Below the pieces are notes generated by a model. The model did no database searches and was not told where the DNA came from. It saw nothing but the letters and a program-made list of their open reading frames with translations. Positions 1-64,000 of a DNA stretch of 64,000 nt are shown here, piece by piece. Each line of letters starts with the position of its first letter. Within the stretch, counting starts at the first letter, position 1. The position numbers and the translations under genes are program-made. This stretch comes from a bacterium HR40. Lineage in GTDB: Bacteria > Pseudomonadota > Alphaproteobacteria > Geminicoccales > Geminicoccaceae. The DNA is taken from the NCBI GenBank assembly GCA_002898275.1, contig BEIQ01000001.1, positions 675,899-739,898 on the forward strand. Direction: 5' to 3'.

Positions 1-155
1 TCGCCGACCCGCCGGCCGGCGAGATAAGAATCGATCGCTTCGCTCGGCCCGGAAAAGGCTGCGACTTCGAGGACCCTGAGCTCGTGCCAACGGCCGGGCT
101 CCTCCTGCAGGGCCAAGCGGGCGTAGGTGCCGCCGATGTCGGCGATGAGGCGCAA
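1..155 (-). CDS. glk: Glucokinase, N-terminal part (runs off the left edge)
   Basis: The minus strand reads LRLIADIGGTYARLAL and onward without a stop to the window edge. DIGGT-N/Y-ARLAL is the N-terminal phosphate-binding motif of bacterial glucokinase, which phosphorylates glucose with ATP in the cytosol. About 50 residues are visible. The only good start in frame is a TTG at 155..153, a few bases after the pfkA stop, so glk is probably translated with pfkA from one transcript. The glucose-binding and C-terminal parts lie outside the window. Another ROK or hexokinase-like sugar kinase is possible, but the motif and the pfkA partner favour Glk. Confidence 0.85.
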   Translation of the reverse strand, partial: MRLIADIGGTYARLALQEEPGRWHELRVLEVAAFSGPSEAIDSYLAGRRVG

Positions 156-159
156 GCCG

Positions 160-1227
160 TCAGTCTCCGAACGAGATCCCGAGGCCGCGGGCCGTGTGCA
201 CGAGGGTGTCGTCGGGATCGACTCGCTGGCAGCTCGCCACGGCCTCGGCGAGGGGCACATCCACCACTCGCCGATTGCGCCAGGCGACCATACGGTCGAA
301 CCGACCCTGGGCCACGAGATCGACCGCAGCCACCCCAAAGGCCGAGCCGATGACGCGGTCGAGCGGCACCGGCGAACCGCCCCTCTGCACATGTCCGAGG
401 ATGGTGACCCGGGTCTCGGCACCGGTGCGGCGGGCGATCTCGTCGGCAATCAACCGGCCGATGCCACCGTAGCGCACACTGCCGTGAGCATCCGCCCAGG
501 TGGACACCTCGCCGCTCACCGAGCGCACCGATTCGGCGACCACCACGAGGCTGAAATTCCGGCCCATCTGACGGCGCTCTTCGATCTTGGCACACACTTT
601 GTCGATGTCGTAGGGGATTTCCGGGATGAGGATCACATCGGCGCCACCGGCCACCCCCGCGGTCAAAGCGATGTGACCGGCGTCGCGGCCCATGACTTCG
701 AGGACCATCACCCGGTTGTGACTCGCTGCCGTCACGTGGAGCCGATCCACGGCCTCGGTGGCGACTGCCACCGCCGTGTTGAAGCCGACCGCATGCTCGG
801 TATGGCCGAGATCGTTGTCGATGGTCTTGGGGATGCCCACGAGGTTCCAGCCGCCGAGGACGGCGAGGCGACGGAGAATGGCGAGACTGCCATCGCCTCC
901 CACCCCGATCAGCGCGTCCAGGCCGAGGGCGCGATAGCCTTCGAGGACCTCCTGCGAGCGATCGCGGGGACCGTCCGGCGTCGGATAGGAAAAGGGATTG
1001 CCGCGATTGGTGGTGCGCAGGATGGTGCCGCCCTGAAACAGGATTCCGCGCACGCTCTCGGTGGTGAGGACCGTGGCGGCAATCGGCCGCTGCAGCAAGC
1101 CGTCGGTCGCCTCGTGGATACCCACGACTTCGAAGCCGTAGCCGCGCGCCGCTCGTAACACCACCGCCCGGATCACCGCATTGAGCCCGGCGCAATCGCC
1201 ACCGCTCGTGAGAATGCCGAGGCGCAT
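160..1227 (-). CDS. pfkA: 6-phosphofructokinase
   Basis: This 355-residue protein is a phosphofructokinase-A family enzyme that phosphorylates fructose 6-phosphate at C1. Visible motifs are the N-terminal LTSGGDCAGLNAVIR nucleotide/phosphate loop (7-21), GGDGS (110-114), the catalytic PKTIDND (133-139), GFNTAV, and MGRDAGHIAL for substrate binding. The residue after GGD is Gly, as in ATP-dependent enzymes. The residue before TIDND is Lys, as in pyrophosphate-dependent and actinobacterial group III enzymes, so the phosphoryl donor is probably ATP but not certain. It is followed at once by glk on the same strand, which implies an intact upper Embden-Meyerhof pathway, less usual in alphaproteobacteria. 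Confidence 0.95.
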   Translation of the reverse strand: MRLGILTSGGDCAGLNAVIRAVVLRAARGYGFEVVGIHEATDGLLQRPIAATVLTTESVRGILFQGGTILRTTNRGNPFSYPTPDGPRDRSQEVLEGYRALGLDALIGVGGDGSLAILRRLAVLGGWNLVGIPKTIDNDLGHTEHAVGFNTAVAVATEAVDRLHVTAASHNRVMVLEVMGRDAGHIALTAGVAGGADVILIPEIPYDIDKVCAKIEERRQMGRNFSLVVVAESVRSVSGEVSTWADAHGSVRYGGIGRLIADEIARRTGAETRVTILGHVQRGGSPVPLDRVIGSAFGVAAVDLVAQGRFDRMVAWRNRRVVDVPLAEAVASCQRVDPDDTLVHTARGLGISFGD

Positions 1228-1292
1228 GAGAGCACGCTCCGCGAGCCTGCAGTCGGCCTATCCCGGGTTGTCCGCCGGTCCACCGGAGTTCA

Positions 1293-1321
1293 TATAAATG
1301 CCGATTCTCCGACATCCACAA
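1293..1321 (-). promoter_or_regulatory. Candidate sigma-70 promoter for pfkA-glk
   Basis: On the minus strand TTGTGG (1321..1316) and TTTATA (1298..1293) are separated by 17 bp. This AT-rich patch stands out from its GC-rich surroundings and lies 66 bp upstream of the pfkA start. The call rests only on consensus similarity and spacing. Confidence 0.45.
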
Positions 1322-1350
1322 CCGGCAGGCGAGGAGGGCGAATCGGGGGA

Positions 1351-1563
1351 ATGGACGACGAGGAAGCGGAGCGCGAGGCGCTGGAGCGGCAACTCGCCGA
1401 GCTCCGGGCGGCGCATCGAGCGCTCGATGCGCGTATTGCCCGGCTCGAGGCGGAAGGTGTCGTCGACCGACTGGAGCTGCAGCGGCTCAAGAAGCAGAAG
1501 CTCGCGCTGCGCGACCGCATCGCGCTGCTCGAGCGCTACCGCCTGCCCGATATCATCGCCTGA
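1351..1563 (+). CDS. YdcH-family small coiled-coil protein (DUF465)
   Basis: This 70-residue protein matches DUF465/YdcH: a charged amphipathic helix with a central H-x-x-LDARIARLEAEG stretch and the hallmark LQRLKKQKLALRDRIALLE near the C terminus. Such proteins are small helical hairpins of unknown role, common in alphaproteobacteria. The ATG follows a GGGGGA ribosome-binding site. It is convergent with purK, with a 3-bp gap, and divergent from pfkA. Identification rests on the strongly conserved K-K-Q-K-L motif. Confidence 0.9.
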   Translation: MDDEEAEREALERQLAELRAAHRALDARIARLEAEGVVDRLELQRLKKQKLALRDRIALLERYRLPDIIA

Positions 1564-1566
1564 GCC

Positions 1567-2637
1567 TCAATTCCCGAGCGGCCGGAGCCAAGTCACGTGA
1601 CCCATCTTGCGGCCTGGCCGGACTTCGCGCTTGCCGTAGAGGTGGAGCCGCGCGTCGGGCGCATCGAGGAACGTCGGCCAATCGTCGACTTCCCCGCCGA
1701 TCAGATTGACCATGGTGGCATCGAAGAAACGGCGCACCGAACCGAGGGGCAGGCCGCAGATGGCGCGCACGAGCTGTTCGAACTGGCTCGTGGCGCAGGC
1801 ATCGAGGGTCCAGTGACCGGAATTATGGGGCCGCGGCGCGAGTTCGTTGACGAGCACTCGGCCGTCGCGGGTGACGAACATCTCGACCGCGAGCAGGCCC
1901 TCGACGGCCAGCGCCTCGGCGAGCCGCTCCGCGATCTCGCTCGCCCGCGCCGCCGTGCCCACCGGAAGTTCGGCGGGGACCACGGTGCGGTGCAGAATCC
2001 CGCCCCGGTGTTCGTTGCGCACCGGGGGATAGGACAGCCGTCGGCCATCCGGGGTGCGGGCGACGATGACGGAGATCTCGCAGCTGTAATCGACGAAGGC
2101 CTCGGCGAGGGCCGGCACACCGCCGAGGGCGGAAAAGGCAGCGGCTGCCTGCTCCTTCGTCTCGATGCGCCACTGCCCTTTCCCGTCGTAGCCGAAGCGC
2201 CGGGTCTTGAGCAGGAAGGGCAAACCGAGCGCTCGCGCTGCCTCCTCGGCATCGGCGGGGGTATCGACCGCCAGGAAATCGGTGACCCCGATGCCGAGGC
2301 GGCGAACGAGCTCCTTTTCGGCCAGCCTGTCCTGGGTGGTGGCGAGGACCTCGGCCGAGGGACGGGTCGGCACGAAGCCGGAGAGAAAGGCCACGGCCTC
2401 GCGCGGAACGTTTTCGAACTCGAGGGTGACGACATCGACGCTGCGCGCAAAGCGCGCGAGAGCCGAGCGATCGTCGTAGGCAGCACGCGTCCAGGCCGCT
2501 GCCACTTCGGCCGCTGGGCATTCCTCTTCCGGGGCGAAGATGTGGCAGCGATAGCCGAGCCGCGCCGCGGCAAGGGCCGTCATGCGACCGAGCTGGCCGC
2601 CACCGAGAATGCCGATCGTCGATCCAGGAGGCAGCAT
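1567..2637 (-). CDS. purK: N5-carboxyaminoimidazole ribonucleotide synthase
   Basis: PurK is the ATP-grasp enzyme that makes N5-CAIR from AIR, bicarbonate and ATP in de novo purine synthesis. The protein (356 residues) opens with GILGGGQLGRM and contains LLKTRRFGYDGKGQW, EISVIVAR and the terminal NELAPRPHNSGHWT motif, all characteristic of the family. The start at ATG 2637 is chosen because it lies one base after the purE stop and gives the family-standard N terminus; a longer open frame upstream overlaps purE in a non-conserved way. It is the last gene of csrA-purE-purK. Confidence 0.97.
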   Translation of the reverse strand: MLPPGSTIGILGGGQLGRMTALAAARLGYRCHIFAPEEECPAAEVAAAWTRAAYDDRSALARFARSVDVVTLEFENVPREAVAFLSGFVPTRPSAEVLATTQDRLAEKELVRRLGIGVTDFLAVDTPADAEEAARALGLPFLLKTRRFGYDGKGQWRIETKEQAAAAFSALGGVPALAEAFVDYSCEISVIVARTPDGRRLSYPPVRNEHRGGILHRTVVPAELPVGTAARASEIAERLAEALAVEGLLAVEMFVTRDGRVLVNELAPRPHNSGHWTLDACATSQFEQLVRAICGLPLGSVRRFFDATMVNLIGGEVDDWPTFLDAPDARLHLYGKREVRPGRKMGHVTWLRPLGN

Positions 2638-2638
2638 C

Positions 2639-3148
2639 TCAGCTCGCCGTCGCTCCGGATGGCTCGAAAGGGACGGAATCGCTCTGTCGGCGGCGCCATT
2701 CCTGGTAGCGCCGTGCCAGTACCGGATCGTCGAGGGCGAGCACCGCAACGGCGAGAAGGGCGGCATTGACGGCGCCGCTGCGGCCGATCGCCAATGTCCC
2801 GACCGGCACCCCGGCCGGCATCTGCACGATCGACAGCAGGCTGTCGAGTCCTTTGAGGCTGTGACTTTCGACCGGAACACCCAAAACCGGGAGCTCCGTC
2901 ATGGAAGCGATCATGCCGGGCAGATGCGCCGCTCCGCCGGCACCGGCGATGATCACCCGAAGACCGCTCTCGCGCGCTCCTTTGGCGAAGGCCCAGAGCC
3001 GGTCCGGCGTGCGGTGGGCCGACACCACCCGTACGGTGTGCGGCACGCCGAGTTCGGCGAGCACTGCGGCCGCGTGGCGCATCGTCTCCCAGTCGGAGAC
3101 GCTGCCCATGACCACCGCGACCCGCGGTCGCTCCTCAGTCTCCGCCAT
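2639..3148 (-). CDS. purE: N5-carboxyaminoimidazole ribonucleotide mutase
   Basis: This class I PurE (169 residues) converts N5-CAIR to CAIR, the step after PurK. Signature segments are [11 protein letters not shown] (phosphate loop), [10 protein letters not shown] (catalytic His) and [12 protein letters not shown]. The family-typical [19 protein letters not shown] follows. Length is normal for bacterial class I PurE. Its start lies inside the end of csrA (14-bp overlap) and its stop is one base before purK, so the three genes are probably translationally coupled. Confidence 0.97.
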
Positions 3149-3395
3149 CCACGTCCTCCTGGGGCTCCGGGGTTCTCTCGGTCGCGGAAGTCACCACGTC
3201 GAGGCCGCGCGCCGCTGCCGCCGCTGCCGCGTTCTCCGCTGCGATCCGCCGGAACACTTCCTCGCGCAGCACGCTCGCGCTCGCCGGGAAGCGGAAGCCG
3301 AGCCGGACCGCCCGGCCGCGGACCTCGATCACGCGCACCTCGATCTCGTTGTTGACGATCACCGCTTCGCCGGGGCGCCGGGTAAGATAGAGCAT
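3135..3395 (-). CDS. csrA: Carbon storage regulator CsrA
   Basis: This 86-residue protein begins [20 protein letters not shown] and contains [22 protein letters not shown], matching CsrA/RsmA, the homodimeric post-transcriptional regulator that binds GGA motifs in mRNA leaders. The RNA-contacting Arg of the usual HREE motif is kept (LREE here), with His replaced by Leu. The C-terminal tail beyond about residue 55 is alanine-rich and acidic, longer than in the 61-residue E. coli protein. A GAGGAG ribosome-binding site precedes the ATG. It is divergent from the flagellar operon and overlaps purE, an unusual partner. Confidence 0.92.
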
Positions 3396-3439
3396 GCGGC
3401 CACTCCTCAGCTCGCAGACGCCATGATACCGGCGATCCC

Positions 3440-3455
3440 TTAAGCTTCTGTTAAC
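3440..3455. promoter_or_regulatory. CtrA-binding box (TTAA-N7-TTAAC)
   Basis: TTAA (3440-3443), seven bases, then TTAAC (3451-3455) is an exact match to the full CtrA response-regulator site. It lies in the csrA/flgB divergent region, 67 bp before the flgB start. CtrA activates early flagellar genes in Caulobacter and motility genes in many alphaproteobacteria, so control of flgBC-fliE-fliQR-flhB, and perhaps of csrA, is likely. Occupancy is inferred. Confidence 0.75.
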
Positions 3456-3459
3456 TGTC

Positions 3460-3475
3460 GGGCGTTAGAGTTGCA
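3460..3475 (+). promoter_or_regulatory. Sigma-54-like -24/-12 promoter before flgB
   Basis: GGGC (GG at 3461-3462) and TTGCA (GC at 3473-3474) are spaced exactly as the sigma-54 -24/-12 elements, with ten bases between GG and GC. The -12 half is perfect and the -24 half is partial. The predicted start is near 3486, 36 bp before flgB. It sits just downstream of the CtrA box. This is moderate support only. Confidence 0.45.
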
Positions 3476-3521
3476 ACCGGAAGCCGGGGGACGCCCGGAG
3501 CCGACTACCGGAAAGTGCACG

Positions 3522-3929
3522 ATGACGGAATCCGCTCTTTTCGCCTTGATCGCGGCCCGCCAACGCTGGCTCGGTGCGCGCTTGACGCTGCTCGCCCAGA
3601 ATGTGGCGAACGCCGACACACCGGGCTATCGGCCGAAGGATTTGCCGGCTTCGAGTTTCCCGGACTTGCTGCGCGAAATGCGCGCCGCGACGGCTGCCGA
3701 AGAGCTGCGGCGGACCCATCCTGCTCACCTCGACGCCGGGGCGGGGAGCGCTCCACCGTTGCGTCCCCGGACGCGGGAGTCACCGGAAATCGCGCCTTCC
3801 GGCAACGCGGTGATTCTCGCCGAGGAACTGCGCCGGGTCGGCGAGACCCAGCGCAATTACGAACTCGATGTCAACCTTGCAGGCAAGTACCGGCGATTCC
3901 ACCGGTTGACGTTAGGCATCGGCAGCTGA
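3522..3929 (+). CDS. flgB: Flagellar basal-body rod protein FlgB
   Basis: FlgB (135 residues) is a proximal rod subunit exported by the flagellar type III apparatus. The N-terminal helix carries the rod signature LLAQNVANADTPGYRPKDL (about 24-42), and the C terminus has the second rod helix, ending NYELDVNLAGKYRRFHRLTLGIGS. The start at ATG 3522 leaves the short N terminus expected for FlgB; the in-frame extension upstream would run into the promoter elements. It is the first gene of the operon, with flgC 38 bp downstream. Confidence 0.96.
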   Translation: MTESALFALIAARQRWLGARLTLLAQNVANADTPGYRPKDLPASSFPDLLREMRAATAAEELRRTHPAHLDAGAGSAPPLRPRTRESPEIAPSGNAVILAEELRRVGETQRNYELDVNLAGKYRRFHRLTLGIGS

Positions 3930-3967
3930 ACCGGCGTCTTTGCGGTGCTCGCGCAAAGGAGCGCAAC

Positions 3968-4375
3968 ATGAATCTCGAGAACACTCTCGCCGTGGCTTCT
4001 GCCGGGATGACCGCCCAGGCCATCCGGTTGCGCGTCGTGGCAGAGAATTTGGCCAATGCGGAATCGACGGGCGATCAGCCGGGTGCCGAGCCCTATCGGC
4101 GCAAGCTCGTGATCTTCCGAAACGAGCTCGATCGCGCTCTCGGCGTCGAACGGGTCGAGGTCGCCCGCTACGCGACCGATCCTTCGCCCTTCGAGCTGCG
4201 CTACGAGCCAGGCCACCCGGCCGCCAACGACAAGGGTTATGTCGCTTATCCGAACGTCGAGCCGCTCGTCGAGCTCGTCGACATGCGCGAGGCTCAGCGC
4301 AGCTACGAGGCCAATCTCGGGGTGAGCACGGTCGCGCGCGATCTCTTGCAGCGGACGATCGATCTGTTGCGCTGA
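3968..4375 (+). CDS. flgC: Flagellar basal-body rod protein FlgC
   Basis: FlgC (135 residues) is the second proximal rod subunit. The rod-family N-terminal motif appears as RVVAENLANAES (about 26-37). The C-terminal VEPLVELVDMREAQRSYEANL is the classic FlgC/FlgG terminal helix. GYVAYPNV, just before it, is typical of FlgC. An AAGGAG ribosome-binding site precedes the ATG. It is followed 12 bp later by fliE. Confidence 0.96.
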   Translation: MNLENTLAVASAGMTAQAIRLRVVAENLANAESTGDQPGAEPYRRKLVIFRNELDRALGVERVEVARYATDPSPFELRYEPGHPAANDKGYVAYPNVEPLVELVDMREAQRSYEANLGVSTVARDLLQRTIDLLR

Positions 4376-4387
4376 GGAGCATGAGGG

Positions 4388-4687
4388 ATGACCGAGACGC
4401 TTCGGGCCATCGGGACCGCCGCGGGTACGCCCGCGACGAACCCGACAGCATTGCAGGAACGGACCCATGCCACCCGCTTCGAGGAATTCCTGGCGCGGGA
4501 GCTCGCCCATTCCCTCGACACCTTGTATCGCGGCGAGGAGGTGGCGAAGCGGGGCGTCGCCGGTCTCGCGAGCGTGCAAGAGGTGGTGGAAGCGGTGACC
4601 GCAGCCGAACTCGCGCTCGACCGCATCGTGGCGGTGCGCGATCGGGTCATCCAGGCCTATCAGGAAATCATGCGCATGCCGATCTGA
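4388..4687 (+). CDS. fliE: Flagellar hook-basal body complex protein FliE
   Basis: This 99-residue protein ends AVRDRVIQAYQEIMRMPI, the diagnostic C-terminal helix of FliE, which joins the MS ring to the rod. The middle part (FEEFLARELAHSLDTLYRGEEVAKRGVAGLASVQEVVEAVTAAELAL in short segments) also fits the family. A GAGGAG site overlaps the end of flgC. In compact alphaproteobacterial operons fliQ follows directly, but here 585 bp intervene. Confidence 0.95.
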   Translation: MTETLRAIGTAAGTPATNPTALQERTHATRFEEFLARELAHSLDTLYRGEEVAKRGVAGLASVQEVVEAVTAAELALDRIVAVRDRVIQAYQEIMRMPI

Positions 4688-5272
4688 GCGGCGACCGAAT
4701 GGCGAAGGCTGCGATGATCTGCCCGCAGAGGCAACCCCATCGAGCTGCCGGCCGCGGATCCCGACTCCGACGGTACCGTGCGAGCGGGGACACCGGGGAT
4801 GGCCGGGGGCGGCTGGGACGCCAACGGCATGCGCGCTTGGCCATCGCCACGGTCGGGAAGCTGCGGGCCGGGCGGTTCCCGGTACCGGCGGGGTTCGGAA
4901 TCCGGCAACCGACCCGCCGAACCGAGATCGAACTCGGCGCCGCCAGACGGATCGGCAGGAGCGCCATCGCGCGCTTAGGAAGACTCCGTGCCCAGCACAA
5001 CAGCAGCGCTCGAGGATTCGTCGGCGAGGGTGTCGACCCGCAAGGGTGCGGTTTCTGCGGAAGGATGCGGCTCGCAGTGCTTTCGCTCTCCGGCACCGAC
5101 CGGTTCCTCGGGACCGTCGCCCTCGTCGGCAGCAGCTCCGAGCTTGCCAGGCCCTGCGCGTCGCCGACGCGGATCGCTGTTTTTGCCCGTGTCGCCCCGG
5201 TCGCAGGCTGGGACCGCTGCGGTCCGACAGCTACCCGGCCCGTGGGTCGTGGCGGGAGAGAGGAGGAGGGCG
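4688..5272 (+). other. 585-bp gap inside the flagellar operon; possible rod-gene relic
   Basis: No intact gene is recognisable between fliE and fliQ. One forward frame after a stop near 4712 reads GNPIELPA...DGTVRAG (about 4728-4785), and a second frame reads RLAIATVGKLRAGRF (about 4835-4880). Such pieces recall the core of FlgF-type rod proteins, so a frameshifted remnant is possible. The rest shows no similarity I can name. A GTG at 4988 opens a Ser/Pro/Arg-rich frame running in phase into fliQ, but it lacks a good ribosome-binding site and is probably not translated. Confidence 0.3.
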
Positions 5273-5545
5273 GTGACCGCTGAAACCGTCTTCGACCTCG
5301 TCCGCCAGACGCTCTGGATCACCATCCTGGTGGGCGGGCCGATGCTGCTCGCGGCTCTCGTCGTTGGGCTCGCCGTCTCCCTCCTCCAGGCGCTCACCCA
5401 GATCCAGGAGATGACCCTGACCTTGCTGCCGAAGCTCCTCACCATGGCGCTCACCCTGCTTTTGGCGATGCCCTTCATGTGGGCGCAACTGCGCGCCTTC
5501 ACGGAAGAGTTGTTCGCTCGCATGGCCACCATCGGCGGCGGGTGA
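5273..5545 (+). CDS. fliQ: Flagellar biosynthesis protein FliQ
   Basis: FliQ (90 residues) is a small inner-membrane subunit of the flagellar export gate. Two hydrophobic helices (about 13-37 and 50-72) flank the conserved LLQALTQIQEMTLTLLPKLL. The GTG at 5273 is preferred because AGGAGGAGGG sits just upstream and this gives the standard length. The frame is open further upstream, but that part is not FliQ-like. fliR begins 3 bp after the stop. Confidence 0.97.
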   Translation: MTAETVFDLVRQTLWITILVGGPMLLAALVVGLAVSLLQALTQIQEMTLTLLPKLLTMALTLLLAMPFMWAQLRAFTEELFARMATIGGG

Positions 5546-5548
5546 GCC

Positions 5549-6310
5549 ATGGAGCAGGAGCTCGCTCAGGAGATCGTGCGCTTCGGACTCCTGTTCGCCC
5601 GCATCGGCAGCTGCCTCATGCTGGTGCCCGGCATCGGGGATGCCGCCGTCAGCCCGCAGCTGCGCCTCGGCCTCGGCTTGCTCTTGAGTCTGCTCCTCTA
5701 TCCGGCGCTGTTGCCGCAGCTCGCGCTCCCCGAAGGGGAAGCGGCCCTCCTACGCGCTCTGGCCAGCGAGATCGGCCTCGGTCTCGCCTTCGGCCTAGCC
5801 CTTCGTCTCGCGTTCGGCGCCCTCGAACTGGCCGGCAGCCTGGTGGCCCTGCAGTCGGGTCTGGCTGCGGCGGCGCTGTTCGATCCCCAGCAAGGTGGGC
5901 AGACCTCCCTGACCGGACGCTTCTTGGGTGTCGCGGGGCTCACCCTCTTTCTGGTGCTCGACGGCCATCACCAGCTGTTACGAGCGCTGGCCGGAAGTTA
6001 TCGACTGTGGCCGGCCGCCGCAGCGCCGCCCCTTTCCAGTCTCGGCGAGTTTCTCGAGTTTCTGTTGCAGCTGTCGACAGCGCTCTGGGAGGTCGCCCTG
6101 CGCATCGCCGCTCCCGTCTTTTTCGTTGCGGTGACGACCAACGTGGCACTGGGACTCGTCGCTCGGCTCGTTCCAGGGATCCAGGTCTTCTTCCTCGCCA
6201 TTCCGATTCAGATCGCCCTGGCCCTGCTCGCCCTGGTCTTCGGGTCGGCCGCCGGCCTCGGGGTATTCCTGCGCTTTGCCGACAGCGCCCTTTCCAGCCT
6301 TCCGTCCTAG
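5549..6310 (+). CDS. fliR: Flagellar biosynthesis protein FliR
   Basis: FliR (253 residues) is an integral-membrane export-gate component with about six hydrophobic segments. The N-terminal RIGSCLMLVPGIGDAAVSPQ and the middle ELAGSLVALQSGLAAAALFDP are family hallmarks. The C-terminal FFLAIPIQIALAL also fits. It is tightly packed between fliQ (3 bp) and flhB (9 bp), the usual alphaproteobacterial order. Confidence 0.96.
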   Translation: MEQELAQEIVRFGLLFARIGSCLMLVPGIGDAAVSPQLRLGLGLLLSLLLYPALLPQLALPEGEAALLRALASEIGLGLAFGLALRLAFGALELAGSLVALQSGLAAAALFDPQQGGQTSLTGRFLGVAGLTLFLVLDGHHQLLRALAGSYRLWPAAAAPPLSSLGEFLEFLLQLSTALWEVALRIAAPVFFVAVTTNVALGLVARLVPGIQVFFLAIPIQIALALLALVFGSAAGLGVFLRFADSALSSLPS

Positions 6311-6319
6311 GAGGAAGGG

Positions 6320-7408
6320 GTGGCAGAGCACGAAGAGCCCAGCGAGCGCACCGAACAGCCGACCCCGCGCCGGCTGGAGAAGGCACGCGAGCAGGGTCAG
6401 ATCGCGAGCTCGCGCGAGGTCTCGACCCTTTTCGTGCTCACGGCGGCGACGCTGCTGCTGGCGACCGCCGGACCCACCGCCGCGGAGCTGCTCGCGGCGG
6501 TGATGCGCGCCTCCTTCACCCGTGTCGCCGAGCTCGGGGGTGAAGAGGACGCGGTGGCGGCTCTGTTGCCCTCGCTTTTCCCGGCTGGACTGCTCGTCCT
6601 CGTGCCCGCTGCGGCATTCGCCATCGCCGCCCTCCTGGCAGCCGCGGCTCAGAATGCGATCGTGTGGACCCCTCACCATCTCGCCCCGAAGCTCTCGCGC
6701 CTGTCGCCCCTCGAAGGGGCGCGGCGACTGCTGTCGCGCCGCAACGCTGCCGAATTCGCCAAAAGTCTGCTCAAGCTCGTCGCGGCAGTGAGCGTCGCGA
6801 CTACGATACTCTGGCCGGAGATCCCGACATTGCGGGCGAGCTCCGAATTCGAGATCATGGTACTCGCTCGAAAGCTCGACGAGATCGTCTTCAAGTTGCT
6901 GATCGCCATATGTGCCGTATCCGCGATAATCGCCGGACTCGACTATGCGTTCCAGCGTTTCGACTTGTTGCGGAGATTGCGCATGTCCCGGCGCGACATC
7001 CGGGAAGAGCTCAAGGAGACCGAGGGAGATCCGCTGATCCGTCAGCGCCTGCGAGCGATCCGCATGGAGCGGGCCCGCCGGCGCATGATGGCGGAAGTCC
7101 CCAAGGCTACCGTGGTGGTGACCAATCCCACCCACTATGCCGTGGCGTTGCGCTATCGCCAGTCCGAAGACGCGGTGCCGCAGGTGGTCGCCAAGGGCGT
7201 CGATCGCATGGCCGAGCGAATCCGCGATCTCGCCCGGGCGCATGGGGTCCCCGTGATCGAGAACCCACCGCTCGCCCGGATCCTCTATGCCACGGTCGAG
7301 CCGGGCAAACCGATCCGGCCCGAGCAATACGAGGCAGTGGCGCGGGTGATCGCCCTCGTGATGCGGCTGGGCCGGCCCGAGGATGGCACTGGCCGCCGCA
7401 TATCATGA
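6320..7408 (+). CDS. flhB: Flagellar export switch protein FlhB
   Basis: FlhB (362 residues) controls the switch in export specificity from rod/hook to filament substrates. Four membrane segments fill residues 35-215. The cytoplasmic domain carries the autocleavage motif NPTH at 269-272, within VVVTNPTHYAVALRY. The N terminus EPSERTEQPTPRRLEKAREQ is the family signature. A GTG start follows AGGAGGAAGG. This is the last gene of the operon. Confidence 0.97.
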   Translation: MAEHEEPSERTEQPTPRRLEKAREQGQIASSREVSTLFVLTAATLLLATAGPTAAELLAAVMRASFTRVAELGGEEDAVAALLPSLFPAGLLVLVPAAAFAIAALLAAAAQNAIVWTPHHLAPKLSRLSPLEGARRLLSRRNAAEFAKSLLKLVAAVSVATTILWPEIPTLRASSEFEIMVLARKLDEIVFKLLIAICAVSAIIAGLDYAFQRFDLLRRLRMSRRDIREELKETEGDPLIRQRLRAIRMERARRRMMAEVPKATVVVTNPTHYAVALRYRQSEDAVPQVVAKGVDRMAERIRDLARAHGVPVIENPPLARILYATVEPGKPIRPEQYEAVARVIALVMRLGRPEDGTGRRIS

Positions 7409-7437
7409 TACCGATCGCCCTCCGACAGATCCGCCCG

Positions 7438-7453
7438 TCAACCTGGCGTTAAC
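7438..7453. promoter_or_regulatory. Near-consensus CtrA box
   Basis: TCAA, seven bases, then TTAAC differs at one base from the CtrA consensus. It lies in the 111-bp gap between flhB and the following cysteine protease gene, 67 bp before that gene's start, the same distance as the perfect box before flgB. This suggests shared CtrA control but is not proof. Confidence 0.45.
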
Positions 7454-7519
7454 CCGGCGATGGGAAGCTTCCCGCCGAGACGCGCGGTGACACTGCGCGG
7501 TCCTCGGGAGGAAACGCCC

Positions 7520-8212
7520 ATGCGCTCGGCGACGCTCTATGCACTCTTGATGGCTCTCCTGCTCGCTCCGGCGGCGGGTTGGGCGGCGGTACCGGCGACG
7601 GCCTTGCTGCGGGCACCGGAAGTGGCACTGGGCTCGCCGACGCGTCTGCCCAAATGGCGGCGAGTGTTGGAATCCCTCGACCAGGAGGAAGCGGCATTGC
7701 GGGCCTGTCTCGCCGATGCCAGGGCCTGCGAGGGGGCGCGAGAACGGGCATGGCGACAGACGGTGCGGGCGACGAGCGGGCTGCCGCTCGGCCAACAGCT
7801 CGAGGCGATCAACCGCTTCGTCAACGCATCGCCCTACCGCTCCGACAGCGAACTGTGGGGTGCCAGCGACTACTGGGCGACGCCCCGGGAATTTCTCGCG
7901 CGCTCGGGCGACTGCGAGGACTATGCCATCGCCAAATACGCGACCCTCCGTCTGCTGGGGATCCCAGAAGGCGCCATGCGACTGGTGGTGCTCCACGACA
8001 CGCGGCGCAACTTCGTGCACGCCGTGTTGGTGGTCGCGGACGGTCCGAGGCGATGGGTCCTCGACAATCTGTCCGACCGCGTGCTGCCGGAGGAGACCCT
8101 GCCCCACTACCGGCCCTATTACAGCGTCAATGCGGAAGGTCTCTGGCGGCCCGCGACGCCCGGTCGGGGGCTCGTGCTCGACGAACGCGATCTTCGCCCA
8201 GCCCGCCGTTGA
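7520..8212 (+). CDS. Exported transglutaminase-like cysteine peptidase (BTLCP/LapG-like)
   Basis: This 230-residue protein has a signal peptide (hydrophobic 5-20, ending around GWAAVPA) and a bacterial transglutaminase-like cysteine peptidase domain. The probable catalytic triad is Cys132 in SGDCEDYAIAKY, His167 in FVHAVLVV and Asp182 in VLDNL. Members of this family (DUF920/COG3672) include LapG, which cleaves surface adhesins in the periplasm. No LapD or adhesin gene is adjacent, so the substrate is unknown. A GGAGG site lies 9 bp before the ATG. It follows flhB, with a CtrA-like box between. Confidence 0.88.
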   Translation: MRSATLYALLMALLLAPAAGWAAVPATALLRAPEVALGSPTRLPKWRRVLESLDQEEAALRACLADARACEGARERAWRQTVRATSGLPLGQQLEAINRFVNASPYRSDSELWGASDYWATPREFLARSGDCEDYAIAKYATLRLLGIPEGAMRLVVLHDTRRNFVHAVLVVADGPRRWVLDNLSDRVLPEETLPHYRPYYSVNAEGLWRPATPGRGLVLDERDLRPARR

Positions 8213-8218
8213 GGGGGT

Positions 8219-8806
8219 TCATGCAGGAGTATCCGGCCCTCGGCTCGCTTCCGCTTCGCCCCGCAACTGGGCCCACACCGGATCGCCGGTCAGGGTCGTC
8301 CAGTGATCGATGATGTATTTGCGAAACCAGACGCTGAAGCGCGCGGGCATCCGCTGCATCTCCTCGCGCAGCTCCCCCGGCTCCACCCAAGCGTAGCCCT
8401 CGGCTTCGCGCGGGTCCGGCCGTAGCGGGCCGTCGTAGACGCCAGCGAAGACATGGACGATCTCGTCCTCGATCATCCCGCCGCCGACATCGGCGCGGTA
8501 GGGAACGCGCAGCAGGGGTAGGAGCTCGCACGAAAACCCCATCTCCTCGAGGAGGCGACGCTGGGCGGCCCGCTCGACCGGCTCCTGCGGCCGCGGATGG
8601 CTGCAGCAGGTGTTGGTCCACAGCCCGCCGGAGTGATACTTGCCGATCGCCCGCTTCTGCAGAAGCAACCGGCCGCGCGGATCGCGGATCACCACCGACA
8701 GAGCTCGGTGCCGAAGTCCGTGTCGGTGCGCCTCGAGCTTGCCGGCGGTCCCCACCGCCTGGTCATCGTCGTCCACGAGGAGGACGAATTCTTCGCTGTC
8801 GATCAT
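8219..8806 (-). CDS. idi: Isopentenyl-diphosphate delta-isomerase, type 1
   Basis: This Nudix-fold enzyme (195 residues) interconverts IPP and DMAPP in isoprenoid synthesis. Key residues are Cys67 in WTNTCCSHP and Glu113/Glu115 in MIEDEIVH, matching the catalytic Cys67 and the Glu pair of the E. coli enzyme. The Nudix-like stretch RAAQRRLLEEMGF is also present. Type 1 Idi is patchy in alphaproteobacteria and often linked to carotenoid or quinone demand. It is convergent with the protease gene, with a 6-bp gap. Confidence 0.95.
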   Translation of the reverse strand: MIDSEEFVLLVDDDDQAVGTAGKLEAHRHGLRHRALSVVIRDPRGRLLLQKRAIGKYHSGGLWTNTCCSHPRPQEPVERAAQRRLLEEMGFSCELLPLLRVPYRADVGGGMIEDEIVHVFAGVYDGPLRPDPREAEGYAWVEPGELREEMQRMPARFSVWFRKYIIDHWTTLTGDPVWAQLRGEAEASRGPDTPA

Positions 8807-9162
8807 GTCCGGCGCGCTCCTCCGTCACTTCCTGCGGAGCCCCCAAGGGCAAGCCGCACCGGGGCGGCGGCGGGCACGGAGGCGCCGGGCTGCGATTTCT
8901 GGGGTTTTCCCCGAGGAAGACCGTCGCCAGCGGACGACCGCTGAGGATCGAGGCAGCCTGGGCGGGAAGTGGCGAGATTCCGGCGGAGGTCCGGTCGCCG
9001 CAGGACGGAATCGGAAATCTCGCGCGCGCGGAGCGCGACGCCAGGGCCCGCCGAGCGTGTGAGGAAAGCGGTTGCACGCCGGAGCGAGGGACGACGAGGG
9101 TCGAATGCCGGTGCCGGGACGCCCACGAGACCCGCAGCGCCACCAAGGGCGAAGACGAACAC
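8803..9162 (-). CDS. Doubtful small exported protein upstream of idi
   Basis: A GTG at 9162 preceded by GGGAGG opens a 119-codon frame. It begins VFVFALGGAAGLVGVPAPAF, which resembles a signal peptide, and its stop overlaps the idi start as ATGA. Against it, third-position GC is clearly lower than in neighbouring genes, the composition is rich in Arg, Pro and Ser, and no family is recognisable. The rest of 8807-9421 shows nothing else. It may be non-coding leader of idi. Confidence 0.25.
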   Translation of the reverse strand: MFVFALGGAAGLVGVPAPAFDPRRPSLRRATAFLTRSAGPGVALRAREISDSVLRRPDLRRNLATSRPGCLDPQRSSAGDGLPRGKPQKSQPGASVPAAAPVRLALGGSAGSDGGARRT

Positions 9163-9421
9163 GAGCTGCCTCCCCGCGACGACGAGGGGATTCTAGCCAC
9201 GATCGTCCCGCTCTGTCACCTGCCGTCAGCCCGCGCCAGCGAGACGCTTCCTCGCCGCCCGATCGGGCGCGAGGGGAGGGATCGCGCGCCGGCGGCGACG
9301 ACGGGGCTCCGGCTCTCTCTGGCCTAGCGATGACGCTCCGCACCAGGGCTGCCGGATGCCCCTCGCGCGCACCGCGGATCGTCGCGGACGCCGCGCTGCC
9401 GTCAATGCATCCGCCGGCGCC
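9163..9421. other. Intergenic stretch upstream of idi, no recognised gene
   Basis: Between the doubtful frame above and the wrbA stop I see no conserved frame on either strand, no tRNA and no clear hairpin. It probably holds the idi promoter. Confidence 0.5.
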
Positions 9422-10027
9422 TCAGCGGGCGAGCTTCTTCGCCAGAGTCGCCACATGGCGCCCTTGGAAGCGCGCCATGGCCAGTTCCTTTTCGCTCGGC
9501 ATTCGCGAACCGTCGCCGCCGGCGATGGTGGAGGCCCCATAAGGCGAGCCGCCCTTCACTTCTTCGACGCCCATTTGCTCGCCGCAGCTGTAGGGCAGCC
9601 CCACGACGATCATGCCGTGATGGAGGAGAGTGGGGATGAAGGTGAGGATCGTCGACTCCTGACCACCGTGCTGGGTGGCCGAACTGGTGAACACGCTCGC
9701 GAGCTTGCCGATGAGCGCTCCCTTGGCCCACAGGCCACCGGTCTGATCGAGGAAATTCCGCATCTGACCCGCCATATTGCCGAAGCGGGTCGGTGTGCCG
9801 AAAATGATCGCGTCATAATCGGCGAGCTCCTCCGGATGGGCGACCGGGGCTGGCTGGTCGAGTTTCGCGCCTGCCTTCTCGGCCAGTTCCCGCGGCATGG
9901 TCTCGGGCACCCGCTTCACCGAGACCTCGACATCGGGCACTTCGCGCGCGCCTTCGGCGATCGCATAGGCCATCCGCTCGATGTGACCGTACATGCTATA
10001 ATAAAGAACGAGAACGCGTGTCGGCAT
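9422..10027 (-). CDS. wrbA: NAD(P)H:quinone oxidoreductase WrbA
   Basis: WrbA (201 residues) is a flavodoxin-like tetrameric FMN enzyme that reduces quinones by two electrons. The FMN loop is [12 protein letters not shown] (about 9-20). Other signatures are [27 protein letters not shown] and the [12 protein letters not shown] segment. The ATG at 10027 follows GGAGGAGAGG and gives the standard length (E. coli 198). The longer upstream frame has no similarity. Confidence 0.96.
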
Positions 10028-10140
10028 GTCGCACCTCTCCTCCGCATGCGAGGACCCCGCCCGGCGATGTGGGATGCGATCGTGGCGGGCAGGAGAGGCG
10101 AAGGCGGCAATGCAGCGTTTCCCCGACGCGAACGAATGCC

Positions 10141-11028
10141 TCACTCGGCCGGCTGCAACGGAGCGTGCTGCAGACGCGAGGGAAACCCGACCGGGGCGAG
10201 AGCGGCGGCCGGCAGCAGCTCGATCAAGCCGATCTCGGGCGGTCGGAGGAAACGAACGGGCAGGCCGGTGGTGCCGACTCCCGACGTGACGAAAAGGTGC
10301 CGCCCCCCGACCTCGTGCAGTCCGTGCGCCTGGCGACGTGGCAGGCGACTCATGGTGACCACGGGCCCGAAGCCCGGAAGGCACACCTGTCCTCCGTGGG
10401 TATGACCAGCGATGACGAGCCGGACGTTGGCGGGCACGAAGCTGTGGACATCCGGAGAGTGGCTGAGGAGGATCGCTGGTTCGTCCTCCGGCAGCCCGGC
10501 AAAGGCGGCTTCGAGATCGTGCCGAAAGGTCACCGGATCATCCAAACCGACAAGCCACAGTCGGCCGCCGTCGAGGTCGATCGGCAACGATTCGTTGACG
10601 AGGACCCGTATCCCTGCAGCCGTCAGCGCCCGCGCCACGCGTGCGCCGTCATAGTCGTAGTCGTGATTGCCGAGGACCGCATAGCTCGGGATTCTGCGGG
10701 CGAGCGGCTCGAGGGTCGCCAAGGCGATCTCGGGCGCGATCGGCACCGCGCCCCATGTCTCGGTGGTGGAGAAATCGCCCGGCAGGAGCACGAGGGATGG
10801 CTCGAGGTCGAGGATGCGGCGGGCGATCCGGGCGAGTCTGGACACCGTCATGTGCGGCCAAGCCGCGTGGACATCCGCGAGGACGGCGATGCGGATCGGC
10901 GCGGCTAGCATCCTTTCGCCAGGCCAGGACAAGCGGTGGAAGCGAACGATCAGCCGCCGTGGCTCGATGGCGAGCCCGTAAACACCGCTCGCCGCTGCAA
11001 GAGCCGCGAAAACCTCGAGGATGGCCAT
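10141..11028 (-). CDS. Membrane-anchored metallophosphoesterase (YaeI-like)
   Basis: This calcineurin-like phosphoesterase (about 295 residues) has one N-terminal hydrophobic helix ([20 protein letters not shown]) and the dimetal motifs [35 protein letters not shown] and [10 protein letters not shown]. It resembles the COG1408/YaeI group, some of which act at the membrane on lipid-linked phosphates such as UDP-diacylglucosamine. The substrate cannot be fixed here. The start may be ATG 11028 or ATG 11076; the first places the membrane helix directly at the N terminus. Confidence 0.85.
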
Positions 11029-11913
11029 ATCCCGACCCAGCGATCGATGGCGCCGCTCGCGCCCGCTACCATGCACCCGTATATGCTGGATTTCATAGTA
11101 GGAGTAGCTTGCGATCCGCGAAAGGGCTTTTTCGTCGAGGGTGACCCCCGCGACGAGAGTTGCGGCATCGTCGTATGGCGGTGGCTATTCCGGCTCGCCC
11201 GTCATCTGCGCTCGCCGTTGGCCGGCAGTCGGCTCCGCCATCGCGAGGGTGAGCAGCGCTGGCGCAAGGATGTCTCAGGCCGCGGTGTGACGGAACCGGG
11301 CGAACGGTCCACTCGAGGGTCGCCCCAGGCATGGCGAGCTCATGGCGATGGCAGCGCCGACCCACGCATCGGCGAGTTCCCATGGCGACGAGCGTCGGAG
11401 AGCGCAAGCCGGGAGCTCGCACGGGGGACGAGCGGCCACGCACGACGATCGACGCGATCGGTGCTGGATTCCGAAGCGCGTGCGAGATCGCATCGCGCGA
11501 GGGGCGGGTGCGATCCTTCGGCCCGTCGCGCATCGCCCGCCAAAAAACGGTGGCACGCTCGCGCGACCGCAAAGGGTGCGGCTCCGGTCGACGACAGGGA
11601 GGCCAGGGAGAGCAGGGGGCTTGCGCGGCGAGCCTTGCACTACGACAATGCCACCATTCCCGCAGCGCGCGAAGCGCAACCGACAGGAAGCGCCTCGTTT
11701 GGCAGGAGCGGGCAAGGTTGGCGCGCGAACCCTCTGCCAGCTTTTCGGCTTTGTCGGAGCTGCGGGCCGGCTCGGCCGAGGTATCGGCCGCGCTCGACGA
11801 GGCGACGCGAGATGGCGAAAAGCAGCCGAACGGCTCGCGAATCGCGACGACGGCCAGGACCGAGGTCGAAACCCTGGTCGGCGGGGAGAAGGGCAGGGCA
11901 GCCCGGACGCGAC
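11029..11913. other. 885-bp gap with no recognisable gene
   Basis: Several frames are open here because of the high GC content, but all give Arg/Ser/Ala-rich translations with no family motif on either strand. An AT-rich patch around 11080-11120 probably contains the promoter for the phosphoesterase. No tRNA, repeat array or strong terminator was seen. Confidence 0.5.
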
Positions 11914-12612
11914 ATGGCGGATGTGGCGAGCAACACCGAGCCCGGTTCGGGCTTCACCTGGTCGTGGCGAAGGGCGCGCGGCGGCTTCGTGGCGAGGAAC
12001 GCCCTGCACCACCTGCTCGCCGCCGGCCTTTCCTGCTGGTCCCTTTTGTCGCCCGTCTCGGCATCGGCGTCACCCGTGATCCTCGAGGGCATCACCTTCA
12101 GCGACGAGGCAGGGGGGTTCGCGATCCTCGAAGGGCGCGGCCGCGGCCAGCCCGACGACCCCTTTGTGATCGTGGAGGAGATCTTCGACGAACGCGTACC
12201 GGCGATCCTCACCATCCGCGGTCTCGGTCGCGCGGCGGAGCGCTTGACGGTAGCTGGCGCCGCCGCTGGCTTCACCCTGGTGAAAATCGTCCGCAACGCG
12301 ACTCCGCTCACCTGGACGAGTTTCGAGCTCGAGCTGCGGGAGGTCCGAACGCGCTCGAGCCCCTACGAGGATGGCCTGAGTTTTGCCCAAGCCCTCGGGC
12401 CGCAGCGCCTCTATCGTTCAGATCGCTTCACCGCCGCCTTCCAGACCGATGAACCTCGCGATGTCCTGACCTTCCACGGCGGCGTCGTGCGGCCCGGCGA
12501 AACGGTGACCGTCGAACTCGCCATCACCGACTATTCGCCGATCTTCGAGTTCTACCTCGTGCAGCGCCAGCTGGCGCCGGTTGCAGCCATCCATGGGCTG
12601 CCCTTCGATTAG
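11914..12612 (+). CDS. Exported protein of unknown function
   Basis: This 232-residue protein has a long basic N region followed by a hydrophobic stretch (HHLLAAGLSCWSLLSPVSASA), consistent with signal peptidase cleavage after ASA near residue 53. The mature part is beta-rich and acidic, with GRGQPDDPFVIVEEI, LTWTSFELELREV and VVRPGETVTVELAITDY. I do not recognise the family. Start choice is weak, as no good ribosome-binding site precedes ATG 11914. It stands alone between a long gap and a promoter that overlaps its stop. Confidence 0.7.
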   Translation: MADVASNTEPGSGFTWSWRRARGGFVARNALHHLLAAGLSCWSLLSPVSASASPVILEGITFSDEAGGFAILEGRGRGQPDDPFVIVEEIFDERVPAILTIRGLGRAAERLTVAGAAAGFTLVKIVRNATPLTWTSFELELREVRTRSSPYEDGLSFAQALGPQRLYRSDRFTAAFQTDEPRDVLTFHGGVVRPGETVTVELAITDYSPIFEFYLVQRQLAPVAAIHGLPFD

Positions 12613-12615
12613 CGG

Positions 12616-12644
12616 CTGACAACGATTGAGAAACCGCTTATATA
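12616..12644 (+). promoter_or_regulatory. Sigma-70 promoter for the DUF2892 gene
   Basis: CTGACA (12616-12621) and TATATA (12639-12644) are separated by exactly 17 bp, one of the best -35/-10 matches in the window. Predicted start is near 12651, 25 bp before the ATG. The -35 box begins 4 bp after the preceding stop codon. Confidence 0.7.
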
Positions 12645-12675
12645 GGCTTTGGCGTCGCAACCAGGAGGAACGCCG

Positions 12676-12876
12676 ATGGAGCGCAATGTCGGGACCGTCG
12701 ACCGAGTGGTGCGGATCGTTGTCGGCTTGCTCTTGATCTCGCAGGTCTTCTGGGGGCTGCAGACCAACTGGGGTTGGATCGGTTTGATCCCGCTCGTCAC
12801 CGGTCTCGTCGGTATGTGCCCGGCCTATCGGCTGCTCGGCCTTTCCACCTGTCCGATCGAGCGGCGCTCAGCCTAG
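12676..12876 (+). CDS. YgaP-like small membrane protein (DUF2892)
   Basis: This 66-residue protein starts MERNVGTVDRVVRIVVGLLL and has two membrane segments, with GLVGMCPAYRLLGLSTCP between the second helix and the C terminus. N-x-G-x-x-DR-x-x-R and GxCPxYxxxGxxTC are hallmarks of DUF2892, the membrane domain found alone or fused to rhodanese in YgaP. The two cysteines may bind sulfur or metal, but function is unknown. AGGAGG precedes the ATG. Confidence 0.9.
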   Translation: MERNVGTVDRVVRIVVGLLLISQVFWGLQTNWGWIGLIPLVTGLVGMCPAYRLLGLSTCPIERRSA

Positions 12877-13191
12877 AGTTCGCCACCTTCGACGTTGCCG
12901 GGTTGGGGATCGAGAGCCGCGGAGCGGGCGAGGGAGTGCGCCCGTGGCTTCCGAGACTGCGGCCGTGGGGAACAGGGTTCGCAGGCGGAGCGGGGCAGGG
13001 TGTCAGGTGCGGCGACACGAGGCGATGTGGGCCGTACGGACGTCGCTTCGCCAACCGACGAGGGCAACCAACCGGCGTTCGGGCCGTCCGAATAGCTGAG
13101 CGAGGGTGAACGAGCCGAGCGGACCTGCGCCCCCTCGCCCGGCCAATGGCCGCGTGTTTCGCACTCCTCGCCCCGCTAGGGAATGTCCGTC
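12877..13191. other. 315-bp convergent intergenic region
   Basis: This lies between the DUF2892 gene and clpA, which converge. Frames here are open but Arg/Gly-rich and unconserved. I see no strong hairpin with a T-tract and no RNA gene. Confidence 0.5.
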
Positions 13192-15522
13192 TCAAAGAGC
13201 CGGCTCGGGCAAGTTCCGATCCTCGTCCTCGTCGTCGGCGTCGACGATCTCCGCTCGCGCACGGCCGCGCACGGGGCTGGCCTGGAAGCGGAAAGCCGGC
13301 CGGTCGTCTTCGATCGTCACCAGCACCTTGCCGCCCTTGGCGAGCTGCCCGAACAGGAGCTCGTCGGCGAGCGGACGCTTGATGTGCTCCTGGATCACCC
13401 GCGCAAGCGGCCGGGCGCCATAGAGAGGCTCGTAGCCCCGCCGCGCTAGCCAGTCGCGCGCCAGGTCGTCGACCTCGATATGGACCCGCCGGTCAGCGAG
13501 CTGAGCGGCCAGCTCCTTGATGAATTTGTCGACCACCGAGCGCACGATCTCCGGCGTGAGGCCGCGGAACGGGACGACGGCATCGAGGCGGTTGCGGAAT
13601 TCGGGGGTGAACAGCCGCTTGATCGCCTCGGTGTCCTCGCCCTCCCGCTCCTCGCGACCGAACCCCATGGCCGGCTTGCTCATGTCGGCGGCACCGGCGT
13701 TGGTGGTCATGATGAGAATGACGTTGCGGAAATCCACCGTCTTGCCGTTGTTGTCCGTGAGCTTGCCGTAGTCCATCACCTGCAAGAGGATGTTGAACAC
13801 GTCCGGATGGGCTTTCTCGATCTCGTCGAGGAGAAGCACGGCGTGCGGATGCTGGTCGATGGCATCGGTCAGCAGCCCGCCCTGATCGAAGCCGACATAG
13901 CCGGGCGGTGCTCCGATCAGGCGCGATACGGCATGGCGCTCCATGTACTCGGACATGTCGAAGCGGACGAGCTCGATGCCCATGATGCGGGCGAGCTGGC
14001 GGGCGACCTCGGTCTTGCCGACACCGGTCGGACCCGAGAACAGGTAGCAGCCGATGGGTTTCTGCGGATCGCGCAGGCCGGCCCGGCTGAGTTTGATGGC
14101 ACTCGCCAGCACCTCGATCGCCTGGTCCTGACCGAACACCACCGCCTTGAGTTCGGCCTCGAGGTTCTTGAGCGCCTCTTTGTCGCGATGGTTGACTGCC
14201 TTGACGGGCACTCGCGCGATCTTGGACACCACGTCCTCGATGTCCTTGACGCCGATGACCTTGCGCCGGAGATGCTCGGGCCGGAGCATCTGGGCAGCGC
14301 CGACCTCGTCGATGACATCGATCGCTTTGTCGGGCAGCTTGCGGTCGTGGATGTAGCGGACGGAGAGCTGCACCGCCGCCCGCAATGCCGCATGGGTATA
14401 GCGCACGCCGTGGTGCTTTTCGAAGCTCGGCCGCAGGCCTTCGAGGATCTTGATCGTCTCTTCCTCGGTCGGCTCGGGGATGTCGATCTTCTGGAAGCGA
14501 CGTACGAGCGCCCGGTCCTTCTCGAAGTAGTTGCGGAACTCCTTGTAGGTGGTGGAGCCGATGCAGCGTAGCGAGCCGGAAGCGAGGGCTGGCTTGAGGA
14601 TGTTCGAGGCGTCGAGGGAACCGCCACTGGTCGCGCCCGCGCCGATCACCGTGTGGATTTCATCGATGAAGAGGATCGCCCGCTCGTCGTTCTCGAGCTC
14701 GTTGATGACCGCCTTGAGCCGCTCTTCGAAATCGCCGCGGTAGCGGGTGCCGGCGAGGAGCGCCCCCATGTCGAGGGCATAGATCACCGCCCGCTTGAGC
14801 ACGTCCGGCACCTCGCCGCGCACGATGCGCAATGCCAGACCCTCGGCGATCGCCGTCTTGCCCACTCCCGGATCGCCCACGAACAGCGGGTTGTTCTTGG
14901 AGCGCCGGCAGAGAATCTGGATCGTCCGCTCGATCTCGCGCTCGCGGCCGATGAGCACGTCGATCTTGCCCTGCCGCGCCTTCTCGTTGAGGTTGGTGCA
15001 GTAGGTGTTGAGCGCCTCGCCGCCCTCTCGCTTGTCTTCGCTCGCCCGTTCGTCCGCACCCCGCACGCGACGGTCCTCGCTCAAACCCGGTTTCTTGGCG
15101 ATGCCATGAGCAATGTAGTTCACGGCATCGAGCCGGGTCATGTTCTGTTCCTGCAGGAAATGGACGGCGTGCGACTCGCGTTCCGAGAAGAGGGCGACGA
15201 GCACGTTGGCGCCGGTCACCTCCGTGCGGCCGGAAGACTGGACGTGGATCGCCGCTCGCTGGATCACTCGTTGGAAACCAGCGGTCGGCTTGGCTTCCAC
15301 CACACCCTCGACCACGAGCCCGGTGAGCTCGTGATCGAGGAAGTCGGTGAGCTGCGCCCGCAGGCGATCGATTTCCACCGCGCAGGCACGCAGCACCGCC
15401 ACTGCGTCCTGGTCCTCGGTCAGTGCCAGCAGCAGATGTTCGAGGGTGGCGTACTCATGCTGCCGAGCGTTGGCAAGCGCGAGGGCCCGCCGCAGCGTCT
15501 TCTCGAGTGTCCGCGAGAGCAT
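13192..15522 (-). CDS. clpA: ATP-dependent Clp protease ATPase subunit ClpA
   Basis: ClpA (776 residues) is the AAA+ unfoldase that feeds substrates to ClpP. It has an N-domain (1-143, [19 protein letters not shown]), first ATPase domain with GDPGVGKT (near 225) and LFIDEIHT, and second with GPTGVGKT (near 505) and [12 protein letters not shown]. The acidic C-terminal tail is [17 protein letters not shown]. Two other in-frame starts lie at 15528 and 15531, but ATG 15522 has the best GGAGG spacing (8 bp). It is downstream of clpS with a 70-bp gap. Confidence 0.97.
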
Positions 15523-15592
15523 GGGCATCACCTCCGCACCGACCTCACCGGCCGTCTCCGGTCACCGGCCACGAGCGCTCTCCTTGCGACCG

Positions 15593-15919
15593 TCATTCCT
15601 TCTCCATTGTGCACTGCAGCGGGTGTTCGTGCTGGCGTGCGAACTCGATGACCTGGGCGACCTTGGTCTCCGCCACCTCGAAGGTGTAGACGCCGCACAC
15701 GCCGACACCCGTATGGTGCACATGCAGCATGATGCGGGTGGCTTCCTCGCGGTCCTTGTGGAAGAAGCGCTCGAGCACGTGCACCACGAACTCCATCGGC
15801 GTGTAGTCGTCGTTCAACAGCAGGACCTTGTACATGGACGGACGCTTGGTCTCCGTCCGCGTCCTCGTGACCACGGCACCGCGCGTGCCCTCGTCGCCGC
15901 GACCGGATTGCCCGCTCAT
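15593..15919 (-). CDS. clpS: Clp protease adaptor ClpS
   Basis: ClpS (about 108 residues) delivers N-degron substrates to ClpA. The core [20 protein letters not shown] contains the conserved N-D-D-x-T/Y-P-M-E-F motif that binds N-terminal residues, followed by [19 protein letters not shown]. The first 25 or so residues are the flexible tail that enters the ClpA pore. The start is uncertain: ATG 15919 is used, and ATG 15961 is possible. It directly precedes clpA. Confidence 0.94.
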
Positions 15920-15994
15920 GACCACGCGACCCCACACGATTCCGCTGTCATTCCCCTGCATGCCGAGTGTCCGGCTCCTTACCCCACGGGCCCA

Positions 15995-16022
15995 ATGATA
16001 GAGCAATCGTCAGGCAGGACAA
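15995..16022 (-). promoter_or_regulatory. Candidate promoter of clpS-clpA
   Basis: On the minus strand TTGTCC (16022..16017) and TATCAT (16000..15995) are 16 bp apart. Predicted start is near 15988, which gives a leader of about 70 bases to ATG 15919. An AAGGAG lies in the leader. Support is consensus only. Confidence 0.5.
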
Positions 16023-16137
16023 ATCCCCAGCCGCGATCCCCCGATCGCCTCGCCCGGGCGTCGATCCTCGCACCGGTGGGTGAACAATCGGTTGAAATCG
16101 ACGAGGCGACAAGCATCGTTTCGCGACCAACTCCCGG

Positions 16138-16833
16138 CTACTGCGAGGCTGTCGGGCGGATGCTGCCCCTGCTCTCGGCGAGCGCCCGCGCCACTGTCGC
16201 TTCGAGCGCGCCGTTCGCCACGCAGCGCCCCAGCCGGCCGAGCACGCCGACACCGCCCGTTTCGAAACTCGCGCTCTCGCTCGCCTCGGGGATCACCCGG
16301 CGGTCGCGATCGATGCGATCGGCGGTCGCGGCAAGACGGTAGGCGACGCGTATGCCCAGTCCCTCCGTGCCAGCTGTCCGCCCGGTGACCCGCACGATGG
16401 CCTCGAGATAGAGCGTGCGCACGAGCCGTTCGCCGTTCGTGCCAACGAGCCGGAGCCATGGCACGGCAACCGGCTGCCAGCCCTCGTTGCCATCGGCAGG
16501 AGCGATCTGGCCGCAGTCGAGCCACGGGTCGGGATCGCCCGCGTAGCGAAGCTCGAGCAGGGCGGGCGAGAGCTCCCGACGCACCACGACGAACCCCGAG
16601 GGAGCGAGGCGCTCGGCAGCCCTCCGCAGCGCCTCGGCCACGGGCGCGTCAGGTCGGACGGTTCGGGGGCGGGCGGCTGGGTTCTCCGGCGGCCGGTAAG
16701 CGACCTGCAGCGGGACCTCCGATGCCGCCCCCATCTGCCGCGACTCTGCCGCCGCGCAACTGGAAAGAGCGGCGATCGTCAACAGCACCGCCGCCCGCCG
16801 TCGAGCAGGGAAATGGCGACCGGCCGCCTCCAC
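16138..16833 (-). CDS. Putative lipoprotein of unknown function
   Basis: This protein (about 231 residues) has an N-terminal hydrophobic stretch ending in the lipobox LSSC (AAVLLTIAALSSC), so it is probably lipidated and anchored facing the periplasm. The rest, with VAYRPPENPAARPRTVRP and a C-terminal LGRCVANGALEATVARAL, is not a family I recognise. The GTG at 16833 lies one base after the phhB stop, suggesting translational coupling; an ATG at 16863 would overlap phhB. Confidence 0.7.
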   Translation of the reverse strand: MEAAGRHFPARRRAAVLLTIAALSSCAAAESRQMGAASEVPLQVAYRPPENPAARPRTVRPDAPVAEALRRAAERLAPSGFVVVRRELSPALLELRYAGDPDPWLDCGQIAPADGNEGWQPVAVPWLRLVGTNGERLVRTLYLEAIVRVTGRTAGTEGLGIRVAYRLAATADRIDRDRRVIPEASESASFETGGVGVLGRLGRCVANGALEATVARALAESRGSIRPTASQ

Positions 16834-16834
16834 C

Positions 16835-17233
16835 TCAGCTCGTCTCGCCCTCCGGCCGTTCACGATCGTATTTGATGTAGGCGAAGCGCAGATCCTTCTC
16901 CGGTGTTCCCTCGAGCGGCGGCTCCGGCCGCCAGCAGATCACCTCCTCGATCTTCTTCGCCAGTGCGAAATCCTTGTCGGTGATCCCCTGATGGTCGTGG
17001 GTGCGCAGCCGCACCTCGACCCAAGCGTAGGAGGCGGTAATGTCGGGATGATGCCAGGCGGCCTCGGCGAGATGGCCGACGGCACCGATCACCATGAGAG
17101 TGCCCTTCCAGCTGTGGGTGCGATAGCGTCGCCGAATCCAGCCGCGCTCCACGTACCAATGCGGCAGTTCGCGTGCCAGCCGCTCGGCGGCCTCCTCTTC
17201 CGTATAGACCTTGAGGGTTCGCTTCTCGCTCAC
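16835..17233 (-). CDS. phhB: 4a-hydroxytetrahydrobiopterin dehydratase
   Basis: This pterin-4a-carbinolamine dehydratase (132 residues) recycles the pterin used by phenylalanine hydroxylase. With the GTG at 17233 as start, His61-His62-Pro63 (WHHPDI) and His79 (THDHQGIT) fall exactly at the active-site His61/62/79 numbering of the mammalian enzyme. GGAGG 8 bp upstream supports this GTG over an ATG further upstream. No phenylalanine hydroxylase gene is adjacent, and some family members serve molybdopterin-related or regulatory roles. Confidence 0.9.
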   Translation of the reverse strand: MSEKRTLKVYTEEEAAERLARELPHWYVERGWIRRRYRTHSWKGTLMVIGAVGHLAEAAWHHPDITASYAWVEVRLRTHDHQGITDKDFALAKKIEEVICWRPEPPLEGTPEKDLRFAYIKYDRERPEGETS

Positions 17234-17458
17234 GTCCCGGACCTCCGCTACTCCCGCAACCGGCATCATAGCGTTTCGCCGGGCCGGGGCAATGAGCGGC
17301 CAGCGCTCCCCTCCTCGGCGCCACGCCGGGAACCGATGCCCGAGCCGCTCGACCGACGTCCATCTGGTCTGGGCGAGGCGCTTTGCGGTCTCGGCGCCGT
17401 CTATCGCCTGCCCGGGCTGGCGACAGCCGAGCGATGGGCGCGCCTTTCGCATTGCCGA

Positions 17459-18499
17459 TCAGTCCTGCCGCTCCCTGCGGCCATCGCGAAAACCGGCGAG
17501 AAACGCCTCCAGGGAGCGGCCGAGGCCGGCCTGCGGATAACCCCCTTCCTGGACGAGCAGCATCGGCTGCGGCAGCCGGCCGATCCGCCTTCCAGCCTCG
17601 GCGAGCCCTGCGCAGGTCACGCGCATGGCGCGGAACGGATCCTCTTCGTGGACGTCGAGCCCGAGGGCGACAACGACGACCGCTGGGGCGAAGGTCCCGA
17701 GGATGGCCAGGGCCTCGTCGAGGGCGACGAGCCACGGCCCGTCGCCGCTGCCCAGGGGCAGAGGGAGATTCCGGTTGGTTCCTTTTCCCTCCCCCTCGCC
17801 GAGCTCGTGCGCGTAGCCGGAGTAGAAGGGATAGAAGACGGTGGGATCGACGTGGATCGAGAGGGTGAGGACGCTGGGGGAACGCCAGAAGATGGCCTGG
17901 GTGCCGTTGCCGTGATGGACGTCGATGTCGAGCACCGCGACCCGGCCCCGGCGGGCGGCAAGCCAAGCCGCGGCGATCGCCGTATTGTTGAGGTAGCAAA
18001 AGCCGCCGGCGCGATCGGCCGCGGCATGGTGTCCGGGCGGCCGGCAGAGGGCGTAGACGGCGTCCTCCCCGGCCTGCAGCAGTTCAGCAGCGGTCAGGGC
18101 GCTGTACGCCGAACCCAGAGCCGCCTCGAACGTCCCCGGCCCGATGGGGCAGGCGGTGTCCGCCATGTACCAGCCGGCGAGGCCGACCGGATGGGCGGGC
18201 CGGCTTGCCGTCTCGCGCACTGGGTGGACATTCGGCACCACCTCGGGCCCCGCGTCCTCGAGTTCTCGCCACCGGCTGTAGGCAGTGGCGAGGAAATCGA
18301 GATAGTCTCGCGTGTGCACCGCGAGGATCGCCTCGTCCCCGAAGCGACGGGCATCGACCGGCTCGAGCCCGAGGCGGAGTGCGGCGGCCTCGAGCACCGC
18401 CGCCCGCTCCGGTCGCTCCGGGGACGCCACGACACGTCCGCGCGAGAGAAAGGTCGATGGCGCGTGGCGACTGTGCCATGGATTGCGTACGAACTTCAC
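17459..18499 (-). CDS. Histone deacetylase-family acetylpolyamine amidohydrolase
   Basis: This 346-residue protein is a zinc deacetylase of the arginase/HDAC fold. Visible are the His pair RPPGHHA (157-158), zinc ligands Asp193 and His195 in VLDIDVHHGNGTQ, and Asp282 in ALGLDVHEEDP. The length and the N-terminal FVRNPWHSRHAP resemble bacterial acetylpolyamine amidohydrolases, which remove acetyl groups from acetylspermidine or acetylputrescine. A different small acetylamide substrate cannot be excluded. It is divergent from an ornithine cyclodeaminase-family gene. Confidence 0.88.
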   Translation of the reverse strand: MKFVRNPWHSRHAPSTFLSRGRVVASPERPERAAVLEAAALRLGLEPVDARRFGDEAILAVHTRDYLDFLATAYSRWRELEDAGPEVVPNVHPVRETASRPAHPVGLAGWYMADTACPIGPGTFEAALGSAYSALTAAELLQAGEDAVYALCRPPGHHAAADRAGGFCYLNNTAIAAAWLAARRGRVAVLDIDVHHGNGTQAIFWRSPSVLTLSIHVDPTVFYPFYSGYAHELGEGEGKGTNRNLPLPLGSGDGPWLVALDEALAILGTFAPAVVVVALGLDVHEEDPFRAMRVTCAGLAEAGRRIGRLPQPMLLVQEGGYPQAGLGRSLEAFLAGFRDGRRERQD

Positions 18500-18823
18500 G
18501 GCTCGAGCCTCCGGTCGACAACGCCAGCGCGCCTCGAGCGTTCGCGGCGCTGGGATGGCAGGTCCATCGTGACGCAGGCCCGTCGCCGATGGGCGACACG
18601 GCTACCGCTTGCGCCTCGCTTCGCCCAACGCCCGGTACCCGACAGGCCGGCCGCCGGGCAAGAGAGGATGTCGGCTGGAAACGAGCCGGCATGGTCGCTC
18701 TCGGGCGCCGGAGATGGAGCGGTTGCGCCGGATCGGGGAGGTCGGCGGGCCGGGCGTCGAGGGATGGGCGATGCGTGCCCAGCGTCACGTTCGCTTCGGA
18801 GTTCCTGCGATCGGAGTCCGCGC
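18500..18823. other. 324-bp divergent intergenic region
   Basis: This separates the amidohydrolase gene (minus) and the cyclodeaminase-family gene (plus). It should hold both promoters, but no strong -35/-10 pair or operator was evident and no frame looks like a gene. Confidence 0.5.
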
Positions 18824-19789
18824 ATGGAAAAGCTACCTGTCTTCGTCGATGGTCAAACGGTGCATCGCCTGTGCGACTTCCCCTCGCTCGTCGCCCATCT
18901 CGAAGCCGAGCATCGCCGGGCGCCGCCGCTCGTCGACCGTCTCCTGCTCGAACACGAGGAACGCAGCGGCGAGCCTGACGGCTTCCTCATCTGGCCCGCC
19001 TGGGATCCGGGCCGCATGCTCAGCGTCAAGCTGGTGACCAGTTTTCCCGCGAACCCCAGCCGTCACGGTTTGCCGACTGTGCACGCGCTCTGTCTGCTCT
19101 TCGATGGTCGCACGGGACGGCCGACCCACATCGTCGATGCCACGGCGGCGACCTTCTGGAAGACGGCTGCCGATTCGGCTCTTGCCGTCCGCTACCTCGC
19201 TCGCGAGGACAGCCGCAGCCTGGCGGTCCTCGGCGCCGGAGCGCTCGCTCCCTGGCTGATCGCCGCCCACCGCGCGGTCCGCCCGGGTATCGCGCGCGTG
19301 CGCATCTGGAACCGGACAAAGGGCAAGGCCGAAACCCTGGCCGAACGGCTCCGCCAGGACGGCCTCGATGCCGAAGCGGTAGCGACGGCCGAAAAAGCGG
19401 TCCGCGATGCCGACATCGTCACCTGCGCCACGGGAGCCCGCAGCCCCATTCTGCACGGGTCATGGCTTCGTCCCGGCAGCCATGTCGATCTCGTCGGCGG
19501 CTTCGCGCCAGCGATGCGGGAGGCCGACGACGAGACGATGCGACGCGCCCGCATCTATGTCGACTCGCGCTGGTTCACGCTTTCCGTCTGCGGCGATCTC
19601 GCCGCACCCCTGCGTACCGGCGTGATCCGGGAGGAGGACATTCTGGGCGATCTCTTCGATCTCTGCAGCGGTCGGGTCGCCGGGCGCCGGGACGGGGAGG
19701 AGATCACCGTCTTCAAGAACGGCGGTGGGGCCCACCTCGATCTCATGACGATGCGCTATATCGTCTCGCGCCTCGAGAGGGGGCGATAA
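18824..19789 (+). CDS. Ornithine cyclodeaminase / mu-crystallin family enzyme
   Basis: This 321-residue protein belongs to the OCD/mu-crystallin family: Lys69 (SVKLVTSFP) matches the catalytic lysine, the Rossmann fold has LGAGALAPWLIAAH (about 136-149), and the C-terminal part has HVDLVGGFAP and FKNGGGAHLDL. Family members are ornithine cyclodeaminases (ornithine to proline plus ammonia) or NAD(P)H-dependent reductases of pyrroline-2-carboxylate and related imines. Sequence alone does not choose. The window also holds a proline racemase-family dehydratase candidate, which would make the reductase role plausible. Confidence 0.85.
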   Translation: MEKLPVFVDGQTVHRLCDFPSLVAHLEAEHRRAPPLVDRLLLEHEERSGEPDGFLIWPAWDPGRMLSVKLVTSFPANPSRHGLPTVHALCLLFDGRTGRPTHIVDATAATFWKTAADSALAVRYLAREDSRSLAVLGAGALAPWLIAAHRAVRPGIARVRIWNRTKGKAETLAERLRQDGLDAEAVATAEKAVRDADIVTCATGARSPILHGSWLRPGSHVDLVGGFAPAMREADDETMRRARIYVDSRWFTLSVCGDLAAPLRTGVIREEDILGDLFDLCSGRVAGRRDGEEITVFKNGGGAHLDLMTMRYIVSRLERGR

Positions 19790-19804
19790 CCGGCCCGGCG
19801 AGAT

Positions 19805-19879
19805 TGGCGCCCCCAACGGGAATCGAACCCGTGTTTCCAGCTTGAAAGGCTGGTGTCCTGACCACTAGACGATGGGGGC
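19805..19879 (-). tRNA. tRNA-Glu (TTC)
   Basis: On the minus strand a full cloverleaf begins GCCCCCATCGTCTAGTGGTC. The anticodon arm has loop CTTTCAA, anticodon TTC. The T arm carries GGTTCGATTCC. The acceptor closes as TGGGGGC, followed by discriminator G and an encoded CCA. It lies between convergent protein genes. Confidence 0.97.
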
Positions 19880-19975
19880 CAGCGGCGCGAGGTGTAGGGC
19901 TGCATCGCTCGCGAATCAAGGCGCGAGGGAAGGAATTCGCGCCCCCGCTGCCAGCGGCCTCGGGGCCGGGCGAGC

Positions 19976-21223
19976 TCAGTCGTCCCGCTCGCCCTCGTCG
20001 TAGAGAGCGGCGCGGCCGAGACGGTCGAGGCAGATCTCGGCCGTCCACGGCAGCATCAGCGAACCGCAACGCGAGTCGCGGTAAATCCGCGCGAGATGGA
20101 AGCTCTCGAGCATCGCCTGCCCGCCGCAGGTACGGATCGCGAGCTGGGCGATCTCGTTGGCATTCTCCATGACCGTGTATTGCGCCGCCCACGCGCGCAT
20201 CAACGCGTCCTTGCCGGGATCGATGCGAGCGTCGTGGATCGCGCGGAACCAAAGCGCCTTGGTCTGCTCCAACATCACTTTCATCTGGGCGACGGCGAGT
20301 TGTTTGGTCGGATACATCCGCCGCTTGACCGGCGGCATGCCGGGGACCTCGCCGCGAAGATAAGCGATGGTGAAGTCATAGGCCGCTTGGGCGAGCCCCA
20401 TGTAGGCCGGGGTCAAGGTCATGAACATATGCGGCCAGCGAGTCGCCGCCTGATGATAGACTCCCTGCGGCATGAGCTGTTCGTCGTCGGAGACGAACAC
20501 CTCGTCGAACAGGAGATTGCGCGATACCGTGCCGCGCATACCGAGCGGATCCCAGTCGCCGACCACCCTGAGACCCGCCGCATCCTTCGGTACGGCGAGA
20601 TAGAGGGTGTCGCGGCGACGGAGCTCGCCGTCCTCCTTGAGTTCCGTGCACAGGACCCCGTAGTAGTCGGCATGACCCGCGAGCGAGGCGAAGATCTTGC
20701 GACCGTTGATGATCCAGCCCCCCGGCACCTTGCGGGCAGTGGTCTGGAAGGCCGCTGCTCCGGCGGCAGCTGGCCCGCCCTCGGAGAAGGGCTGGGCGTA
20801 GATCCGGCCATGGCGCACGATGCGCTCGTAATGGATCGCCCGTCGCCGCTCGTGCTCGGCCCGCTGTTCGGGCGTCATGTCGAGATCGTCGGCGAGCGCC
20901 CCCGTCCACAGACACGAGCAGACGTGCATGTTGAAGGTGAGCGCCGTGGCCCCGCAGTAACGGCCGATCTCGGCAGCGGCGAGCATATAGGTCGGATAGT
21001 CCGCCCCGAGGCCGCCGTAGCGCTGGGGCACGCAGATCCCGAGCAGACCATGGGCGAAGAGGTCCTGGTAGTTCTCGGTGGGGAAGCTGGCCTCGCGATC
21101 GTAGCGGAAGGCTCGTTCGTGAAAGCGGGTGCGCCCCAGCTCCCGGCAGAGATTGGTAAGTTCCACCTGCTGCGGGGTGAGCTCGAAGGTCTGCGGATCG
21201 AACATGGGCTCGTGCGGGATCAC
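19976..21223 (-). CDS. Acyl-CoA dehydrogenase-family flavoprotein
   Basis: This 415-residue protein has the acyl-CoA dehydrogenase fold: an N-terminal helical domain (LGICVPQRYGGLGADY), the middle beta domain with FSEGGPAAAGAAAFQTTARKVPGGWIINGRKIFAS, and a C-terminal flavin-binding helical domain with CGGQAMLESFHLARIYRDSRCG. The usual acidic catalytic base is not obvious, so it could be a dehydrogenase or a class D flavin monooxygenase. The GTG start overlaps the hydrolase stop as GTGA, with GGAGG six bases upstream. It is the third gene of the NicX-like operon. Confidence 0.88.
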   Translation of the reverse strand: MIPHEPMFDPQTFELTPQQVELTNLCRELGRTRFHERAFRYDREASFPTENYQDLFAHGLLGICVPQRYGGLGADYPTYMLAAAEIGRYCGATALTFNMHVCSCLWTGALADDLDMTPEQRAEHERRRAIHYERIVRHGRIYAQPFSEGGPAAAGAAAFQTTARKVPGGWIINGRKIFASLAGHADYYGVLCTELKEDGELRRRDTLYLAVPKDAAGLRVVGDWDPLGMRGTVSRNLLFDEVFVSDDEQLMPQGVYHQAATRWPHMFMTLTPAYMGLAQAAYDFTIAYLRGEVPGMPPVKRRMYPTKQLAVAQMKVMLEQTKALWFRAIHDARIDPGKDALMRAWAAQYTVMENANEIAQLAIRTCGGQAMLESFHLARIYRDSRCGSLMLPWTAEICLDRLGRAALYDEGERDD

Positions 21224-22014
21224 GGCGTGCCTCCGGTCGATGGGAAGCGGGCAAGGAAAGCGGAGAGAAGGGCCCCACACTCGCGCGGCCGCTCGAGCGG
21301 CAACAGGTGTCCGGCACCGGGCAGGAGCGCGAACTCCGCCCGCGGCATGCGCTCGGCCATCCGCCGCATGGTGGTCGCGGGGGCGAGGCGGTCGCGCTCC
21401 CCCGCGATCAGCAGTGCCGGCATGGCGAGCGAAGGCAGAGCTGCCCGACGGTCGAAACCGACGAGGCAGGCCAGGGCTGCCCGGTACGCGGACGGGGGGA
21501 TGGATGCCATGCAGGACTCGGCGAGCCGAGCGGCCTGCGGCTCCACATCCTCGCCCAAAAGGGTGGGAACGAGGGCCCGCGCCAGCTCGGCCATGGTCAG
21601 GCCGGCATCGAGAGGTGCCGTGCGCTCGGCCATGAAGCGTTTCTGGAAATCCCCGTCTCGGCTACCGAAAGCGGCGGTAGTGGCGAGAAGCGCGAGGGAG
21701 TGCACGCGCTGCGGAAAGCGCAGGGCGAATTCGAGCGCCACCATGCCGCCGATGGAATGACCGAGGAGATGCACCTGCTCGAGGCCGCGGTCCGCGAGCA
21801 GGGCCGAGAGCGCCTCGGCCAGCGCCGGAAACGTCAAGGGCGCGAGGGGCTCCGAGCCGCCGTAGCCTGGCATGTTCCAGGCGAGGCAAAACCATCGCTC
21901 GGCGAGCTCGTCCATGAGCGGTCGAAAGGAAGCGGCGGTGCCGCCGATGCCATGCAAGAGGACGAGCGGCGGACCGGAGCTGCCCGCCGTCTCGAAGGTG
22001 AGCCTCGGAGTCAC
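21220..22014 (-). CDS. Alpha/beta hydrolase (NicD- or enol-lactonase-like)
   Basis: This 264-residue alpha/beta hydrolase has the oxyanion HGIGGTAASF, the nucleophile elbow GHSIGGM with the catalytic Ser, Asp in LLIAGERDRLAP and His in LLPGAGHLLPLERP. It resembles the 3-oxoadipate enol-lactonase/NicD group. NicD hydrolyses N-formylmaleamate formed by NicX. The neighbour upstream is a NicX-like dioxygenase, which supports that role by context. The GTG start overlaps the preceding stop (GTGA). Confidence 0.88.
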   Translation of the reverse strand: MTPRLTFETAGSSGPPLVLLHGIGGTAASFRPLMDELAERWFCLAWNMPGYGGSEPLAPLTFPALAEALSALLADRGLEQVHLLGHSIGGMVALEFALRFPQRVHSLALLATTAAFGSRDGDFQKRFMAERTAPLDAGLTMAELARALVPTLLGEDVEPQAARLAESCMASIPPSAYRAALACLVGFDRRAALPSLAMPALLIAGERDRLAPATTMRRMAERMPRAEFALLPGAGHLLPLERPRECGALLSAFLARFPSTGGTP

Positions 22015-23057
22015 TGCAGCGCCTCGACGAGCGTGCCCTCGATCACCACCGGTTCGCCGTCGAGAGTGATCGTACAGTTGCGCACCGGAATATCGAAATG
22101 GCCCTCGGTGTAGCGCCCGGCGAACTCGTTGGCCCCGGTCGAAAACAGAAAGTTGCCGGCAAAGGCGCGGATCTCGGTGCCGTTCGTGTCCCGCCGGTCG
22201 TACATCGTCAGCGCCTCGTAGCGGGCGCGCGGGTTCATGCCGAAGCCGACATGGCTCACGGCATACGCCTCGCGCTCGCCCCAGGCGGCGAAGTAGCGGC
22301 GCATGAGCTCGGCATCCGCGCCCTCGCCCTCGATCGCCACGACGTGATCGTCCTCGAGGGTGAGAACGACCCGGCTCTCCAGATAACGCTTGAAGGTGAG
22401 GTTGACGTCGCCGCGGTCGAGGACGAGGCGACCGTGAACGGTGTGAGCGCGGGGGAAGCTCACCACCACGCCACCCGGCCAATGGGCTACGGTCCGCGGC
22501 CGATCGCAATAGCCCCAGACTCCAACCGTGGTCGCTCCCGTCATGTCGATCGCGAGGTCGGTACCCGCTGCCGAGGTCACCCGCATGGACTTCGCCTCCC
22601 GGCAACGACGCACCGCCGCCCGAACCTTGGGCTCGAGAGCGGGATCGGGCACCAGTCGCTCGAGCGCTTCGGGATGCTCGTTCGAGATCATGAGCACGCG
22701 CGCGCCGCCGTCGAGGATCGCCGGGAGTTCGGGGGCGTGCAGCAGGCCCTCGACCGTGAGATCGACGACGAAGCTCGAGGCCCGCAGAGCCGCCAGTACC
22801 GCCGGATGACCCCGCAGGCTGCGCGAAGCACCGGTCGAGCGCACCGGCACCGGCGCGGTCTGTGGCGGGGTGGGCACGACGAGATGGAAGGGGCGGCAGC
22901 CGAGACGCAACAACGCGAGCTCGGCGAGCGCGACATTGAGCGCCCGCGACTGGGTCTCCGAGAGAATGGCGACCGGTTCCTCCGGCTGCACCCGACAGAG
23001 CGCGAAGGTACGGGCGAAGGCGTCGATCCACTTGCCCTCGATACGGTCGGCGAGCAC
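22011..23057 (-). CDS. NicX-like 2,5-dihydroxypyridine 5,6-dioxygenase family protein
   Basis: The protein (348 residues with the GTG at 23057) resembles Pseudomonas putida NicX over its length, as far as I recall that sequence. The iron ligands reported there (His265, His318, Asp320) correspond to His269 in AVSHVGFGMNPRA, and His320 and Asp322 in EGHFDIPVRN. AKSMRVTSAAGTDL and AFAGNFLFSTGAN are also family-like. GGAGG lies 8 bp before the GTG, which is why it is preferred over GTG 23096. The true substrate may be a related hydroxypyridine or another compound. Confidence 0.8.
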   Translation of the reverse strand: MLADRIEGKWIDAFARTFALCRVQPEEPVAILSETQSRALNVALAELALLRLGCRPFHLVVPTPPQTAPVPVRSTGASRSLRGHPAVLAALRASSFVVDLTVEGLLHAPELPAILDGGARVLMISNEHPEALERLVPDPALEPKVRAAVRRCREAKSMRVTSAAGTDLAIDMTGATTVGVWGYCDRPRTVAHWPGGVVVSFPRAHTVHGRLVLDRGDVNLTFKRYLESRVVLTLEDDHVVAIEGEGADAELMRRYFAAWGEREAYAVSHVGFGMNPRARYEALTMYDRRDTNGTEIRAFAGNFLFSTGANEFAGRYTEGHFDIPVRNCTITLDGEPVVIEGTLVEALQ

Positions 23058-23107
23058 GGCAGCAGACCTCCCCGGCAACCGCATTCCAGCTAGCACGATC
23101 GTGATCT

Positions 23108-23134
23108 ATGAAAAAGCATAAATTTCTGTTTCAT
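23108..23134. promoter_or_regulatory. Inverted repeat, probable MarR operator
   Basis: ATGAAAAAG (23108-23116) and CTGTTTCAT (23126-23134) form 9-bp arms matching at 8 positions with a 9-bp spacer. The element is AT-rich in a GC-rich genome and lies between the NicX-like gene and its divergent MarR gene, the usual place for a MarR autoregulatory operator. Confidence 0.6.
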
Positions 23135-23161
23135 CGATCTCGGCCATAAGGAGACTCATGG

Positions 23162-23617
23162 GTGCGCTTCGTCGACGATTACCTCGCCTATCTGCTCGCC
23201 CGCGCCAGCCATCTCGTCTCCTCCGCCCATCATGCCCGGCTGGCCCGTCGCGGCGTTCCGGTCGGCGTTTGGCGGGTGCTCGCGACCCTGTCCGACGGCG
23301 TGCCCATGACCGTCGGCGAGTTGGCCGAGCGCTGTCTCATGAAGCAGCCCACGCTCACCAAGCTTCTCGACCGGATGGAGCGCGACGGGCTGGTGCGACG
23401 GCTGTCGGTTCCCGAGGACCGGCGCAAGGTACGGGTGGCGATCACCACCGAGGGCGAACGGCGGGTGGCACCGCTTCTGCGGGAGGCCAAGGCCTGCGAG
23501 CGCGAGGTGTTGGCCCAGCTCAGCGAGGGGGAGGCGGTCGCCCTCAAAAACGCCTTGCGCGGTCTCTTGGCACGGCTCGAGGCGGCGAGGGGAGCCGCGA
23601 TGCAAGCGGGCGAGTGA
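23162..23617 (+). CDS. MarR-family transcriptional regulator
   Basis: This 151-residue winged-helix regulator has the MarR core: PMTVGELAERCLMKQPTLTKLLDRMERDGLV (helix-turn-helix) and RRLSVPEDRRKVRVAITTEGE (the wing). The GTG start is preceded by AAGGAG. It is divergent from the NicX-like operon across a palindromic element, as is common for repressors of aromatic catabolism such as NicR. The ligand would be a pathway compound, by inference. Confidence 0.92.
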   Translation: MRFVDDYLAYLLARASHLVSSAHHARLARRGVPVGVWRVLATLSDGVPMTVGELAERCLMKQPTLTKLLDRMERDGLVRRLSVPEDRRKVRVAITTEGERRVAPLLREAKACEREVLAQLSEGEAVALKNALRGLLARLEAARGAAMQAGE

Positions 23618-23658
23618 TCCCGCGCGGCCAAGGCTGCGTACAAAGGAGTGGCGAATGA

Positions 23659-23732
<74 letters not shown>

Positions 23733-23796
23733 CCGATGCAGCAGGCCGCAGCTCGTGCTCTGGGCTCGAGCGTTCGCCAGCGCTTCGGCCTAGCGC

Positions 23797-24657
23797 CTAG
23801 GCGAGCCGCAAGAGGACGAGACCTGTCAGCACCAGAGCGGCACAACCGAGCCGCACCCTTCCAAACGGCTCGCCCAAAAGCCGCACGCCGATGAAGGCCG
23901 CGATCACGACGCTCGTCTCGCGCAGCGCCGCCACCTGCCCCACCGGGGCTCGGCTCATGGCCCAGATGACGATGGCATAAGCGAGCGTGGCGAACACGCC
24001 GCCCACCACAGCGGGACCCAGACGTCGCCAGGCGCCGGCGGCGAGCTCTTCCCGGCGCTGCCACAGTACGAACAGGCCGAAAGGGGCCGCTTCGAGGAGA
24101 AAGAGCCAGGCGATATAGGCGAGCACCCCATCCCCTGCTGTCCGGCCACCGATGCCGTCGCTCAGGGTGTAGGCGGCAATGGTCACCCCGCAGGCGAGCG
24201 CATGGGCAAGAGCTCGCGGTTGGGCGCGCAGCACGCCACCGGTCAGGGCAAGACCAGAGACTCCCAAGCTCACCAAGCCCACGCCCAAAAGTGTGCGAGC
24301 CTGCGGCACCTCGCCCAAGGCGAGCGAGCCCAGAAGAGTCACGAGTGGCGGCGCGAGCCCGCGGGCGATCGGATAGACGAAACTCAGATCGCCCGTGGCA
24401 TAGGCGCGACCGAGGGTCCAGTAATAGGCGGTGTGGGTGAGGATCGAGCACAAAAGCCATGGCCAGGCCGCAGGAGGCGGTGGCGGCAGGAACAGCACGA
24501 AGGGAACGGCGAGGAGCGTGCCCGTGAAGTTGACGATCGCAAGCCGCAGATAGGGGTCGCCACCCTGCTTCACGAGGGCGTTCCAGGCGGCATGCAGCCC
24601 GGCGGCCAGCAGTACCGCAGCGAAGATGCCGGGTGTGAGGCTGCCGCTCACGGACAC
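23797..24657 (-). CDS. EamA/DMT-family membrane transporter
   Basis: This 286-residue protein has about ten hydrophobic segments in two EamA repeats. The first has FAAVLLAAGLHAAWNALVKQGGD and SFVYPIARGLAPPLVTLLGS. The second has AYAIVIWAMSRAPVGQVAALRETSVVIAAFIG and ends in GLVLLRLA. Such drug/metabolite transporters export amino acids, nucleotides or other small molecules; the substrate is not predictable. The GTG start overlaps the end of the RraA-like pseudogene, so the two were probably once co-translated. Confidence 0.88.
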   Translation of the reverse strand: MSVSGSLTPGIFAAVLLAAGLHAAWNALVKQGGDPYLRLAIVNFTGTLLAVPFVLFLPPPPPAAWPWLLCSILTHTAYYWTLGRAYATGDLSFVYPIARGLAPPLVTLLGSLALGEVPQARTLLGVGLVSLGVSGLALTGGVLRAQPRALAHALACGVTIAAYTLSDGIGGRTAGDGVLAYIAWLFLLEAAPFGLFVLWQRREELAAGAWRRLGPAVVGGVFATLAYAIVIWAMSRAPVGQVAALRETSVVIAAFIGVRLLGEPFGRVRLGCAALVLTGLVLLRLA

Positions 24658-25366
24658 CGAGCGCGAGCGGCGAGATGGTCCGCGCGGCTTTCGCCGGCCG
24701 CCGGATCGAGACCCGGTCGCACTCCGCCAGGCTGCACCTGGTCCGTCGCCCAGTTTTCGCCAGCGGTCATCTCGAACGCCTCTTCTTCGGTCACCTCATC
24801 GGCAAGATGGGGCCGGTTGGCGACCCCACCTTCGCCATCGCCGATCACCGCGTCTCGCGCATAGACGGCGATTTCGCCGCCGCCAATCGGCAGTTGCACA
24901 GAAGCGGCGCGATCGAGGATCGGCCCGGACGTCGCCCATGGCCGCGTTCGATCGGCAGGTCGGCCGAGGTCGGTCCGGTGCGTTGCGAAAACCGCCGTCG
25001 GCGCCCACCCCAGCGACGCCGCCCACCAGCAGTCGGTCGAGGCGGATGGCGCCAGCCGAAGCGGCCCGGGCATCGCCCTGCCTGCGGGTGACGAGGACAC
25101 AGCCGGGAGGCCGATGCTCGATCGCGCAAGGCGGCGGATGAGCGCGGTCACGATAGGCCTCCGTCGCCATCCTCGCGCGCTCGGATCGCGCCCAGAGTCC
25201 TGGCCTTCCCCACCACGGGACCCGTCTGCAGGTCGATCGGGTGGACATTCTGCGGAAAGCTGGTACGCAGACCGCGGCGACAGAGGCAGGTAGCGGGGGC
25301 GGCGGTGGACACAGCGGCGAGGCGCCCCGAGGGGGAGTGAGCGACCATGCCCGCTAGACCTCCCAT
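24648..25366 (-). pseudogene. RraA / 4-hydroxy-4-methyl-2-oxoglutarate aldolase family, frameshifted
   Basis: Three minus-strand frames read successive pieces of one RraA-like protein. The first (about 25366-25165) has RLAAVSTAAPATCLCRRGLR followed by FPQNVHPID. The second (about 25165-24940) has EAYRDRAHPPPCAIEHRPPG, CVLVTRRQGDARAASAG and VGADGGFRNAPD. The third (about 24920-24648) has VQLPIGGGEIAVYARDAVIG and DGEGGVANRPHLADEV. The order matches intact family members, so the gene has at least two frameshifts, with the stretch between GGFRNAPD and VQLPIGG also degraded. Sequencing error is possible. It is followed by the overlapping transporter gene. Confidence 0.8.
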
Positions 25367-25448
25367 GAGGAGCGATGGCGGCCGACCGCAGCGTGCGGCC
25401 TCGAGTGCCGCCCGTCGATAGCCCACCGCACGGCGACGGGGAACAGCC

Positions 25449-27221
25449 ATGTCCGACCGGAGCGACGCGGCGGCTCCCGAGCTCGAAGAGCTCGCACAAC
25501 GCGCATGGAGGCTCTTCGGCATGCTCGCCGCTCGCCTTCCGGCCGAGGACGGCCTGCGCATTCCCGATCCCGACGACATTCGCGAGACCTTTGCCAAGGC
25601 CTGGCAGCTGATCCTCGCACGCGAACCGCAGCGGCTCGTCGTCTTCGCGACGCACTGGCTCGCCCTCGTCGCACGCCTCCATCTCTACGCGGCCGAGCGG
25701 AACCGGGGCGGCGCGCCCGAGCCGGTGGTGGAAGACGATCCGACCGATCGACGGTTTGCCGACGACGCCTGGCGGCAGATCCCGTTCTTCGACGTCCTGC
25801 GCCAGGGCTACCGCGGCTTCGCCGCGGCGATGCGGGCCCTTTTCGCGGACGTGGCGGATCTCGACCCCGCCACTCGCCGCAAGCTCGACTTCTATTTGCG
25901 GCTATGGCTTCACGCGATCGCCCCGAGCAACTTTCCCCACACCAATCCCGTGGTGCTGCGGCACGCGGCCGAAAGCCAGGGGGCCAGTCTGCGGCGCGGC
26001 CTCGCCCATTTTCTGGACGATCTCGAGCGCGGCGGGGGGCGGCTCGCGATTCGCACGACGCGCGACGAACTGTTCGAGCTCGGGCGCGATCTCGCCACCA
26101 CCCCGGGCAAAGTGATCTTCAGAAATGACCTGATGGAGCTCATCCAGTATCGACCGGCAACGGAGCAGGTGTACCGTCGGCCTCTTTTGATAGTTCCGCC
26201 ATGGATCAATAAGTATTACATTCTCGATCTCCGTCCTCGCAACAGTTTCGTTCGCTTCGCCGTCGAGCAAGGATTTACCGTTTTCCTCATTTCTTGGCGC
26301 AATCCCGACGCCTCGATGGCCCATAAGTCCTTCGAGGACTATCTAGCCGACGGTCCGCTCGCAGCCCTCGATACCATCGTCCGCCAGACGGGCGAGCGGG
26401 TCACCAATGTTCTGGGCTATTGCATCGGCGGCACGCTCACTGCCTGCCTCCTCGCCTGGCTTGCCGCACGCGGCGAGAGACGGGTCGGTTGTGCGACCTT
26501 CCTCACCACCATGACGGATTTCGCCGAGCCTGGCGATCTCGGGGTGTTCATCGACGACAAACAGTTGGCGCGGCTCGAGCGCTACATGCAACGGCATGGA
26601 TATCTCGATGCGGCCTGGATGCAAACGGTGTTCAGCCTGCTCCGCGACAACGACCTCGTTTGGACATTCGTCGTCAACAACTATCTTCTCGGGCGCGAAC
26701 CACCTCCTTTCGACCTGCTGTTCTGGAATGCCGACGGGACTCGCATGCCGGCGATGATGCACAGCTTCTACTTGCGTCGGTTCTATCTCGAGAACCGGCT
26801 CGTCGAACCGGGTGGCATACGACTTTTGGGCGAGCCGATCGACCTCGGACGCATCCGCATTCCCTGTTACTTTCTTTCCACCCGCGACGACCACATCGCG
26901 CCCTGGCGGAGCACCTATGCCGGGGCGCGCCGGTTCGGCGGGCCGGTGCGCTTCGTACTGGGCGCCTCCGGCCACATCGCCGGCGTGGTCAATCCGCCGG
27001 GCTCTGGCAAATATGGATACTGGACGCATGGGCGCCGGCCGGTGGATCCCGATGCCTTTCTCGCGCGCGCCCGCTGGCAGCCGGGCTCGTGGTGGCCGGA
27101 CTGGGCACAATGGCTGGCACGCCGCAGCGGAGCCCGGATTCCCGCGCGCGATCCCGAGACCGGCAGACTGCCACCCCTCGGCGACGCTCCCGGCGACTAT
27201 GTGCGGGTGCGCGCCACATGA
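25449..27221 (+). CDS. phaC: Class I poly(3-hydroxyalkanoate) synthase
   Basis: PhaC (590 residues) polymerises hydroxyacyl-CoA into storage polyester granules. The lipase-like box is GYCIGGT with the nucleophile Cys325. Other hallmarks are RPLLIVPPWINKYYILDL, FLISWRNPD, the Asp in CYFLSTRDDHIAPW and the His in GASGHIAGVVNPPG. The length fits class I enzymes that need no PhaE or PhaR partner. No phaA, phaB or phasin gene is adjacent. A terminator-like hairpin follows 145 bp after the stop. Confidence 0.97.
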   Translation: MSDRSDAAAPELEELAQRAWRLFGMLAARLPAEDGLRIPDPDDIRETFAKAWQLILAREPQRLVVFATHWLALVARLHLYAAERNRGGAPEPVVEDDPTDRRFADDAWRQIPFFDVLRQGYRGFAAAMRALFADVADLDPATRRKLDFYLRLWLHAIAPSNFPHTNPVVLRHAAESQGASLRRGLAHFLDDLERGGGRLAIRTTRDELFELGRDLATTPGKVIFRNDLMELIQYRPATEQVYRRPLLIVPPWINKYYILDLRPRNSFVRFAVEQGFTVFLISWRNPDASMAHKSFEDYLADGPLAALDTIVRQTGERVTNVLGYCIGGTLTACLLAWLAARGERRVGCATFLTTMTDFAEPGDLGVFIDDKQLARLERYMQRHGYLDAAWMQTVFSLLRDNDLVWTFVVNNYLLGREPPPFDLLFWNADGTRMPAMMHSFYLRRFYLENRLVEPGGIRLLGEPIDLGRIRIPCYFLSTRDDHIAPWRSTYAGARRFGGPVRFVLGASGHIAGVVNPPGSGKYGYWTHGRRPVDPDAFLARARWQPGSWWPDWAQWLARRSGARIPARDPETGRLPPLGDAPGDYVRVRAT

Positions 27222-27365
27222 GAGGCTGGCGGGCTCGGGGGAATAAGGAGGGTCCGCGGACGTCCAATGATCGTCCGGACGATCCGCGCTCGCGGCCGGA
27301 ATCTGGGATCGTCGCCGCCGCGAAAGCGCGATGGCCCGGACGCTCGTTTACCGCCCAACTGCCTT

Positions 27366-27392
27366 GCTCCGCCGGAACTCGTCCGGCGGAGC
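27366..27392 (+). terminator. Perfect 11-bp hairpin after phaC
   Basis: GCTCCGCCGGA and TCCGGCGGAGC pair perfectly around the 5-base loop ACTCG, followed by GCCTTTGT. The T-run is short, but the stem is strong and isolated. It probably ends phaC transcription before the sigma factor gene, or acts as an attenuator in that gene's leader. Confidence 0.6.
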
Positions 27393-27441
27393 GCCTTTGT
27401 CGTGCCCATGGGTGTGCGCGCTGCCTGCAGGAGGTCATCCC

Positions 27442-28035
27442 GTGACGTCCGATCGGCATCTCCGGCCGCGACTGGTGGATGAGGAAGCGGAGGGGACGGG
27501 AAACGATGCCGGGGCGGATGGGAGACCCCCGGTCGCCGACGCCACGGTGCTGCAGCACATCGCCGCCTTGCGCCGCTATGCCATGCTGCTCGTGGGCGAT
27601 CCGCACGACGCCGACGACTTGGTGCAAGAAACCCTTGCCCGGGTGATCGTACATCTGAGAGCCTTTCGACCGGTGCGCGACCTCCGCGCGTACCTTTATG
27701 CAACAATGCACAATCTTTTCGTCGACGGGCATCGCAGACAACGGAACAACGCCCATGATGTGGACGTCGACGATCTGGTCGATCGGTTGGTGGAGCCGGC
27801 CAGTCAGCTAGATCGGCTCGAGCTGCGGGATCTGGTGCGGGCGCTGCAGCGCATTCCGGCGGAGCAGAGGGAGGTCGTGCTGCTCGTGGGCTATGAGGGG
27901 CTCTCCTACAGCGATGCGGCGCGCATCCTCGGCATACCGATCGGAACCGTCATGTCGCGACTGTCGCGCGGACGGGAAGCGCTGCGACGTCTGACACATC
28001 GGGGAACATCGTCGAGACTGCGGGTGGTGAAGTGA
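27442..28035 (+). CDS. ECF-type RNA polymerase sigma factor
   Basis: This 197-residue protein has sigma region 2 (HIAALRRYAMLLVGDPHDADDLVQETLARV, with RAYLYATMHNLFVD for -10 recognition) and region 4 (RIPAEQREVVLLVGYEGLSYSDAARILGI, then GTVMSRLSRGREALRR). The first 30 residues are a non-conserved acidic extension. The GTG at 27442 is supported by AGGAGG seven bases upstream. The anti-sigma gene starts one base after its stop. The stimulus is unknown. Confidence 0.94.
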   Translation: MTSDRHLRPRLVDEEAEGTGNDAGADGRPPVADATVLQHIAALRRYAMLLVGDPHDADDLVQETLARVIVHLRAFRPVRDLRAYLYATMHNLFVDGHRRQRNNAHDVDVDDLVDRLVEPASQLDRLELRDLVRALQRIPAEQREVVLLVGYEGLSYSDAARILGIPIGTVMSRLSRGREALRRLTHRGTSSRLRVVK

Positions 28036-28036
28036 C

Positions 28037-28972
28037 ATGTTCGGATGGTTGTCCGGTATGGGCCGGACGGTGGGCGAGAACGAACTGCAGGCCTATGTCG
28101 ACGGCAGGCTGTCCGAGCGCCGTCGGCGTCGGGTCGAGGCCCATCTCGCGCAGCATCCGGAAGACGCCGCCAGGCTCGCCGACTATGGGCGACAGCTAGA
28201 CCTGTTGCGCGGATTGCGCGAGCAGCCGGCGGACTTCCGCCACACTTTCCTGTGCTACGAGCTGGTGCGGGCCTTCGACCGCCAGTTGCGGCAGCGTCGC
28301 CGGCGCCAGCGGCTCGTCGCCGCGGCGGCCGTCCTCCTCCTGGGCTCGGTGGCGACAGCCGCCACCTTCCTCGCCCGGCTGCCGGGCGATCTGCCACCCG
28401 GCCACCGCAGCGAGGAAGAGCGAGCCTGGTTGTTCCATCCGAGCCTCATGAGCGAGCTGCCCTCGGCCGGCGAAGCGGAAACGGTGGGGTGGCTCAGGGC
28501 TCGGCTCGGCCATCGGGTGCTCAAACGCCCCGATCTCGAGGCCTTGGGCTTGCGCTATGTCTCGGGTGTGGTCCTGCACGACTCCGAGCCGCCGGTCGTG
28601 CGCTTCGCCTACGAGGACGAGCTCGGCAAGCGGCTGTTCGTCTATGTGGCGGTCCTGGTGGGCCATGCCGAGGGCGCGTTCGGTGTGGTGCCGGAGGGCT
28701 ATGTGTCGCTGCAGTTCCGGCGCGGACCGGTGGTTTTTGCCCTCGTCGCCCCTTCCGACAGCCCGCAACTCACGGCAGCCATGGAGATGGTGAGCGCCGC
28801 CCTGATCGAGGAGCCAGTCGCCGACAGCGCTGTGGCCGGGTCTCAGACAGCGCCCGCTGCGCTCGCCGATCGGTTGGCACGGGCAGCGGCCGGTTCCGAC
28901 GCGCCCTCGGTCGCCGCTCCCGCCGGCACGGCGACGCCGTCGGCAGCGGCGTCCACCACCGATCCTCTCTGA
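28037..28972 (+). CDS. Membrane anti-sigma factor
   Basis: The protein (311 residues) begins with the short helical anti-sigma domain ([34 protein letters not shown]) typical of COG5662 proteins. It lacks the HxxxCxxC zinc motif. One membrane helix spans about 93-112, followed by a periplasmic domain of about 150 residues and an Ala/Pro/Thr-rich tail. The cognate sigma factor lies directly upstream. The 3' 130 bp overlap the end of tsaD on the other strand. Confidence 0.9.
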
Positions 28973-30042
28973 TCCGCGGGAGCCCTCCTCGACGCCTCGT
29001 CTTCCTCCTCGCCTCTCGCGAGAGGCCAGCGGGTACGCACGAGCGGTGTCGAATCCGTGGCCATGCCGCGGCCCAACCGTTCGATCGCGGCCCACGCCAC
29101 CATCACCGCATTGTCGGTGCACAAGTGCGGCGGTGGCACCACGAGCCGGACCGCTTCCTCTTGCGCGAGCCGTGCGAGCGCCGAGCGGATGGCACGATTG
29201 GCGGCCACCCCTCCGGCCACGACCAAGGCGGCCGGTCCCGACCGACCCTCGCGGAACAGCCGGAGGGCGTTGCGAGTGCGGTCGACGAGGCTCGCGCACA
29301 CCGCCGCCTGGAAGGAGGCGCAGAGATCGGCAACGCGCGACGGATCGAGGCGTTCTCGGCCGAGCGAGAGGATCTGCTGGCGGACCGCCGTCTTGAGCCC
29401 GGAGAAAGAGAAATCGCAGCCCGGCCGACCGACGAACGGCCGCGGCAGCGAGAACCGCTCGGGATCGCCGCGAGCTGCCATGCGCTCGACCGCCGGTCCG
29501 CCGGGAAAGCCAAGGCCCAACATTTTCGCCACTTTATCGAAGGCCTCGCCGACCGCGTCATCGACGGTGCCGCCGAGCCTTCGGTAGCGACCGACATCTT
29601 CGACCACGACGAGCTGGCAGTGCCCGCCGGACACGAGCAACAGCAAGTAGGGGAAGGGGAGGGCATGGGTGAGGCGAGCGGTGAGGGCGTGCGCCTCGAG
29701 ATGATTGACGGCGACGAGCGGCAGGCCGTGTACCGTGGCCAGGGCCTGAGCGGTCACCACACCGACGAGCAGCCCCCCGGCCAGACCGGGGCCGGCGGTC
29801 ACCGCCACCGCATCGAGATCGGCCAGGGAGCAGGAGGCCTTCTCGAGCGCGCGGGCCACGATTCGGTCGAGCCGCGAAATATGGGCTCGGGCTGCCAGCT
29901 CGGGCACGACGCCCCCGAAGCGGGCATGCTCGTCGAGCTGCGAATGCACGATATCGGCGAGCACCGCGCGGTCGTCGCGCACCACCGCGGCAGCGGTCTC
30001 GTCGCAGCTGGTCTCGATCCCCAGAACGCACAATGCGGCCAC
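28843..30042 (-). CDS. tsaD: tRNA N6-adenosine threonylcarbamoyltransferase TsaD
   Basis: TsaD transfers threonylcarbamoyl to A37 of ANN-decoding tRNAs. Signatures are [14 protein letters not shown] (N terminus), the metal site [31 protein letters not shown] and [13 protein letters not shown] with [16 protein letters not shown]. Usual members end near TRWPL; here a charged, Ala-rich C-terminal tail of about 55 residues follows, encoded opposite the end of the anti-sigma gene. The start is GTG 30042. It is divergent from hemC. Confidence 0.96.
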
Positions 30043-30106
30043 CGTGGCCCCTCGTCCTCGGCTCTGCTACACCCTCCGGGGGCGATATGGAGCGGGAGCA
30101 GAGCCA

Positions 30107-31027
30107 GTGAAGAAGTCGGCTCGGATCGTGATCGGTAGCCGCGGCTCGCCGCTCGCTCTGGCCCAGGCACGGATGGTGCGCGAGGCGTTGGCCGCCACCG
30201 TGCCTGGGCTCGCGGCCGAGGATGCGATCGCGATCGAGGTGATCCACACGACCGGAGACCGCTTCCTCGACCGCCCGCTAGCGGCGATCGGCGGCAAGGG
30301 ACTGTTCACCAAAGAGATCGAGGAGGCGTTGTTGGCGCAGCGCATCGATCTCGCCGTACACTCCCTGAAGGACATGCCGACCCGTCTGCCGGAGGGGCTC
30401 GTGATCGGCGCCTGTCTGCCGCGGGCGGATGTGCGCGACGCCCTGATCGGCCGGCCAGCAGTCGGGATCGCCGATCTGCCCCAGGGGGCGGTGGTCGGCA
30501 CGGCCTCGCTGCGCCGCGCCGCCCAGCTCCTCGCCCGGCGGCCGGATCTCCGCATCGTGCCGCTCCGCGGCAATGTCCACACGCGGCTGCGCAAGGTGTG
30601 GGAGGGGGAGGTCACGGCCACGCTGCTTGCAGCCGCCGGTCTCGATCGGCTCGGCCTCTTGGGGGAGGCCTCGGTCATCCTGTCGGTGGACGAGATGTTG
30701 CCAGCGGTGGGTCAAGGAGCCATCGGTGTCGAATGCCGCGCCGACGATGCCGAGACTCTGGACATGCTCGCTCTCCTCGACCATGTGCCCACCAGGCAGG
30801 CCGTCGAGGTGGAGCGAGCGTTTCTCGCTCGCCTCGAGGGATCGTGCCGGACCCCGATCGCCGCGCTGTGCACGATCGCGGACGGCGAAGCGCATTTGCG
30901 GGGCCTCGTGGCGAGTCCGGACGGCCGCTTTCTCTTGCGGATCGACCGCCGCGTCTCGCTGCGCGAGGCGGTCGGCGCGGCGGAGGAAGCGGCGGACCGT
31001 CTCCGTCGGTCCGTGCCGCCTGTCTGA
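30107..31027 (+). CDS. hemC: Porphobilinogen deaminase (hydroxymethylbilane synthase)
   Basis: HemC (306 residues) assembles four porphobilinogens into hydroxymethylbilane. Cys247 in LEGSCRTPIA carries the dipyrromethane cofactor. IGSRGSPLALAQA, KGLFTKEIEEALL, DLAVHSLKDMPT and RRAAQLLARRPDL are family signatures. The GTG at 30107 gives the standard N terminus and has GGGAG upstream. It is the first gene of hemC-hemD-mic60-hemY. Confidence 0.97.
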   Translation: MKKSARIVIGSRGSPLALAQARMVREALAATVPGLAAEDAIAIEVIHTTGDRFLDRPLAAIGGKGLFTKEIEEALLAQRIDLAVHSLKDMPTRLPEGLVIGACLPRADVRDALIGRPAVGIADLPQGAVVGTASLRRAAQLLARRPDLRIVPLRGNVHTRLRKVWEGEVTATLLAAAGLDRLGLLGEASVILSVDEMLPAVGQGAIGVECRADDAETLDMLALLDHVPTRQAVEVERAFLARLEGSCRTPIAALCTIADGEAHLRGLVASPDGRFLLRIDRRVSLREAVGAAEEAADRLRRSVPPV

Positions 31028-31069
31028 TCGGGCCTCCAAACGCGCTGATGGCAGGAGCAGATCCGTCGG

Positions 31070-31804
31070 ATGGCCGAGCAGATCTCGCGCAAGAAATGGA
31101 TCCTCATCACGCGGGCGCGCGAGCAAGCGGAGGAAACGGCGCGCGAACTCCGGGCCCGCGGCTTTCTCACTCTCGTCGATCCGGTCTTCGAGGTCCGTCG
31201 CGTGCCCTTTGCTGCGCCACCGCCGGCCGAGGTCCAGGCCGTGGTATTGACGAGCGCCAATGCCGCCTACGCTCTCGGTCGCGAGTTCCTGGACAAGCCG
31301 GTGTTCGCGGTCGGCGAGGCGACGGCGCGCGCTGCCCAAGCGCGGGGCGCTTTCCATTTGCGCATCAGCGGCGGCGGATGGCAGGAGCTCGCCGAGCGCA
31401 TCGTGCGCGAGCTCGCTCCCGCAGGCGGACGGGTGCTCCACTTCTCGGGTCGCGAGGTGCGAGGAGAGCTCGCCTCGGTCCTCGAAGAGCGGGGCTTCCG
31501 TTACGAACGCGTGGTCGTGTACGAGACCGCACCGCGGGAGGAGATCGGTTCGCGCACTCGCCATGCCCTTTCGCGCCGGGCGATCGGGGCCATTCTGCTG
31601 TTCTCGCCACGCACCGCGGCGACCTTCGCGCGGCTGGTCCGTGCGGCCGGTCTCGAGAGCCGGCTCGAGGGCATTGTCTGCCTTTGCTTGAGCGAAGCCG
31701 TGGCGGAGGAGGTGGACGAGCTGCCAGGGCTCGAGGTGGTGGTGGCGCCCGAACGCGACCAAAGGGCGCTCATCGCCCAACTTGAAGAGCTGGCCGCGAG
31801 CTGA
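31070..31804 (+). CDS. hemD: Uroporphyrinogen-III synthase
   Basis: HemD (244 residues) cyclises and inverts ring D of hydroxymethylbilane. The sequence shows the expected two-domain pattern: ILITRAREQAEETARELRARGF, VVLTSANAAYALG, FAVGEATARAAQARG, RVLHFSGREVRGELA, YERVVVYETAP and ILLFSPRTAATFARLV. Sequence conservation is low in this family, but position directly after hemC settles the call. Confidence 0.93.
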   Translation: MAEQISRKKWILITRAREQAEETARELRARGFLTLVDPVFEVRRVPFAAPPPAEVQAVVLTSANAAYALGREFLDKPVFAVGEATARAAQARGAFHLRISGGGWQELAERIVRELAPAGGRVLHFSGREVRGELASVLEERGFRYERVVVYETAPREEIGSRTRHALSRRAIGAILLFSPRTAATFARLVRAAGLESRLEGIVCLCLSEAVAEEVDELPGLEVVVAPERDQRALIAQLEELAAS

Positions 31805-31886
31805 TAGCCCGGACGCCTGGAGTACGGCGTTCGGCGCGAGCGCCGGAACGGACCTGCTGTCTCTTGCCTTTGGGAGATCGTCCTCC

Positions 31887-33395
31887 ATGAGCCGCAGGCC
31901 TGGAAGCGGCGAACCGGACAAAGCCCCATCCGCCAGCGATGGGCGGCCGAGCGAGCCGACAGCGGATGGCGGGGACGAGGAAACGATGCGGGCGACACCC
32001 GCCGACGGCGCAGCGACAGCGAACTTCCCGGAGGAGCCGGAGGTCGCCGCGGGCGGAGCCCGACCGAAGGCGGTGCCCAGCGCCGCGGGCGATCGCCGCG
32101 ACCTCCGGCGCCGGCGCCTTTCGCCATGGTTCGCGGCGCTGATGGCCGGGCTCATCGGCGGTGCGGCGGGAAGCGCCGCTTGGCTGTCGCTCGGGCCTGT
32201 CCGTTCCCTCGATCCGCAGCTCCAGCTACGGTTGGAGGAGCTGGAACGGGGACTTCTCGGCCTGAACCAGGGATTGCAGGCCCGCGAACAGGAATCGAGC
32301 GACCTGCGGACGGCGTTCGCTGCCGCGCGTGCGGAGATGCGGCAAGAGCTTGCCAGTCTCGCCGACCGGCTCGCCGCTCTCGAAGAGGAGCTGCGGACCG
32401 TCAGGGGACTGCATGCGACCGTAGGACAGCAAACCAGCCATATCGAAGAGCTGCGCCGCCAGCTCGCCGAGCTCGACCGGCGCCTCGCGGATCGCGGCGG
32501 GGCTGCGGCCGCCGGAGCGCACGATCCATGGCGGAGTACCGTCGAAGGGTCTCTCGCCGCGCTGCGCCAGGGTTTGGAGGAGCTCGAGCGGAGGGTGGCG
32601 GCGATCGCGACCTCCCTTGCCGGCGTCACCGCGGAGATGGGCAAAGGCGGGCACGAGGTCGTCGCCGCGCTCGAATCTCAGCTAGCGGGTCTCGTGGAGC
32701 GCACCCGCGCCCTCGAACAGTCGCTGTCGGCTCTGCGGGTCGACCAGGAAGAGCAGGCGAGGCGATTGACCTCCGAGCTCGAGACTAAGGTAGTCGCCCT
32801 CCGGCAGGAGCTCGAGACACGGGCCAAGGCCTTCGGCGGCGAGCTGTCGGCGTTGCGCGCGAGCCGCGCGCGAGAATTCGCCGTGGCCCTCGCCATGGCC
32901 GAGCTCGCGGCTGCGGCCGTCGAGGGCAAGCCCTATGCGGACGCCCTCCGTCTTCTCGAGTCGGTCGCCGACGATCCCGCGATTGCCGAGGCGGTAAGCC
33001 AGCTTGGGCCCTTCGCCGCGACGGGGATCCCGACCCCAGCCGACCTCCTCCAGCGCCTCGAGGACCTGGCGCCGGCGATGACCGCCAACCCCGCTCCGCC
33101 GTCCGACGATCTGCTGGCCCGCACCCGCGACAACCTTTCCCGGCTGATCGTCATTCGTCGACTGGACGAGGCGCCGGCGGCAGATCAAAGGGCGATCGAG
33201 ACGGCCCGGCAGAAGCTCGCCCGCGGAGACCTCGAGGGAGCGGAGGCCGCCCTCCGCCCGCTCGCCGAATCGGGCGATAGCGCTGCCCGGGAGTGGATCG
33301 AGCTCGCCCGTGCGCGAAGGAACGCTCTCGAGCAGCTCTCGCGGCTGGCGACGGCTACCCGTGCTCGACTGGCTGCCAGCGTGCCAAACGGCTGA
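31887..33395 (+). CDS. Mitofilin/Mic60-like inner-membrane protein
   Basis: The protein (502 residues) has a disordered acidic N terminus, one membrane helix (about 81-102, SPWFAALMAGLIGGAAGSAAWL), a long periplasmic coiled coil (about 112-340) and a C-terminal helical domain with AVALAMAELAAAAVEGKPYADAL and a final ALRPLAESGDSAAREW segment. This layout and its place between hemD and hemY match alphaproteobacterial Mic60 (COG4223), the ancestor of the mitochondrial cristae-junction protein. It probably shapes inner-membrane folds or contacts the outer membrane. Confidence 0.85.
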   Translation: MSRRPGSGEPDKAPSASDGRPSEPTADGGDEETMRATPADGAATANFPEEPEVAAGGARPKAVPSAAGDRRDLRRRRLSPWFAALMAGLIGGAAGSAAWLSLGPVRSLDPQLQLRLEELERGLLGLNQGLQAREQESSDLRTAFAAARAEMRQELASLADRLAALEEELRTVRGLHATVGQQTSHIEELRRQLAELDRRLADRGGAAAAGAHDPWRSTVEGSLAALRQGLEELERRVAAIATSLAGVTAEMGKGGHEVVAALESQLAGLVERTRALEQSLSALRVDQEEQARRLTSELETKVVALRQELETRAKAFGGELSALRASRAREFAVALAMAELAAAAVEGKPYADALRLLESVADDPAIAEAVSQLGPFAATGIPTPADLLQRLEDLAPAMTANPAPPSDDLLARTRDNLSRLIVIRRLDEAPAADQRAIETARQKLARGDLEGAEAALRPLAESGDSAAREWIELARARRNALEQLSRLATATRARLAASVPNG

Positions 33396-33409
33396 TCGGA
33401 TTTTCCACG

Positions 33410-34924
33410 ATGCTGAAGCTCTTGCTGTTCCTCTTGTTGGCTGCCGTCCTCGCGCACGGGGCGAGCTGGCTCGCGGATCATCCAGGCCTCGTCGTCGTCG
33501 AATGGTTGAACTGGCGGATCGAGACCAGCGTCGGCATCCTCGTAGCCGCGAGCCTCCTACTCGTAGCGCTGGCGATTCTGCTGTTCGAGATGCTCCGTTG
33601 GCTCGTCGGATGGCCACGCCGGATGCGCGAGCGGCGCCAGGTCGACCGTGTGCTGCGGGGCTATCGGGCGCTCACCCACGGACTCGTAGCGGCAGCGGCC
33701 GGAGATCCCGCGGCAGCCCGGCTGTTCGCCAAACAGGCGACGCGGCTGCTCGCCGGGCACGAGCCGGGTCTGCATCTGCTCGCCGCCCAGCGCGCCCAGC
33801 TCGAGGGCGAAGAGGAGACGGCGCTGCGCGAGTTCCGCGCCATGCTCCGGGAACCGGAGACCGAGCTCTTGGGTCTGCGCGGCCTTCTGGCCTATGCCGT
33901 CAAAGCCGGCAATCTCGAGGAAGCGCTCGATCTCGCCCGCCGAGCTTATCGACGCAATCCCACCACTCCTTGGGTGCTCGTGACCTTCTTTGATTTGCTG
34001 ACACGCCAGGGGGCGTGGCAGGAAGCGCTGGGCGTGCTCAACCAGCTCGCCGACCTGAGGCTGGTCGATGCCGCAGCAGCTCGTCGCCGCCGCGCGATTC
34101 TCCACGCGATGATGGCGGAAGAGGCGGAGCGCGCCAACCGGGTGGCGGAGGCGGCGACTCTCCTCCGGCGTGCCTTCAAGCTCGCACCCGACTTCGCTCC
34201 GGTGGCCGTGCGCTACGCCCGGCTCGCCGCGGCGACGAACCGGTCGCGGCTCGCTCGCCGCGTGCTCGAGCGGAGCTGGAAGAGGGAGCCGCATCCGGAC
34301 GTCGCCCGCGCCTATATGGAGCTATGGCCGGCTCGCTCGCCGCTCGAGCGGGTGCGAGCGGCCTCTCGCCTGCGCACCCTCAAGCCCTTCGATCCGCTCG
34401 CCTATGTGGTGCTGGCCGAGACGGAAATGATGGCGGGTGCGTGGGATGCCGCCCGCCACGCGTTGCAGCGCGCCGAGCAGCTGCAGCCGACGGCGCGCGT
34501 GTTCCGCGTGCGTGCGGAACTCGAACGGCTGGCCGGGGCTCCCCGCGAGGTGGTCGAGAGCTGGCTCCAGAAGGCCCTCGAGGCGCCTGCCGATCGGGCG
34601 TGGGTGTGCGAGGATACCGGCGAGGTCGTGGCCGAGTGGCAGCCGTTCGGCGTGAGCGGCCGCTTCGACGCGGTGCAATGGACGGTGCCACCCAAGGTCG
34701 CCCGGCTCGCTCCGGGCGAGACGCCGGCGAGCTTCGTCGTCCACGTGCCGGGTCCCGCCAGTCGCGAGATCGTCCCGGTGAGGGAGGCGGCTCCGCCCGC
34801 CGCTGACGGCGCGGCGGTGCCAGCGAGCAAACGCGACGACCATCGGGCAGCGCCACAGGCCAGCTCGAGCGAATCCGAGAGCGACGAAGAACGAATCGCC
34901 CGACTCGCGCGTTCTGCCGCGTGA
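33410..34924 (+). CDS. hemY: HemY-type TPR membrane protein
   Basis: This is the heme-operon HemY (504 residues), not protoporphyrinogen oxidase. Two membrane helices lie at about 3-20 and 40-62. GLVVVEWLNWRIETSVG between them is typical. The remainder is a tetratricopeptide-like helical solenoid (AVKAGNLEEALDLARRAYRRNP, ATLLRRAFKLAPDFAPVAVRYARL) and a terminal WVCEDTGEVVAEWQPF motif that could bind metal. Its exact role in heme synthesis is unknown. It follows mic60 by 14 bp. Confidence 0.92.
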   Translation: MLKLLLFLLLAAVLAHGASWLADHPGLVVVEWLNWRIETSVGILVAASLLLVALAILLFEMLRWLVGWPRRMRERRQVDRVLRGYRALTHGLVAAAAGDPAAARLFAKQATRLLAGHEPGLHLLAAQRAQLEGEEETALREFRAMLREPETELLGLRGLLAYAVKAGNLEEALDLARRAYRRNPTTPWVLVTFFDLLTRQGAWQEALGVLNQLADLRLVDAAAARRRRAILHAMMAEEAERANRVAEAATLLRRAFKLAPDFAPVAVRYARLAAATNRSRLARRVLERSWKREPHPDVARAYMELWPARSPLERVRAASRLRTLKPFDPLAYVVLAETEMMAGAWDAARHALQRAEQLQPTARVFRVRAELERLAGAPREVVESWLQKALEAPADRAWVCEDTGEVVAEWQPFGVSGRFDAVQWTVPPKVARLAPGETPASFVVHVPGPASREIVPVREAAPPAADGAAVPASKRDDHRAAPQASSSESESDEERIARLARSAA

Positions 34925-35039
34925 ATCCGCCGCCACGGTAGCTCGGTTGCGAGCGCGCGGCCGACGTGCCAGTATGGCGTCGCCGTGGCAGGAGGCCGGG
35001 TTCGACATCAACTCGGCCGACATCGCCGGGAGCGGGACC

Positions 35040-35942
35040 ATGGCCATCGCCGGGCTTGGGACCCCGGTTACCCGTGGCGGGCGAGGAGTGTCAGGTTGGT
35101 CGCGGCGTCATCTCCTTGCCGCGGCTGGCTCGATGCTCGCCGCAGGTCCTCCGGTGGGGGCAGAGCGACCGTTGCGATTCGGGTTGACCCCGGTTTTCGT
35201 CGACGACGATGAAGCGCTGCTCGCGGCTTTCAGTCGCTATCTCGGCGAAGCGACCGGCTTGCCGGTGGAATTCGTCAAACGCCGCAGCTACCAGGAAATC
35301 ACCGTCCTGCTGCTGGCCGGTCGTCTCGACGTCGCTTGGATCTGCGGTTATCCCTACGTCCAGTTCCGGGATCGGTTGGCACTCGTAGCGGTCCCGCTGT
35401 GGCAGGGATCGCCGCTCTACCGCTCCTACGTCGTCGTCGGCGCCGAAAGCCCGGCGCGGACCTTCGAGGATCTGCGTGGCACCATCCACGCTTTTTCCGA
35501 CCCTGACAGCAATTCGGGCTACCTGGTGACGGCATCGCTGCTGCGGCGGCGCGGCGAGGATCCGGGCCGATTTTTTCGCCACGTGTTCTTCACTTACGGA
35601 CACCGCAACGTGATTCGCGCGGTCGGACGGGGACTCGCCGATGGCGGCAGTGTCGACGGCTATGTCTTCGAGGTCCTGCGGCGGATCGACCCGTCCCTCG
35701 TCGATGCCTGTCGGGTCCTCAGACGATCCGAGCTGTTCGGTTTTCCCCCCGTAGCCTGCCGAGTCGAGGCGGAGAAGGACGAGGTGGTGGTGGCGCTTCG
35801 CGACGCGCTGCTCGCCATGCCCTCGCACCCGACCGGTCGCTTCGTCCTCGAGCTCCTCGGTCTCGACGGCTTCACCGTGAGCGGCCCGGAGCTCTTCGAC
35901 GGGATCGCGGCCAACGCCCGTCTGTTGGCGCGGGCGGCATGA
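35040..35942 (+). CDS. aioX: Periplasmic arsenite-binding protein AioX (PhnD family)
   Basis: This 300-residue protein has a twin-arginine-like signal (WSRRHLLAAAGSMLAAG) and a PhnD-type periplasmic binding fold (LRFGLTPVFVDDDEALLAAF, AFSDPDSNSGYLV). The stretch DVAWICGYPYVQF carries a Cys at position 102, in the region where AioX of Agrobacterium has the Cys needed for arsenite sensing. ATG 35040 is preferred since GGGAGCGGG precedes it. Its stop overlaps aioS (ATGA). Context with aioS, aioR, aioB and aioA makes AioX the best call; by itself it could be a phosphonate-type binding protein. Confidence 0.88.
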   Translation: MAIAGLGTPVTRGGRGVSGWSRRHLLAAAGSMLAAGPPVGAERPLRFGLTPVFVDDDEALLAAFSRYLGEATGLPVEFVKRRSYQEITVLLLAGRLDVAWICGYPYVQFRDRLALVAVPLWQGSPLYRSYVVVGAESPARTFEDLRGTIHAFSDPDSNSGYLVTASLLRRRGEDPGRFFRHVFFTYGHRNVIRAVGRGLADGGSVDGYVFEVLRRIDPSLVDACRVLRRSELFGFPPVACRVEAEKDEVVVALRDALLAMPSHPTGRFVLELLGLDGFTVSGPELFDGIAANARLLARAA

Positions 35943-37378
35943 GCTCGCTCCTGCGTCCGCGCCACTGGCCGCTGTCGCTCCGAGTGCCCCTTCTGGTCGC
36001 GGCCTGCATGATCGCCGTTGGCACGATCGCCTCTTGGTTGGTGCTGGCGGTGCTCGCCCGCACCCAGGAAGCCCATCTCCGCCAGCTCGCGCGCACCGCG
36101 CTCACCAGTCTCGGGGCGAGTCTGACCCCGTTCGTGGAGCGGCGGGACGTATGGGAGACTTTCGATGCCCTCGACCGGTTCGTCAGCCGCCGCGAAGGGC
36201 TGCCTGCGACCTTCGCGGCAGTCGTGCTGACCGACGGCACGGTGCTCGCGGCCTCCGATCCACGGCGCTTTCCGACCCTCGAGCCGGTACCCGCCGATTG
36301 GCGGCAGTTGTGGAGCGGCGAGGCGGACCTCCAGCTCGCCGATGCGGCACCGGCCGCCCTCGCCCGGCACCGGCTCAGCATCGACGGCGTACCCATCGCC
36401 GAGGTGTTTGCGGAGATCGATATCTCGGGACTGCTCCTCGAGCGCCAGCAAGTGTTCTGGGCGCTCCTGCTGAGCAACGCCCTCCTCACCCTGTTGCTGG
36501 CGGCCGGCGGTTATGTCCTCGTCCGGCGCATGCTGAGCCCCGTGCCCCAGCTCGCGCAAGCGGTCGAGCAACTGCGGCGCGGCGGCAAGATCGAGATCCC
36601 GGCCGATCTCGACCGGCAAGCGCCGGAGTTCCGCACCCTGTTCTTGCGCTTTCGGGCGATGGCGGAGGCCGTCGAGGAGAGACAGACGCTGCTCGCCCGG
36701 CTGATCGAGGAGGAGCGGCTTGCCCAGCTGGGCCGCCTGGCCTCGGCGATGGCCCACGAGGTGAACAATCCGCTCGCGGGTCTGCTCACCGTGGTGGACA
36801 CGCTCAAACGGCGTGGCGAGGACGGAGCGGTGCGCGAGAGCGCACTCGAGCTGCTCGAACGGGGATTGCTCGGGATGCGCAACGTCGTGCGCGCCATGCT
36901 GGTGGCGTACAAAGAAGAGGACACGGGCATACCCCTCACGGCGCGCGCCCTCGACGATCTTGCCGTGCTCACCCGGCACGAGGTCCAGCGTCGACGTTTG
37001 CAGCTGGAATGGTCCAATGGCCTGCGGGCGGCCTACGAGATCGACAGCGGTGCCCTGCGCCAGGCCCTGCTCAATCTGTTGCTCAATGCGTGTCGGGCGG
37101 CACCCATCGGTGGGCGCGTGGTGTTCGAAGCCGAGGAGCGACCGGAAGGCCTGGGCTTTGTCGTCGAGGACAACGGGCCCGGTCTGCCGGAGCCCTTCCG
37201 CCAGCTGCTCGAGTGCCCCGATAGCGCCGCGCCACCCACCAGTCGCGGGCTCGGTATCTGGACCGTGGCCCGGCTGCTGCGTAGACTGGGCGCGAGAGCG
37301 GAAGTGACGATCGGGGCCGAGGGAGGAACGCGGATCTCCATCCGATGCCCAGCGAGGCAGTGGCGGAGCGTCGCATGA
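35939..37378 (+). CDS. aioS: Sensor histidine kinase AioS
   Basis: AioS (479 residues) has two membrane helices (about 14-40 and 172-196) bounding a periplasmic domain, then a linker, the dimerisation/phosphoacceptor site His273 in ASAMAHEVNNPLAG and a HATPase domain with LLNLLLNACRAA, VEDNGPGLPE and SRGLGIWTVARLL. It would be tuned by AioX in the periplasm and phosphorylate AioR. It overlaps aioX (ATGA) and aioR (ATGA), implying translational coupling. Confidence 0.92.
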   Translation: MSSLLRPRHWPLSLRVPLLVAACMIAVGTIASWLVLAVLARTQEAHLRQLARTALTSLGASLTPFVERRDVWETFDALDRFVSRREGLPATFAAVVLTDGTVLAASDPRRFPTLEPVPADWRQLWSGEADLQLADAAPAALARHRLSIDGVPIAEVFAEIDISGLLLERQQVFWALLLSNALLTLLLAAGGYVLVRRMLSPVPQLAQAVEQLRRGGKIEIPADLDRQAPEFRTLFLRFRAMAEAVEERQTLLARLIEEERLAQLGRLASAMAHEVNNPLAGLLTVVDTLKRRGEDGAVRESALELLERGLLGMRNVVRAMLVAYKEEDTGIPLTARALDDLAVLTRHEVQRRRLQLEWSNGLRAAYEIDSGALRQALLNLLLNACRAAPIGGRVVFEAEERPEGLGFVVEDNGPGLPEPFRQLLECPDSAAPPTSRGLGIWTVARLLRRLGARAEVTIGAEGGTRISIRCPARQWRSVA

Positions 37379-38730
37379 TCCTCGAGGGCGTTCGCACCAT
37401 CGCCGTGGTCGAAGACGACCCGCTGCTCGGGCCGTCGTTGGTCCAGCGCTTTGCCGTCGAGGGGATCGCGGCCCAGTGGTGGCGCAGCGGGGAGGAGGCA
37501 TTGGCCGGCTTCGGTCGGCATCGGCCGGCCGTCGTGGTGTGCGACATCCGACTGCCCGACCTCGATGGCGAGACGCTGTTCGCGCGCAGTGCCCAGCTGC
37601 TCGGCGGCGTACCCTTTCTGTTCATCACCGGTTACGGCGATATCGAGCAAGCGGTACGACTGGTGCGCGCGGGAGCAGTCGATTACATCGCCAAACCCTT
37701 CGCGGTCGACGAACTCATCGAGAAAGTGCGCTCGCTGCTCGCCAGCGAACTGGCGGCGGGCGAGGGGGTCCTCGGTGCGAGTCCGCAAATGCGCCGCATC
37801 GAGGCGTTGCTGCGGCGCATCGCGGCGATCGACAGCCATGTGCTGCTGCTTGGTGAGAGCGGAGCCGGCAAGGAGGTCTGTGCCCGCTTCCTGCACGCCC
37901 GCTCACCGCGCGCCAGCGGGCCCTTCGTGGCGGTGAACTGCGCCGCCATCCCAGGCGAACTCGTCGAGAGCGAGCTGTTCGGGCACGAGCGTGGCGCCTT
38001 CACCGGTGCGCTCGGGCGCCACATCGGTCACGTGGAGCGGGCGGCGGGTGGAATCCTCTTCCTGGACGAAGTCGGCGACCTGCCGCTCGCGGCCCAAGCC
38101 AAGCTCTTGCGGCTCGTTCAAGAGCGGAGCTTCATGCGAGTCGGGGGCGAACGCCCGCTGCCCTTTACCGCGCGGCTGGTATGCGCCACGAACCGCGATC
38201 TGGAAGCGGAAGTGCGGGCTGGACGTTTCCGCGCGGACCTCTACTACCGCATCAACGTGATCCCCATCACCGTACCGCCCCTGCGCGAGCGTCACGAGGA
38301 TATCCTGCCCCTCATCACCCATTACCTGAGGGAGTTCGCCGACCGCTTCGAGAGCCCCGTGCGCGGCCTCACCACTGCCGCCGAGGAAGCGGCCGTCGCC
38401 TGGCACTGGCCGGGCAATGTGCGGGAACTGGTGAACCGGGTGGAGCGCGCCGTGGCCCTTGCGACCTCGACGCGCCTCGGGGTCGAGGATCTGTTCCCCG
38501 AGCGAGCGACCTGGCACCGCGACGCCGAGGGCGCGTCGGAACCCGTGACCTTGAGCGCGGCTCGTGACGCGGCCGAGCGACGACACATTCGGCGGGTGCT
38601 CGTGCGGACCGGCGGCAGGGTGGGAGAAGCCGCTCGCATCCTCGGTGTGTCGCGCACCACCCTGTGGGAAAAGATGCGGCGGCTCGGCATCGCCGACGAC
38701 CGCGCCCTGCGCGACGATCCCGCCAGCTGA
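37375..38730 (+). CDS. aioR: Sigma-54-dependent response regulator AioR
   Basis: AioR (451 residues) has a receiver domain with phosphoacceptor Asp57 (VVVCDIRLPDLDG), a AAA+ domain with Walker A GESGAGKE (160-167) and the sigma-54 contact loop GAFTGA (207-212), and a Fis-type DNA-binding helix at the C terminus (GEAARILGVSRTTLWEKMRRLGI). It starts at the ATG overlapping the aioS stop. The -24/-12 promoter of aioBA lies about 100 bp after its stop, its expected target. Confidence 0.94.
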   Translation: MILEGVRTIAVVEDDPLLGPSLVQRFAVEGIAAQWWRSGEEALAGFGRHRPAVVVCDIRLPDLDGETLFARSAQLLGGVPFLFITGYGDIEQAVRLVRAGAVDYIAKPFAVDELIEKVRSLLASELAAGEGVLGASPQMRRIEALLRRIAAIDSHVLLLGESGAGKEVCARFLHARSPRASGPFVAVNCAAIPGELVESELFGHERGAFTGALGRHIGHVERAAGGILFLDEVGDLPLAAQAKLLRLVQERSFMRVGGERPLPFTARLVCATNRDLEAEVRAGRFRADLYYRINVIPITVPPLRERHEDILPLITHYLREFADRFESPVRGLTTAAEEAAVAWHWPGNVRELVNRVERAVALATSTRLGVEDLFPERATWHRDAEGASEPVTLSAARDAAERRHIRRVLVRTGGRVGEAARILGVSRTTLWEKMRRLGIADDRALRDDPAS

Positions 38731-38731
38731 C

Positions 38732-38747
38732 GTTCGGAAATCCGGAC
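38732..38747. promoter_or_regulatory. Palindrome, candidate AioR upstream activator site
   Basis: GTTCGGA-AA-TCCGGAC has 7-bp arms matching at 6 positions. It sits about 85 bp upstream of the -24 element of the aioB promoter, a usual distance for enhancer sites of sigma-54 activators, and just after the aioR stop. Assignment to AioR is inferred from position. Confidence 0.4.
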
Positions 38748-38831
38748 AGCCCGATGGGCGGCCGTTCGCTCGGCCGGACAACGCCGGCAGAGCCGCTGGC
38801 CGACGGTGCCCCGGAGGCTGTCTTCTCGCCT

Positions 38832-38847
38832 TGGCACGCCTCTTGCG
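38832..38847 (+). promoter_or_regulatory. Sigma-54 promoter of aioBA
   Basis: TGGCACG-CCTC-TTGCG matches the sigma-54 consensus at essentially every conserved position, with GG (38833-38834) and GC (38845-38846) ten bases apart. Transcription should start near 38858, 25 bp before aioB. The gene just upstream encodes the matching activator AioR. Confidence 0.88.
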
Positions 38848-38882
38848 GGAGGTCGTGGCGCCAGCCAAGGGAGGTTTCCGGC

Positions 38883-39404
38883 GTGAAACGTTGCAAGCTC
38901 ATGGTGGAAGTCGGTCGCCGGCAGTTTCTGCGCGGCACGGCAGCGACCGCGGCGGGTGCCGCTGCGGTCGCGGTGGCAGGCGAGGCGAAGGCGGCACGCG
39001 CCGGGGCGGTGATCGCCTATCCCGGGAAGAAACTCGCCAATATCAAGGACCTCAAGGTCGATGTCCCGTTGGAGGTCACTTATCCGGACGAGGACGCTCC
39101 CGGCGTTCTGCTCAAAATGGGCCGTCCCGTGATGGGCGGCGTGGGACCCGATGGCGACATCGTCGGCTTCTCGACGATCTGTCCACACAAGGGCTTCCCG
39201 CTCCATTACGTAGCGGCCGACCGGACCTTCAACTGCCCAGGCCACTATTCGCGCTTCGACGCCGAGAAGGGCGGACTGCAGATTTGGGGCCAAGCAACCA
39301 TGAACCTGCCGCAGTACCAGCTGCGCGTGGACGCAAAGGGCGACATCTACGCCGAAGGCATCGACGAGCTGCTCTACGGCCGGCTCTCCAACGTGCTCGG
39401 CTGA
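38883..39404 (+). CDS. aioB: Arsenite oxidase small subunit, Rieske [2Fe-2S] protein AioB
   Basis: AioB (173 residues) has a twin-arginine signal (GRRQFLRGTAATAAGAAAVAVAG) and a Rieske domain with cluster ligands Cys100 and His102 (CPHKGF) and Cys118 and His121 (CPGHYS). The cysteines that form a disulfide next to the cluster in many Rieske proteins are Phe105 and Gly120 here, as reported for Rhizobium NT-26 AioB. It passes electrons from AioA to a c-type cytochrome or azurin in the periplasm. The GTG start follows GGGAGG at 8 bp. Confidence 0.96.
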   Translation: MKRCKLMVEVGRRQFLRGTAATAAGAAAVAVAGEAKAARAGAVIAYPGKKLANIKDLKVDVPLEVTYPDEDAPGVLLKMGRPVMGGVGPDGDIVGFSTICPHKGFPLHYVAADRTFNCPGHYSRFDAEKGGLQIWGQATMNLPQYQLRVDAKGDIYAEGIDELLYGRLSNVLG

Positions 39405-39419
39405 GGGAGGTGAGAAAAG

Positions 39420-41963
39420 ATGGCGTTCAAGCGCAATGTCGACCGCCTGCCGATCATTCCGCCGGATGCGAAAGAGCATGTGGCGATGTGCCACTTCTGC
39501 ATCGTGGGATGCGGCTACAAGGTCTACACTTGGGATGCGAACCGCGAGGGCGGTACGGCGCCTTCCGAGAACATCTTCGGCGTGGACCTGTCCAAGCAAC
39601 AGCCAGCCGAAACACCGGCCTGGTACGCGCCGTCGATGTATAACATCGTAAAGCAGAATGGCCGCGACGTCCACATCGTGATCAAGCCCGATCCCGAGTG
39701 CGTCGTCAACAAGGGCCTTGGCTCCATTCGCGGTGCGCGACTGGGAGAGATCGCCTATTCCCAGATCACCGGTAGCCAGACCCATCGTCTCACCACACCC
39801 ATGGTTTGGCGTTACGGTCAAATGCAGCCGACGAGTTGGGACGATGCTCTCGATCTCGTGGCGCGGGTGACGGTGGCGGTGATCAAGCAATATGGCGAGG
39901 ACGGGCTCTTCGTCTCGGCCTTCGACCACGGCGGGGCGGGCGGCGGTTACGAGAACACCTGGGGCACGGGCAAGCTCTATTTCGGGGCGATGAAGATCCG
40001 CAATATCCGCATTCACAATCGCCCGGCCTACAATTCCGAGGTGCACGCCAGCCGCGACATGGGCGTCGGCGAGCTCAACAATGCGTACGAGGATGCGGAG
40101 CTCGCGGATACGATCGTGGCTATCGGGACCAATGCCCTCGAGACCCAGACCAATTATTTTCTCGCGCACTGGGTCCCGAACCTGCGCGGCGACACCGTCG
40201 AGAAGAAAAAGAAACTCTTGCCCGACGAGCCACACGAGCCCGGCCGCATCGTCATCGTCGATCCGCGCCGCACGGTGACGGTCAACGCCTGCGAGGTCGA
40301 AGCTGGCAAGGACCGGGTGCTCCACCTCGCGATCAATTCGGGCACGGATCTCGCGCTGTTCAACGCCTGGCTGACCTACATCGCCGACAAGGGTTGGATC
40401 GACCGCGAGTTCATCGAGAAGTACACGGTCGGCTTCGAAACACCGCCTGGCGAAGCGCCGATGTTCCCGGCCCGCCCCGGCGGCAGCCTCGATCAACCGC
40501 GTTGGCCAGGCTTCAATGAAATGCTCGCTGCCAACCGGATGTCGGTGGAAGAGGCGGCCAAGATCTGTGGCGTTCCGGCCGAGCTCATCGTCGAGGCAGC
40601 GCACTGGATCGCCGAGCCCAAGCAGGGCAAACGTCGGCGGACGATGTTCGGCTACGAAAAAGGCATCATTTGGGGCAACGACAATTACCGCACCATCGGT
40701 GCCCTGGTGAACCTCGCCCTCGCCACTGGCAACATCGGCCGCGAAGGTGGAGGCTGTGTGCGACTCGGCGGTCACCAGGAGGGCTACGTCCGCCCCTCCG
40801 ACGCCCATGTCGGCCGCCCAGCCCCCTACGTCGACCAGCTCCTGATCTCGGGCAAGGGTGGCGTCCACCACATCTGGGGCTGTGACCATTACAAGACCAC
40901 CCTCAACGCGCAGGAGTTCAAGCGCGTCTACAAGCGGCGCACCGACATGGTGAAGGACGCCATGAACAGTGTGCCATGGGGCGACCGCGAGGCTCTGGTC
41001 GATGCCATCTTGACGGCGATCCGCATGGGCGGGCTGTTCGCGGTCGACGTCGACATCGTCCCGACGAAGATCGGACAGCATTGCCACGTGTGGTTGCCGG
41101 CCGCTACCCAGGGCGAGATGAACCTCACCTCGATGAACGGCGAGCGCCGGATGCGGATCACGCAGCGCTACATGGATCCGCCGGGGGAGGCGATGCCCGA
41201 CTGTCTCATCGCGGCCCGCCTCGCCAACCACATGGAGCGCGTGCTCCGGGAGCTCGGCGATCATGCCTATGCCGACCGTTTCAAGGGCTTCGACTGGAAG
41301 ACCGAAGAAGACGCCTTCATGGACGGCTATCACCAGCACGCTCCGGGGGGCCAATATGTCACCTACGAGCGGCTGGTCGCCATGGGCACCAACGGCTTTC
41401 AGGAGCCCGCCCGCGGCGTGGACGAGAAGGGTCGCATCATCGGCACGCCTCGGCTCTATACCGATGGCCGCTTTTCCACCCCGGACGGCAAAGCTCGCTT
41501 CATGATCGCCCCATGGCGTGGGCTGCAGGCGCCGGGCAAGGAGGAGCAGAAGAAGAACTTCCGCTTCCTGATCAACAATGGCCGCACCAATCACGTCTGG
41601 CAGTCGGCTTACTACGACGAGAACGATGCCTTCATCCAGGACCGCTGGCCCTATCCGTTCATCGAGATGAATCCCAACGACATGAAGGAATTGGGGCTGG
41701 AGGAAGGAGACTTGGTCGAAGTCTGGAACGATGCGGGTGCGACCCAAGCAATGGTCTACCCCAACCCGGCGATGAAGCGCAACGAGACGTTCATGCTCTT
41801 CGCCTATCCCAAAGGGGTGCAGGGCAACGTCGTGAACGCCGGTGTCAACGAGCTCGTCATTCCCAACTATAAGCAGACATGGGCCAATATCCGCAAGCTC
41901 GCTCCGCGACCCCAGAACGTCGCCCATTTGTCATTCAAATCCCAGGAATATCGCTCGGCCTGA
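39420..41963 (+). CDS. aioA: Arsenite oxidase large subunit, molybdopterin AioA
   Basis: AioA (847 residues) oxidises arsenite to arsenate with a molybdenum bis-pyranopterin and a 3Fe-4S cluster. The cluster ligands are Cys24, Cys27 and Cys31 (CHFCIVGC), and Ser102 occupies the fourth-cysteine position, as in known AioA. The HASRDMGVGEL segment (about 209-219) and the Arg/His pair in RLGGHQEGYVRP lie where arsenite-contacting residues sit in the family. It has no signal of its own, so it should be co-exported with AioB through the Tat system. The length is close to the NT-26 enzyme. It starts 15 bp after aioB. Confidence 0.98.
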   Translation: MAFKRNVDRLPIIPPDAKEHVAMCHFCIVGCGYKVYTWDANREGGTAPSENIFGVDLSKQQPAETPAWYAPSMYNIVKQNGRDVHIVIKPDPECVVNKGLGSIRGARLGEIAYSQITGSQTHRLTTPMVWRYGQMQPTSWDDALDLVARVTVAVIKQYGEDGLFVSAFDHGGAGGGYENTWGTGKLYFGAMKIRNIRIHNRPAYNSEVHASRDMGVGELNNAYEDAELADTIVAIGTNALETQTNYFLAHWVPNLRGDTVEKKKKLLPDEPHEPGRIVIVDPRRTVTVNACEVEAGKDRVLHLAINSGTDLALFNAWLTYIADKGWIDREFIEKYTVGFETPPGEAPMFPARPGGSLDQPRWPGFNEMLAANRMSVEEAAKICGVPAELIVEAAHWIAEPKQGKRRRTMFGYEKGIIWGNDNYRTIGALVNLALATGNIGREGGGCVRLGGHQEGYVRPSDAHVGRPAPYVDQLLISGKGGVHHIWGCDHYKTTLNAQEFKRVYKRRTDMVKDAMNSVPWGDREALVDAILTAIRMGGLFAVDVDIVPTKIGQHCHVWLPAATQGEMNLTSMNGERRMRITQRYMDPPGEAMPDCLIAARLANHMERVLRELGDHAYADRFKGFDWKTEEDAFMDGYHQHAPGGQYVTYERLVAMGTNGFQEPARGVDEKGRIIGTPRLYTDGRFSTPDGKARFMIAPWRGLQAPGKEEQKKNFRFLINNGRTNHVWQSAYYDENDAFIQDRWPYPFIEMNPNDMKELGLEEGDLVEVWNDAGATQAMVYPNPAMKRNETFMLFAYPKGVQGNVVNAGVNELVIPNYKQTWANIRKLAPRPQNVAHLSFKSQEYRSA

Positions 41964-41989
41964 CGGTTCGATCGAGGTTTTGCCGAGAG

Positions 41990-42013
41990 GACGGGGGCCT
42001 CGTGGCCCCCGTC
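41990..42013 (+). terminator. Hairpin after aioA
   Basis: GACGGGGGCC and GGCCCCCGTC pair perfectly with a 4-base TCGT loop, 26 bp after the aioA stop. The T-tract is poor. It probably ends aioBA transcription, and may serve the convergent peptidase gene too. Confidence 0.65.
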
Positions 42014-42039
42014 GCGTTCGGTTCCGTCGGCAGCGGCGA

Positions 42040-42912
42040 TCAGGCGAGCAGATCGGCGAGCCCGCGTTCGAGCGCCAGCACCAGATCGACCATGAACTCG
42101 AAGTCGAGGGTCTCGAGGCGATCCGAGGGGAGGTGATAGTGGGGATTGCGGAAAAAGGCCGTGTCGGTGATCATCGCCGCTGGGATGCCGACGTCCCAAA
42201 AGGCCGCGTGATCGGAGAGGCGAACGGCCGGCAACAGCCACCCCCGGAGCGGCACCACCAATGCCTGAACCGGTGGCCTGCCGGAGGCGCGCAGCGAGGC
42301 GAGGAGTCGCCGCACGAGATGGCGCGAGCGCCCATCGCCGATGATCCCGATGAAGTCGCCGCGCGGCGGATAGCCGGCCCAGCGCAGCACCAGCGGATAG
42401 TGCTGACGCTCCGCGGTATAGCCCACCATCTCGAGGATCACCGCCGCGCGCACCCGTTCCCGGCGCCGTTGCAGTTCCCGCACGAATACGCGGCTTCCCT
42501 GCTCGCGCGTCAGATGGGCGGGAGGCTCCTCCATGGTGAAGGCGACGAAACGCAGCGGCAATGCCGTCGAGGCGAAATGGCGGGCGAGCTCGAGCAGCAC
42601 CGCCACCCCGCTTCCGTTGTCGTCGGCGCCGGGAGTGGTGGGCACGGTGTCATAGTGGGCACCGACGAGGATGAAGGGCTCGCCGATCGGCGCTCTCGGT
42701 GGCCATGCGACGAGGTTTGCGACCTCGCGGAACTGGAACGCGTACGCACGACGTTCGACCCTGAGCCCGGCCCCTTCGAGCTCTGCCTGGAGATAGGATG
42801 CGGCGCGCTCCAGGCTGTCGCCGGTTGCCGGCGAGCGGGGACCGATCTCGACCGTGAGCACCTCGAGATGTCGGCGCAGTCGGACCTCGATCGCGGTGCG
42901 CTCGCTGCTCAC
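42040..42912 (-). CDS. M28-family zinc aminopeptidase
   Basis: This 290-residue protein has the M28 dizinc motifs: ILVGAHYDTVPTTPGADDNGSG (His and Asp ligands), FTMEEPP (catalytic Glu pair), RLSDHAAFWDVGIPAAM and NPHYHLPSDRLETLD with the last His ligand. There is no signal peptide, so it is probably cytosolic. The GTG start overlaps the stop of the proline racemase-family gene (GTGA). This suggests a shared role in using proline- or hydroxyproline-rich peptides, by inference. Confidence 0.9.
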   Translation of the reverse strand: MSSERTAIEVRLRRHLEVLTVEIGPRSPATGDSLERAASYLQAELEGAGLRVERRAYAFQFREVANLVAWPPRAPIGEPFILVGAHYDTVPTTPGADDNGSGVAVLLELARHFASTALPLRFVAFTMEEPPAHLTREQGSRVFVRELQRRRERVRAAVILEMVGYTAERQHYPLVLRWAGYPPRGDFIGIIGDGRSRHLVRRLLASLRASGRPPVQALVVPLRGWLLPAVRLSDHAAFWDVGIPAAMITDTAFFRNPHYHLPSDRLETLDFEFMVDLVLALERGLADLLA

Positions 42913-43934
42913 CTGCCCAGTCCCGGTCCCCAGATGTCGGAAAGGGCGTGACCGAAGGGAAAGGGATCGTCAGGATCGAGGCCGATCTCCTCGCGCGAGA
43001 AGAGAAAGCCCCGGCCGCTTACCCGCGGCAACACCGCCGGCCGGCCACCGACCTCGACGACGCCGAGGAAGTCGACCCGAAAGCGGGTGCCGATGGTCGA
43101 GCGGAACACGAGCGGGTCCCCGGGCTGCGCCTCGCCCCGGGCATACATCGCCGCGAGTCGGGCGGAGGAGCCCGTCCCGCAGGGCGAGCGGTCGAGCCTC
43201 CCCGGGGGCATCACCGTGGCGTTGCGCAGGCCCTCGCTGTCGCGGCCGCAGAACATGAGATAGGCGAGTCCCGCGAGGCCCGGCCGTTCCGGATGCTCGG
43301 GCACATATTGGCGCTGGGCGGCCTGCAACACCTCCATGCCCAGCTCGACGAGACGGCGGGCGTGGGCGGGCGAGATCTCGAGGCCGAGCCGGGTTGGGTC
43401 GAGCAGGGCGTAGAAGACTCCACCGTAGGCGATGTCGATGCGAACCTCGCCCAAGCCCGGCACCGCAACTGGCACATCGAGGGCGTCGACGAAGCTCGGC
43501 GGCATGTCGAGGGCGACCGACCGACAGCGGCCATCCGCGCAGTGAGCTCGAGCGCGCACCAGCCCGGCGGCGGTGTCCAGCACCACCTCGGTCTCGGGTT
43601 CGCGCATCGGTACCATGCCCGTCTCCAATAGCGCCGTGGTCACGCAAATGGCATTGGAGCCGGACATGGCATGACAGCGATCCGGCTGCATCACGATGAA
43701 GCCGACATGGGCGCCGGGCTCGCAGGCCGGCAGCAGCAGGTTGACCGAAGCGTTCGGAGCGCCGCGCGGTTCGAAAAGACAGAACCGTCGCAGACTGTCG
43801 TCGACCTCCTCGAGGTAACGCAGCTTCTCGAGCATGCTCCGCCCGGGAACGTCGAGGACACCACCGTAGAGCACACGGCCGATCTCGCCCTCGGCATGGA
43901 CGCCCAACAGCGATAGGGTGCGAACCCAGCGCAT
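42909..43934 (-). CDS. Proline racemase family, probable trans-3-hydroxyproline dehydratase or 4-hydroxyproline epimerase
   Basis: This 341-residue protein has the proline racemase fold in two halves. In the first active-site position the usual MCGH is MSGS (Ser91) within HAMSGSNAICVTTALLETG. The second cysteine is kept as Cys253 in DRSPCGTGSSARLA. Ser/Cys members of this family are 4-hydroxyproline epimerases or trans-3-hydroxy-L-proline dehydratases rather than proline racemases. The start ATG 43934 has GAGG eight bases upstream. It is the first gene of the pair with the M28 peptidase. Confidence 0.85.
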   Translation of the reverse strand: MRWVRTLSLLGVHAEGEIGRVLYGGVLDVPGRSMLEKLRYLEEVDDSLRRFCLFEPRGAPNASVNLLLPACEPGAHVGFIVMQPDRCHAMSGSNAICVTTALLETGMVPMREPETEVVLDTAAGLVRARAHCADGRCRSVALDMPPSFVDALDVPVAVPGLGEVRIDIAYGGVFYALLDPTRLGLEISPAHARRLVELGMEVLQAAQRQYVPEHPERPGLAGLAYLMFCGRDSEGLRNATVMPPGRLDRSPCGTGSSARLAAMYARGEAQPGDPLVFRSTIGTRFRVDFLGVVEVGGRPAVLPRVSGRGFLFSREEIGLDPDDPFPFGHALSDIWGPGLGR

Positions 43935-44513
43935 CGGCGAAGCCTCTTTCGCTCGAACACACTCTCTCTTGCCAGAGCCCGAGGCTGCAGCGCAACGTGC
44001 CATGTCGACCTTCGCCCCCCTCCATGCTGGTCGGTGGGGCAGCTCGCGCGGCTGCGGAGATCGCTGACGGCGAGCCCATCGAGGGCGATCCGGCACGACC
44101 GGATGGAACGCCGAGAGACCGGCGGTCCCAGCGCGCCAGAAAGGGACGAACCGGTCTTCGAGGACGGAGGCGCTGCGGTCGACGGATGGGGCGCTCGGCG
44201 GCGATTCCAGCCGGGTCGGGTGGAGCCGACGCGAACCTCGGCTGCCGCCCGGCCTCGCCTCCGTCCCTTGTTCTGGGGAGGAAAGAGCCGGGACGGGCCG
44301 GCCCGCCCGCCCCCTCCGCGCTCGCCCCCGTGGACCGAGGTGCGCGGACGAGGGCGTCGGGTCTGCGCACGGCAGCGGACTGCCAGCGTGGCCAGCCGGC
44401 CACGGATCGAGATCTCGAGGCCGGTATCACCAGCGGGTCTCTAGATCGGTGGATGACGCTTCACCTAAAGGTTGCGCGCGTTTCCACCATCGTCGGTTCA
44501 CGGGAGTCCATCC
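43935..44513. other. 579-bp divergent intergenic region
   Basis: This separates the proline racemase-family gene and the FadL-type gene. Open frames on both strands are Arg/Gly/Pro-rich without motifs. I see no RNA gene and no clear promoter. Confidence 0.5.
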
Positions 44514-45848
44514 ATGCGCAACCTCCGGATCCCGCTCGTCGCCACTGGGTTCGCGGCGCTGGCTCCCACCCTGCCGGCGCCGGAGGCTTGCGCCGCGGGA
44601 TTCTTCATCCGCGAACAGTCGACCTCCGCTCTCGGCACCGCCTTTGCCGGGGTCACCGCCGCCGCCGAAGATCCGAGCCATATGTATTTCAACCCGGCGG
44701 CCCTCGGCTTCCAGGAAGGGGTGCAGGCGCAGGCGGCAGCGAGCGTGATTCTGCCGCGGGCGAGGCTCGAGGAAGCCACCGCCAGCACCGCCGGCGGCGG
44801 GCCGATTGCCGGTCGAACGGAGAAAGGCGATATCGCCGAAGATGCCGCGGTGCCGGCCATCTACGGCAGCTGGCAGCTGTCGGAGGCCTGGCATCTGGGG
44901 CTGGGGGTGAATGCGCCGTTCGGTCTCAGCACCCAGTATCCCGACGATTGGGTCGGACGCTATCACGGCATCGATTCGACGCTTCGGACCTTGAACGTCA
45001 ATCCCGCCGTCGCCTTCCGGCCGATCCCCGGGCTGGCGGTCGGGTTCGGGATCCAGATCCAATATGCGGAGGCCGAGCTCTCGAGTGCCATCGACTTCGG
45101 CACGCTCGCGGGCGGGACGAGCAACCCGCTCACCGATGGCAAGGTCCGGCTCGACGGCAACGACTGGGGATGGGGGGTCACCTTCGGGATCGTCGGCGAC
45201 ATCACCGCTTCGACCCGCCTCGGTTTCGCTTGGCGTTCCAAAGTCGAACACACGCTCGTCGGTGACGCCGACTTCACCTTCGATTCGGCCGGCCTCGGGG
45301 CGATCATTTCGGGGTTGACGGGTGCCTTCGTCGATACCGGGGCCAAGGCCGAGCTCACGACACCGGAGAGCTTCTCCTTCGGTTTCGTGCAGAAGCTCAC
45401 CGACACGCTCGATGTGCGCGGCGAGGCCGCCTTCATGCGCTGGAGCCGCTTCCAGGAGCTCAGGGTCGAGTTCGACAATCCGGCCCAACCCGATAGCGTC
45501 ACCGACGAGTTCTGGAAGGACAGCTGGTTCTTCGCGCTCGGTACCAGCTGGCGACCGTGGCCCGGGTTGACCCTGCGCGCCGGGGTGGCCTACGACCAGA
45601 GTCCCGTGCGCGCACGTTACCGCACACCGCGCATTCCCGACAACGATCGCAGCTGGGTCGCCCTCGGTGTGAGCTGGGAGCCGATTGCCGGCGTGTCGCT
45701 CGAAGCCGGCTACACCCATATATTCGTCGAGGACTCGGATGTCCGCCTCACCGCCACGGGTACCGGCAATCTGGCGCGTGGCAATCTCGCGGCCCGCTAC
45801 GAAAACGGCATCGACATCGTGACGCTCGGGGCGCGGTTGCGTTTTTGA
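44514..45848 (+). CDS. FadL/OmpP1-family outer-membrane transport protein
   Basis: This 444-residue protein has a signal peptide (IPLVATGFAALAPTLPAPEACA) and mature N terminus AGFFIREQSTSALGTAFAGVTA, the hatch start typical of FadL, followed by DPSHMYFNPAAL. The rest is a beta barrel of alternating hydrophobic residues and ends in Phe, the outer-membrane insertion signal. FadL-type channels import fatty acids or other hydrophobic compounds, including aromatics; the substrate is unknown. Confidence 0.93.
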   Translation: MRNLRIPLVATGFAALAPTLPAPEACAAGFFIREQSTSALGTAFAGVTAAAEDPSHMYFNPAALGFQEGVQAQAAASVILPRARLEEATASTAGGGPIAGRTEKGDIAEDAAVPAIYGSWQLSEAWHLGLGVNAPFGLSTQYPDDWVGRYHGIDSTLRTLNVNPAVAFRPIPGLAVGFGIQIQYAEAELSSAIDFGTLAGGTSNPLTDGKVRLDGNDWGWGVTFGIVGDITASTRLGFAWRSKVEHTLVGDADFTFDSAGLGAIISGLTGAFVDTGAKAELTTPESFSFGFVQKLTDTLDVRGEAAFMRWSRFQELRVEFDNPAQPDSVTDEFWKDSWFFALGTSWRPWPGLTLRAGVAYDQSPVRARYRTPRIPDNDRSWVALGVSWEPIAGVSLEAGYTHIFVEDSDVRLTATGTGNLARGNLAARYENGIDIVTLGARLRF

Positions 45849-45895
45849 GGCAGGGCTGTCGGACTCCATCGGGCAGGGCGGGCCGACCGCCCGCA

Positions 45896-45924
45896 TTGAC
45901 CGGGGGCGAGCGCGGGGCTAACTT
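45896..45924 (+). promoter_or_regulatory. Promoter of the DUF177-plsX-fabH-ihfA-merR operon
   Basis: TTGACC (45896-45901) and TAACTT (45919-45924) are 17 bp apart. Predicted start is near 45931, leaving a 73-base leader before the DUF177 gene. A small GGGCGG/CCGCCC hairpin just upstream (45876-45892) may end the FadL-type gene. Confidence 0.6.
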
Positions 45925-46003
45925 CCGGTATCGCCGGCCTGCGAGGGGTACGGGGATCGGGAGAAGGCCTTCGATCCGCCACCGCGGGGCCGAGAGCGGA
46001 GCC

Positions 46004-46537
46004 ATGGTCGAACGACGCGAATTCTCCCGTCTGCTCGAGCTCAGTGAGCTCGTCCACGGCAGCTTGCCCTTCGATATCCGCGCCGAACCGCAGGAGCGCG
46101 AAGCGGTCGCTCGCCGTCTCGAGATTCCCGCGATCGCGCGGCTGCGGGCGGAAGGTGTGGTGGAAGGGGCGGGCAGTGGGGTCGTTCGCGTTCGCGGCCG
46201 GCTCGAAGCGGATGTGACGCAGCAGTGCGTGGTGACGCTCGAGCCGGTGCCCAACACCGTCACGGCCCGTTTCGAGCGGCTGTTCGTCCGGGACGGTCGG
46301 GCGGTGTCGGCGGTAGTGGTCGACCCTGAGGCGCCCGACCTCGAACCCTTGCCAGCTGCGGGGCTGGACATCGGGGAGATCGTGGTCGAAGAGTTGGCTC
46401 TCGCGCTCGAGCCTTATCCGCGGGGCCCGGGGGCCGACGCCTTCCTCGCCCGCTACGCCGGCGGTGGCGAACCAGGGGAGGGAGAGGACGAGTCCGGTCC
46501 GTTCGCACGGCTGGCACGCGCGCGCCCTAAGGGCTGA
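46004..46537 (+). CDS. YceD/DUF177 family protein
   Basis: This 177-residue protein contains VRGRLEADVTQQCVVTLEPV and GLDIGEIVVEELALALEPYPR, the hallmarks of DUF177/YceD. Family members lie upstream of rpmF or plsX in many bacteria and have been linked to 23S rRNA processing. Here it leads the plsX-fabH-ihfA-merR set. The ATG at 46004 follows the predicted promoter. The tail is acidic. Confidence 0.9.
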   Translation: MVERREFSRLLELSELVHGSLPFDIRAEPQEREAVARRLEIPAIARLRAEGVVEGAGSGVVRVRGRLEADVTQQCVVTLEPVPNTVTARFERLFVRDGRAVSAVVVDPEAPDLEPLPAAGLDIGEIVVEELALALEPYPRGPGADAFLARYAGGGEPGEGEDESGPFARLARARPKG

Positions 46538-46604
46538 CTGGCATGTCCGGACTCGTCTTCGGGCGGTCGCCGGGTTTCTCGAGGGATGGCTCCGGGATAG
46601 CGCC

Positions 46605-47645
46605 ATGGGAATGACGATTGCGCTGGACGCCATGGGCGGTGACCGCGCGCCCGGGATTGTCGTCGATGGCGCCGCGCTCGCTCTGCGAGAGAGACCGGAT
46701 CTGCGCTTTTTGCTGATCGGGGATCGAGCGCGCATCGAACCGTTGCTCGTCCGGCATCGCCGCCTGTCGGCAGCGGTCGAGCTGGTCCACACGTCCGAGG
46801 CCGTGGCCGCCGACGCCAAGCCGTCGCTCGCCCTGCGCCAGGGTCGGCAGAGCAGTATGCGGCTCGCCATCGATGCGGTGAAGGACGGACGGGCGGCGGC
46901 TGCGGTTTCAGCCGGCAACACCGGCGCGCTCATGGCGATGAGCAAGTTCGTTCTCAAAACCCTCCCCGGCATCGACCGACCGGCGATTGCCGCGGTGGTC
47001 CCTGCCCGGCGACGGCCGGTCGTCATGTTGGATCTCGGCGCCAACGTCGATTGCACGGCCCAGCACTTGTTCGAATTCGCCGTCATGGGCGAGGCCTACG
47101 CACGTGCCGCGCTCGGAGTCGATCGACCCTCGGTCGGTCTGCTCAATGTCGGCACCGAGGACATCAAGGGTCACGAGGCGGTGCGCGATGCTGCCGCCCT
47201 CATCCGCGACAGCGGACTCGGTATCGACTACCGAGGCTTCGTCGAGGGCACCGACATTCCCGAGGGCACGGTGGACGTGGTCGTGACCGATGGCTTTACC
47301 GGCAATGTCGCGCTGAAGGTGGCGGAAGGGGCGGTCCGCCTCATGGCATCCAGTCTGGGCGACGCGTTTCGCGCGAGTCTGCGGGCGAAGCTCGGTTATC
47401 TCTTCGTCTCGCCAGCCCTCCGTGCGCTCCGCCAGCGCTTCGATCCGCGGCTCTACAATGGAGCGATGTTCGTCGGGCTCGCCGGGATCGTGGTCAAGAG
47501 CCATGGCGGCACCGATGCGATCGGCTTTTCCCATGCCATCGGATCGGCGGTGCGGCTGGTGGAAGAGGGGACCAACGATCGAATCACCGCGGAAATGCGC
47601 AAGATTGCGAGTCCCGGTCCGCAGCTCGTGGCGGCCTCGTCGTGA
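46605..47645 (+). CDS. plsX: Phosphate acyltransferase PlsX
   Basis: PlsX (346 residues) makes acyl-phosphate from acyl-ACP for phospholipid synthesis. [16 protein letters not shown] at the N terminus, [39 protein letters not shown] and [13 protein letters not shown] are all characteristic. The start is ATG 46605; a second ATG lies six bases later. The stop overlaps fabH (GTGA). Confidence 0.97.
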
Positions 47646-48622
47646 ATCGGCGGCTTCGGGCGCGCGTGCTGGCAGTGGCCGGCTATTTGCCGGCGCGCAC
47701 CGTCACCAACGACGAGCTCGCTGAACGGGTCGACACCTCCGACGCCTGGATCCGCGAGCGGACCGGCATTCGCGAGCGGCGGATCGCGGCACCCGGCGAA
47801 CTCACCTCCGACCTAGCGGCGGAAGCCGGCCGTCGGGCCCTGGAGCGGGCCGGACGCCATCCCTCGGACGTGGACCTGGTGCTGGTCGCCACTTCGACAC
47901 CGGACAACACCTTTCCGGCGACCGCCACCGCCGTCCAGCGCAAGCTCGGGATCGGCCAGGGAGCCGCTTTCGACCTGCAGGCGGTGTGCGCCGGCTTTGT
48001 CTACGCGCTGGCGACGGCCGACTCGCTGATCCGCAGCGGCTTGGCGCGCTGCGCCTTGGTGATCGGAGCGGAGACGTTCTCCCGCATCCTCGACTGGCGA
48101 GACCGTTCGACCTGCGTGCTGTTCGGTGACGGCGCCGGGGCTCTCCTGCTCGCAGCCGAGGAGCAGACGGGGACCATCCTGGATCGCGGCGTGCTGGCCG
48201 CCCGTCTGCTCGCCGACGGTCGGCACTATGAGGAGCTCTATGTGGACGGTGGTCCGTCCTCGACCGGAACCGTGGGCCATCTGCGCATGAACGGGCGGGA
48301 GGTGTTCCGACACGCGGTCGGGGCGCTCGCTGGCAGTGCCCGCGAGGTGCTCGAGGCAGTCGGACTGTCTCCCGTCGACCTCGACCTGTTCGTGCCCCAC
48401 CAGGCGAATTTGCGGATCATCGACGCAGTGGCCAAGCGGCTCGGCCTGGACGAGCGGCAGGTGATGGTCACCGTGGATCGGCACGCCAATACCTCGGCCG
48501 CCTCCATCCCCCTCGCTCTCGACCAGGCGGTGGCGGATGGCCGGCTCGAGCCCGGCATGCTCGTGCTCTTGTCGGCCATCGGCGGCGGCTTCGCCTGGGG
48601 CAGCGTGCTCCTCCGCTGGTAG
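47642..48622 (+). CDS. fabH: 3-oxoacyl-[ACP] synthase III
   Basis: FabH (326 residues) starts fatty-acid elongation by condensing acetyl-CoA with malonyl-ACP. The catalytic triad is visible as Cys116 ([12 protein letters not shown]), His in [11 protein letters not shown] and Asn in [27 protein letters not shown] near the N terminus and the terminal [13 protein letters not shown] are typical. The GTG start is coupled to plsX. Confidence 0.97.
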
Positions 48623-48689
48623 GCGCAGAGGTTGACCGAACCCCCTGCCACACTTACGCTTTCGTCCCAGCATGGGCAGGGGGACGGCG

Positions 48690-48989
48690 ATGACCGGACG
48701 CACGGTGACGCGAGCCCAGCTCGCCGAGGCCATCTATCAGGAAGTGGGGCTCTCGCGGAGCGAGTCGGCGGAGCTGGTCGATCGCATCCTCGAGGAGATG
48801 TCGCGGTCACTGGTCGAGGAAGGGATCGTCAAGATCTCCAGCTTTGGCACTTTCGTCGTGCGCGAGAAGGGCCGACGGGTGGGGCGCAATCCCAAGACCG
48901 GCGAGGAGGTCCCGATCGAACCGCGGCGGGTGCTGGTGTTCCGGCCCTCGCAGGGGCTGCGCGAGCGTCTGGACGGTGAGCGGCAGTGA
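48690..48989 (+). CDS. ihfA: Integration host factor subunit alpha
   Basis: IHF-alpha (99 residues) is a DNA-bending protein. [42 protein letters not shown], and [23 protein letters not shown] are diagnostic, the last containing the beta-arm with the intercalating Pro. IHF often assists sigma-54 promoters, two candidates of which lie in this window. An ATG at 48672 is an alternative start. The stop overlaps merR (GTGA). Confidence 0.96.
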
Positions 48990-49414
48990 CGGTCGAGGAT
49001 CTCGACCCGGATTCTGGACGACCGAGCAAATCCCCGACAGCCTTCCGTACGATCAGCGAAGTGGCGGAAGAACTCGGGGTCCAACCGCATGTCCTGCGGT
49101 TCTGGGAAAGCAAATTCCCCCAGGTCCGTCCCCTCAAGCGGGCGGGTGGGCGTCGCTACTATCGCCCGGAGGATGTCGAGGCCCTGCGCACCATCCGCAG
49201 TCTCCTGCACGAACAGGGTTATACCATCAAGGGCGCCCAGAAGGTCCTGCGGGCACGGCGGCGGGCGGAGGCGACAGCGGTCGTCGAGGAGGGCGAACGG
49301 ACTCGCAACGCCAATCCGATGGCGGAGGACGCCGCGCTCCGCCGCGCGCTCGCGGAGCTCGCCCAGGAGCTGCGGCAGGCGGCGGAGCGTCTCGCCCGGC
49401 TGCTCGCCGGCTGA
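48986..49414 (+). CDS. MerR-family regulator
   Basis: This 142-residue protein has the MerR DNA-binding domain: [46 protein letters not shown] short helical C-terminal part lacks the cysteines of metal sensors. In alphaproteobacteria this gene regularly follows ihfA. It may be a heat-shock or DNA-architecture regulator; no ligand can be inferred. Confidence 0.92.
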
Positions 49415-49423
49415 GGCGCGGCT

Positions 49424-49603
49424 TTAGGCGGTGCGCGCCGGACGCGGTGCCGGAGCGATGTGCAGCCGGCGGCGCAGCGCCTGGACGAGCCGCTTCAGCT
49501 GGGTGGCCAGCCAAGCTGCCCGCAGCGCACTCGCGCGCCGCATCGCCTCGCGCACATCGACCGGCGCGACGCCCTGGCGGATCGGTTCGCGCAGTTCGGC
49601 CAT
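49424..49603 (-). CDS. Small basic protein of unknown function
   Basis: A 59-codon frame starts MAELREPIRQGVAPVDVREA with GGGAG seven bases upstream of the ATG. It continues as an Arg/Leu-rich amphipathic helix (ALRAAWLATQLKRLVQALRR). Codon use looks like the neighbours. The pattern suits a small membrane-associated helical protein, but I do not recognise a family. It is convergent with merR. Confidence 0.55.
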   Translation of the reverse strand: MAELREPIRQGVAPVDVREAMRRASALRAAWLATQLKRLVQALRRRLHIAPAPRPARTA

Positions 49604-49757
49604 GGCATGTCTCCCATCATCACGGAGGTTCGTCTCCGCATGCGAAGATGGGCGCAGGGTGGGCGGACAGAACGGACGCCAGCGAATGGCAGCCATGCAG
49701 CGAGCGAACAGTTGCCGAACATGCGGCGGCTCGCTTCTCCCTTCCTCCTTCCGGCGC

Positions 49758-49786
49758 TTGACAGGATCGGACTCTGGCCATACCTG
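49758..49786 (+). promoter_or_regulatory. Promoter of tRNA-Val
   Basis: A perfect TTGACA (49758-49763) is followed after 17 bp by TACCTG (49781-49786). The predicted start is within a few bases of the tRNA 5' end. The -10 is weak, as is often seen for GC-rich stable-RNA promoters. It may also read into rpsT. Confidence 0.6.
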
Positions 49787-49797
49787 CGCAGCGTCAC

Positions 49798-49872
49798 GGG
49801 CGCTTAGCTCAGCGGTAGAGCACCGTCTTCACACGGCGGGGGTCGGTGGTTCGATCCCACCAGCGCCCACCA
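49798..49872 (+). tRNA. tRNA-Val (CAC)
   Basis: A full cloverleaf begins GGGCGCTTAGCTCAGCGGTA. The anticodon loop is TTCACAC, anticodon CAC. The T arm has GGTTCGATCCC, the acceptor closes with AGCGCCC and discriminator A, and CCA is encoded. Confidence 0.97.
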
Positions 49873-49993
49873 TTTCGACAGGTCGTCGGCAGCGGCGCGA
49901 TGGCCCGGTGGTCGCGCGCCGCGCCGCGTGTCGGCGACGCCGGTCGGCTCCCGCTTTGGGGGCAACGGGACCACAAGGAGCGAGAGGACGTTC

Positions 49994-50281
49994 GTGGCAC
50001 ACACCCGATCCGCCAAGAAGCGCATCCGCCAGACCCTGAAGCGGACGCTGCGGAACAAGAGCCGCAAGAGCCGCATCCGGACCTTCGTGCGCAAGGTCGA
50101 GGAGGCGATCGCCAACGGTGACTACGAGGCGGCCCGCGCCGCTTTCGTCCATGCCGAAAGCGAGTTGCGCCGCGGCGTCAGCAAGGGCGTGCTGCACATC
50201 AACACCGCTGCCCGCAAGATCTCGCGGCTCGCCCGCAAGGTGAAGGCGCTGCAACCACAACAGCCGGCGCCAGCGAACTGA
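49994..50281 (+). CDS. rpsT: 30S ribosomal protein S20
   Basis: S20 (95 residues) binds 16S r[38 protein letters not shown] is the family start, with the usual high Lys/Arg content, and [19 protein letters not shown] follows. The GTG at 49994 corresponds to the normal N terminus (MANTxSAKKR). Position directly upstream of dnaA is the alphaproteobacterial arrangement. Confidence 0.97.
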
Positions 50282-50307
50282 ACGCCGTCGATGCCACAGC
50301 GTGACGG

Positions 50308-50327
50308 CGACCGCCCTCGGGCGGTCG
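50308..50327 (+). terminator. Terminator after rpsT
   Basis: CGACCGCC and GGCGGTCG pair perfectly with a CTCG loop, followed by TCGTCGTTTC. It lies 26 bp after the rpsT stop and separates it from dnaA. Confidence 0.7.
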
Positions 50328-50649
50328 TCGTCGTTTCGGGAGTCCTCTGCCGGCGATGACGGCGGATCGACGGGGTGCGCCGAGATTTCAACTACTGGGT
50401 GAAAACCGGCGTTCACCGTTCGATCCTCTTGCCAGTGCGAGAGGCCCTCGTTAGCCTCCGCAATCGGTCGCTAGGGCCCGTTCCGAGGAGGCGAACGGCC
50501 CTTTGGCCGGATCCGCAAGACGGCGAGCCCGAGAGTCCCGGCTGCGTGCCGCGGGGGTGTCCCGTGTCGCAAGAGTGGGACTCGTGCCGGGACCCGGGCA
50601 GATGGCGAGACTAGGGCAGGAGGTGGGTGGGGTGCGACCTGAGGTCGGC
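50328..50649 (+). promoter_or_regulatory. dnaA leader region
   Basis: This 322-bp stretch should carry the dnaA promoter. A possible pair is TTGCCA (50429-50434) and TAGCCT (50452-50457), 17 bp apart. No DnaA box (TTATNCACA) was found, so this is not evidently oriC. The dnaA frame is open upstream of the chosen start but not conserved. Confidence 0.4.
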
Positions 50650-52041
50650 ATGACGTCTCTAGGCGACGAACTCCGCGAGCAATGGGGCCGCATCCAGCGG
50701 ATGCTCAGGGCGGAATTCGGGGAAACGGCCTACCGCACGTGGCTCAGGCCCCTGGATCTGGGCGGGCTCGAGGGGGATCGGGTCGTGATCACCGTCCCCA
50801 CCCAGTTCATGCGCGACTGGATCGTCAGCCATTACGCCGACCGCATCCGCCTGCTCTGGGCGGAGGTGAACCCAGCGGTGCGCTCGATCGCCCTCAGTGT
50901 GCGCCCTCCGCAACTGCGCAACGCCGCTCGCACCACGGCGCCGCTGACCGATGCCGGGCCCGCACCGGCCGCGGAAGGGGCGGGCGAACGCGCGAGCGAG
51001 GGTGCTGGGCTCGACGAGCTCGGTGCACCGCTCGATCCGCGCTTCACCTTCGAGACCTTCGTCGTCGGCAAGCCCAACGAATTCGCGGTCGCCGCCGCCG
51101 AGCGGGTGGCGATGTCGTCGACCCCGCCCTTCAACCCGCTCTTCCTCTACGGTGGCGTCGGGCTGGGCAAAACCCATCTCATGCACGCCATCGGCTGGCG
51201 CATTCGGCAGCGCGACCCCTCCCGGCGCGTCGTCTACCTCTCGGCCGAGAAGTTCATGTACCAGTTCGTGCGCGCCCTGCGCATGCACGATACCATGAGC
51301 TTCAAGGAGCTCTTCCGCTCGGTCGACGTGCTGATGGTCGATGACGTCCAGTTCATCGGCGACAAGAACAGCACCCAGGAAGAGTTTTTCCACACCTTCA
51401 ATGCCCTCGTCGATCGCGGCCGGCAGATCGTGATCTCCGCCGACCGAAGCCCTGCCGACCTTTCCGGGCTCGAGGAGCGGGTGCGCTCGCGTCTTGGCTG
51501 GGGTCTCGTGGCCGACATCCATCCCACCACCTACGAGCTCCGCCTCGGCATCCTCGAGAGCAAGGCCGAGCGGCTCGGTGTCGAAGTGCCGCGACCGGTG
51601 CTGGAGTTCCTGGCCGAGCGCATCACCTCGAACGTGCGGGAGCTCGAAGGCGCGCTCAACCGCATCGTTCACCACGCGAGCTTCAGCGGTCGGCCGATGT
51701 CGGTGGAGATGGCGCAGGAGGTGCTGCGCGACCTTTTGCGCGCGCACGAACGGCGGGTGACCATCGACGAGATCCAGAAAGTGGTGGTCGAGCACTACGG
51801 CCTCCGGCTCACCGACATGACCTCGGCTCGCCGGGCCCGAGCGGTCGCCCGGCCGCGCCAGGTGGCGATGTATCTCGCGAAAATCCTCACCACCCGTTCG
51901 CTTCCCGAGATCGGTCGCAAGTTCGGTGGCCGCGACCACACGACGGTGATGCATGCCATCCGGCAGATCGAGCGGCTCAAGGACGAGGATCCCCAGCTCG
52001 CCGCCGATCTCGAGGCATTGCGCCGCCGACTCAAGGGTTGA
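50650..52041 (+). CDS. dnaA: Chromosomal replication initiator protein DnaA
   Basis: DnaA (463 residues) has domain I (RIQRMLRAEFGETAYRTWLRPL), a variable linker, the AAA+ domain with YGGVGLGKTHLMHAIG and LMVDDVQFIGDKNSTQEEFFHTFN, and the DNA-binding domain IV with VARPRQVAMYLAKILTTRSLPEIG and GGRDHTTVMHAIRQIE. ATG 50650 is chosen because it gives the standard N terminus. It is followed by dnaN after 113 bp. Confidence 0.97.
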   Translation: MTSLGDELREQWGRIQRMLRAEFGETAYRTWLRPLDLGGLEGDRVVITVPTQFMRDWIVSHYADRIRLLWAEVNPAVRSIALSVRPPQLRNAARTTAPLTDAGPAPAAEGAGERASEGAGLDELGAPLDPRFTFETFVVGKPNEFAVAAAERVAMSSTPPFNPLFLYGGVGLGKTHLMHAIGWRIRQRDPSRRVVYLSAEKFMYQFVRALRMHDTMSFKELFRSVDVLMVDDVQFIGDKNSTQEEFFHTFNALVDRGRQIVISADRSPADLSGLEERVRSRLGWGLVADIHPTTYELRLGILESKAERLGVEVPRPVLEFLAERITSNVRELEGALNRIVHHASFSGRPMSVEMAQEVLRDLLRAHERRVTIDEIQKVVVEHYGLRLTDMTSARRARAVARPRQVAMYLAKILTTRSLPEIGRKFGGRDHTTVMHAIRQIERLKDEDPQLAADLEALRRRLKG

Positions 52042-52154
52042 GGTCGAAGAGGGACTCCCCAAGGCGTGCAAATCTGCTAGCGTGCCGGCCCCGGCGAGGG
52101 CTGCCGGGGGGCCGCAGGACGGCCGCCGGTTCGCGATCGGGATTCGGACCAGCC

Positions 52155-53272
52155 ATGCAGCTCGCGATCGAACGTTCCACTCTTTTGAAGAGCCTCGCCC
52201 ACATCCAGAACGTCGTCGAGCGCCGGACGACCATTCCGATCCTCGGCAATGTCAAGCTGGAGGCGGGAAAGGGGGAGCTCCGGTTGACCGCGACCGATCT
52301 CGATCTCGAGCTCGCGATCCGCGAGCCGGCCGCGGTGACCGAACCGGGCACCACCACGGTCGCCGCCCACACCCTCTTCGAGATCGTGCGCAAGCTCCCC
52401 GAGGGCTGCGAGGTCACGTTGTCCTGCGGTGCTGGCGCCAACGAGCTCACCCTGCGGGCCGCCCGCTCGCGCTTCGAGCTGCCCACCCTCCCGGCCGACG
52501 AATTCCCTGCGCTCGGCGAGGACGAGCTACCGGTGGCGTTCGCGTTGCCGGCGCCCCTGCTGCAGCGGCTGATCGACAAAGTGCGCTTCGCCATGTCGAC
52601 CGAGGAGACCCGCTATTACCTGAACGGTATCCATTTTCACGTCCTGCGGCAGCGGGGCGGAGGCCTTTTGCGGGCGGTCGCCACCGACGGCCATAGGCTC
52701 GCGCGGATCGAAGCCGAGCTACCGGCAGGAGCCGACGGTCTGCCGCCGATCATCGTGCCGCGCAAGACGGTGGGGGAGATGCGCAAGCTCGTCGACGGGC
52801 GGGAGGGGAACGTGGACGTCGAGGTGTCGACCTCGCGCATCCGGCTCGAGGTCGACGGGAGCGTGCTCACCTCGCGTCTGATCGACGGCCAGTTCCCCGA
52901 CTACGAGCGAGTCATTCCCAAGTCCGCCGAGCGAGTGGCGGTGCTGGAAACCCGACCGTTCGCGCAAGCCGTCGACCGCGTGAGCACCATATCCACCGAG
53001 CGCATGCGCGCTGTGAAGTTGAGCTTCGCCAACGGGCAAGTCGTACTTTCGTCGATCAGTCCAGAGAGCGGGCGGGCAAGCGACGAGCTCGATGTCGAAT
53101 ACAGCGGCGAGCCACTCGAAATTGGCTTCAACGCGCGCTATATCCTCGACATGCTGGACGAGATCGACGGCGAACAGGTGCGCTTCGAGATGACCTCCGC
53201 TGCGGCGCCCACCGTGGTGCGGGATCCCGCAGATCCTGGCGTCCTGTTCGTGCTCATGCCCATGCGGGTTTG

Positions 53273-53273
<1 letters not shown>
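52155..53273 (+). CDS. dnaN: DNA polymerase III sliding clamp, beta subunit
   Basis: DnaN (372 residues) forms the dimeric clamp that tethers polymerase III. MQLAIERSTLLKSLAHIQNVVERRTTIPILGNV is the conserved start; YYLNGIHFH, AVATDGHRLA, LIDGQFPDYERVIP and the C-terminal PTVVRDP and VLFVLMPMRV follow in the expected order of three clamp repeats. Its stop overlaps the recF start (TGATG). Confidence 0.97.
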
Positions 53274-56828
<3,555 letters not shown>

Positions 56829-56853
56829 ACCCTTCGCGGGCGCGCCGGTGTCG

Positions 56854-56871
56854 GCGACGACCAGTCGTCGC
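56854..56871. terminator. Hairpin between convergent gyrB and opgH
   Basis: GCGACGA and TCGTCGC form a perfect 7-bp stem with a CCAG loop directly at the end of opgH and 25 bp after gyrB. There is no T-tract. It may act in either direction. Confidence 0.4.
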
Positions 56872-59277
56872 TCAGGCCGCGTCGACCCAAGGTAGGACTG
56901 GCGAGGACGACGGTTCCACGCCAGCTGGCGGCTCGGGAAGGCCCGGCACGTCCTCGGTCCTCATATGGGCCCAGAGTTCGACGTGGGCGCGCTCGAGCAG
57001 CGCCGGATCGCCGAGCAGCAGCAGGCGCTCCTGGCGATCGAGGAGCTCGGGCCCGAGCATCGCCGCCTTGCGCACCAGCCGGTCGGCGAGCGCGGGATCG
57101 GCCACGGGGGCTTCGCCGCTCCAGGCGAGGAGCTCGAGATGGCGTTGCAGACGCAACGGTTCGACGAGGGTCGCGCGCAGCAGCTCTTCGGGCTGCGCCA
57201 CCGACGCGTCGGCGAGCAGCTCGGCTGTGCGCTGCAAGACCGACGGAGGCGTGCGATCGGTCGGGGTCAGCAGGAGCCCGCGTGCTGCCAAGGCATCGCC
57301 CCAACGCAGGTCAGCCGAGACGATCGCGAGGGGAAGAGCCAAGACGAGGCCAGCGAGGACCGGCGAGAACCACAGCGCAATGAAGGGATCGAAGGCCAGC
57401 GCGGCTCCGGTCGCCATCGCTCCCATCGCCGTCGGCCACAGGAAATGCCGCACCAGGTCGGCGAAGGCATCGTCCGAAACCGTGCGCCGCTGGGGCTTCC
57501 AGTCGACCGCGGCGCCAAAGAGAATGGAGGCCACGTAGCCGGTGTGGAAGAGCATCATCACCGGCGCCAGCAGAGCCGAGAACAGGGTTTCGAGGAGCGC
57601 CGAGGCCACCAGTTGCCAGCCACCCCCCCAAGTCCGCCGCGCCGTCGGATCGAGGAGAGTGGCGAGGAGCGCGAGGATGCGCGGCACGAAGAGCAGGGAC
57701 AGGGTGAAGACGAAGAGGACGAGGGTTTCGGTCGCTACCGACCGTGGCAGCAGGGCAAAGCCCAGACCCGGATCGAAATAGACGGCTGGCAGCCCTTCCC
57801 GCAGCCAGGCCTGCGCCGCGGCCAGAAGCAAGAACAGCAGCCACAATGGCGAGGCGAGGTACGACATGATGCCGATCGCCAGGTGCAGCCGGCTCACCGG
57901 ATGCAAATCGCGGGCGAGCAGCACCCGCAGGTGCTGGAGATTGCCCTGGCACCAGCGCCGGTCCCGACGCAGGAACTGCTCCAAGGTGGCGGGAGGTTCC
58001 TCGTAGGAGCCCTCGAGGTCCCAAGCGATGCGTACCTTGAAGCCGGCGCGCCGCATGAGCGCCGCCTCGACGAAGTCGTGACTGAGGATCTGGCCACCCA
58101 GGGGCGGGCGGCCGGGCAGTTCGGGCAGACCGCAGTGGCGCAAGAACGCCTGGGTGCGGATGATGGCGTTATGACCCCAGTAGTTGCCCTCGTCCATGGC
58201 CCAAAAGGCAGTCCCGGCGGCCGCGAGCCGCCCATAGAGGGCACCGGCATACTGCAGACTGCGGGCGAAGGGGGTGCGGCCGCGCACCAGCATGGGTGGC
58301 GCCTGCAGGAGACCGAGGCGGGGGTCCGAATCCATCTCCGCGATCAGCCGCTCGATGGCCGCGGCGGTCATCAGACTGTCGGCGTCGAGCACCAGGAAAT
58401 AGGCGTAGCGGCTGCCGTGCCGGACGAGGAAGTCCTCGATGTTGCCGGTCTTGCGGCCGAGGTTGCGAGCCCGTCGGCGGTAGGCGAGGCGCTCGCCGCC
58501 TGGCACTCGGGTGCGCAATCGCTCGAAGCGCTCGATCTCGACCAGCCACAGGTCGGGATCGGTGGTGTCGCTCAGCACATAGAGATCGACCCGCTCGGCC
58601 ACTGGCGAACAGGCGAGGTCCCGCCAGATGGCCTCGATGCCGGCGAACACTCGGGCGCTGTCCTCGTTGTAGACCGGGACGAGAAGGGCGAGACGCGGCC
58701 CCGCGGGTGAGGGCAGGGGGTGGCTTTTCGGTCGGAAGCGGGCGAAGAGCAGGGTGAAGAAGCCAGCGGTCAATGTCCAGAAGGACTGCGACAGCCACAG
58801 GGCGAGGACGGCGAAGACGAGGATATGGGCGGCGTCGAGCGGTGACAGGCCGTCGACCCCGAGGATGGCGGAAAACTGCGCCGTCGACCAGACGCTGGTG
58901 GCCAGCACCGCGGCGAGCAGGGCGAGGCGGCGCGGCTGGGGCCCGGAGCGCTCGCGTCCGCGCCGCTTGAGCAGGCTGCGCGGGGTGACAAGGGGCAAGG
59001 GCTGGCGCCGGATGCGACGGATCGCCGGTGGCGTTTTCAGCGCCGGGCTGGCGGCAAGAGTCCGTCGCAGCTCGGTGATGAGGGCCGCCGTCGCCTCCTG
59101 GCGCGACTCGGGCTGCAGAGTCTGTCGCACCCGCGCGAGGGAAGAGCGCAACAACAGTTCCGCCGTGGGAACGGCGATCCGCGCATGCTCGAGATAGCAC
59201 CGCGCGCGTGCTACCGCGGCTTGCCAGATCCGTTCTTCCATCGAGCCGGTGGTGCGCCCGCCCGCCTCGACCTGCAT
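56872..59277 (-). CDS. opgH: Periplasmic glucan glucosyltransferase OpgH (MdoH)
   Basis: OpgH (801 residues) is the inner-membrane family 2 glycosyltransferase that makes beta-1,2-glucan backbone from UDP-glucose. Visible are two N-terminal membrane helices, LLVPVYNEDSARVFAGIEAI, the metal site VLDADSLM, LSHDFVEAALMRRAG, and FLRRDRRWCQGNLQHLRVL, then several membrane helices and a cytoplasmic tail. ATG 59277 is preferred over 59310 for its GGGAGGAGG site. It follows opgG by 57 bp. Confidence 0.95.
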   Translation of the reverse strand: MQVEAGGRTTGSMEERIWQAAVARARCYLEHARIAVPTAELLLRSSLARVRQTLQPESRQEATAALITELRRTLAASPALKTPPAIRRIRRQPLPLVTPRSLLKRRGRERSGPQPRRLALLAAVLATSVWSTAQFSAILGVDGLSPLDAAHILVFAVLALWLSQSFWTLTAGFFTLLFARFRPKSHPLPSPAGPRLALLVPVYNEDSARVFAGIEAIWRDLACSPVAERVDLYVLSDTTDPDLWLVEIERFERLRTRVPGGERLAYRRRARNLGRKTGNIEDFLVRHGSRYAYFLVLDADSLMTAAAIERLIAEMDSDPRLGLLQAPPMLVRGRTPFARSLQYAGALYGRLAAAGTAFWAMDEGNYWGHNAIIRTQAFLRHCGLPELPGRPPLGGQILSHDFVEAALMRRAGFKVRIAWDLEGSYEEPPATLEQFLRRDRRWCQGNLQHLRVLLARDLHPVSRLHLAIGIMSYLASPLWLLFLLLAAAQAWLREGLPAVYFDPGLGFALLPRSVATETLVLFVFTLSLLFVPRILALLATLLDPTARRTWGGGWQLVASALLETLFSALLAPVMMLFHTGYVASILFGAAVDWKPQRRTVSDDAFADLVRHFLWPTAMGAMATGAALAFDPFIALWFSPVLAGLVLALPLAIVSADLRWGDALAARGLLLTPTDRTPPSVLQRTAELLADASVAQPEELLRATLVEPLRLQRHLELLAWSGEAPVADPALADRLVRKAAMLGPELLDRQERLLLLGDPALLERAHVELWAHMRTEDVPGLPEPPAGVEPSSSPVLPWVDAA

Positions 59278-59334
59278 GGACGCCTCCTCCCGCGATCCTC
59301 GCCCCGCCATCGCGGCCCTGAAATGGGTTTCTCG

Positions 59335-60846
59335 TCAGAGCGCGTCGAGACGTCCAAGCCAGGTTTCGGAGATCGCGCGTCCCTGTTGCCGCAGTGCACA
59401 ACGCAGTTCGATCGGTCCGCTACCTGCTGCCTCGACCAGGAACGACACCCGCAGGCCCGCTGGCGAGTCGAGCGGCCAGGAGCGGATGCCCGAGGCCTCG
59501 CCGCCGTTCACCCCGACCTCGAGCTCCAGCAAGGCATCGCCGACTACCGCGGGCTCGAAGTCGATCTCGACGGCCGTACGCTGGGGCAGGACTTGGCCAT
59601 CGGCACTGCGCGCGCGCCCGACGCGCGTCTCCCGCACCCGCAAGAGCCCGGCTGCAGGCGTGGCATCGAGGCTCCACCGTAGACGCCAGGCCGCGACGAG
59701 CGGTTTCTGCGGCTCGGGTAGGTTTTCGGGCTCCCAGAAGACGACGATGTTGGAGAAGCCCGGATTGTCGACGGGGATCTCGACGAGGTGCAGGCTGCCC
59801 CGCCCCCACGGATGGAGGGGTTCGACCCAGAGGTCGGGGCTGCGCTCGTAGCGCGCTACCGGATCGCCGTAGGCCGCAGGGTCGCGGATCCGCTGCACCA
59901 GTCCGAATCCGCGCGGATTGTCGTCGCGGAAGACGCTCAGGCGCGCGGCGCGCGGATTGGCGAGAGCGCGCCACACGCGTTCGCCGTCACCGCGATGGAT
60001 GACGAGCCCGGCACAGTCATGGATGCGCGGCCGCACTTCTGCCTCAGCCGGCGGATCCTGGGGCCCGTAGAGGAACATGCCGCCGATCGGGGCGAGGCCG
60101 ATCTGCCGCCCACTCTCGCGCAGGAACAGTACCGCCCTCACTTCGACCACGGTTTCGATCCCCGCTCGCAGCGAGAAGGCATAGGCGCCAGCCAGGCTCG
60201 GTCCGTCGAGCAGGGCGAAAATCGGCAACTCGCGGCGCACCGGATCGGGCTGCCCGATCCGGTACTCGACAAAGGCCGGGAACTCCTCGCCGCGGCCACT
60301 CGAGGTGTCGACCGCCACGCCGCGGGCGGTCGGTCCGATGACGCCGTCACGGCAGGTGCCGCGGATGAGGCTCGCGCGTCCAAAGCGCAGGAACTCGTCG
60401 AGAGCGGGTGGGCGGTTCAGGGGAAAGAACAGCGCAATGCCCCCAAAGCCGGTATCGAGTGGGAGCCCTGGCGGGTAGACCAAATCCGGCTCATCGAACA
60501 TGCCGGGTCGAAATGCCACAGGGTACAAAGCCGAGCCGCGCAACAGCCGTACCGGCACCGCTGCCGGCGGTGGTCCGCCCGGTGGTAGCGGGGCGAGGAC
60601 GTAGCCGGCGCCGAGATCGCGCAGATGTTGCGGTCGCACCCTGGCCCGCCGATGGATCGCCGCGGGCAGCTCGGCCGGCAACTGGGCCGGAGCGGATGGC
60701 GGCGCATAGGGTGCGGCGGCACGCGCGCGAGCCTCCTCGATGAGGGCGGCAAAACCTGGCTCGCGCGCCGGCGACTCGAGCGCCCATGCGCGCAGCGGCA
60801 ACGCCGGTACCAGCGACAGGCCGGCCAGCAGGTGACGTCTTTTCAT
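59335..60846 (-). CDS. opgG: Periplasmic glucan biosynthesis protein OpgG (MdoG)
   Basis: OpgG (503 residues) works in the periplasm on the glucan chain. The N terminus MKRRHLLAGLSLVPALPLRAWA is a signal peptide with a twin-Arg. IGGMFLYGPQD, IHDCAGLVIHRGDGERVWRALANPRA and VEIPVDNPGFSNIVVFWEP are hallmarks of the OpgG/OpgD family. Context with opgH supports osmoregulated periplasmic glucan synthesis. Confidence 0.95.
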   Translation of the reverse strand: MKRRHLLAGLSLVPALPLRAWALESPAREPGFAALIEEARARAAAPYAPPSAPAQLPAELPAAIHRRARVRPQHLRDLGAGYVLAPLPPGGPPPAAVPVRLLRGSALYPVAFRPGMFDEPDLVYPPGLPLDTGFGGIALFFPLNRPPALDEFLRFGRASLIRGTCRDGVIGPTARGVAVDTSSGRGEEFPAFVEYRIGQPDPVRRELPIFALLDGPSLAGAYAFSLRAGIETVVEVRAVLFLRESGRQIGLAPIGGMFLYGPQDPPAEAEVRPRIHDCAGLVIHRGDGERVWRALANPRAARLSVFRDDNPRGFGLVQRIRDPAAYGDPVARYERSPDLWVEPLHPWGRGSLHLVEIPVDNPGFSNIVVFWEPENLPEPQKPLVAAWRLRWSLDATPAAGLLRVRETRVGRARSADGQVLPQRTAVEIDFEPAVVGDALLELEVGVNGGEASGIRSWPLDSPAGLRVSFLVEAAGSGPIELRCALRQQGRAISETWLGRLDAL

Positions 60847-60921
60847 GTTGTCGTTTCCACAATCGCGGCGAGGGCGAGGAAACCGAGCGGGGGCCGAGAA
60901 CCGGACGGACGGCGGGGTCCC

Positions 60922-63249
60922 TCATTCGGCGGCGGCGCGTCGCCTCTCCGGTGGCTCGCGCGCCGCGTCGTGGGCGGCGATCGCGGCGATATTGAGCATC
61001 TCCGATACGGTGGCGTTCATCGGCAGGATCTGCACGGGCCGCGACAGGCCGAGCAGCAGTGGCCCGATCACCGTGCCGCCGCCCAGCTGCTGGAGCAATT
61101 TCGACGAGATGTGGGCGGAGTGCAGCGCCGGCATGATCAGGACGTTCGCCGGTCCCGACAGTCGGCAGAACGGGTAGTAGCGGCGCATCAGCTCGAAATC
61201 GAGGGCGACATCGGCCGCCATCTCGCCATCGTATTCGAAATCGACCACCCGCCGGTCGAGCTCGGCTACCACATCCCGTACCCGCGCTGCCTTGGACACC
61301 GGCGGGTTGCCGAAGGTGGCAAAGGACAGCAGCGCCACTCGTGGCGTGTACCCCATGGAACGGGCGAACTGGGCGGTCTGGATGGCGATATCGGCGAGCT
61401 CCTCCGGGGTCGGCAGCTCGTGCACCATGGTGTCGGCAATGAACACCGTGCGCCCGCGGGCCACCATCACGGTCACTCCCATGAGCCGACGCCCTGGCTC
61501 GGGATCGAGGACCTTGCAGATATCGTCGAGGACGGTGACGTAGTTGCGGGTGAGCCCGGTCACCATCGCGTCGGCGTGCCCGTGCGCCACCATGAGCGCG
61601 CCGAAGACATTGCGATCGAGATTGACGAGCCGTTGGCAGTCCCGGAACAGCATGCCGTTGCGCTGCTGGCGACGGTACAAGTATTCAGCGTAGAGCTGGT
61701 TGTAGCGCGACAGACGAGCGTTGTGAATCTCGATACCGTCGAGCGAGCCGAGTCCCATGGTACGGGCCGTCTCGGCGATGCGTTCTTCGCGGCCGATCAA
61801 CACCGGCGTCCCGAGACCGCCGTTCTTCCAGGCGAGCGCCGCGCTGATGCTCTTGGCTTCCTCGCCTTCGGCGAACACCACCCGCCTGGGGTTGGCGCGC
61901 ACCCGGTCGATGATGAGCTGCATGCGGCTTGCCGTCGGATCGAGCCGCGAGCGGAGCTCGCGCCGGTAGCGCTCGAGATCGACGATCGGCCGACGTGCGA
62001 CACCCGTCGCCATGGCCGCCTCGGCCACCGCTGGCGGCACGTGGGTGATGAGGCGCGGGTCGAAGGGGGTGGGGATCAGATAGTCCGGACCGTAGCGCAG
62101 AGTGGCACCGCGATAGGCGGCCGACACTTCGTCCGGTACCTCCTCGCGTGCCAAAGCGGCGAGCGCGTGCACGGCGGCGATCTTCATCGCCTCGTTGATG
62201 GTCGAGGCACGCACGTCGAGGGCACCGCGAAAGATGTAGGGAAACCCGAGGACGTTGTTGACCTGGTTGGGATAGTCGGAGCGACCGGTGGCAATGATGA
62301 CATCGCCACGCACCGCCTTCGCCTCCGCCGGTGTGATCTCCGGGTCGGGATTGGCCATGGCGAAGATGATGGGGTTTTTCGCCATGCTCCGCACCATCTC
62401 CGGAGTGAAGGCGCCCTTCGCCGACAAACCGAAGAGCACATCGGCGCCGCGCACCGCTTCCTCGAGCGTTCTCAGGCTGGTGTCGACGGCGTGCGCCGAC
62501 TTCCATTGGTTCATCCCCTGTTCGCGCCCGCGGTAGATGACACCCCGCGTGTCGCACAGGATCACATGGTCATGCGGCACCCCCATGGCCTTGAGCAGCT
62601 CGGCACAGGCGATGCCCGCGGCACCTGCGCCGTTGATGACGATCCGCACCGACCGCAGCGAGCGGCCGGTGATATCGAGGGCATTGAGCAAGCCGGCTGC
62701 CGCGATGATCGCCGTCCCGTGCTGGTCGTCATGGAAGACGGGAATGTCGCAGAGCTCGCGCAGCCGCTGCTCGATGATGAAACATTCGGGGGCGCGAATG
62801 TCCTCGAGATTGATGCCGCCAAAGGTCGGGGCGATGAGCGACACGCACTGGACGAAGGCGTCGACGTCTTCCGTCGCCACCTCGAGGTCGATACCGTCGA
62901 TGTCGGCGAAGCGTTTGAAGAGGACCGCCTTGCCCTCCATCACCGGCTTGGCGCCGAGGGGGCCGAGATTGCCGAGTCCCAGAACTGCGGTGCCGTTGGA
63001 AATCACCGCCACGAGATTGGCCTTGGCGGTGTAGTCGTAGACCCGGCTGGGATCGCGCGCGATCTCGAGACAGGGGTAGGCGACACCCGGCGAATAGGCC
63101 AGCGACAAGTCGCGTTGCGTACCGAGGGGCTTGGTCGCCACCACCTCGATCTTGCCTGGCTTGCCGCGGGCATGCAGTTCGAGCGCCTCTTCCGGCGTGA
63201 TCTGCAGTCGCGGCTCGCTGCGGATGCCCTCGTCGAATTGGCCGGCCAT
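60922..63249 (-). CDS. maeB: NADP-dependent malic enzyme with phosphotransacetylase-like domain
   Basis: MaeB (775 residues) converts malate to pyruvate and CO2 with NADP. The malic-enzyme part (1 to about 430) has AYSPGVAYPCLEIA, GLGNLGPLGAKPVMEGKAVLFK, IPVFHDDQHGTAI and VINGAGAAGIACAELL. The C-terminal part (about 440-765) resembles phosphate acetyltransferase (VVFAEGEEAKSISAALAW, NVLIMPALHSAHISSKLLQQLGG); in known fusions it lacks catalysis and regulates. GGAGGGAGC precedes ATG 63249. Confidence 0.96.
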   Translation of the reverse strand: MAGQFDEGIRSEPRLQITPEEALELHARGKPGKIEVVATKPLGTQRDLSLAYSPGVAYPCLEIARDPSRVYDYTAKANLVAVISNGTAVLGLGNLGPLGAKPVMEGKAVLFKRFADIDGIDLEVATEDVDAFVQCVSLIAPTFGGINLEDIRAPECFIIEQRLRELCDIPVFHDDQHGTAIIAAAGLLNALDITGRSLRSVRIVINGAGAAGIACAELLKAMGVPHDHVILCDTRGVIYRGREQGMNQWKSAHAVDTSLRTLEEAVRGADVLFGLSAKGAFTPEMVRSMAKNPIIFAMANPDPEITPAEAKAVRGDVIIATGRSDYPNQVNNVLGFPYIFRGALDVRASTINEAMKIAAVHALAALAREEVPDEVSAAYRGATLRYGPDYLIPTPFDPRLITHVPPAVAEAAMATGVARRPIVDLERYRRELRSRLDPTASRMQLIIDRVRANPRRVVFAEGEEAKSISAALAWKNGGLGTPVLIGREERIAETARTMGLGSLDGIEIHNARLSRYNQLYAEYLYRRQQRNGMLFRDCQRLVNLDRNVFGALMVAHGHADAMVTGLTRNYVTVLDDICKVLDPEPGRRLMGVTVMVARGRTVFIADTMVHELPTPEELADIAIQTAQFARSMGYTPRVALLSFATFGNPPVSKAARVRDVVAELDRRVVDFEYDGEMAADVALDFELMRRYYPFCRLSGPANVLIMPALHSAHISSKLLQQLGGGTVIGPLLLGLSRPVQILPMNATVSEMLNIAAIAAHDAAREPPERRRAAAE

Positions 63250-63358
63250 GCTCCCTCCGCCGGATTCCGACGCCTTACCGCCCGAAGTCGCACCGCGGTT
63301 CATACGCCCGCTCGCGCCATGGCCGCAAGCCCGGGCAGGCGGCTTCGCTGCGCCCATC

Positions 63359-63907
63359 CTACGGCAGGGCGTCGCGGATCCACGTCCACGCCTCTCGCTC
63401 CGCCTCCCCTGCCGTCTTGTCGACGAGCGGAGCGAGGGCCGCGATCGCCTCGCGGATCTGCTCTGCCGGCAGCAGGTGGCGACGGGACAGCAAAATACAG
63501 GCCTCGATCACCGCATGGCGAGCCCGATTGAAACCATCGAACGGCGCATGCACGGCGGCGTGCACCACGCGGAAGCGAAACCTCGGTCGGGTAGGATCCT
63601 CGACGATGTCCACCAGCTCCAGCTCTTCATGAGCGAGCGCGGCCTCGAGCCGGAACCCGCGCACACGCTCTGCGGGCAAGAGCGGCCAATGACTGCGGCG
63701 GTGGGTGATGAGGCCGGCGAAGATCCGAACGTCCTGCACATAGTTCACGCAAGCCACAGCGTCGCGCCGCAGATTGGCGAGGGTCGTCGAAGGATGGAAG
63801 GGCGCGAGAATGCGCCTTTCGCCCTCGACGATCACCCCGAGCGGGGCGAGATGGGGTCGACCGTCGGCGGCGAGAGTGGCGACGATGCTCTCGCGGATCA
63901 AAGGCAT
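63359..63907 (-). CDS. DUF447-family flavin-reductase-like protein
   Basis: This 182-residue protein begins IRESIVATLAADGRPHLAPL with GVI following, and has LAPFHPSTTLANLRRDAVACVNYVQDVRIFAGLI. This is the split-barrel FMN-binding pattern of DUF447 (COG2457). As I recall, members recur in tetrahydromethanopterin-linked C1 gene islands of methylotrophs and in methanogens. No other C1 gene is inside the window. GGGAGAG precedes the ATG, and an open frame ends 2 bp upstream. Confidence 0.78.
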   Translation of the reverse strand: MPLIRESIVATLAADGRPHLAPLGVIVEGERRILAPFHPSTTLANLRRDAVACVNYVQDVRIFAGLITHRRSHWPLLPAERVRGFRLEAALAHEELELVDIVEDPTRPRFRFRVVHAAVHAPFDGFNRARHAVIEACILLSRRHLLPAEQIREAIAALAPLVDKTAGEAEREAWTWIRDALP

Positions 63908-63909
63908 CT

Positions 63910-64000
63910 TCAGCTCTCCCTGCCGCGTCCGCTCTGCACCGTCGGACCCGCGGGGGCAAAATGGCTACGATCGGCGGAAGGCTGAGGATCCACCGCGCAG
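63910..64000 (-). CDS. Possible C-terminal end of a gene upstream of the DUF447 gene
   Basis: One minus-strand frame is open from the right edge to a TGA two bases before the DUF447 start, reading DPQPSADRSHFAPAGPTVQS and ending GRGRES. Close spacing suggests an operon. Too little is visible to identify a family, and chance openness is possible at this GC content. Confidence 0.3.
   Translation of the reverse strand, partial: CAVDPQPSADRSHFAPAGPTVQSGRGRES

Follow-up and report, generated by a model that had tools for sequence, protein, structure and literature searches.

The region between aioR and aioB in the window (the whole stretch of 64,000 nt that we analyzed) very probably acts as an arsenite-inducible, AioR-activated sigma-54 promoter of aioBA. 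We observed two tandem palindromes upstream of a -24/-12 element in this region and, across 68 loci, the distance between the proximal palindrome and the promoter falls on a ladder of values about one helical turn apart. This suggests that AioR control sites need to occupy the same helix face as the start site on which they act.

The genes aioXSR and aioBA are located on the same strand, and only 152 nt separate the aioR stop (38730) from the aioB GTG (38883). The gene aioX (34947-35942, plus strand; the TTG start is the choice of the ORF caller) encodes a predicted periplasmic arsenite-binding sensor of the phosphonate-binding-protein type (PF12974, E = 9.8e-52), 57% identical over 256 aa to an AioX-like match about 3 kb upstream of aioB in genome G058. 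It is followed by aioS (35939-37378, plus strand), a sensor histidine kinase with HisKA and HATPase_c domains that was named from its position between aioX and aioR, and by aioR (37345-38730, plus strand), a sigma-54 activator with a receiver (PF00072), an AAA+ domain (PF00158) and a Fis-type HTH (PF02954). GAFTGA is present in the AioR translation, which therefore combines the hallmarks of a bacterial enhancer-binding protein, and the protein is 80% identical to the aioR product adjoining aioBA in locus L031. The names aioX, aioS and aioR rest on gene order, domains and homology, and no NCBIfam model listed for the three proteins reached its cut-off. Downstream, aioB (38883-39404, plus strand) encodes the small Rieske subunit (TIGR02694, 199 bits; cut-off 95.65), in which we read by eye the twin-arginine-like signal GRRQFLRG, and aioA (39420-41963, plus strand) encodes the large molybdopterin subunit (TIGR02693, 1284 bits; cut-off 359). 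Both curated cut-offs are exceeded, which identifies an arsenite oxidase of the aio rather than the arx type. No plus-strand terminator was found 3' of aioA. The genome contains a single rpoN (one strong Sigma54_DBD match, 207 bits) and five strong sigma-54 activators including AioR.

The aioR-aioB intergenic region reads, in order: palindrome, palindrome, spacer, sigma-54 element, GGAGG and GTG. The predicted promoter (TGGCACGCCTCTTGCG; 38832-38847, plus strand), TGGCACG-CCTC-TTGCG, agrees with the sigma-54 consensus TGGCACGN4TTGCW at 11 of 12 positions and presents both the GG (38833-38834) and the GC (38845-38846). An earlier sequence-only reading had described a near-perfect sigma-54 promoter between a sigma-54 activator gene, aioR, and aioB. 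Its sequence and coordinates were re-read and confirmed, the element is the only one in 64 kb with at most one mismatch to the consensus, and domain and family models support both gene names. However, the motif alone does not exceed chance and its position is what counts: shuffled windows contained 0.39 such sites on average (36 of 100 with at least one), seven sites were found against 8.2 expected when two mismatches were allowed, and exact TGGCACGN4TTGC occurs at three places in the 2.89-Mb genome, this site being one of them. Judging from the spacing to the -12 element, transcription of aioB would start near 38858, some 25 nt upstream of the GTG; the ribosome-binding site GGAGG (38870-38874, plus strand) lies 8 nt upstream of the GTG.

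The predicted distal AioR box (GTTCGGAAATCCGGAC; 38732-38747, no strand assigned) begins one base past the aioR stop, and its arms GTTCGGA/TCCGGAC extend over 7 bp with one mismatched pair. The sequence-only reading had reported a single palindrome about 85 bp upstream of the promoter: this palindrome is real and lies 84 bp from the -24 motif, but a second one had been missed. This predicted proximal box (GTTCGCTCGGCCGGAC; 38764-38779, no strand assigned) starts 32 bp after the distal box, or about three helical turns, and ends 52 bp from the -24 motif. Taken singly, palindromes with up to one mismatch are no more frequent in the window than expected (18 versus 21.5), and the only two perfect ones are both found in the aioR-aioB intergenic region. 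With up to three mismatches, the window contains a single tandem pair with the 16-bp gap, compared to a mean of 0.13 in shuffled windows, of which 11 of 100 contained one or more. The exact pair, with boxes 10-22 bp apart, occurs once in the 2.89-Mb genome, where no further tandem-pair target was found, and is absent from a control with the pattern written backwards; the genome-wide count of single palindromes was 35, against 20 for the backwards control. The tandem pair is much stronger evidence than the sigma-54 motif. Relative to the published consensus GTTN10AAC, both boxes read GTTN10GAC and are one base off; among the 68 loci, G occupies this position in 24 of the proximal boxes and in 22 of the distal ones. 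The core of the proximal box also deviates from the usual GAWWTC.

We further analyzed the conservation of this arrangement using 80 AioA relatives (of 453 confirmed) together with the window; one locus without upstream DNA (L104) was left out, giving 80 of 81 regions. Pairs were defined as boxes GTYCGN6CGRAC matching at least 16 of 20 positions and 28-34 bp apart. A pair was found in 44 of the 46 regions in which aioR lies no more than 900 bp upstream, in all 11 regions with aioR more distant in the locus, and in 8 of the 23 regions without aioR in the examined locus. The boxes thus track aioR (55/57 regions with the gene versus 8/23 without it). A properly placed sigma-54 element accompanies the pair in 43, 10 and 7 of these regions, respectively. 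The sequence-only reading had staked its prediction on conservation of the palindrome in relatives, and both palindrome and promoter are kept. When spacings of 16-60 bp were allowed, 62 of the 65 pairs scoring at least 18 had their boxes 29-33 bp apart (33 bp in 33 of them). Single-locus pair scores are not extreme relative to shuffles (30 per locus; largest shuffle score 15-19), and it is therefore the constant spacing and position that bear weight. As a positive control, scanning the NT-26 plasmid NT26_p1 recovered exactly its published aioBA promoter TGGCACAACGATTGCA (PMC6011840) and two boxes.

Several loci depart from this pattern. In L100 and L106, aioR adjoins aioB, yet neither a pair nor a recognizable sigma-54 promoter was found. 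Two other loci (L093 and L099) present a pair together with an element that resembles the promoter, located at 80 and 79 bp, but with a score of only 8, and L101 presents a pair without promoter. In L107 and L108, we observed altered tandem boxes, GTCCAG-N4-CTGGAC, about 149-179 nt upstream of aioB, which suggests that the DNA specificity of AioR may have shifted in Pseudoroseomonas. A draw of 398 genomes of the phylum yielded 11 bearing aioB: the pair is absent from the four most distant of them (L152-L155), and two others (L150 and L151) contain pairs only at spacings of 39 and 51 bp.

Within the family of the window, three genomes (G014, G015 and G001) retain boxes and promoter despite aioXSR being in fragments, split in three frames or not found, and assembly error is possible in these cases. 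In L183 (G014:C6:54500-58000), an aioX fragment (residues 75-126) abuts a C-terminal aioR fragment (401-449) at positions 1956-2231; these precede aioB (2495), and both AioR boxes and the sigma-54 promoter are retained. This locus appears to be a promoter orphaned by internal loss of aioXSR. In L184 (G015:C109:48000-54000), aioR is spread over three successive frames (3183-4482) and the aioB promoter retains both boxes; no close aioX was found in this genome, and the split may reflect either decay or assembly error. We also examined 15 of 22 AioR-like plasmid records. On Pseudoroseomonas and Skermanella plasmids (L158, L159 and L160), we observed regulators that share 50-54% identity with AioR and are accompanied by distant AioS-like kinases. 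Instead of aioBA, their neighbor is either a PTS IIA/cation antiporter gene or a gene for methyl-accepting chemotaxis, and the stretches examined contain no tandem boxes at 9/10. An Aminobacter plasmid (L162) contains an aioR match in two pieces without annotated gene (2501-3758), probably a remnant, and no aioB in the stretch examined. Tandem boxes at 9/10 were also absent from the stretches examined of six betaproteobacterial records (L163-L167 and L170); since only that of L167 includes an aioB upstream region, this has little bearing on betaproteobacterial aioBA.

The distances between proximal box and promoter were then compared across loci. Out of 90 upstream regions, 18 without a pair and four with a pair but a promoter score below 9 (of 12) were removed, leaving 68. 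Repeats of included loci, judged by identical boxes and distances, were excluded (L002-L004, L007 and L145-L149), and L006, L008, L011, L012 and L152-L155 are not part of this set. The pair search demanded a box spacing of 28-34 bp and the promoter was picked without regard to phase. Measured from start to start, the distances are 58 (1 locus), 67-70 (16), 76-82 (46), 89-90 (2), 100 (2) and 110 bp (1), with no other value; an alternative choice of box in L079 gives 91 instead of 110 bp. The line 79.4 + 10.55n bp fits all 68 loci, with residuals that have an SD of 1.0 and reach 3.4 at most. At a period of 10.5 bp, the Rayleigh R of the ladder is 0.84, whereas two control distances both give 0.06: that from the promoter to the aioB start, measured in 68 loci, and that from the aioR stop to the distal box, measured in 49. 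A FastTree tree built from joined AioB and AioA requires a minimum of 11 changes of distance class. Ten sister contrasts, picked by hand from this tree, show a mean deviation from whole turns of 1.0 bp, and one of the ten is off by 3.5 bp (P = 1.6e-4 against a uniform null; P = 0.007 if the period is free from 8 to 14). The window occupies the 68-bp rung, as do, among its nearest relatives, L031, L032, L033, L010 and L005; another near relative, L034, is one turn closer (58). Activators of sigma-54 depend on the face of the helix. If boxes are allowed only at whole-turn distances, evolution would gain or lose spacer DNA in whole turns.

Part of the spacers also contain IHF-like sequences. The consensus of IHF is WATCARNNNNTTR, and 17 of the 68 spacers contain a match of at least 8/9 (compared to 2.7 on average, and never more than 7, in 200 rounds of shuffling); some of these loci are related (e.g., the Ancylobacter group), so that the independent cases are fewer than the count. 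Fourteen matches are on the minus strand: the start of 12 of them lies 22-23 or 32-33 bp downstream of the proximal box, and the end of 13 lies 18, 27-28 or 38-39 bp upstream of the promoter. The window spacer (38780-38831, no strand; 52 bp, 73% G+C) contains no recognizable IHF site (best match 4-5/9), and the window promoter thus lacks the site between boxes and promoter that defines an IHF-assisted sigma-54 promoter. A short unbent spacer would be expected to require strict phase. A correlation between short spacers and lack of IHF was examined and is too weak to claim. The genome contains three HU/IHF-family genes, one of them within the window (48672-48989; PF00216 match, genome C1:724603-724869), though the aioB promoter has no IHF site. 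Taking the spacing and the hinge together, we lean toward the view that boxes are allowed at about 58, 68, 80, 90, 100 and 110 bp from the -24 element and not between, that an IHF-like hinge has a fixed position in some of the loci, and that the lineage of the window is hinge-free with a GC-rich spacer one turn shorter. Searches of the literature on aioBA spacing, helical phase and IHF returned no report of the ladder or the hinge; an earlier report is possible, and the ladder is new as far as these searches show.

We propose that AioX would bind arsenite, after which AioS would phosphorylate AioR. Dimers of AioR-P would occupy both palindromes, about three turns apart, and build the AAA+ ring. 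The short spacer would form an in-phase loop that brings the ring, on a fixed face of the helix, to the closed complex of the sigma-54 polymerase at 38832-38847; the ring would open this complex, and transcription of aioBA would begin. In this scheme, binding, phosphorylation, start site and arsenite dependence are extrapolated from other species, and the need for helical phase is suggested by the comparison of loci. The sequence, gene context, conservation, single rpoN and matching distances are established for the window; what counts against the scheme is that the sigma-54 motif alone is near chance, that the core of the proximal box is atypical, that both boxes end in GAC and not in the published AAC, that boxes are retained in 8 of 23 loci without aioR, and the two loci L100 and L106.

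Another sigma-54 activator (NtrC-like, NtrX-like or other) might bind the palindromes, in which case aioBA would answer a different signal. The four further strong activators of the genome and the persistence of boxes in G001 and G014, two relatives in which neither AioR nor AioX was found intact, are compatible with this view, but the boxes go with aioR, the window box matches a footprinted AioR site, and the assemblies of the exceptions are possibly incomplete or the loss recent. We regard such an exchange of activator as very improbable. Even less credible is that aioBA would be mainly transcribed by read-through from aioXSR or from a sigma-70 promoter, with a minor role for the sigma-54 site. 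The common strand and the short distance between aioR and aioB would allow it, and the accessible part of a review (PMC7533571) describes phosphate and ArsR as inputs in other species. However, boxes and promoter hold their register across many lineages, and the same part of this review reports that disrupting the RpoN site of Agrobacterium tumefaciens 5A reduces aioBA expression.

A third concern bears on the ladder and not on the promoter: the distances could be an artefact of shared ancestry or of box selection. One class covers 46 of the 68 loci, the range of box spacing was imposed in the search, the sister contrasts were chosen by hand and include one outlier, and freeing the period weakens the P-value to 0.007. 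Against this, the choice of promoter was blind to phase, the class changes repeatedly on the tree, and the two control distances taken from the same intergenic regions present no such periodicity. We consider an artefact unlikely, and AioR-dependent activation in helical register remains our preferred reading.

These results would add a further alphaproteobacterial lineage with an AioXSR/sigma-54 switch, and they broaden the AioR box, published as GTTN10AAC, to GTYCG-N6-CGRAC, which aids the prediction of regulons. If the ladder holds, natural sequences document how a short-range bacterial enhancer depends on the face of the helix, and the spacing provides a simple test separating working from decayed aioBA promoters. 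A true register rule would mean that a phase requirement can be read from natural sequences without promoter mutants.

Tandem palindromes with a sigma-54 promoter upstream of aioB are an already published kind of arrangement, of which the window is a further example. The available part of Li et al. (2013; PMC3834237) describes, for all 12 of the operons bearing aioXSR, a -24/-12 promoter together with two tandem palindrome-like sequences located 100-200 nt upstream of aioB, and their absence from operons without aioXSR. The sequence-only reading had offered the arrangement as a prediction, which is supported but, given this earlier report, not fresh: we observed the same layout in new species. 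The text under PMC3834237 makes no mention of helical, spacing, IHF or distance, whereas here the spacing was measured over 68 loci, and some loci without detected aioR retain the boxes. The attribution of the palindrome to AioR, also predicted by that reading, gains from comparison with Agrobacterium tumefaciens GW4, for which the accessible sections of Shi et al. (2017; PMC5335332) report a DNase-I-footprinted AioR site, GTTCGGATTTCCGAAC, upstream of mcp. The distal box of the window, read on the minus strand as GTCCGGATTTCCGAAC, is identical to it at 15 of 16 positions; the target in GW4 is a chemoreceptor gene, whereas that of the window would be aioBA with two boxes. In the consulted portion of the work on NT-26 (PMC6011840), a predicted AioR site is described before aioX, whereas the 460 bp around the aioX start of the window (34601-35060) contain no AioR box at 9/10 or better. 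In Herminiimonas arsenicoxydans, the sections available of Koechler et al. (2010; PMC2848651) give the aoxAB promoter as TGGCACGCAGTTTGC, involve RpoN and AoxR, and place the mapped start 26 nt before the start codon, compared to the 25 nt predicted for aioB here. Finally, the two boxes of NT-26 are 33 bp apart, and its proximal box is located 67 bp from the promoter, compared to 68 bp in the window.
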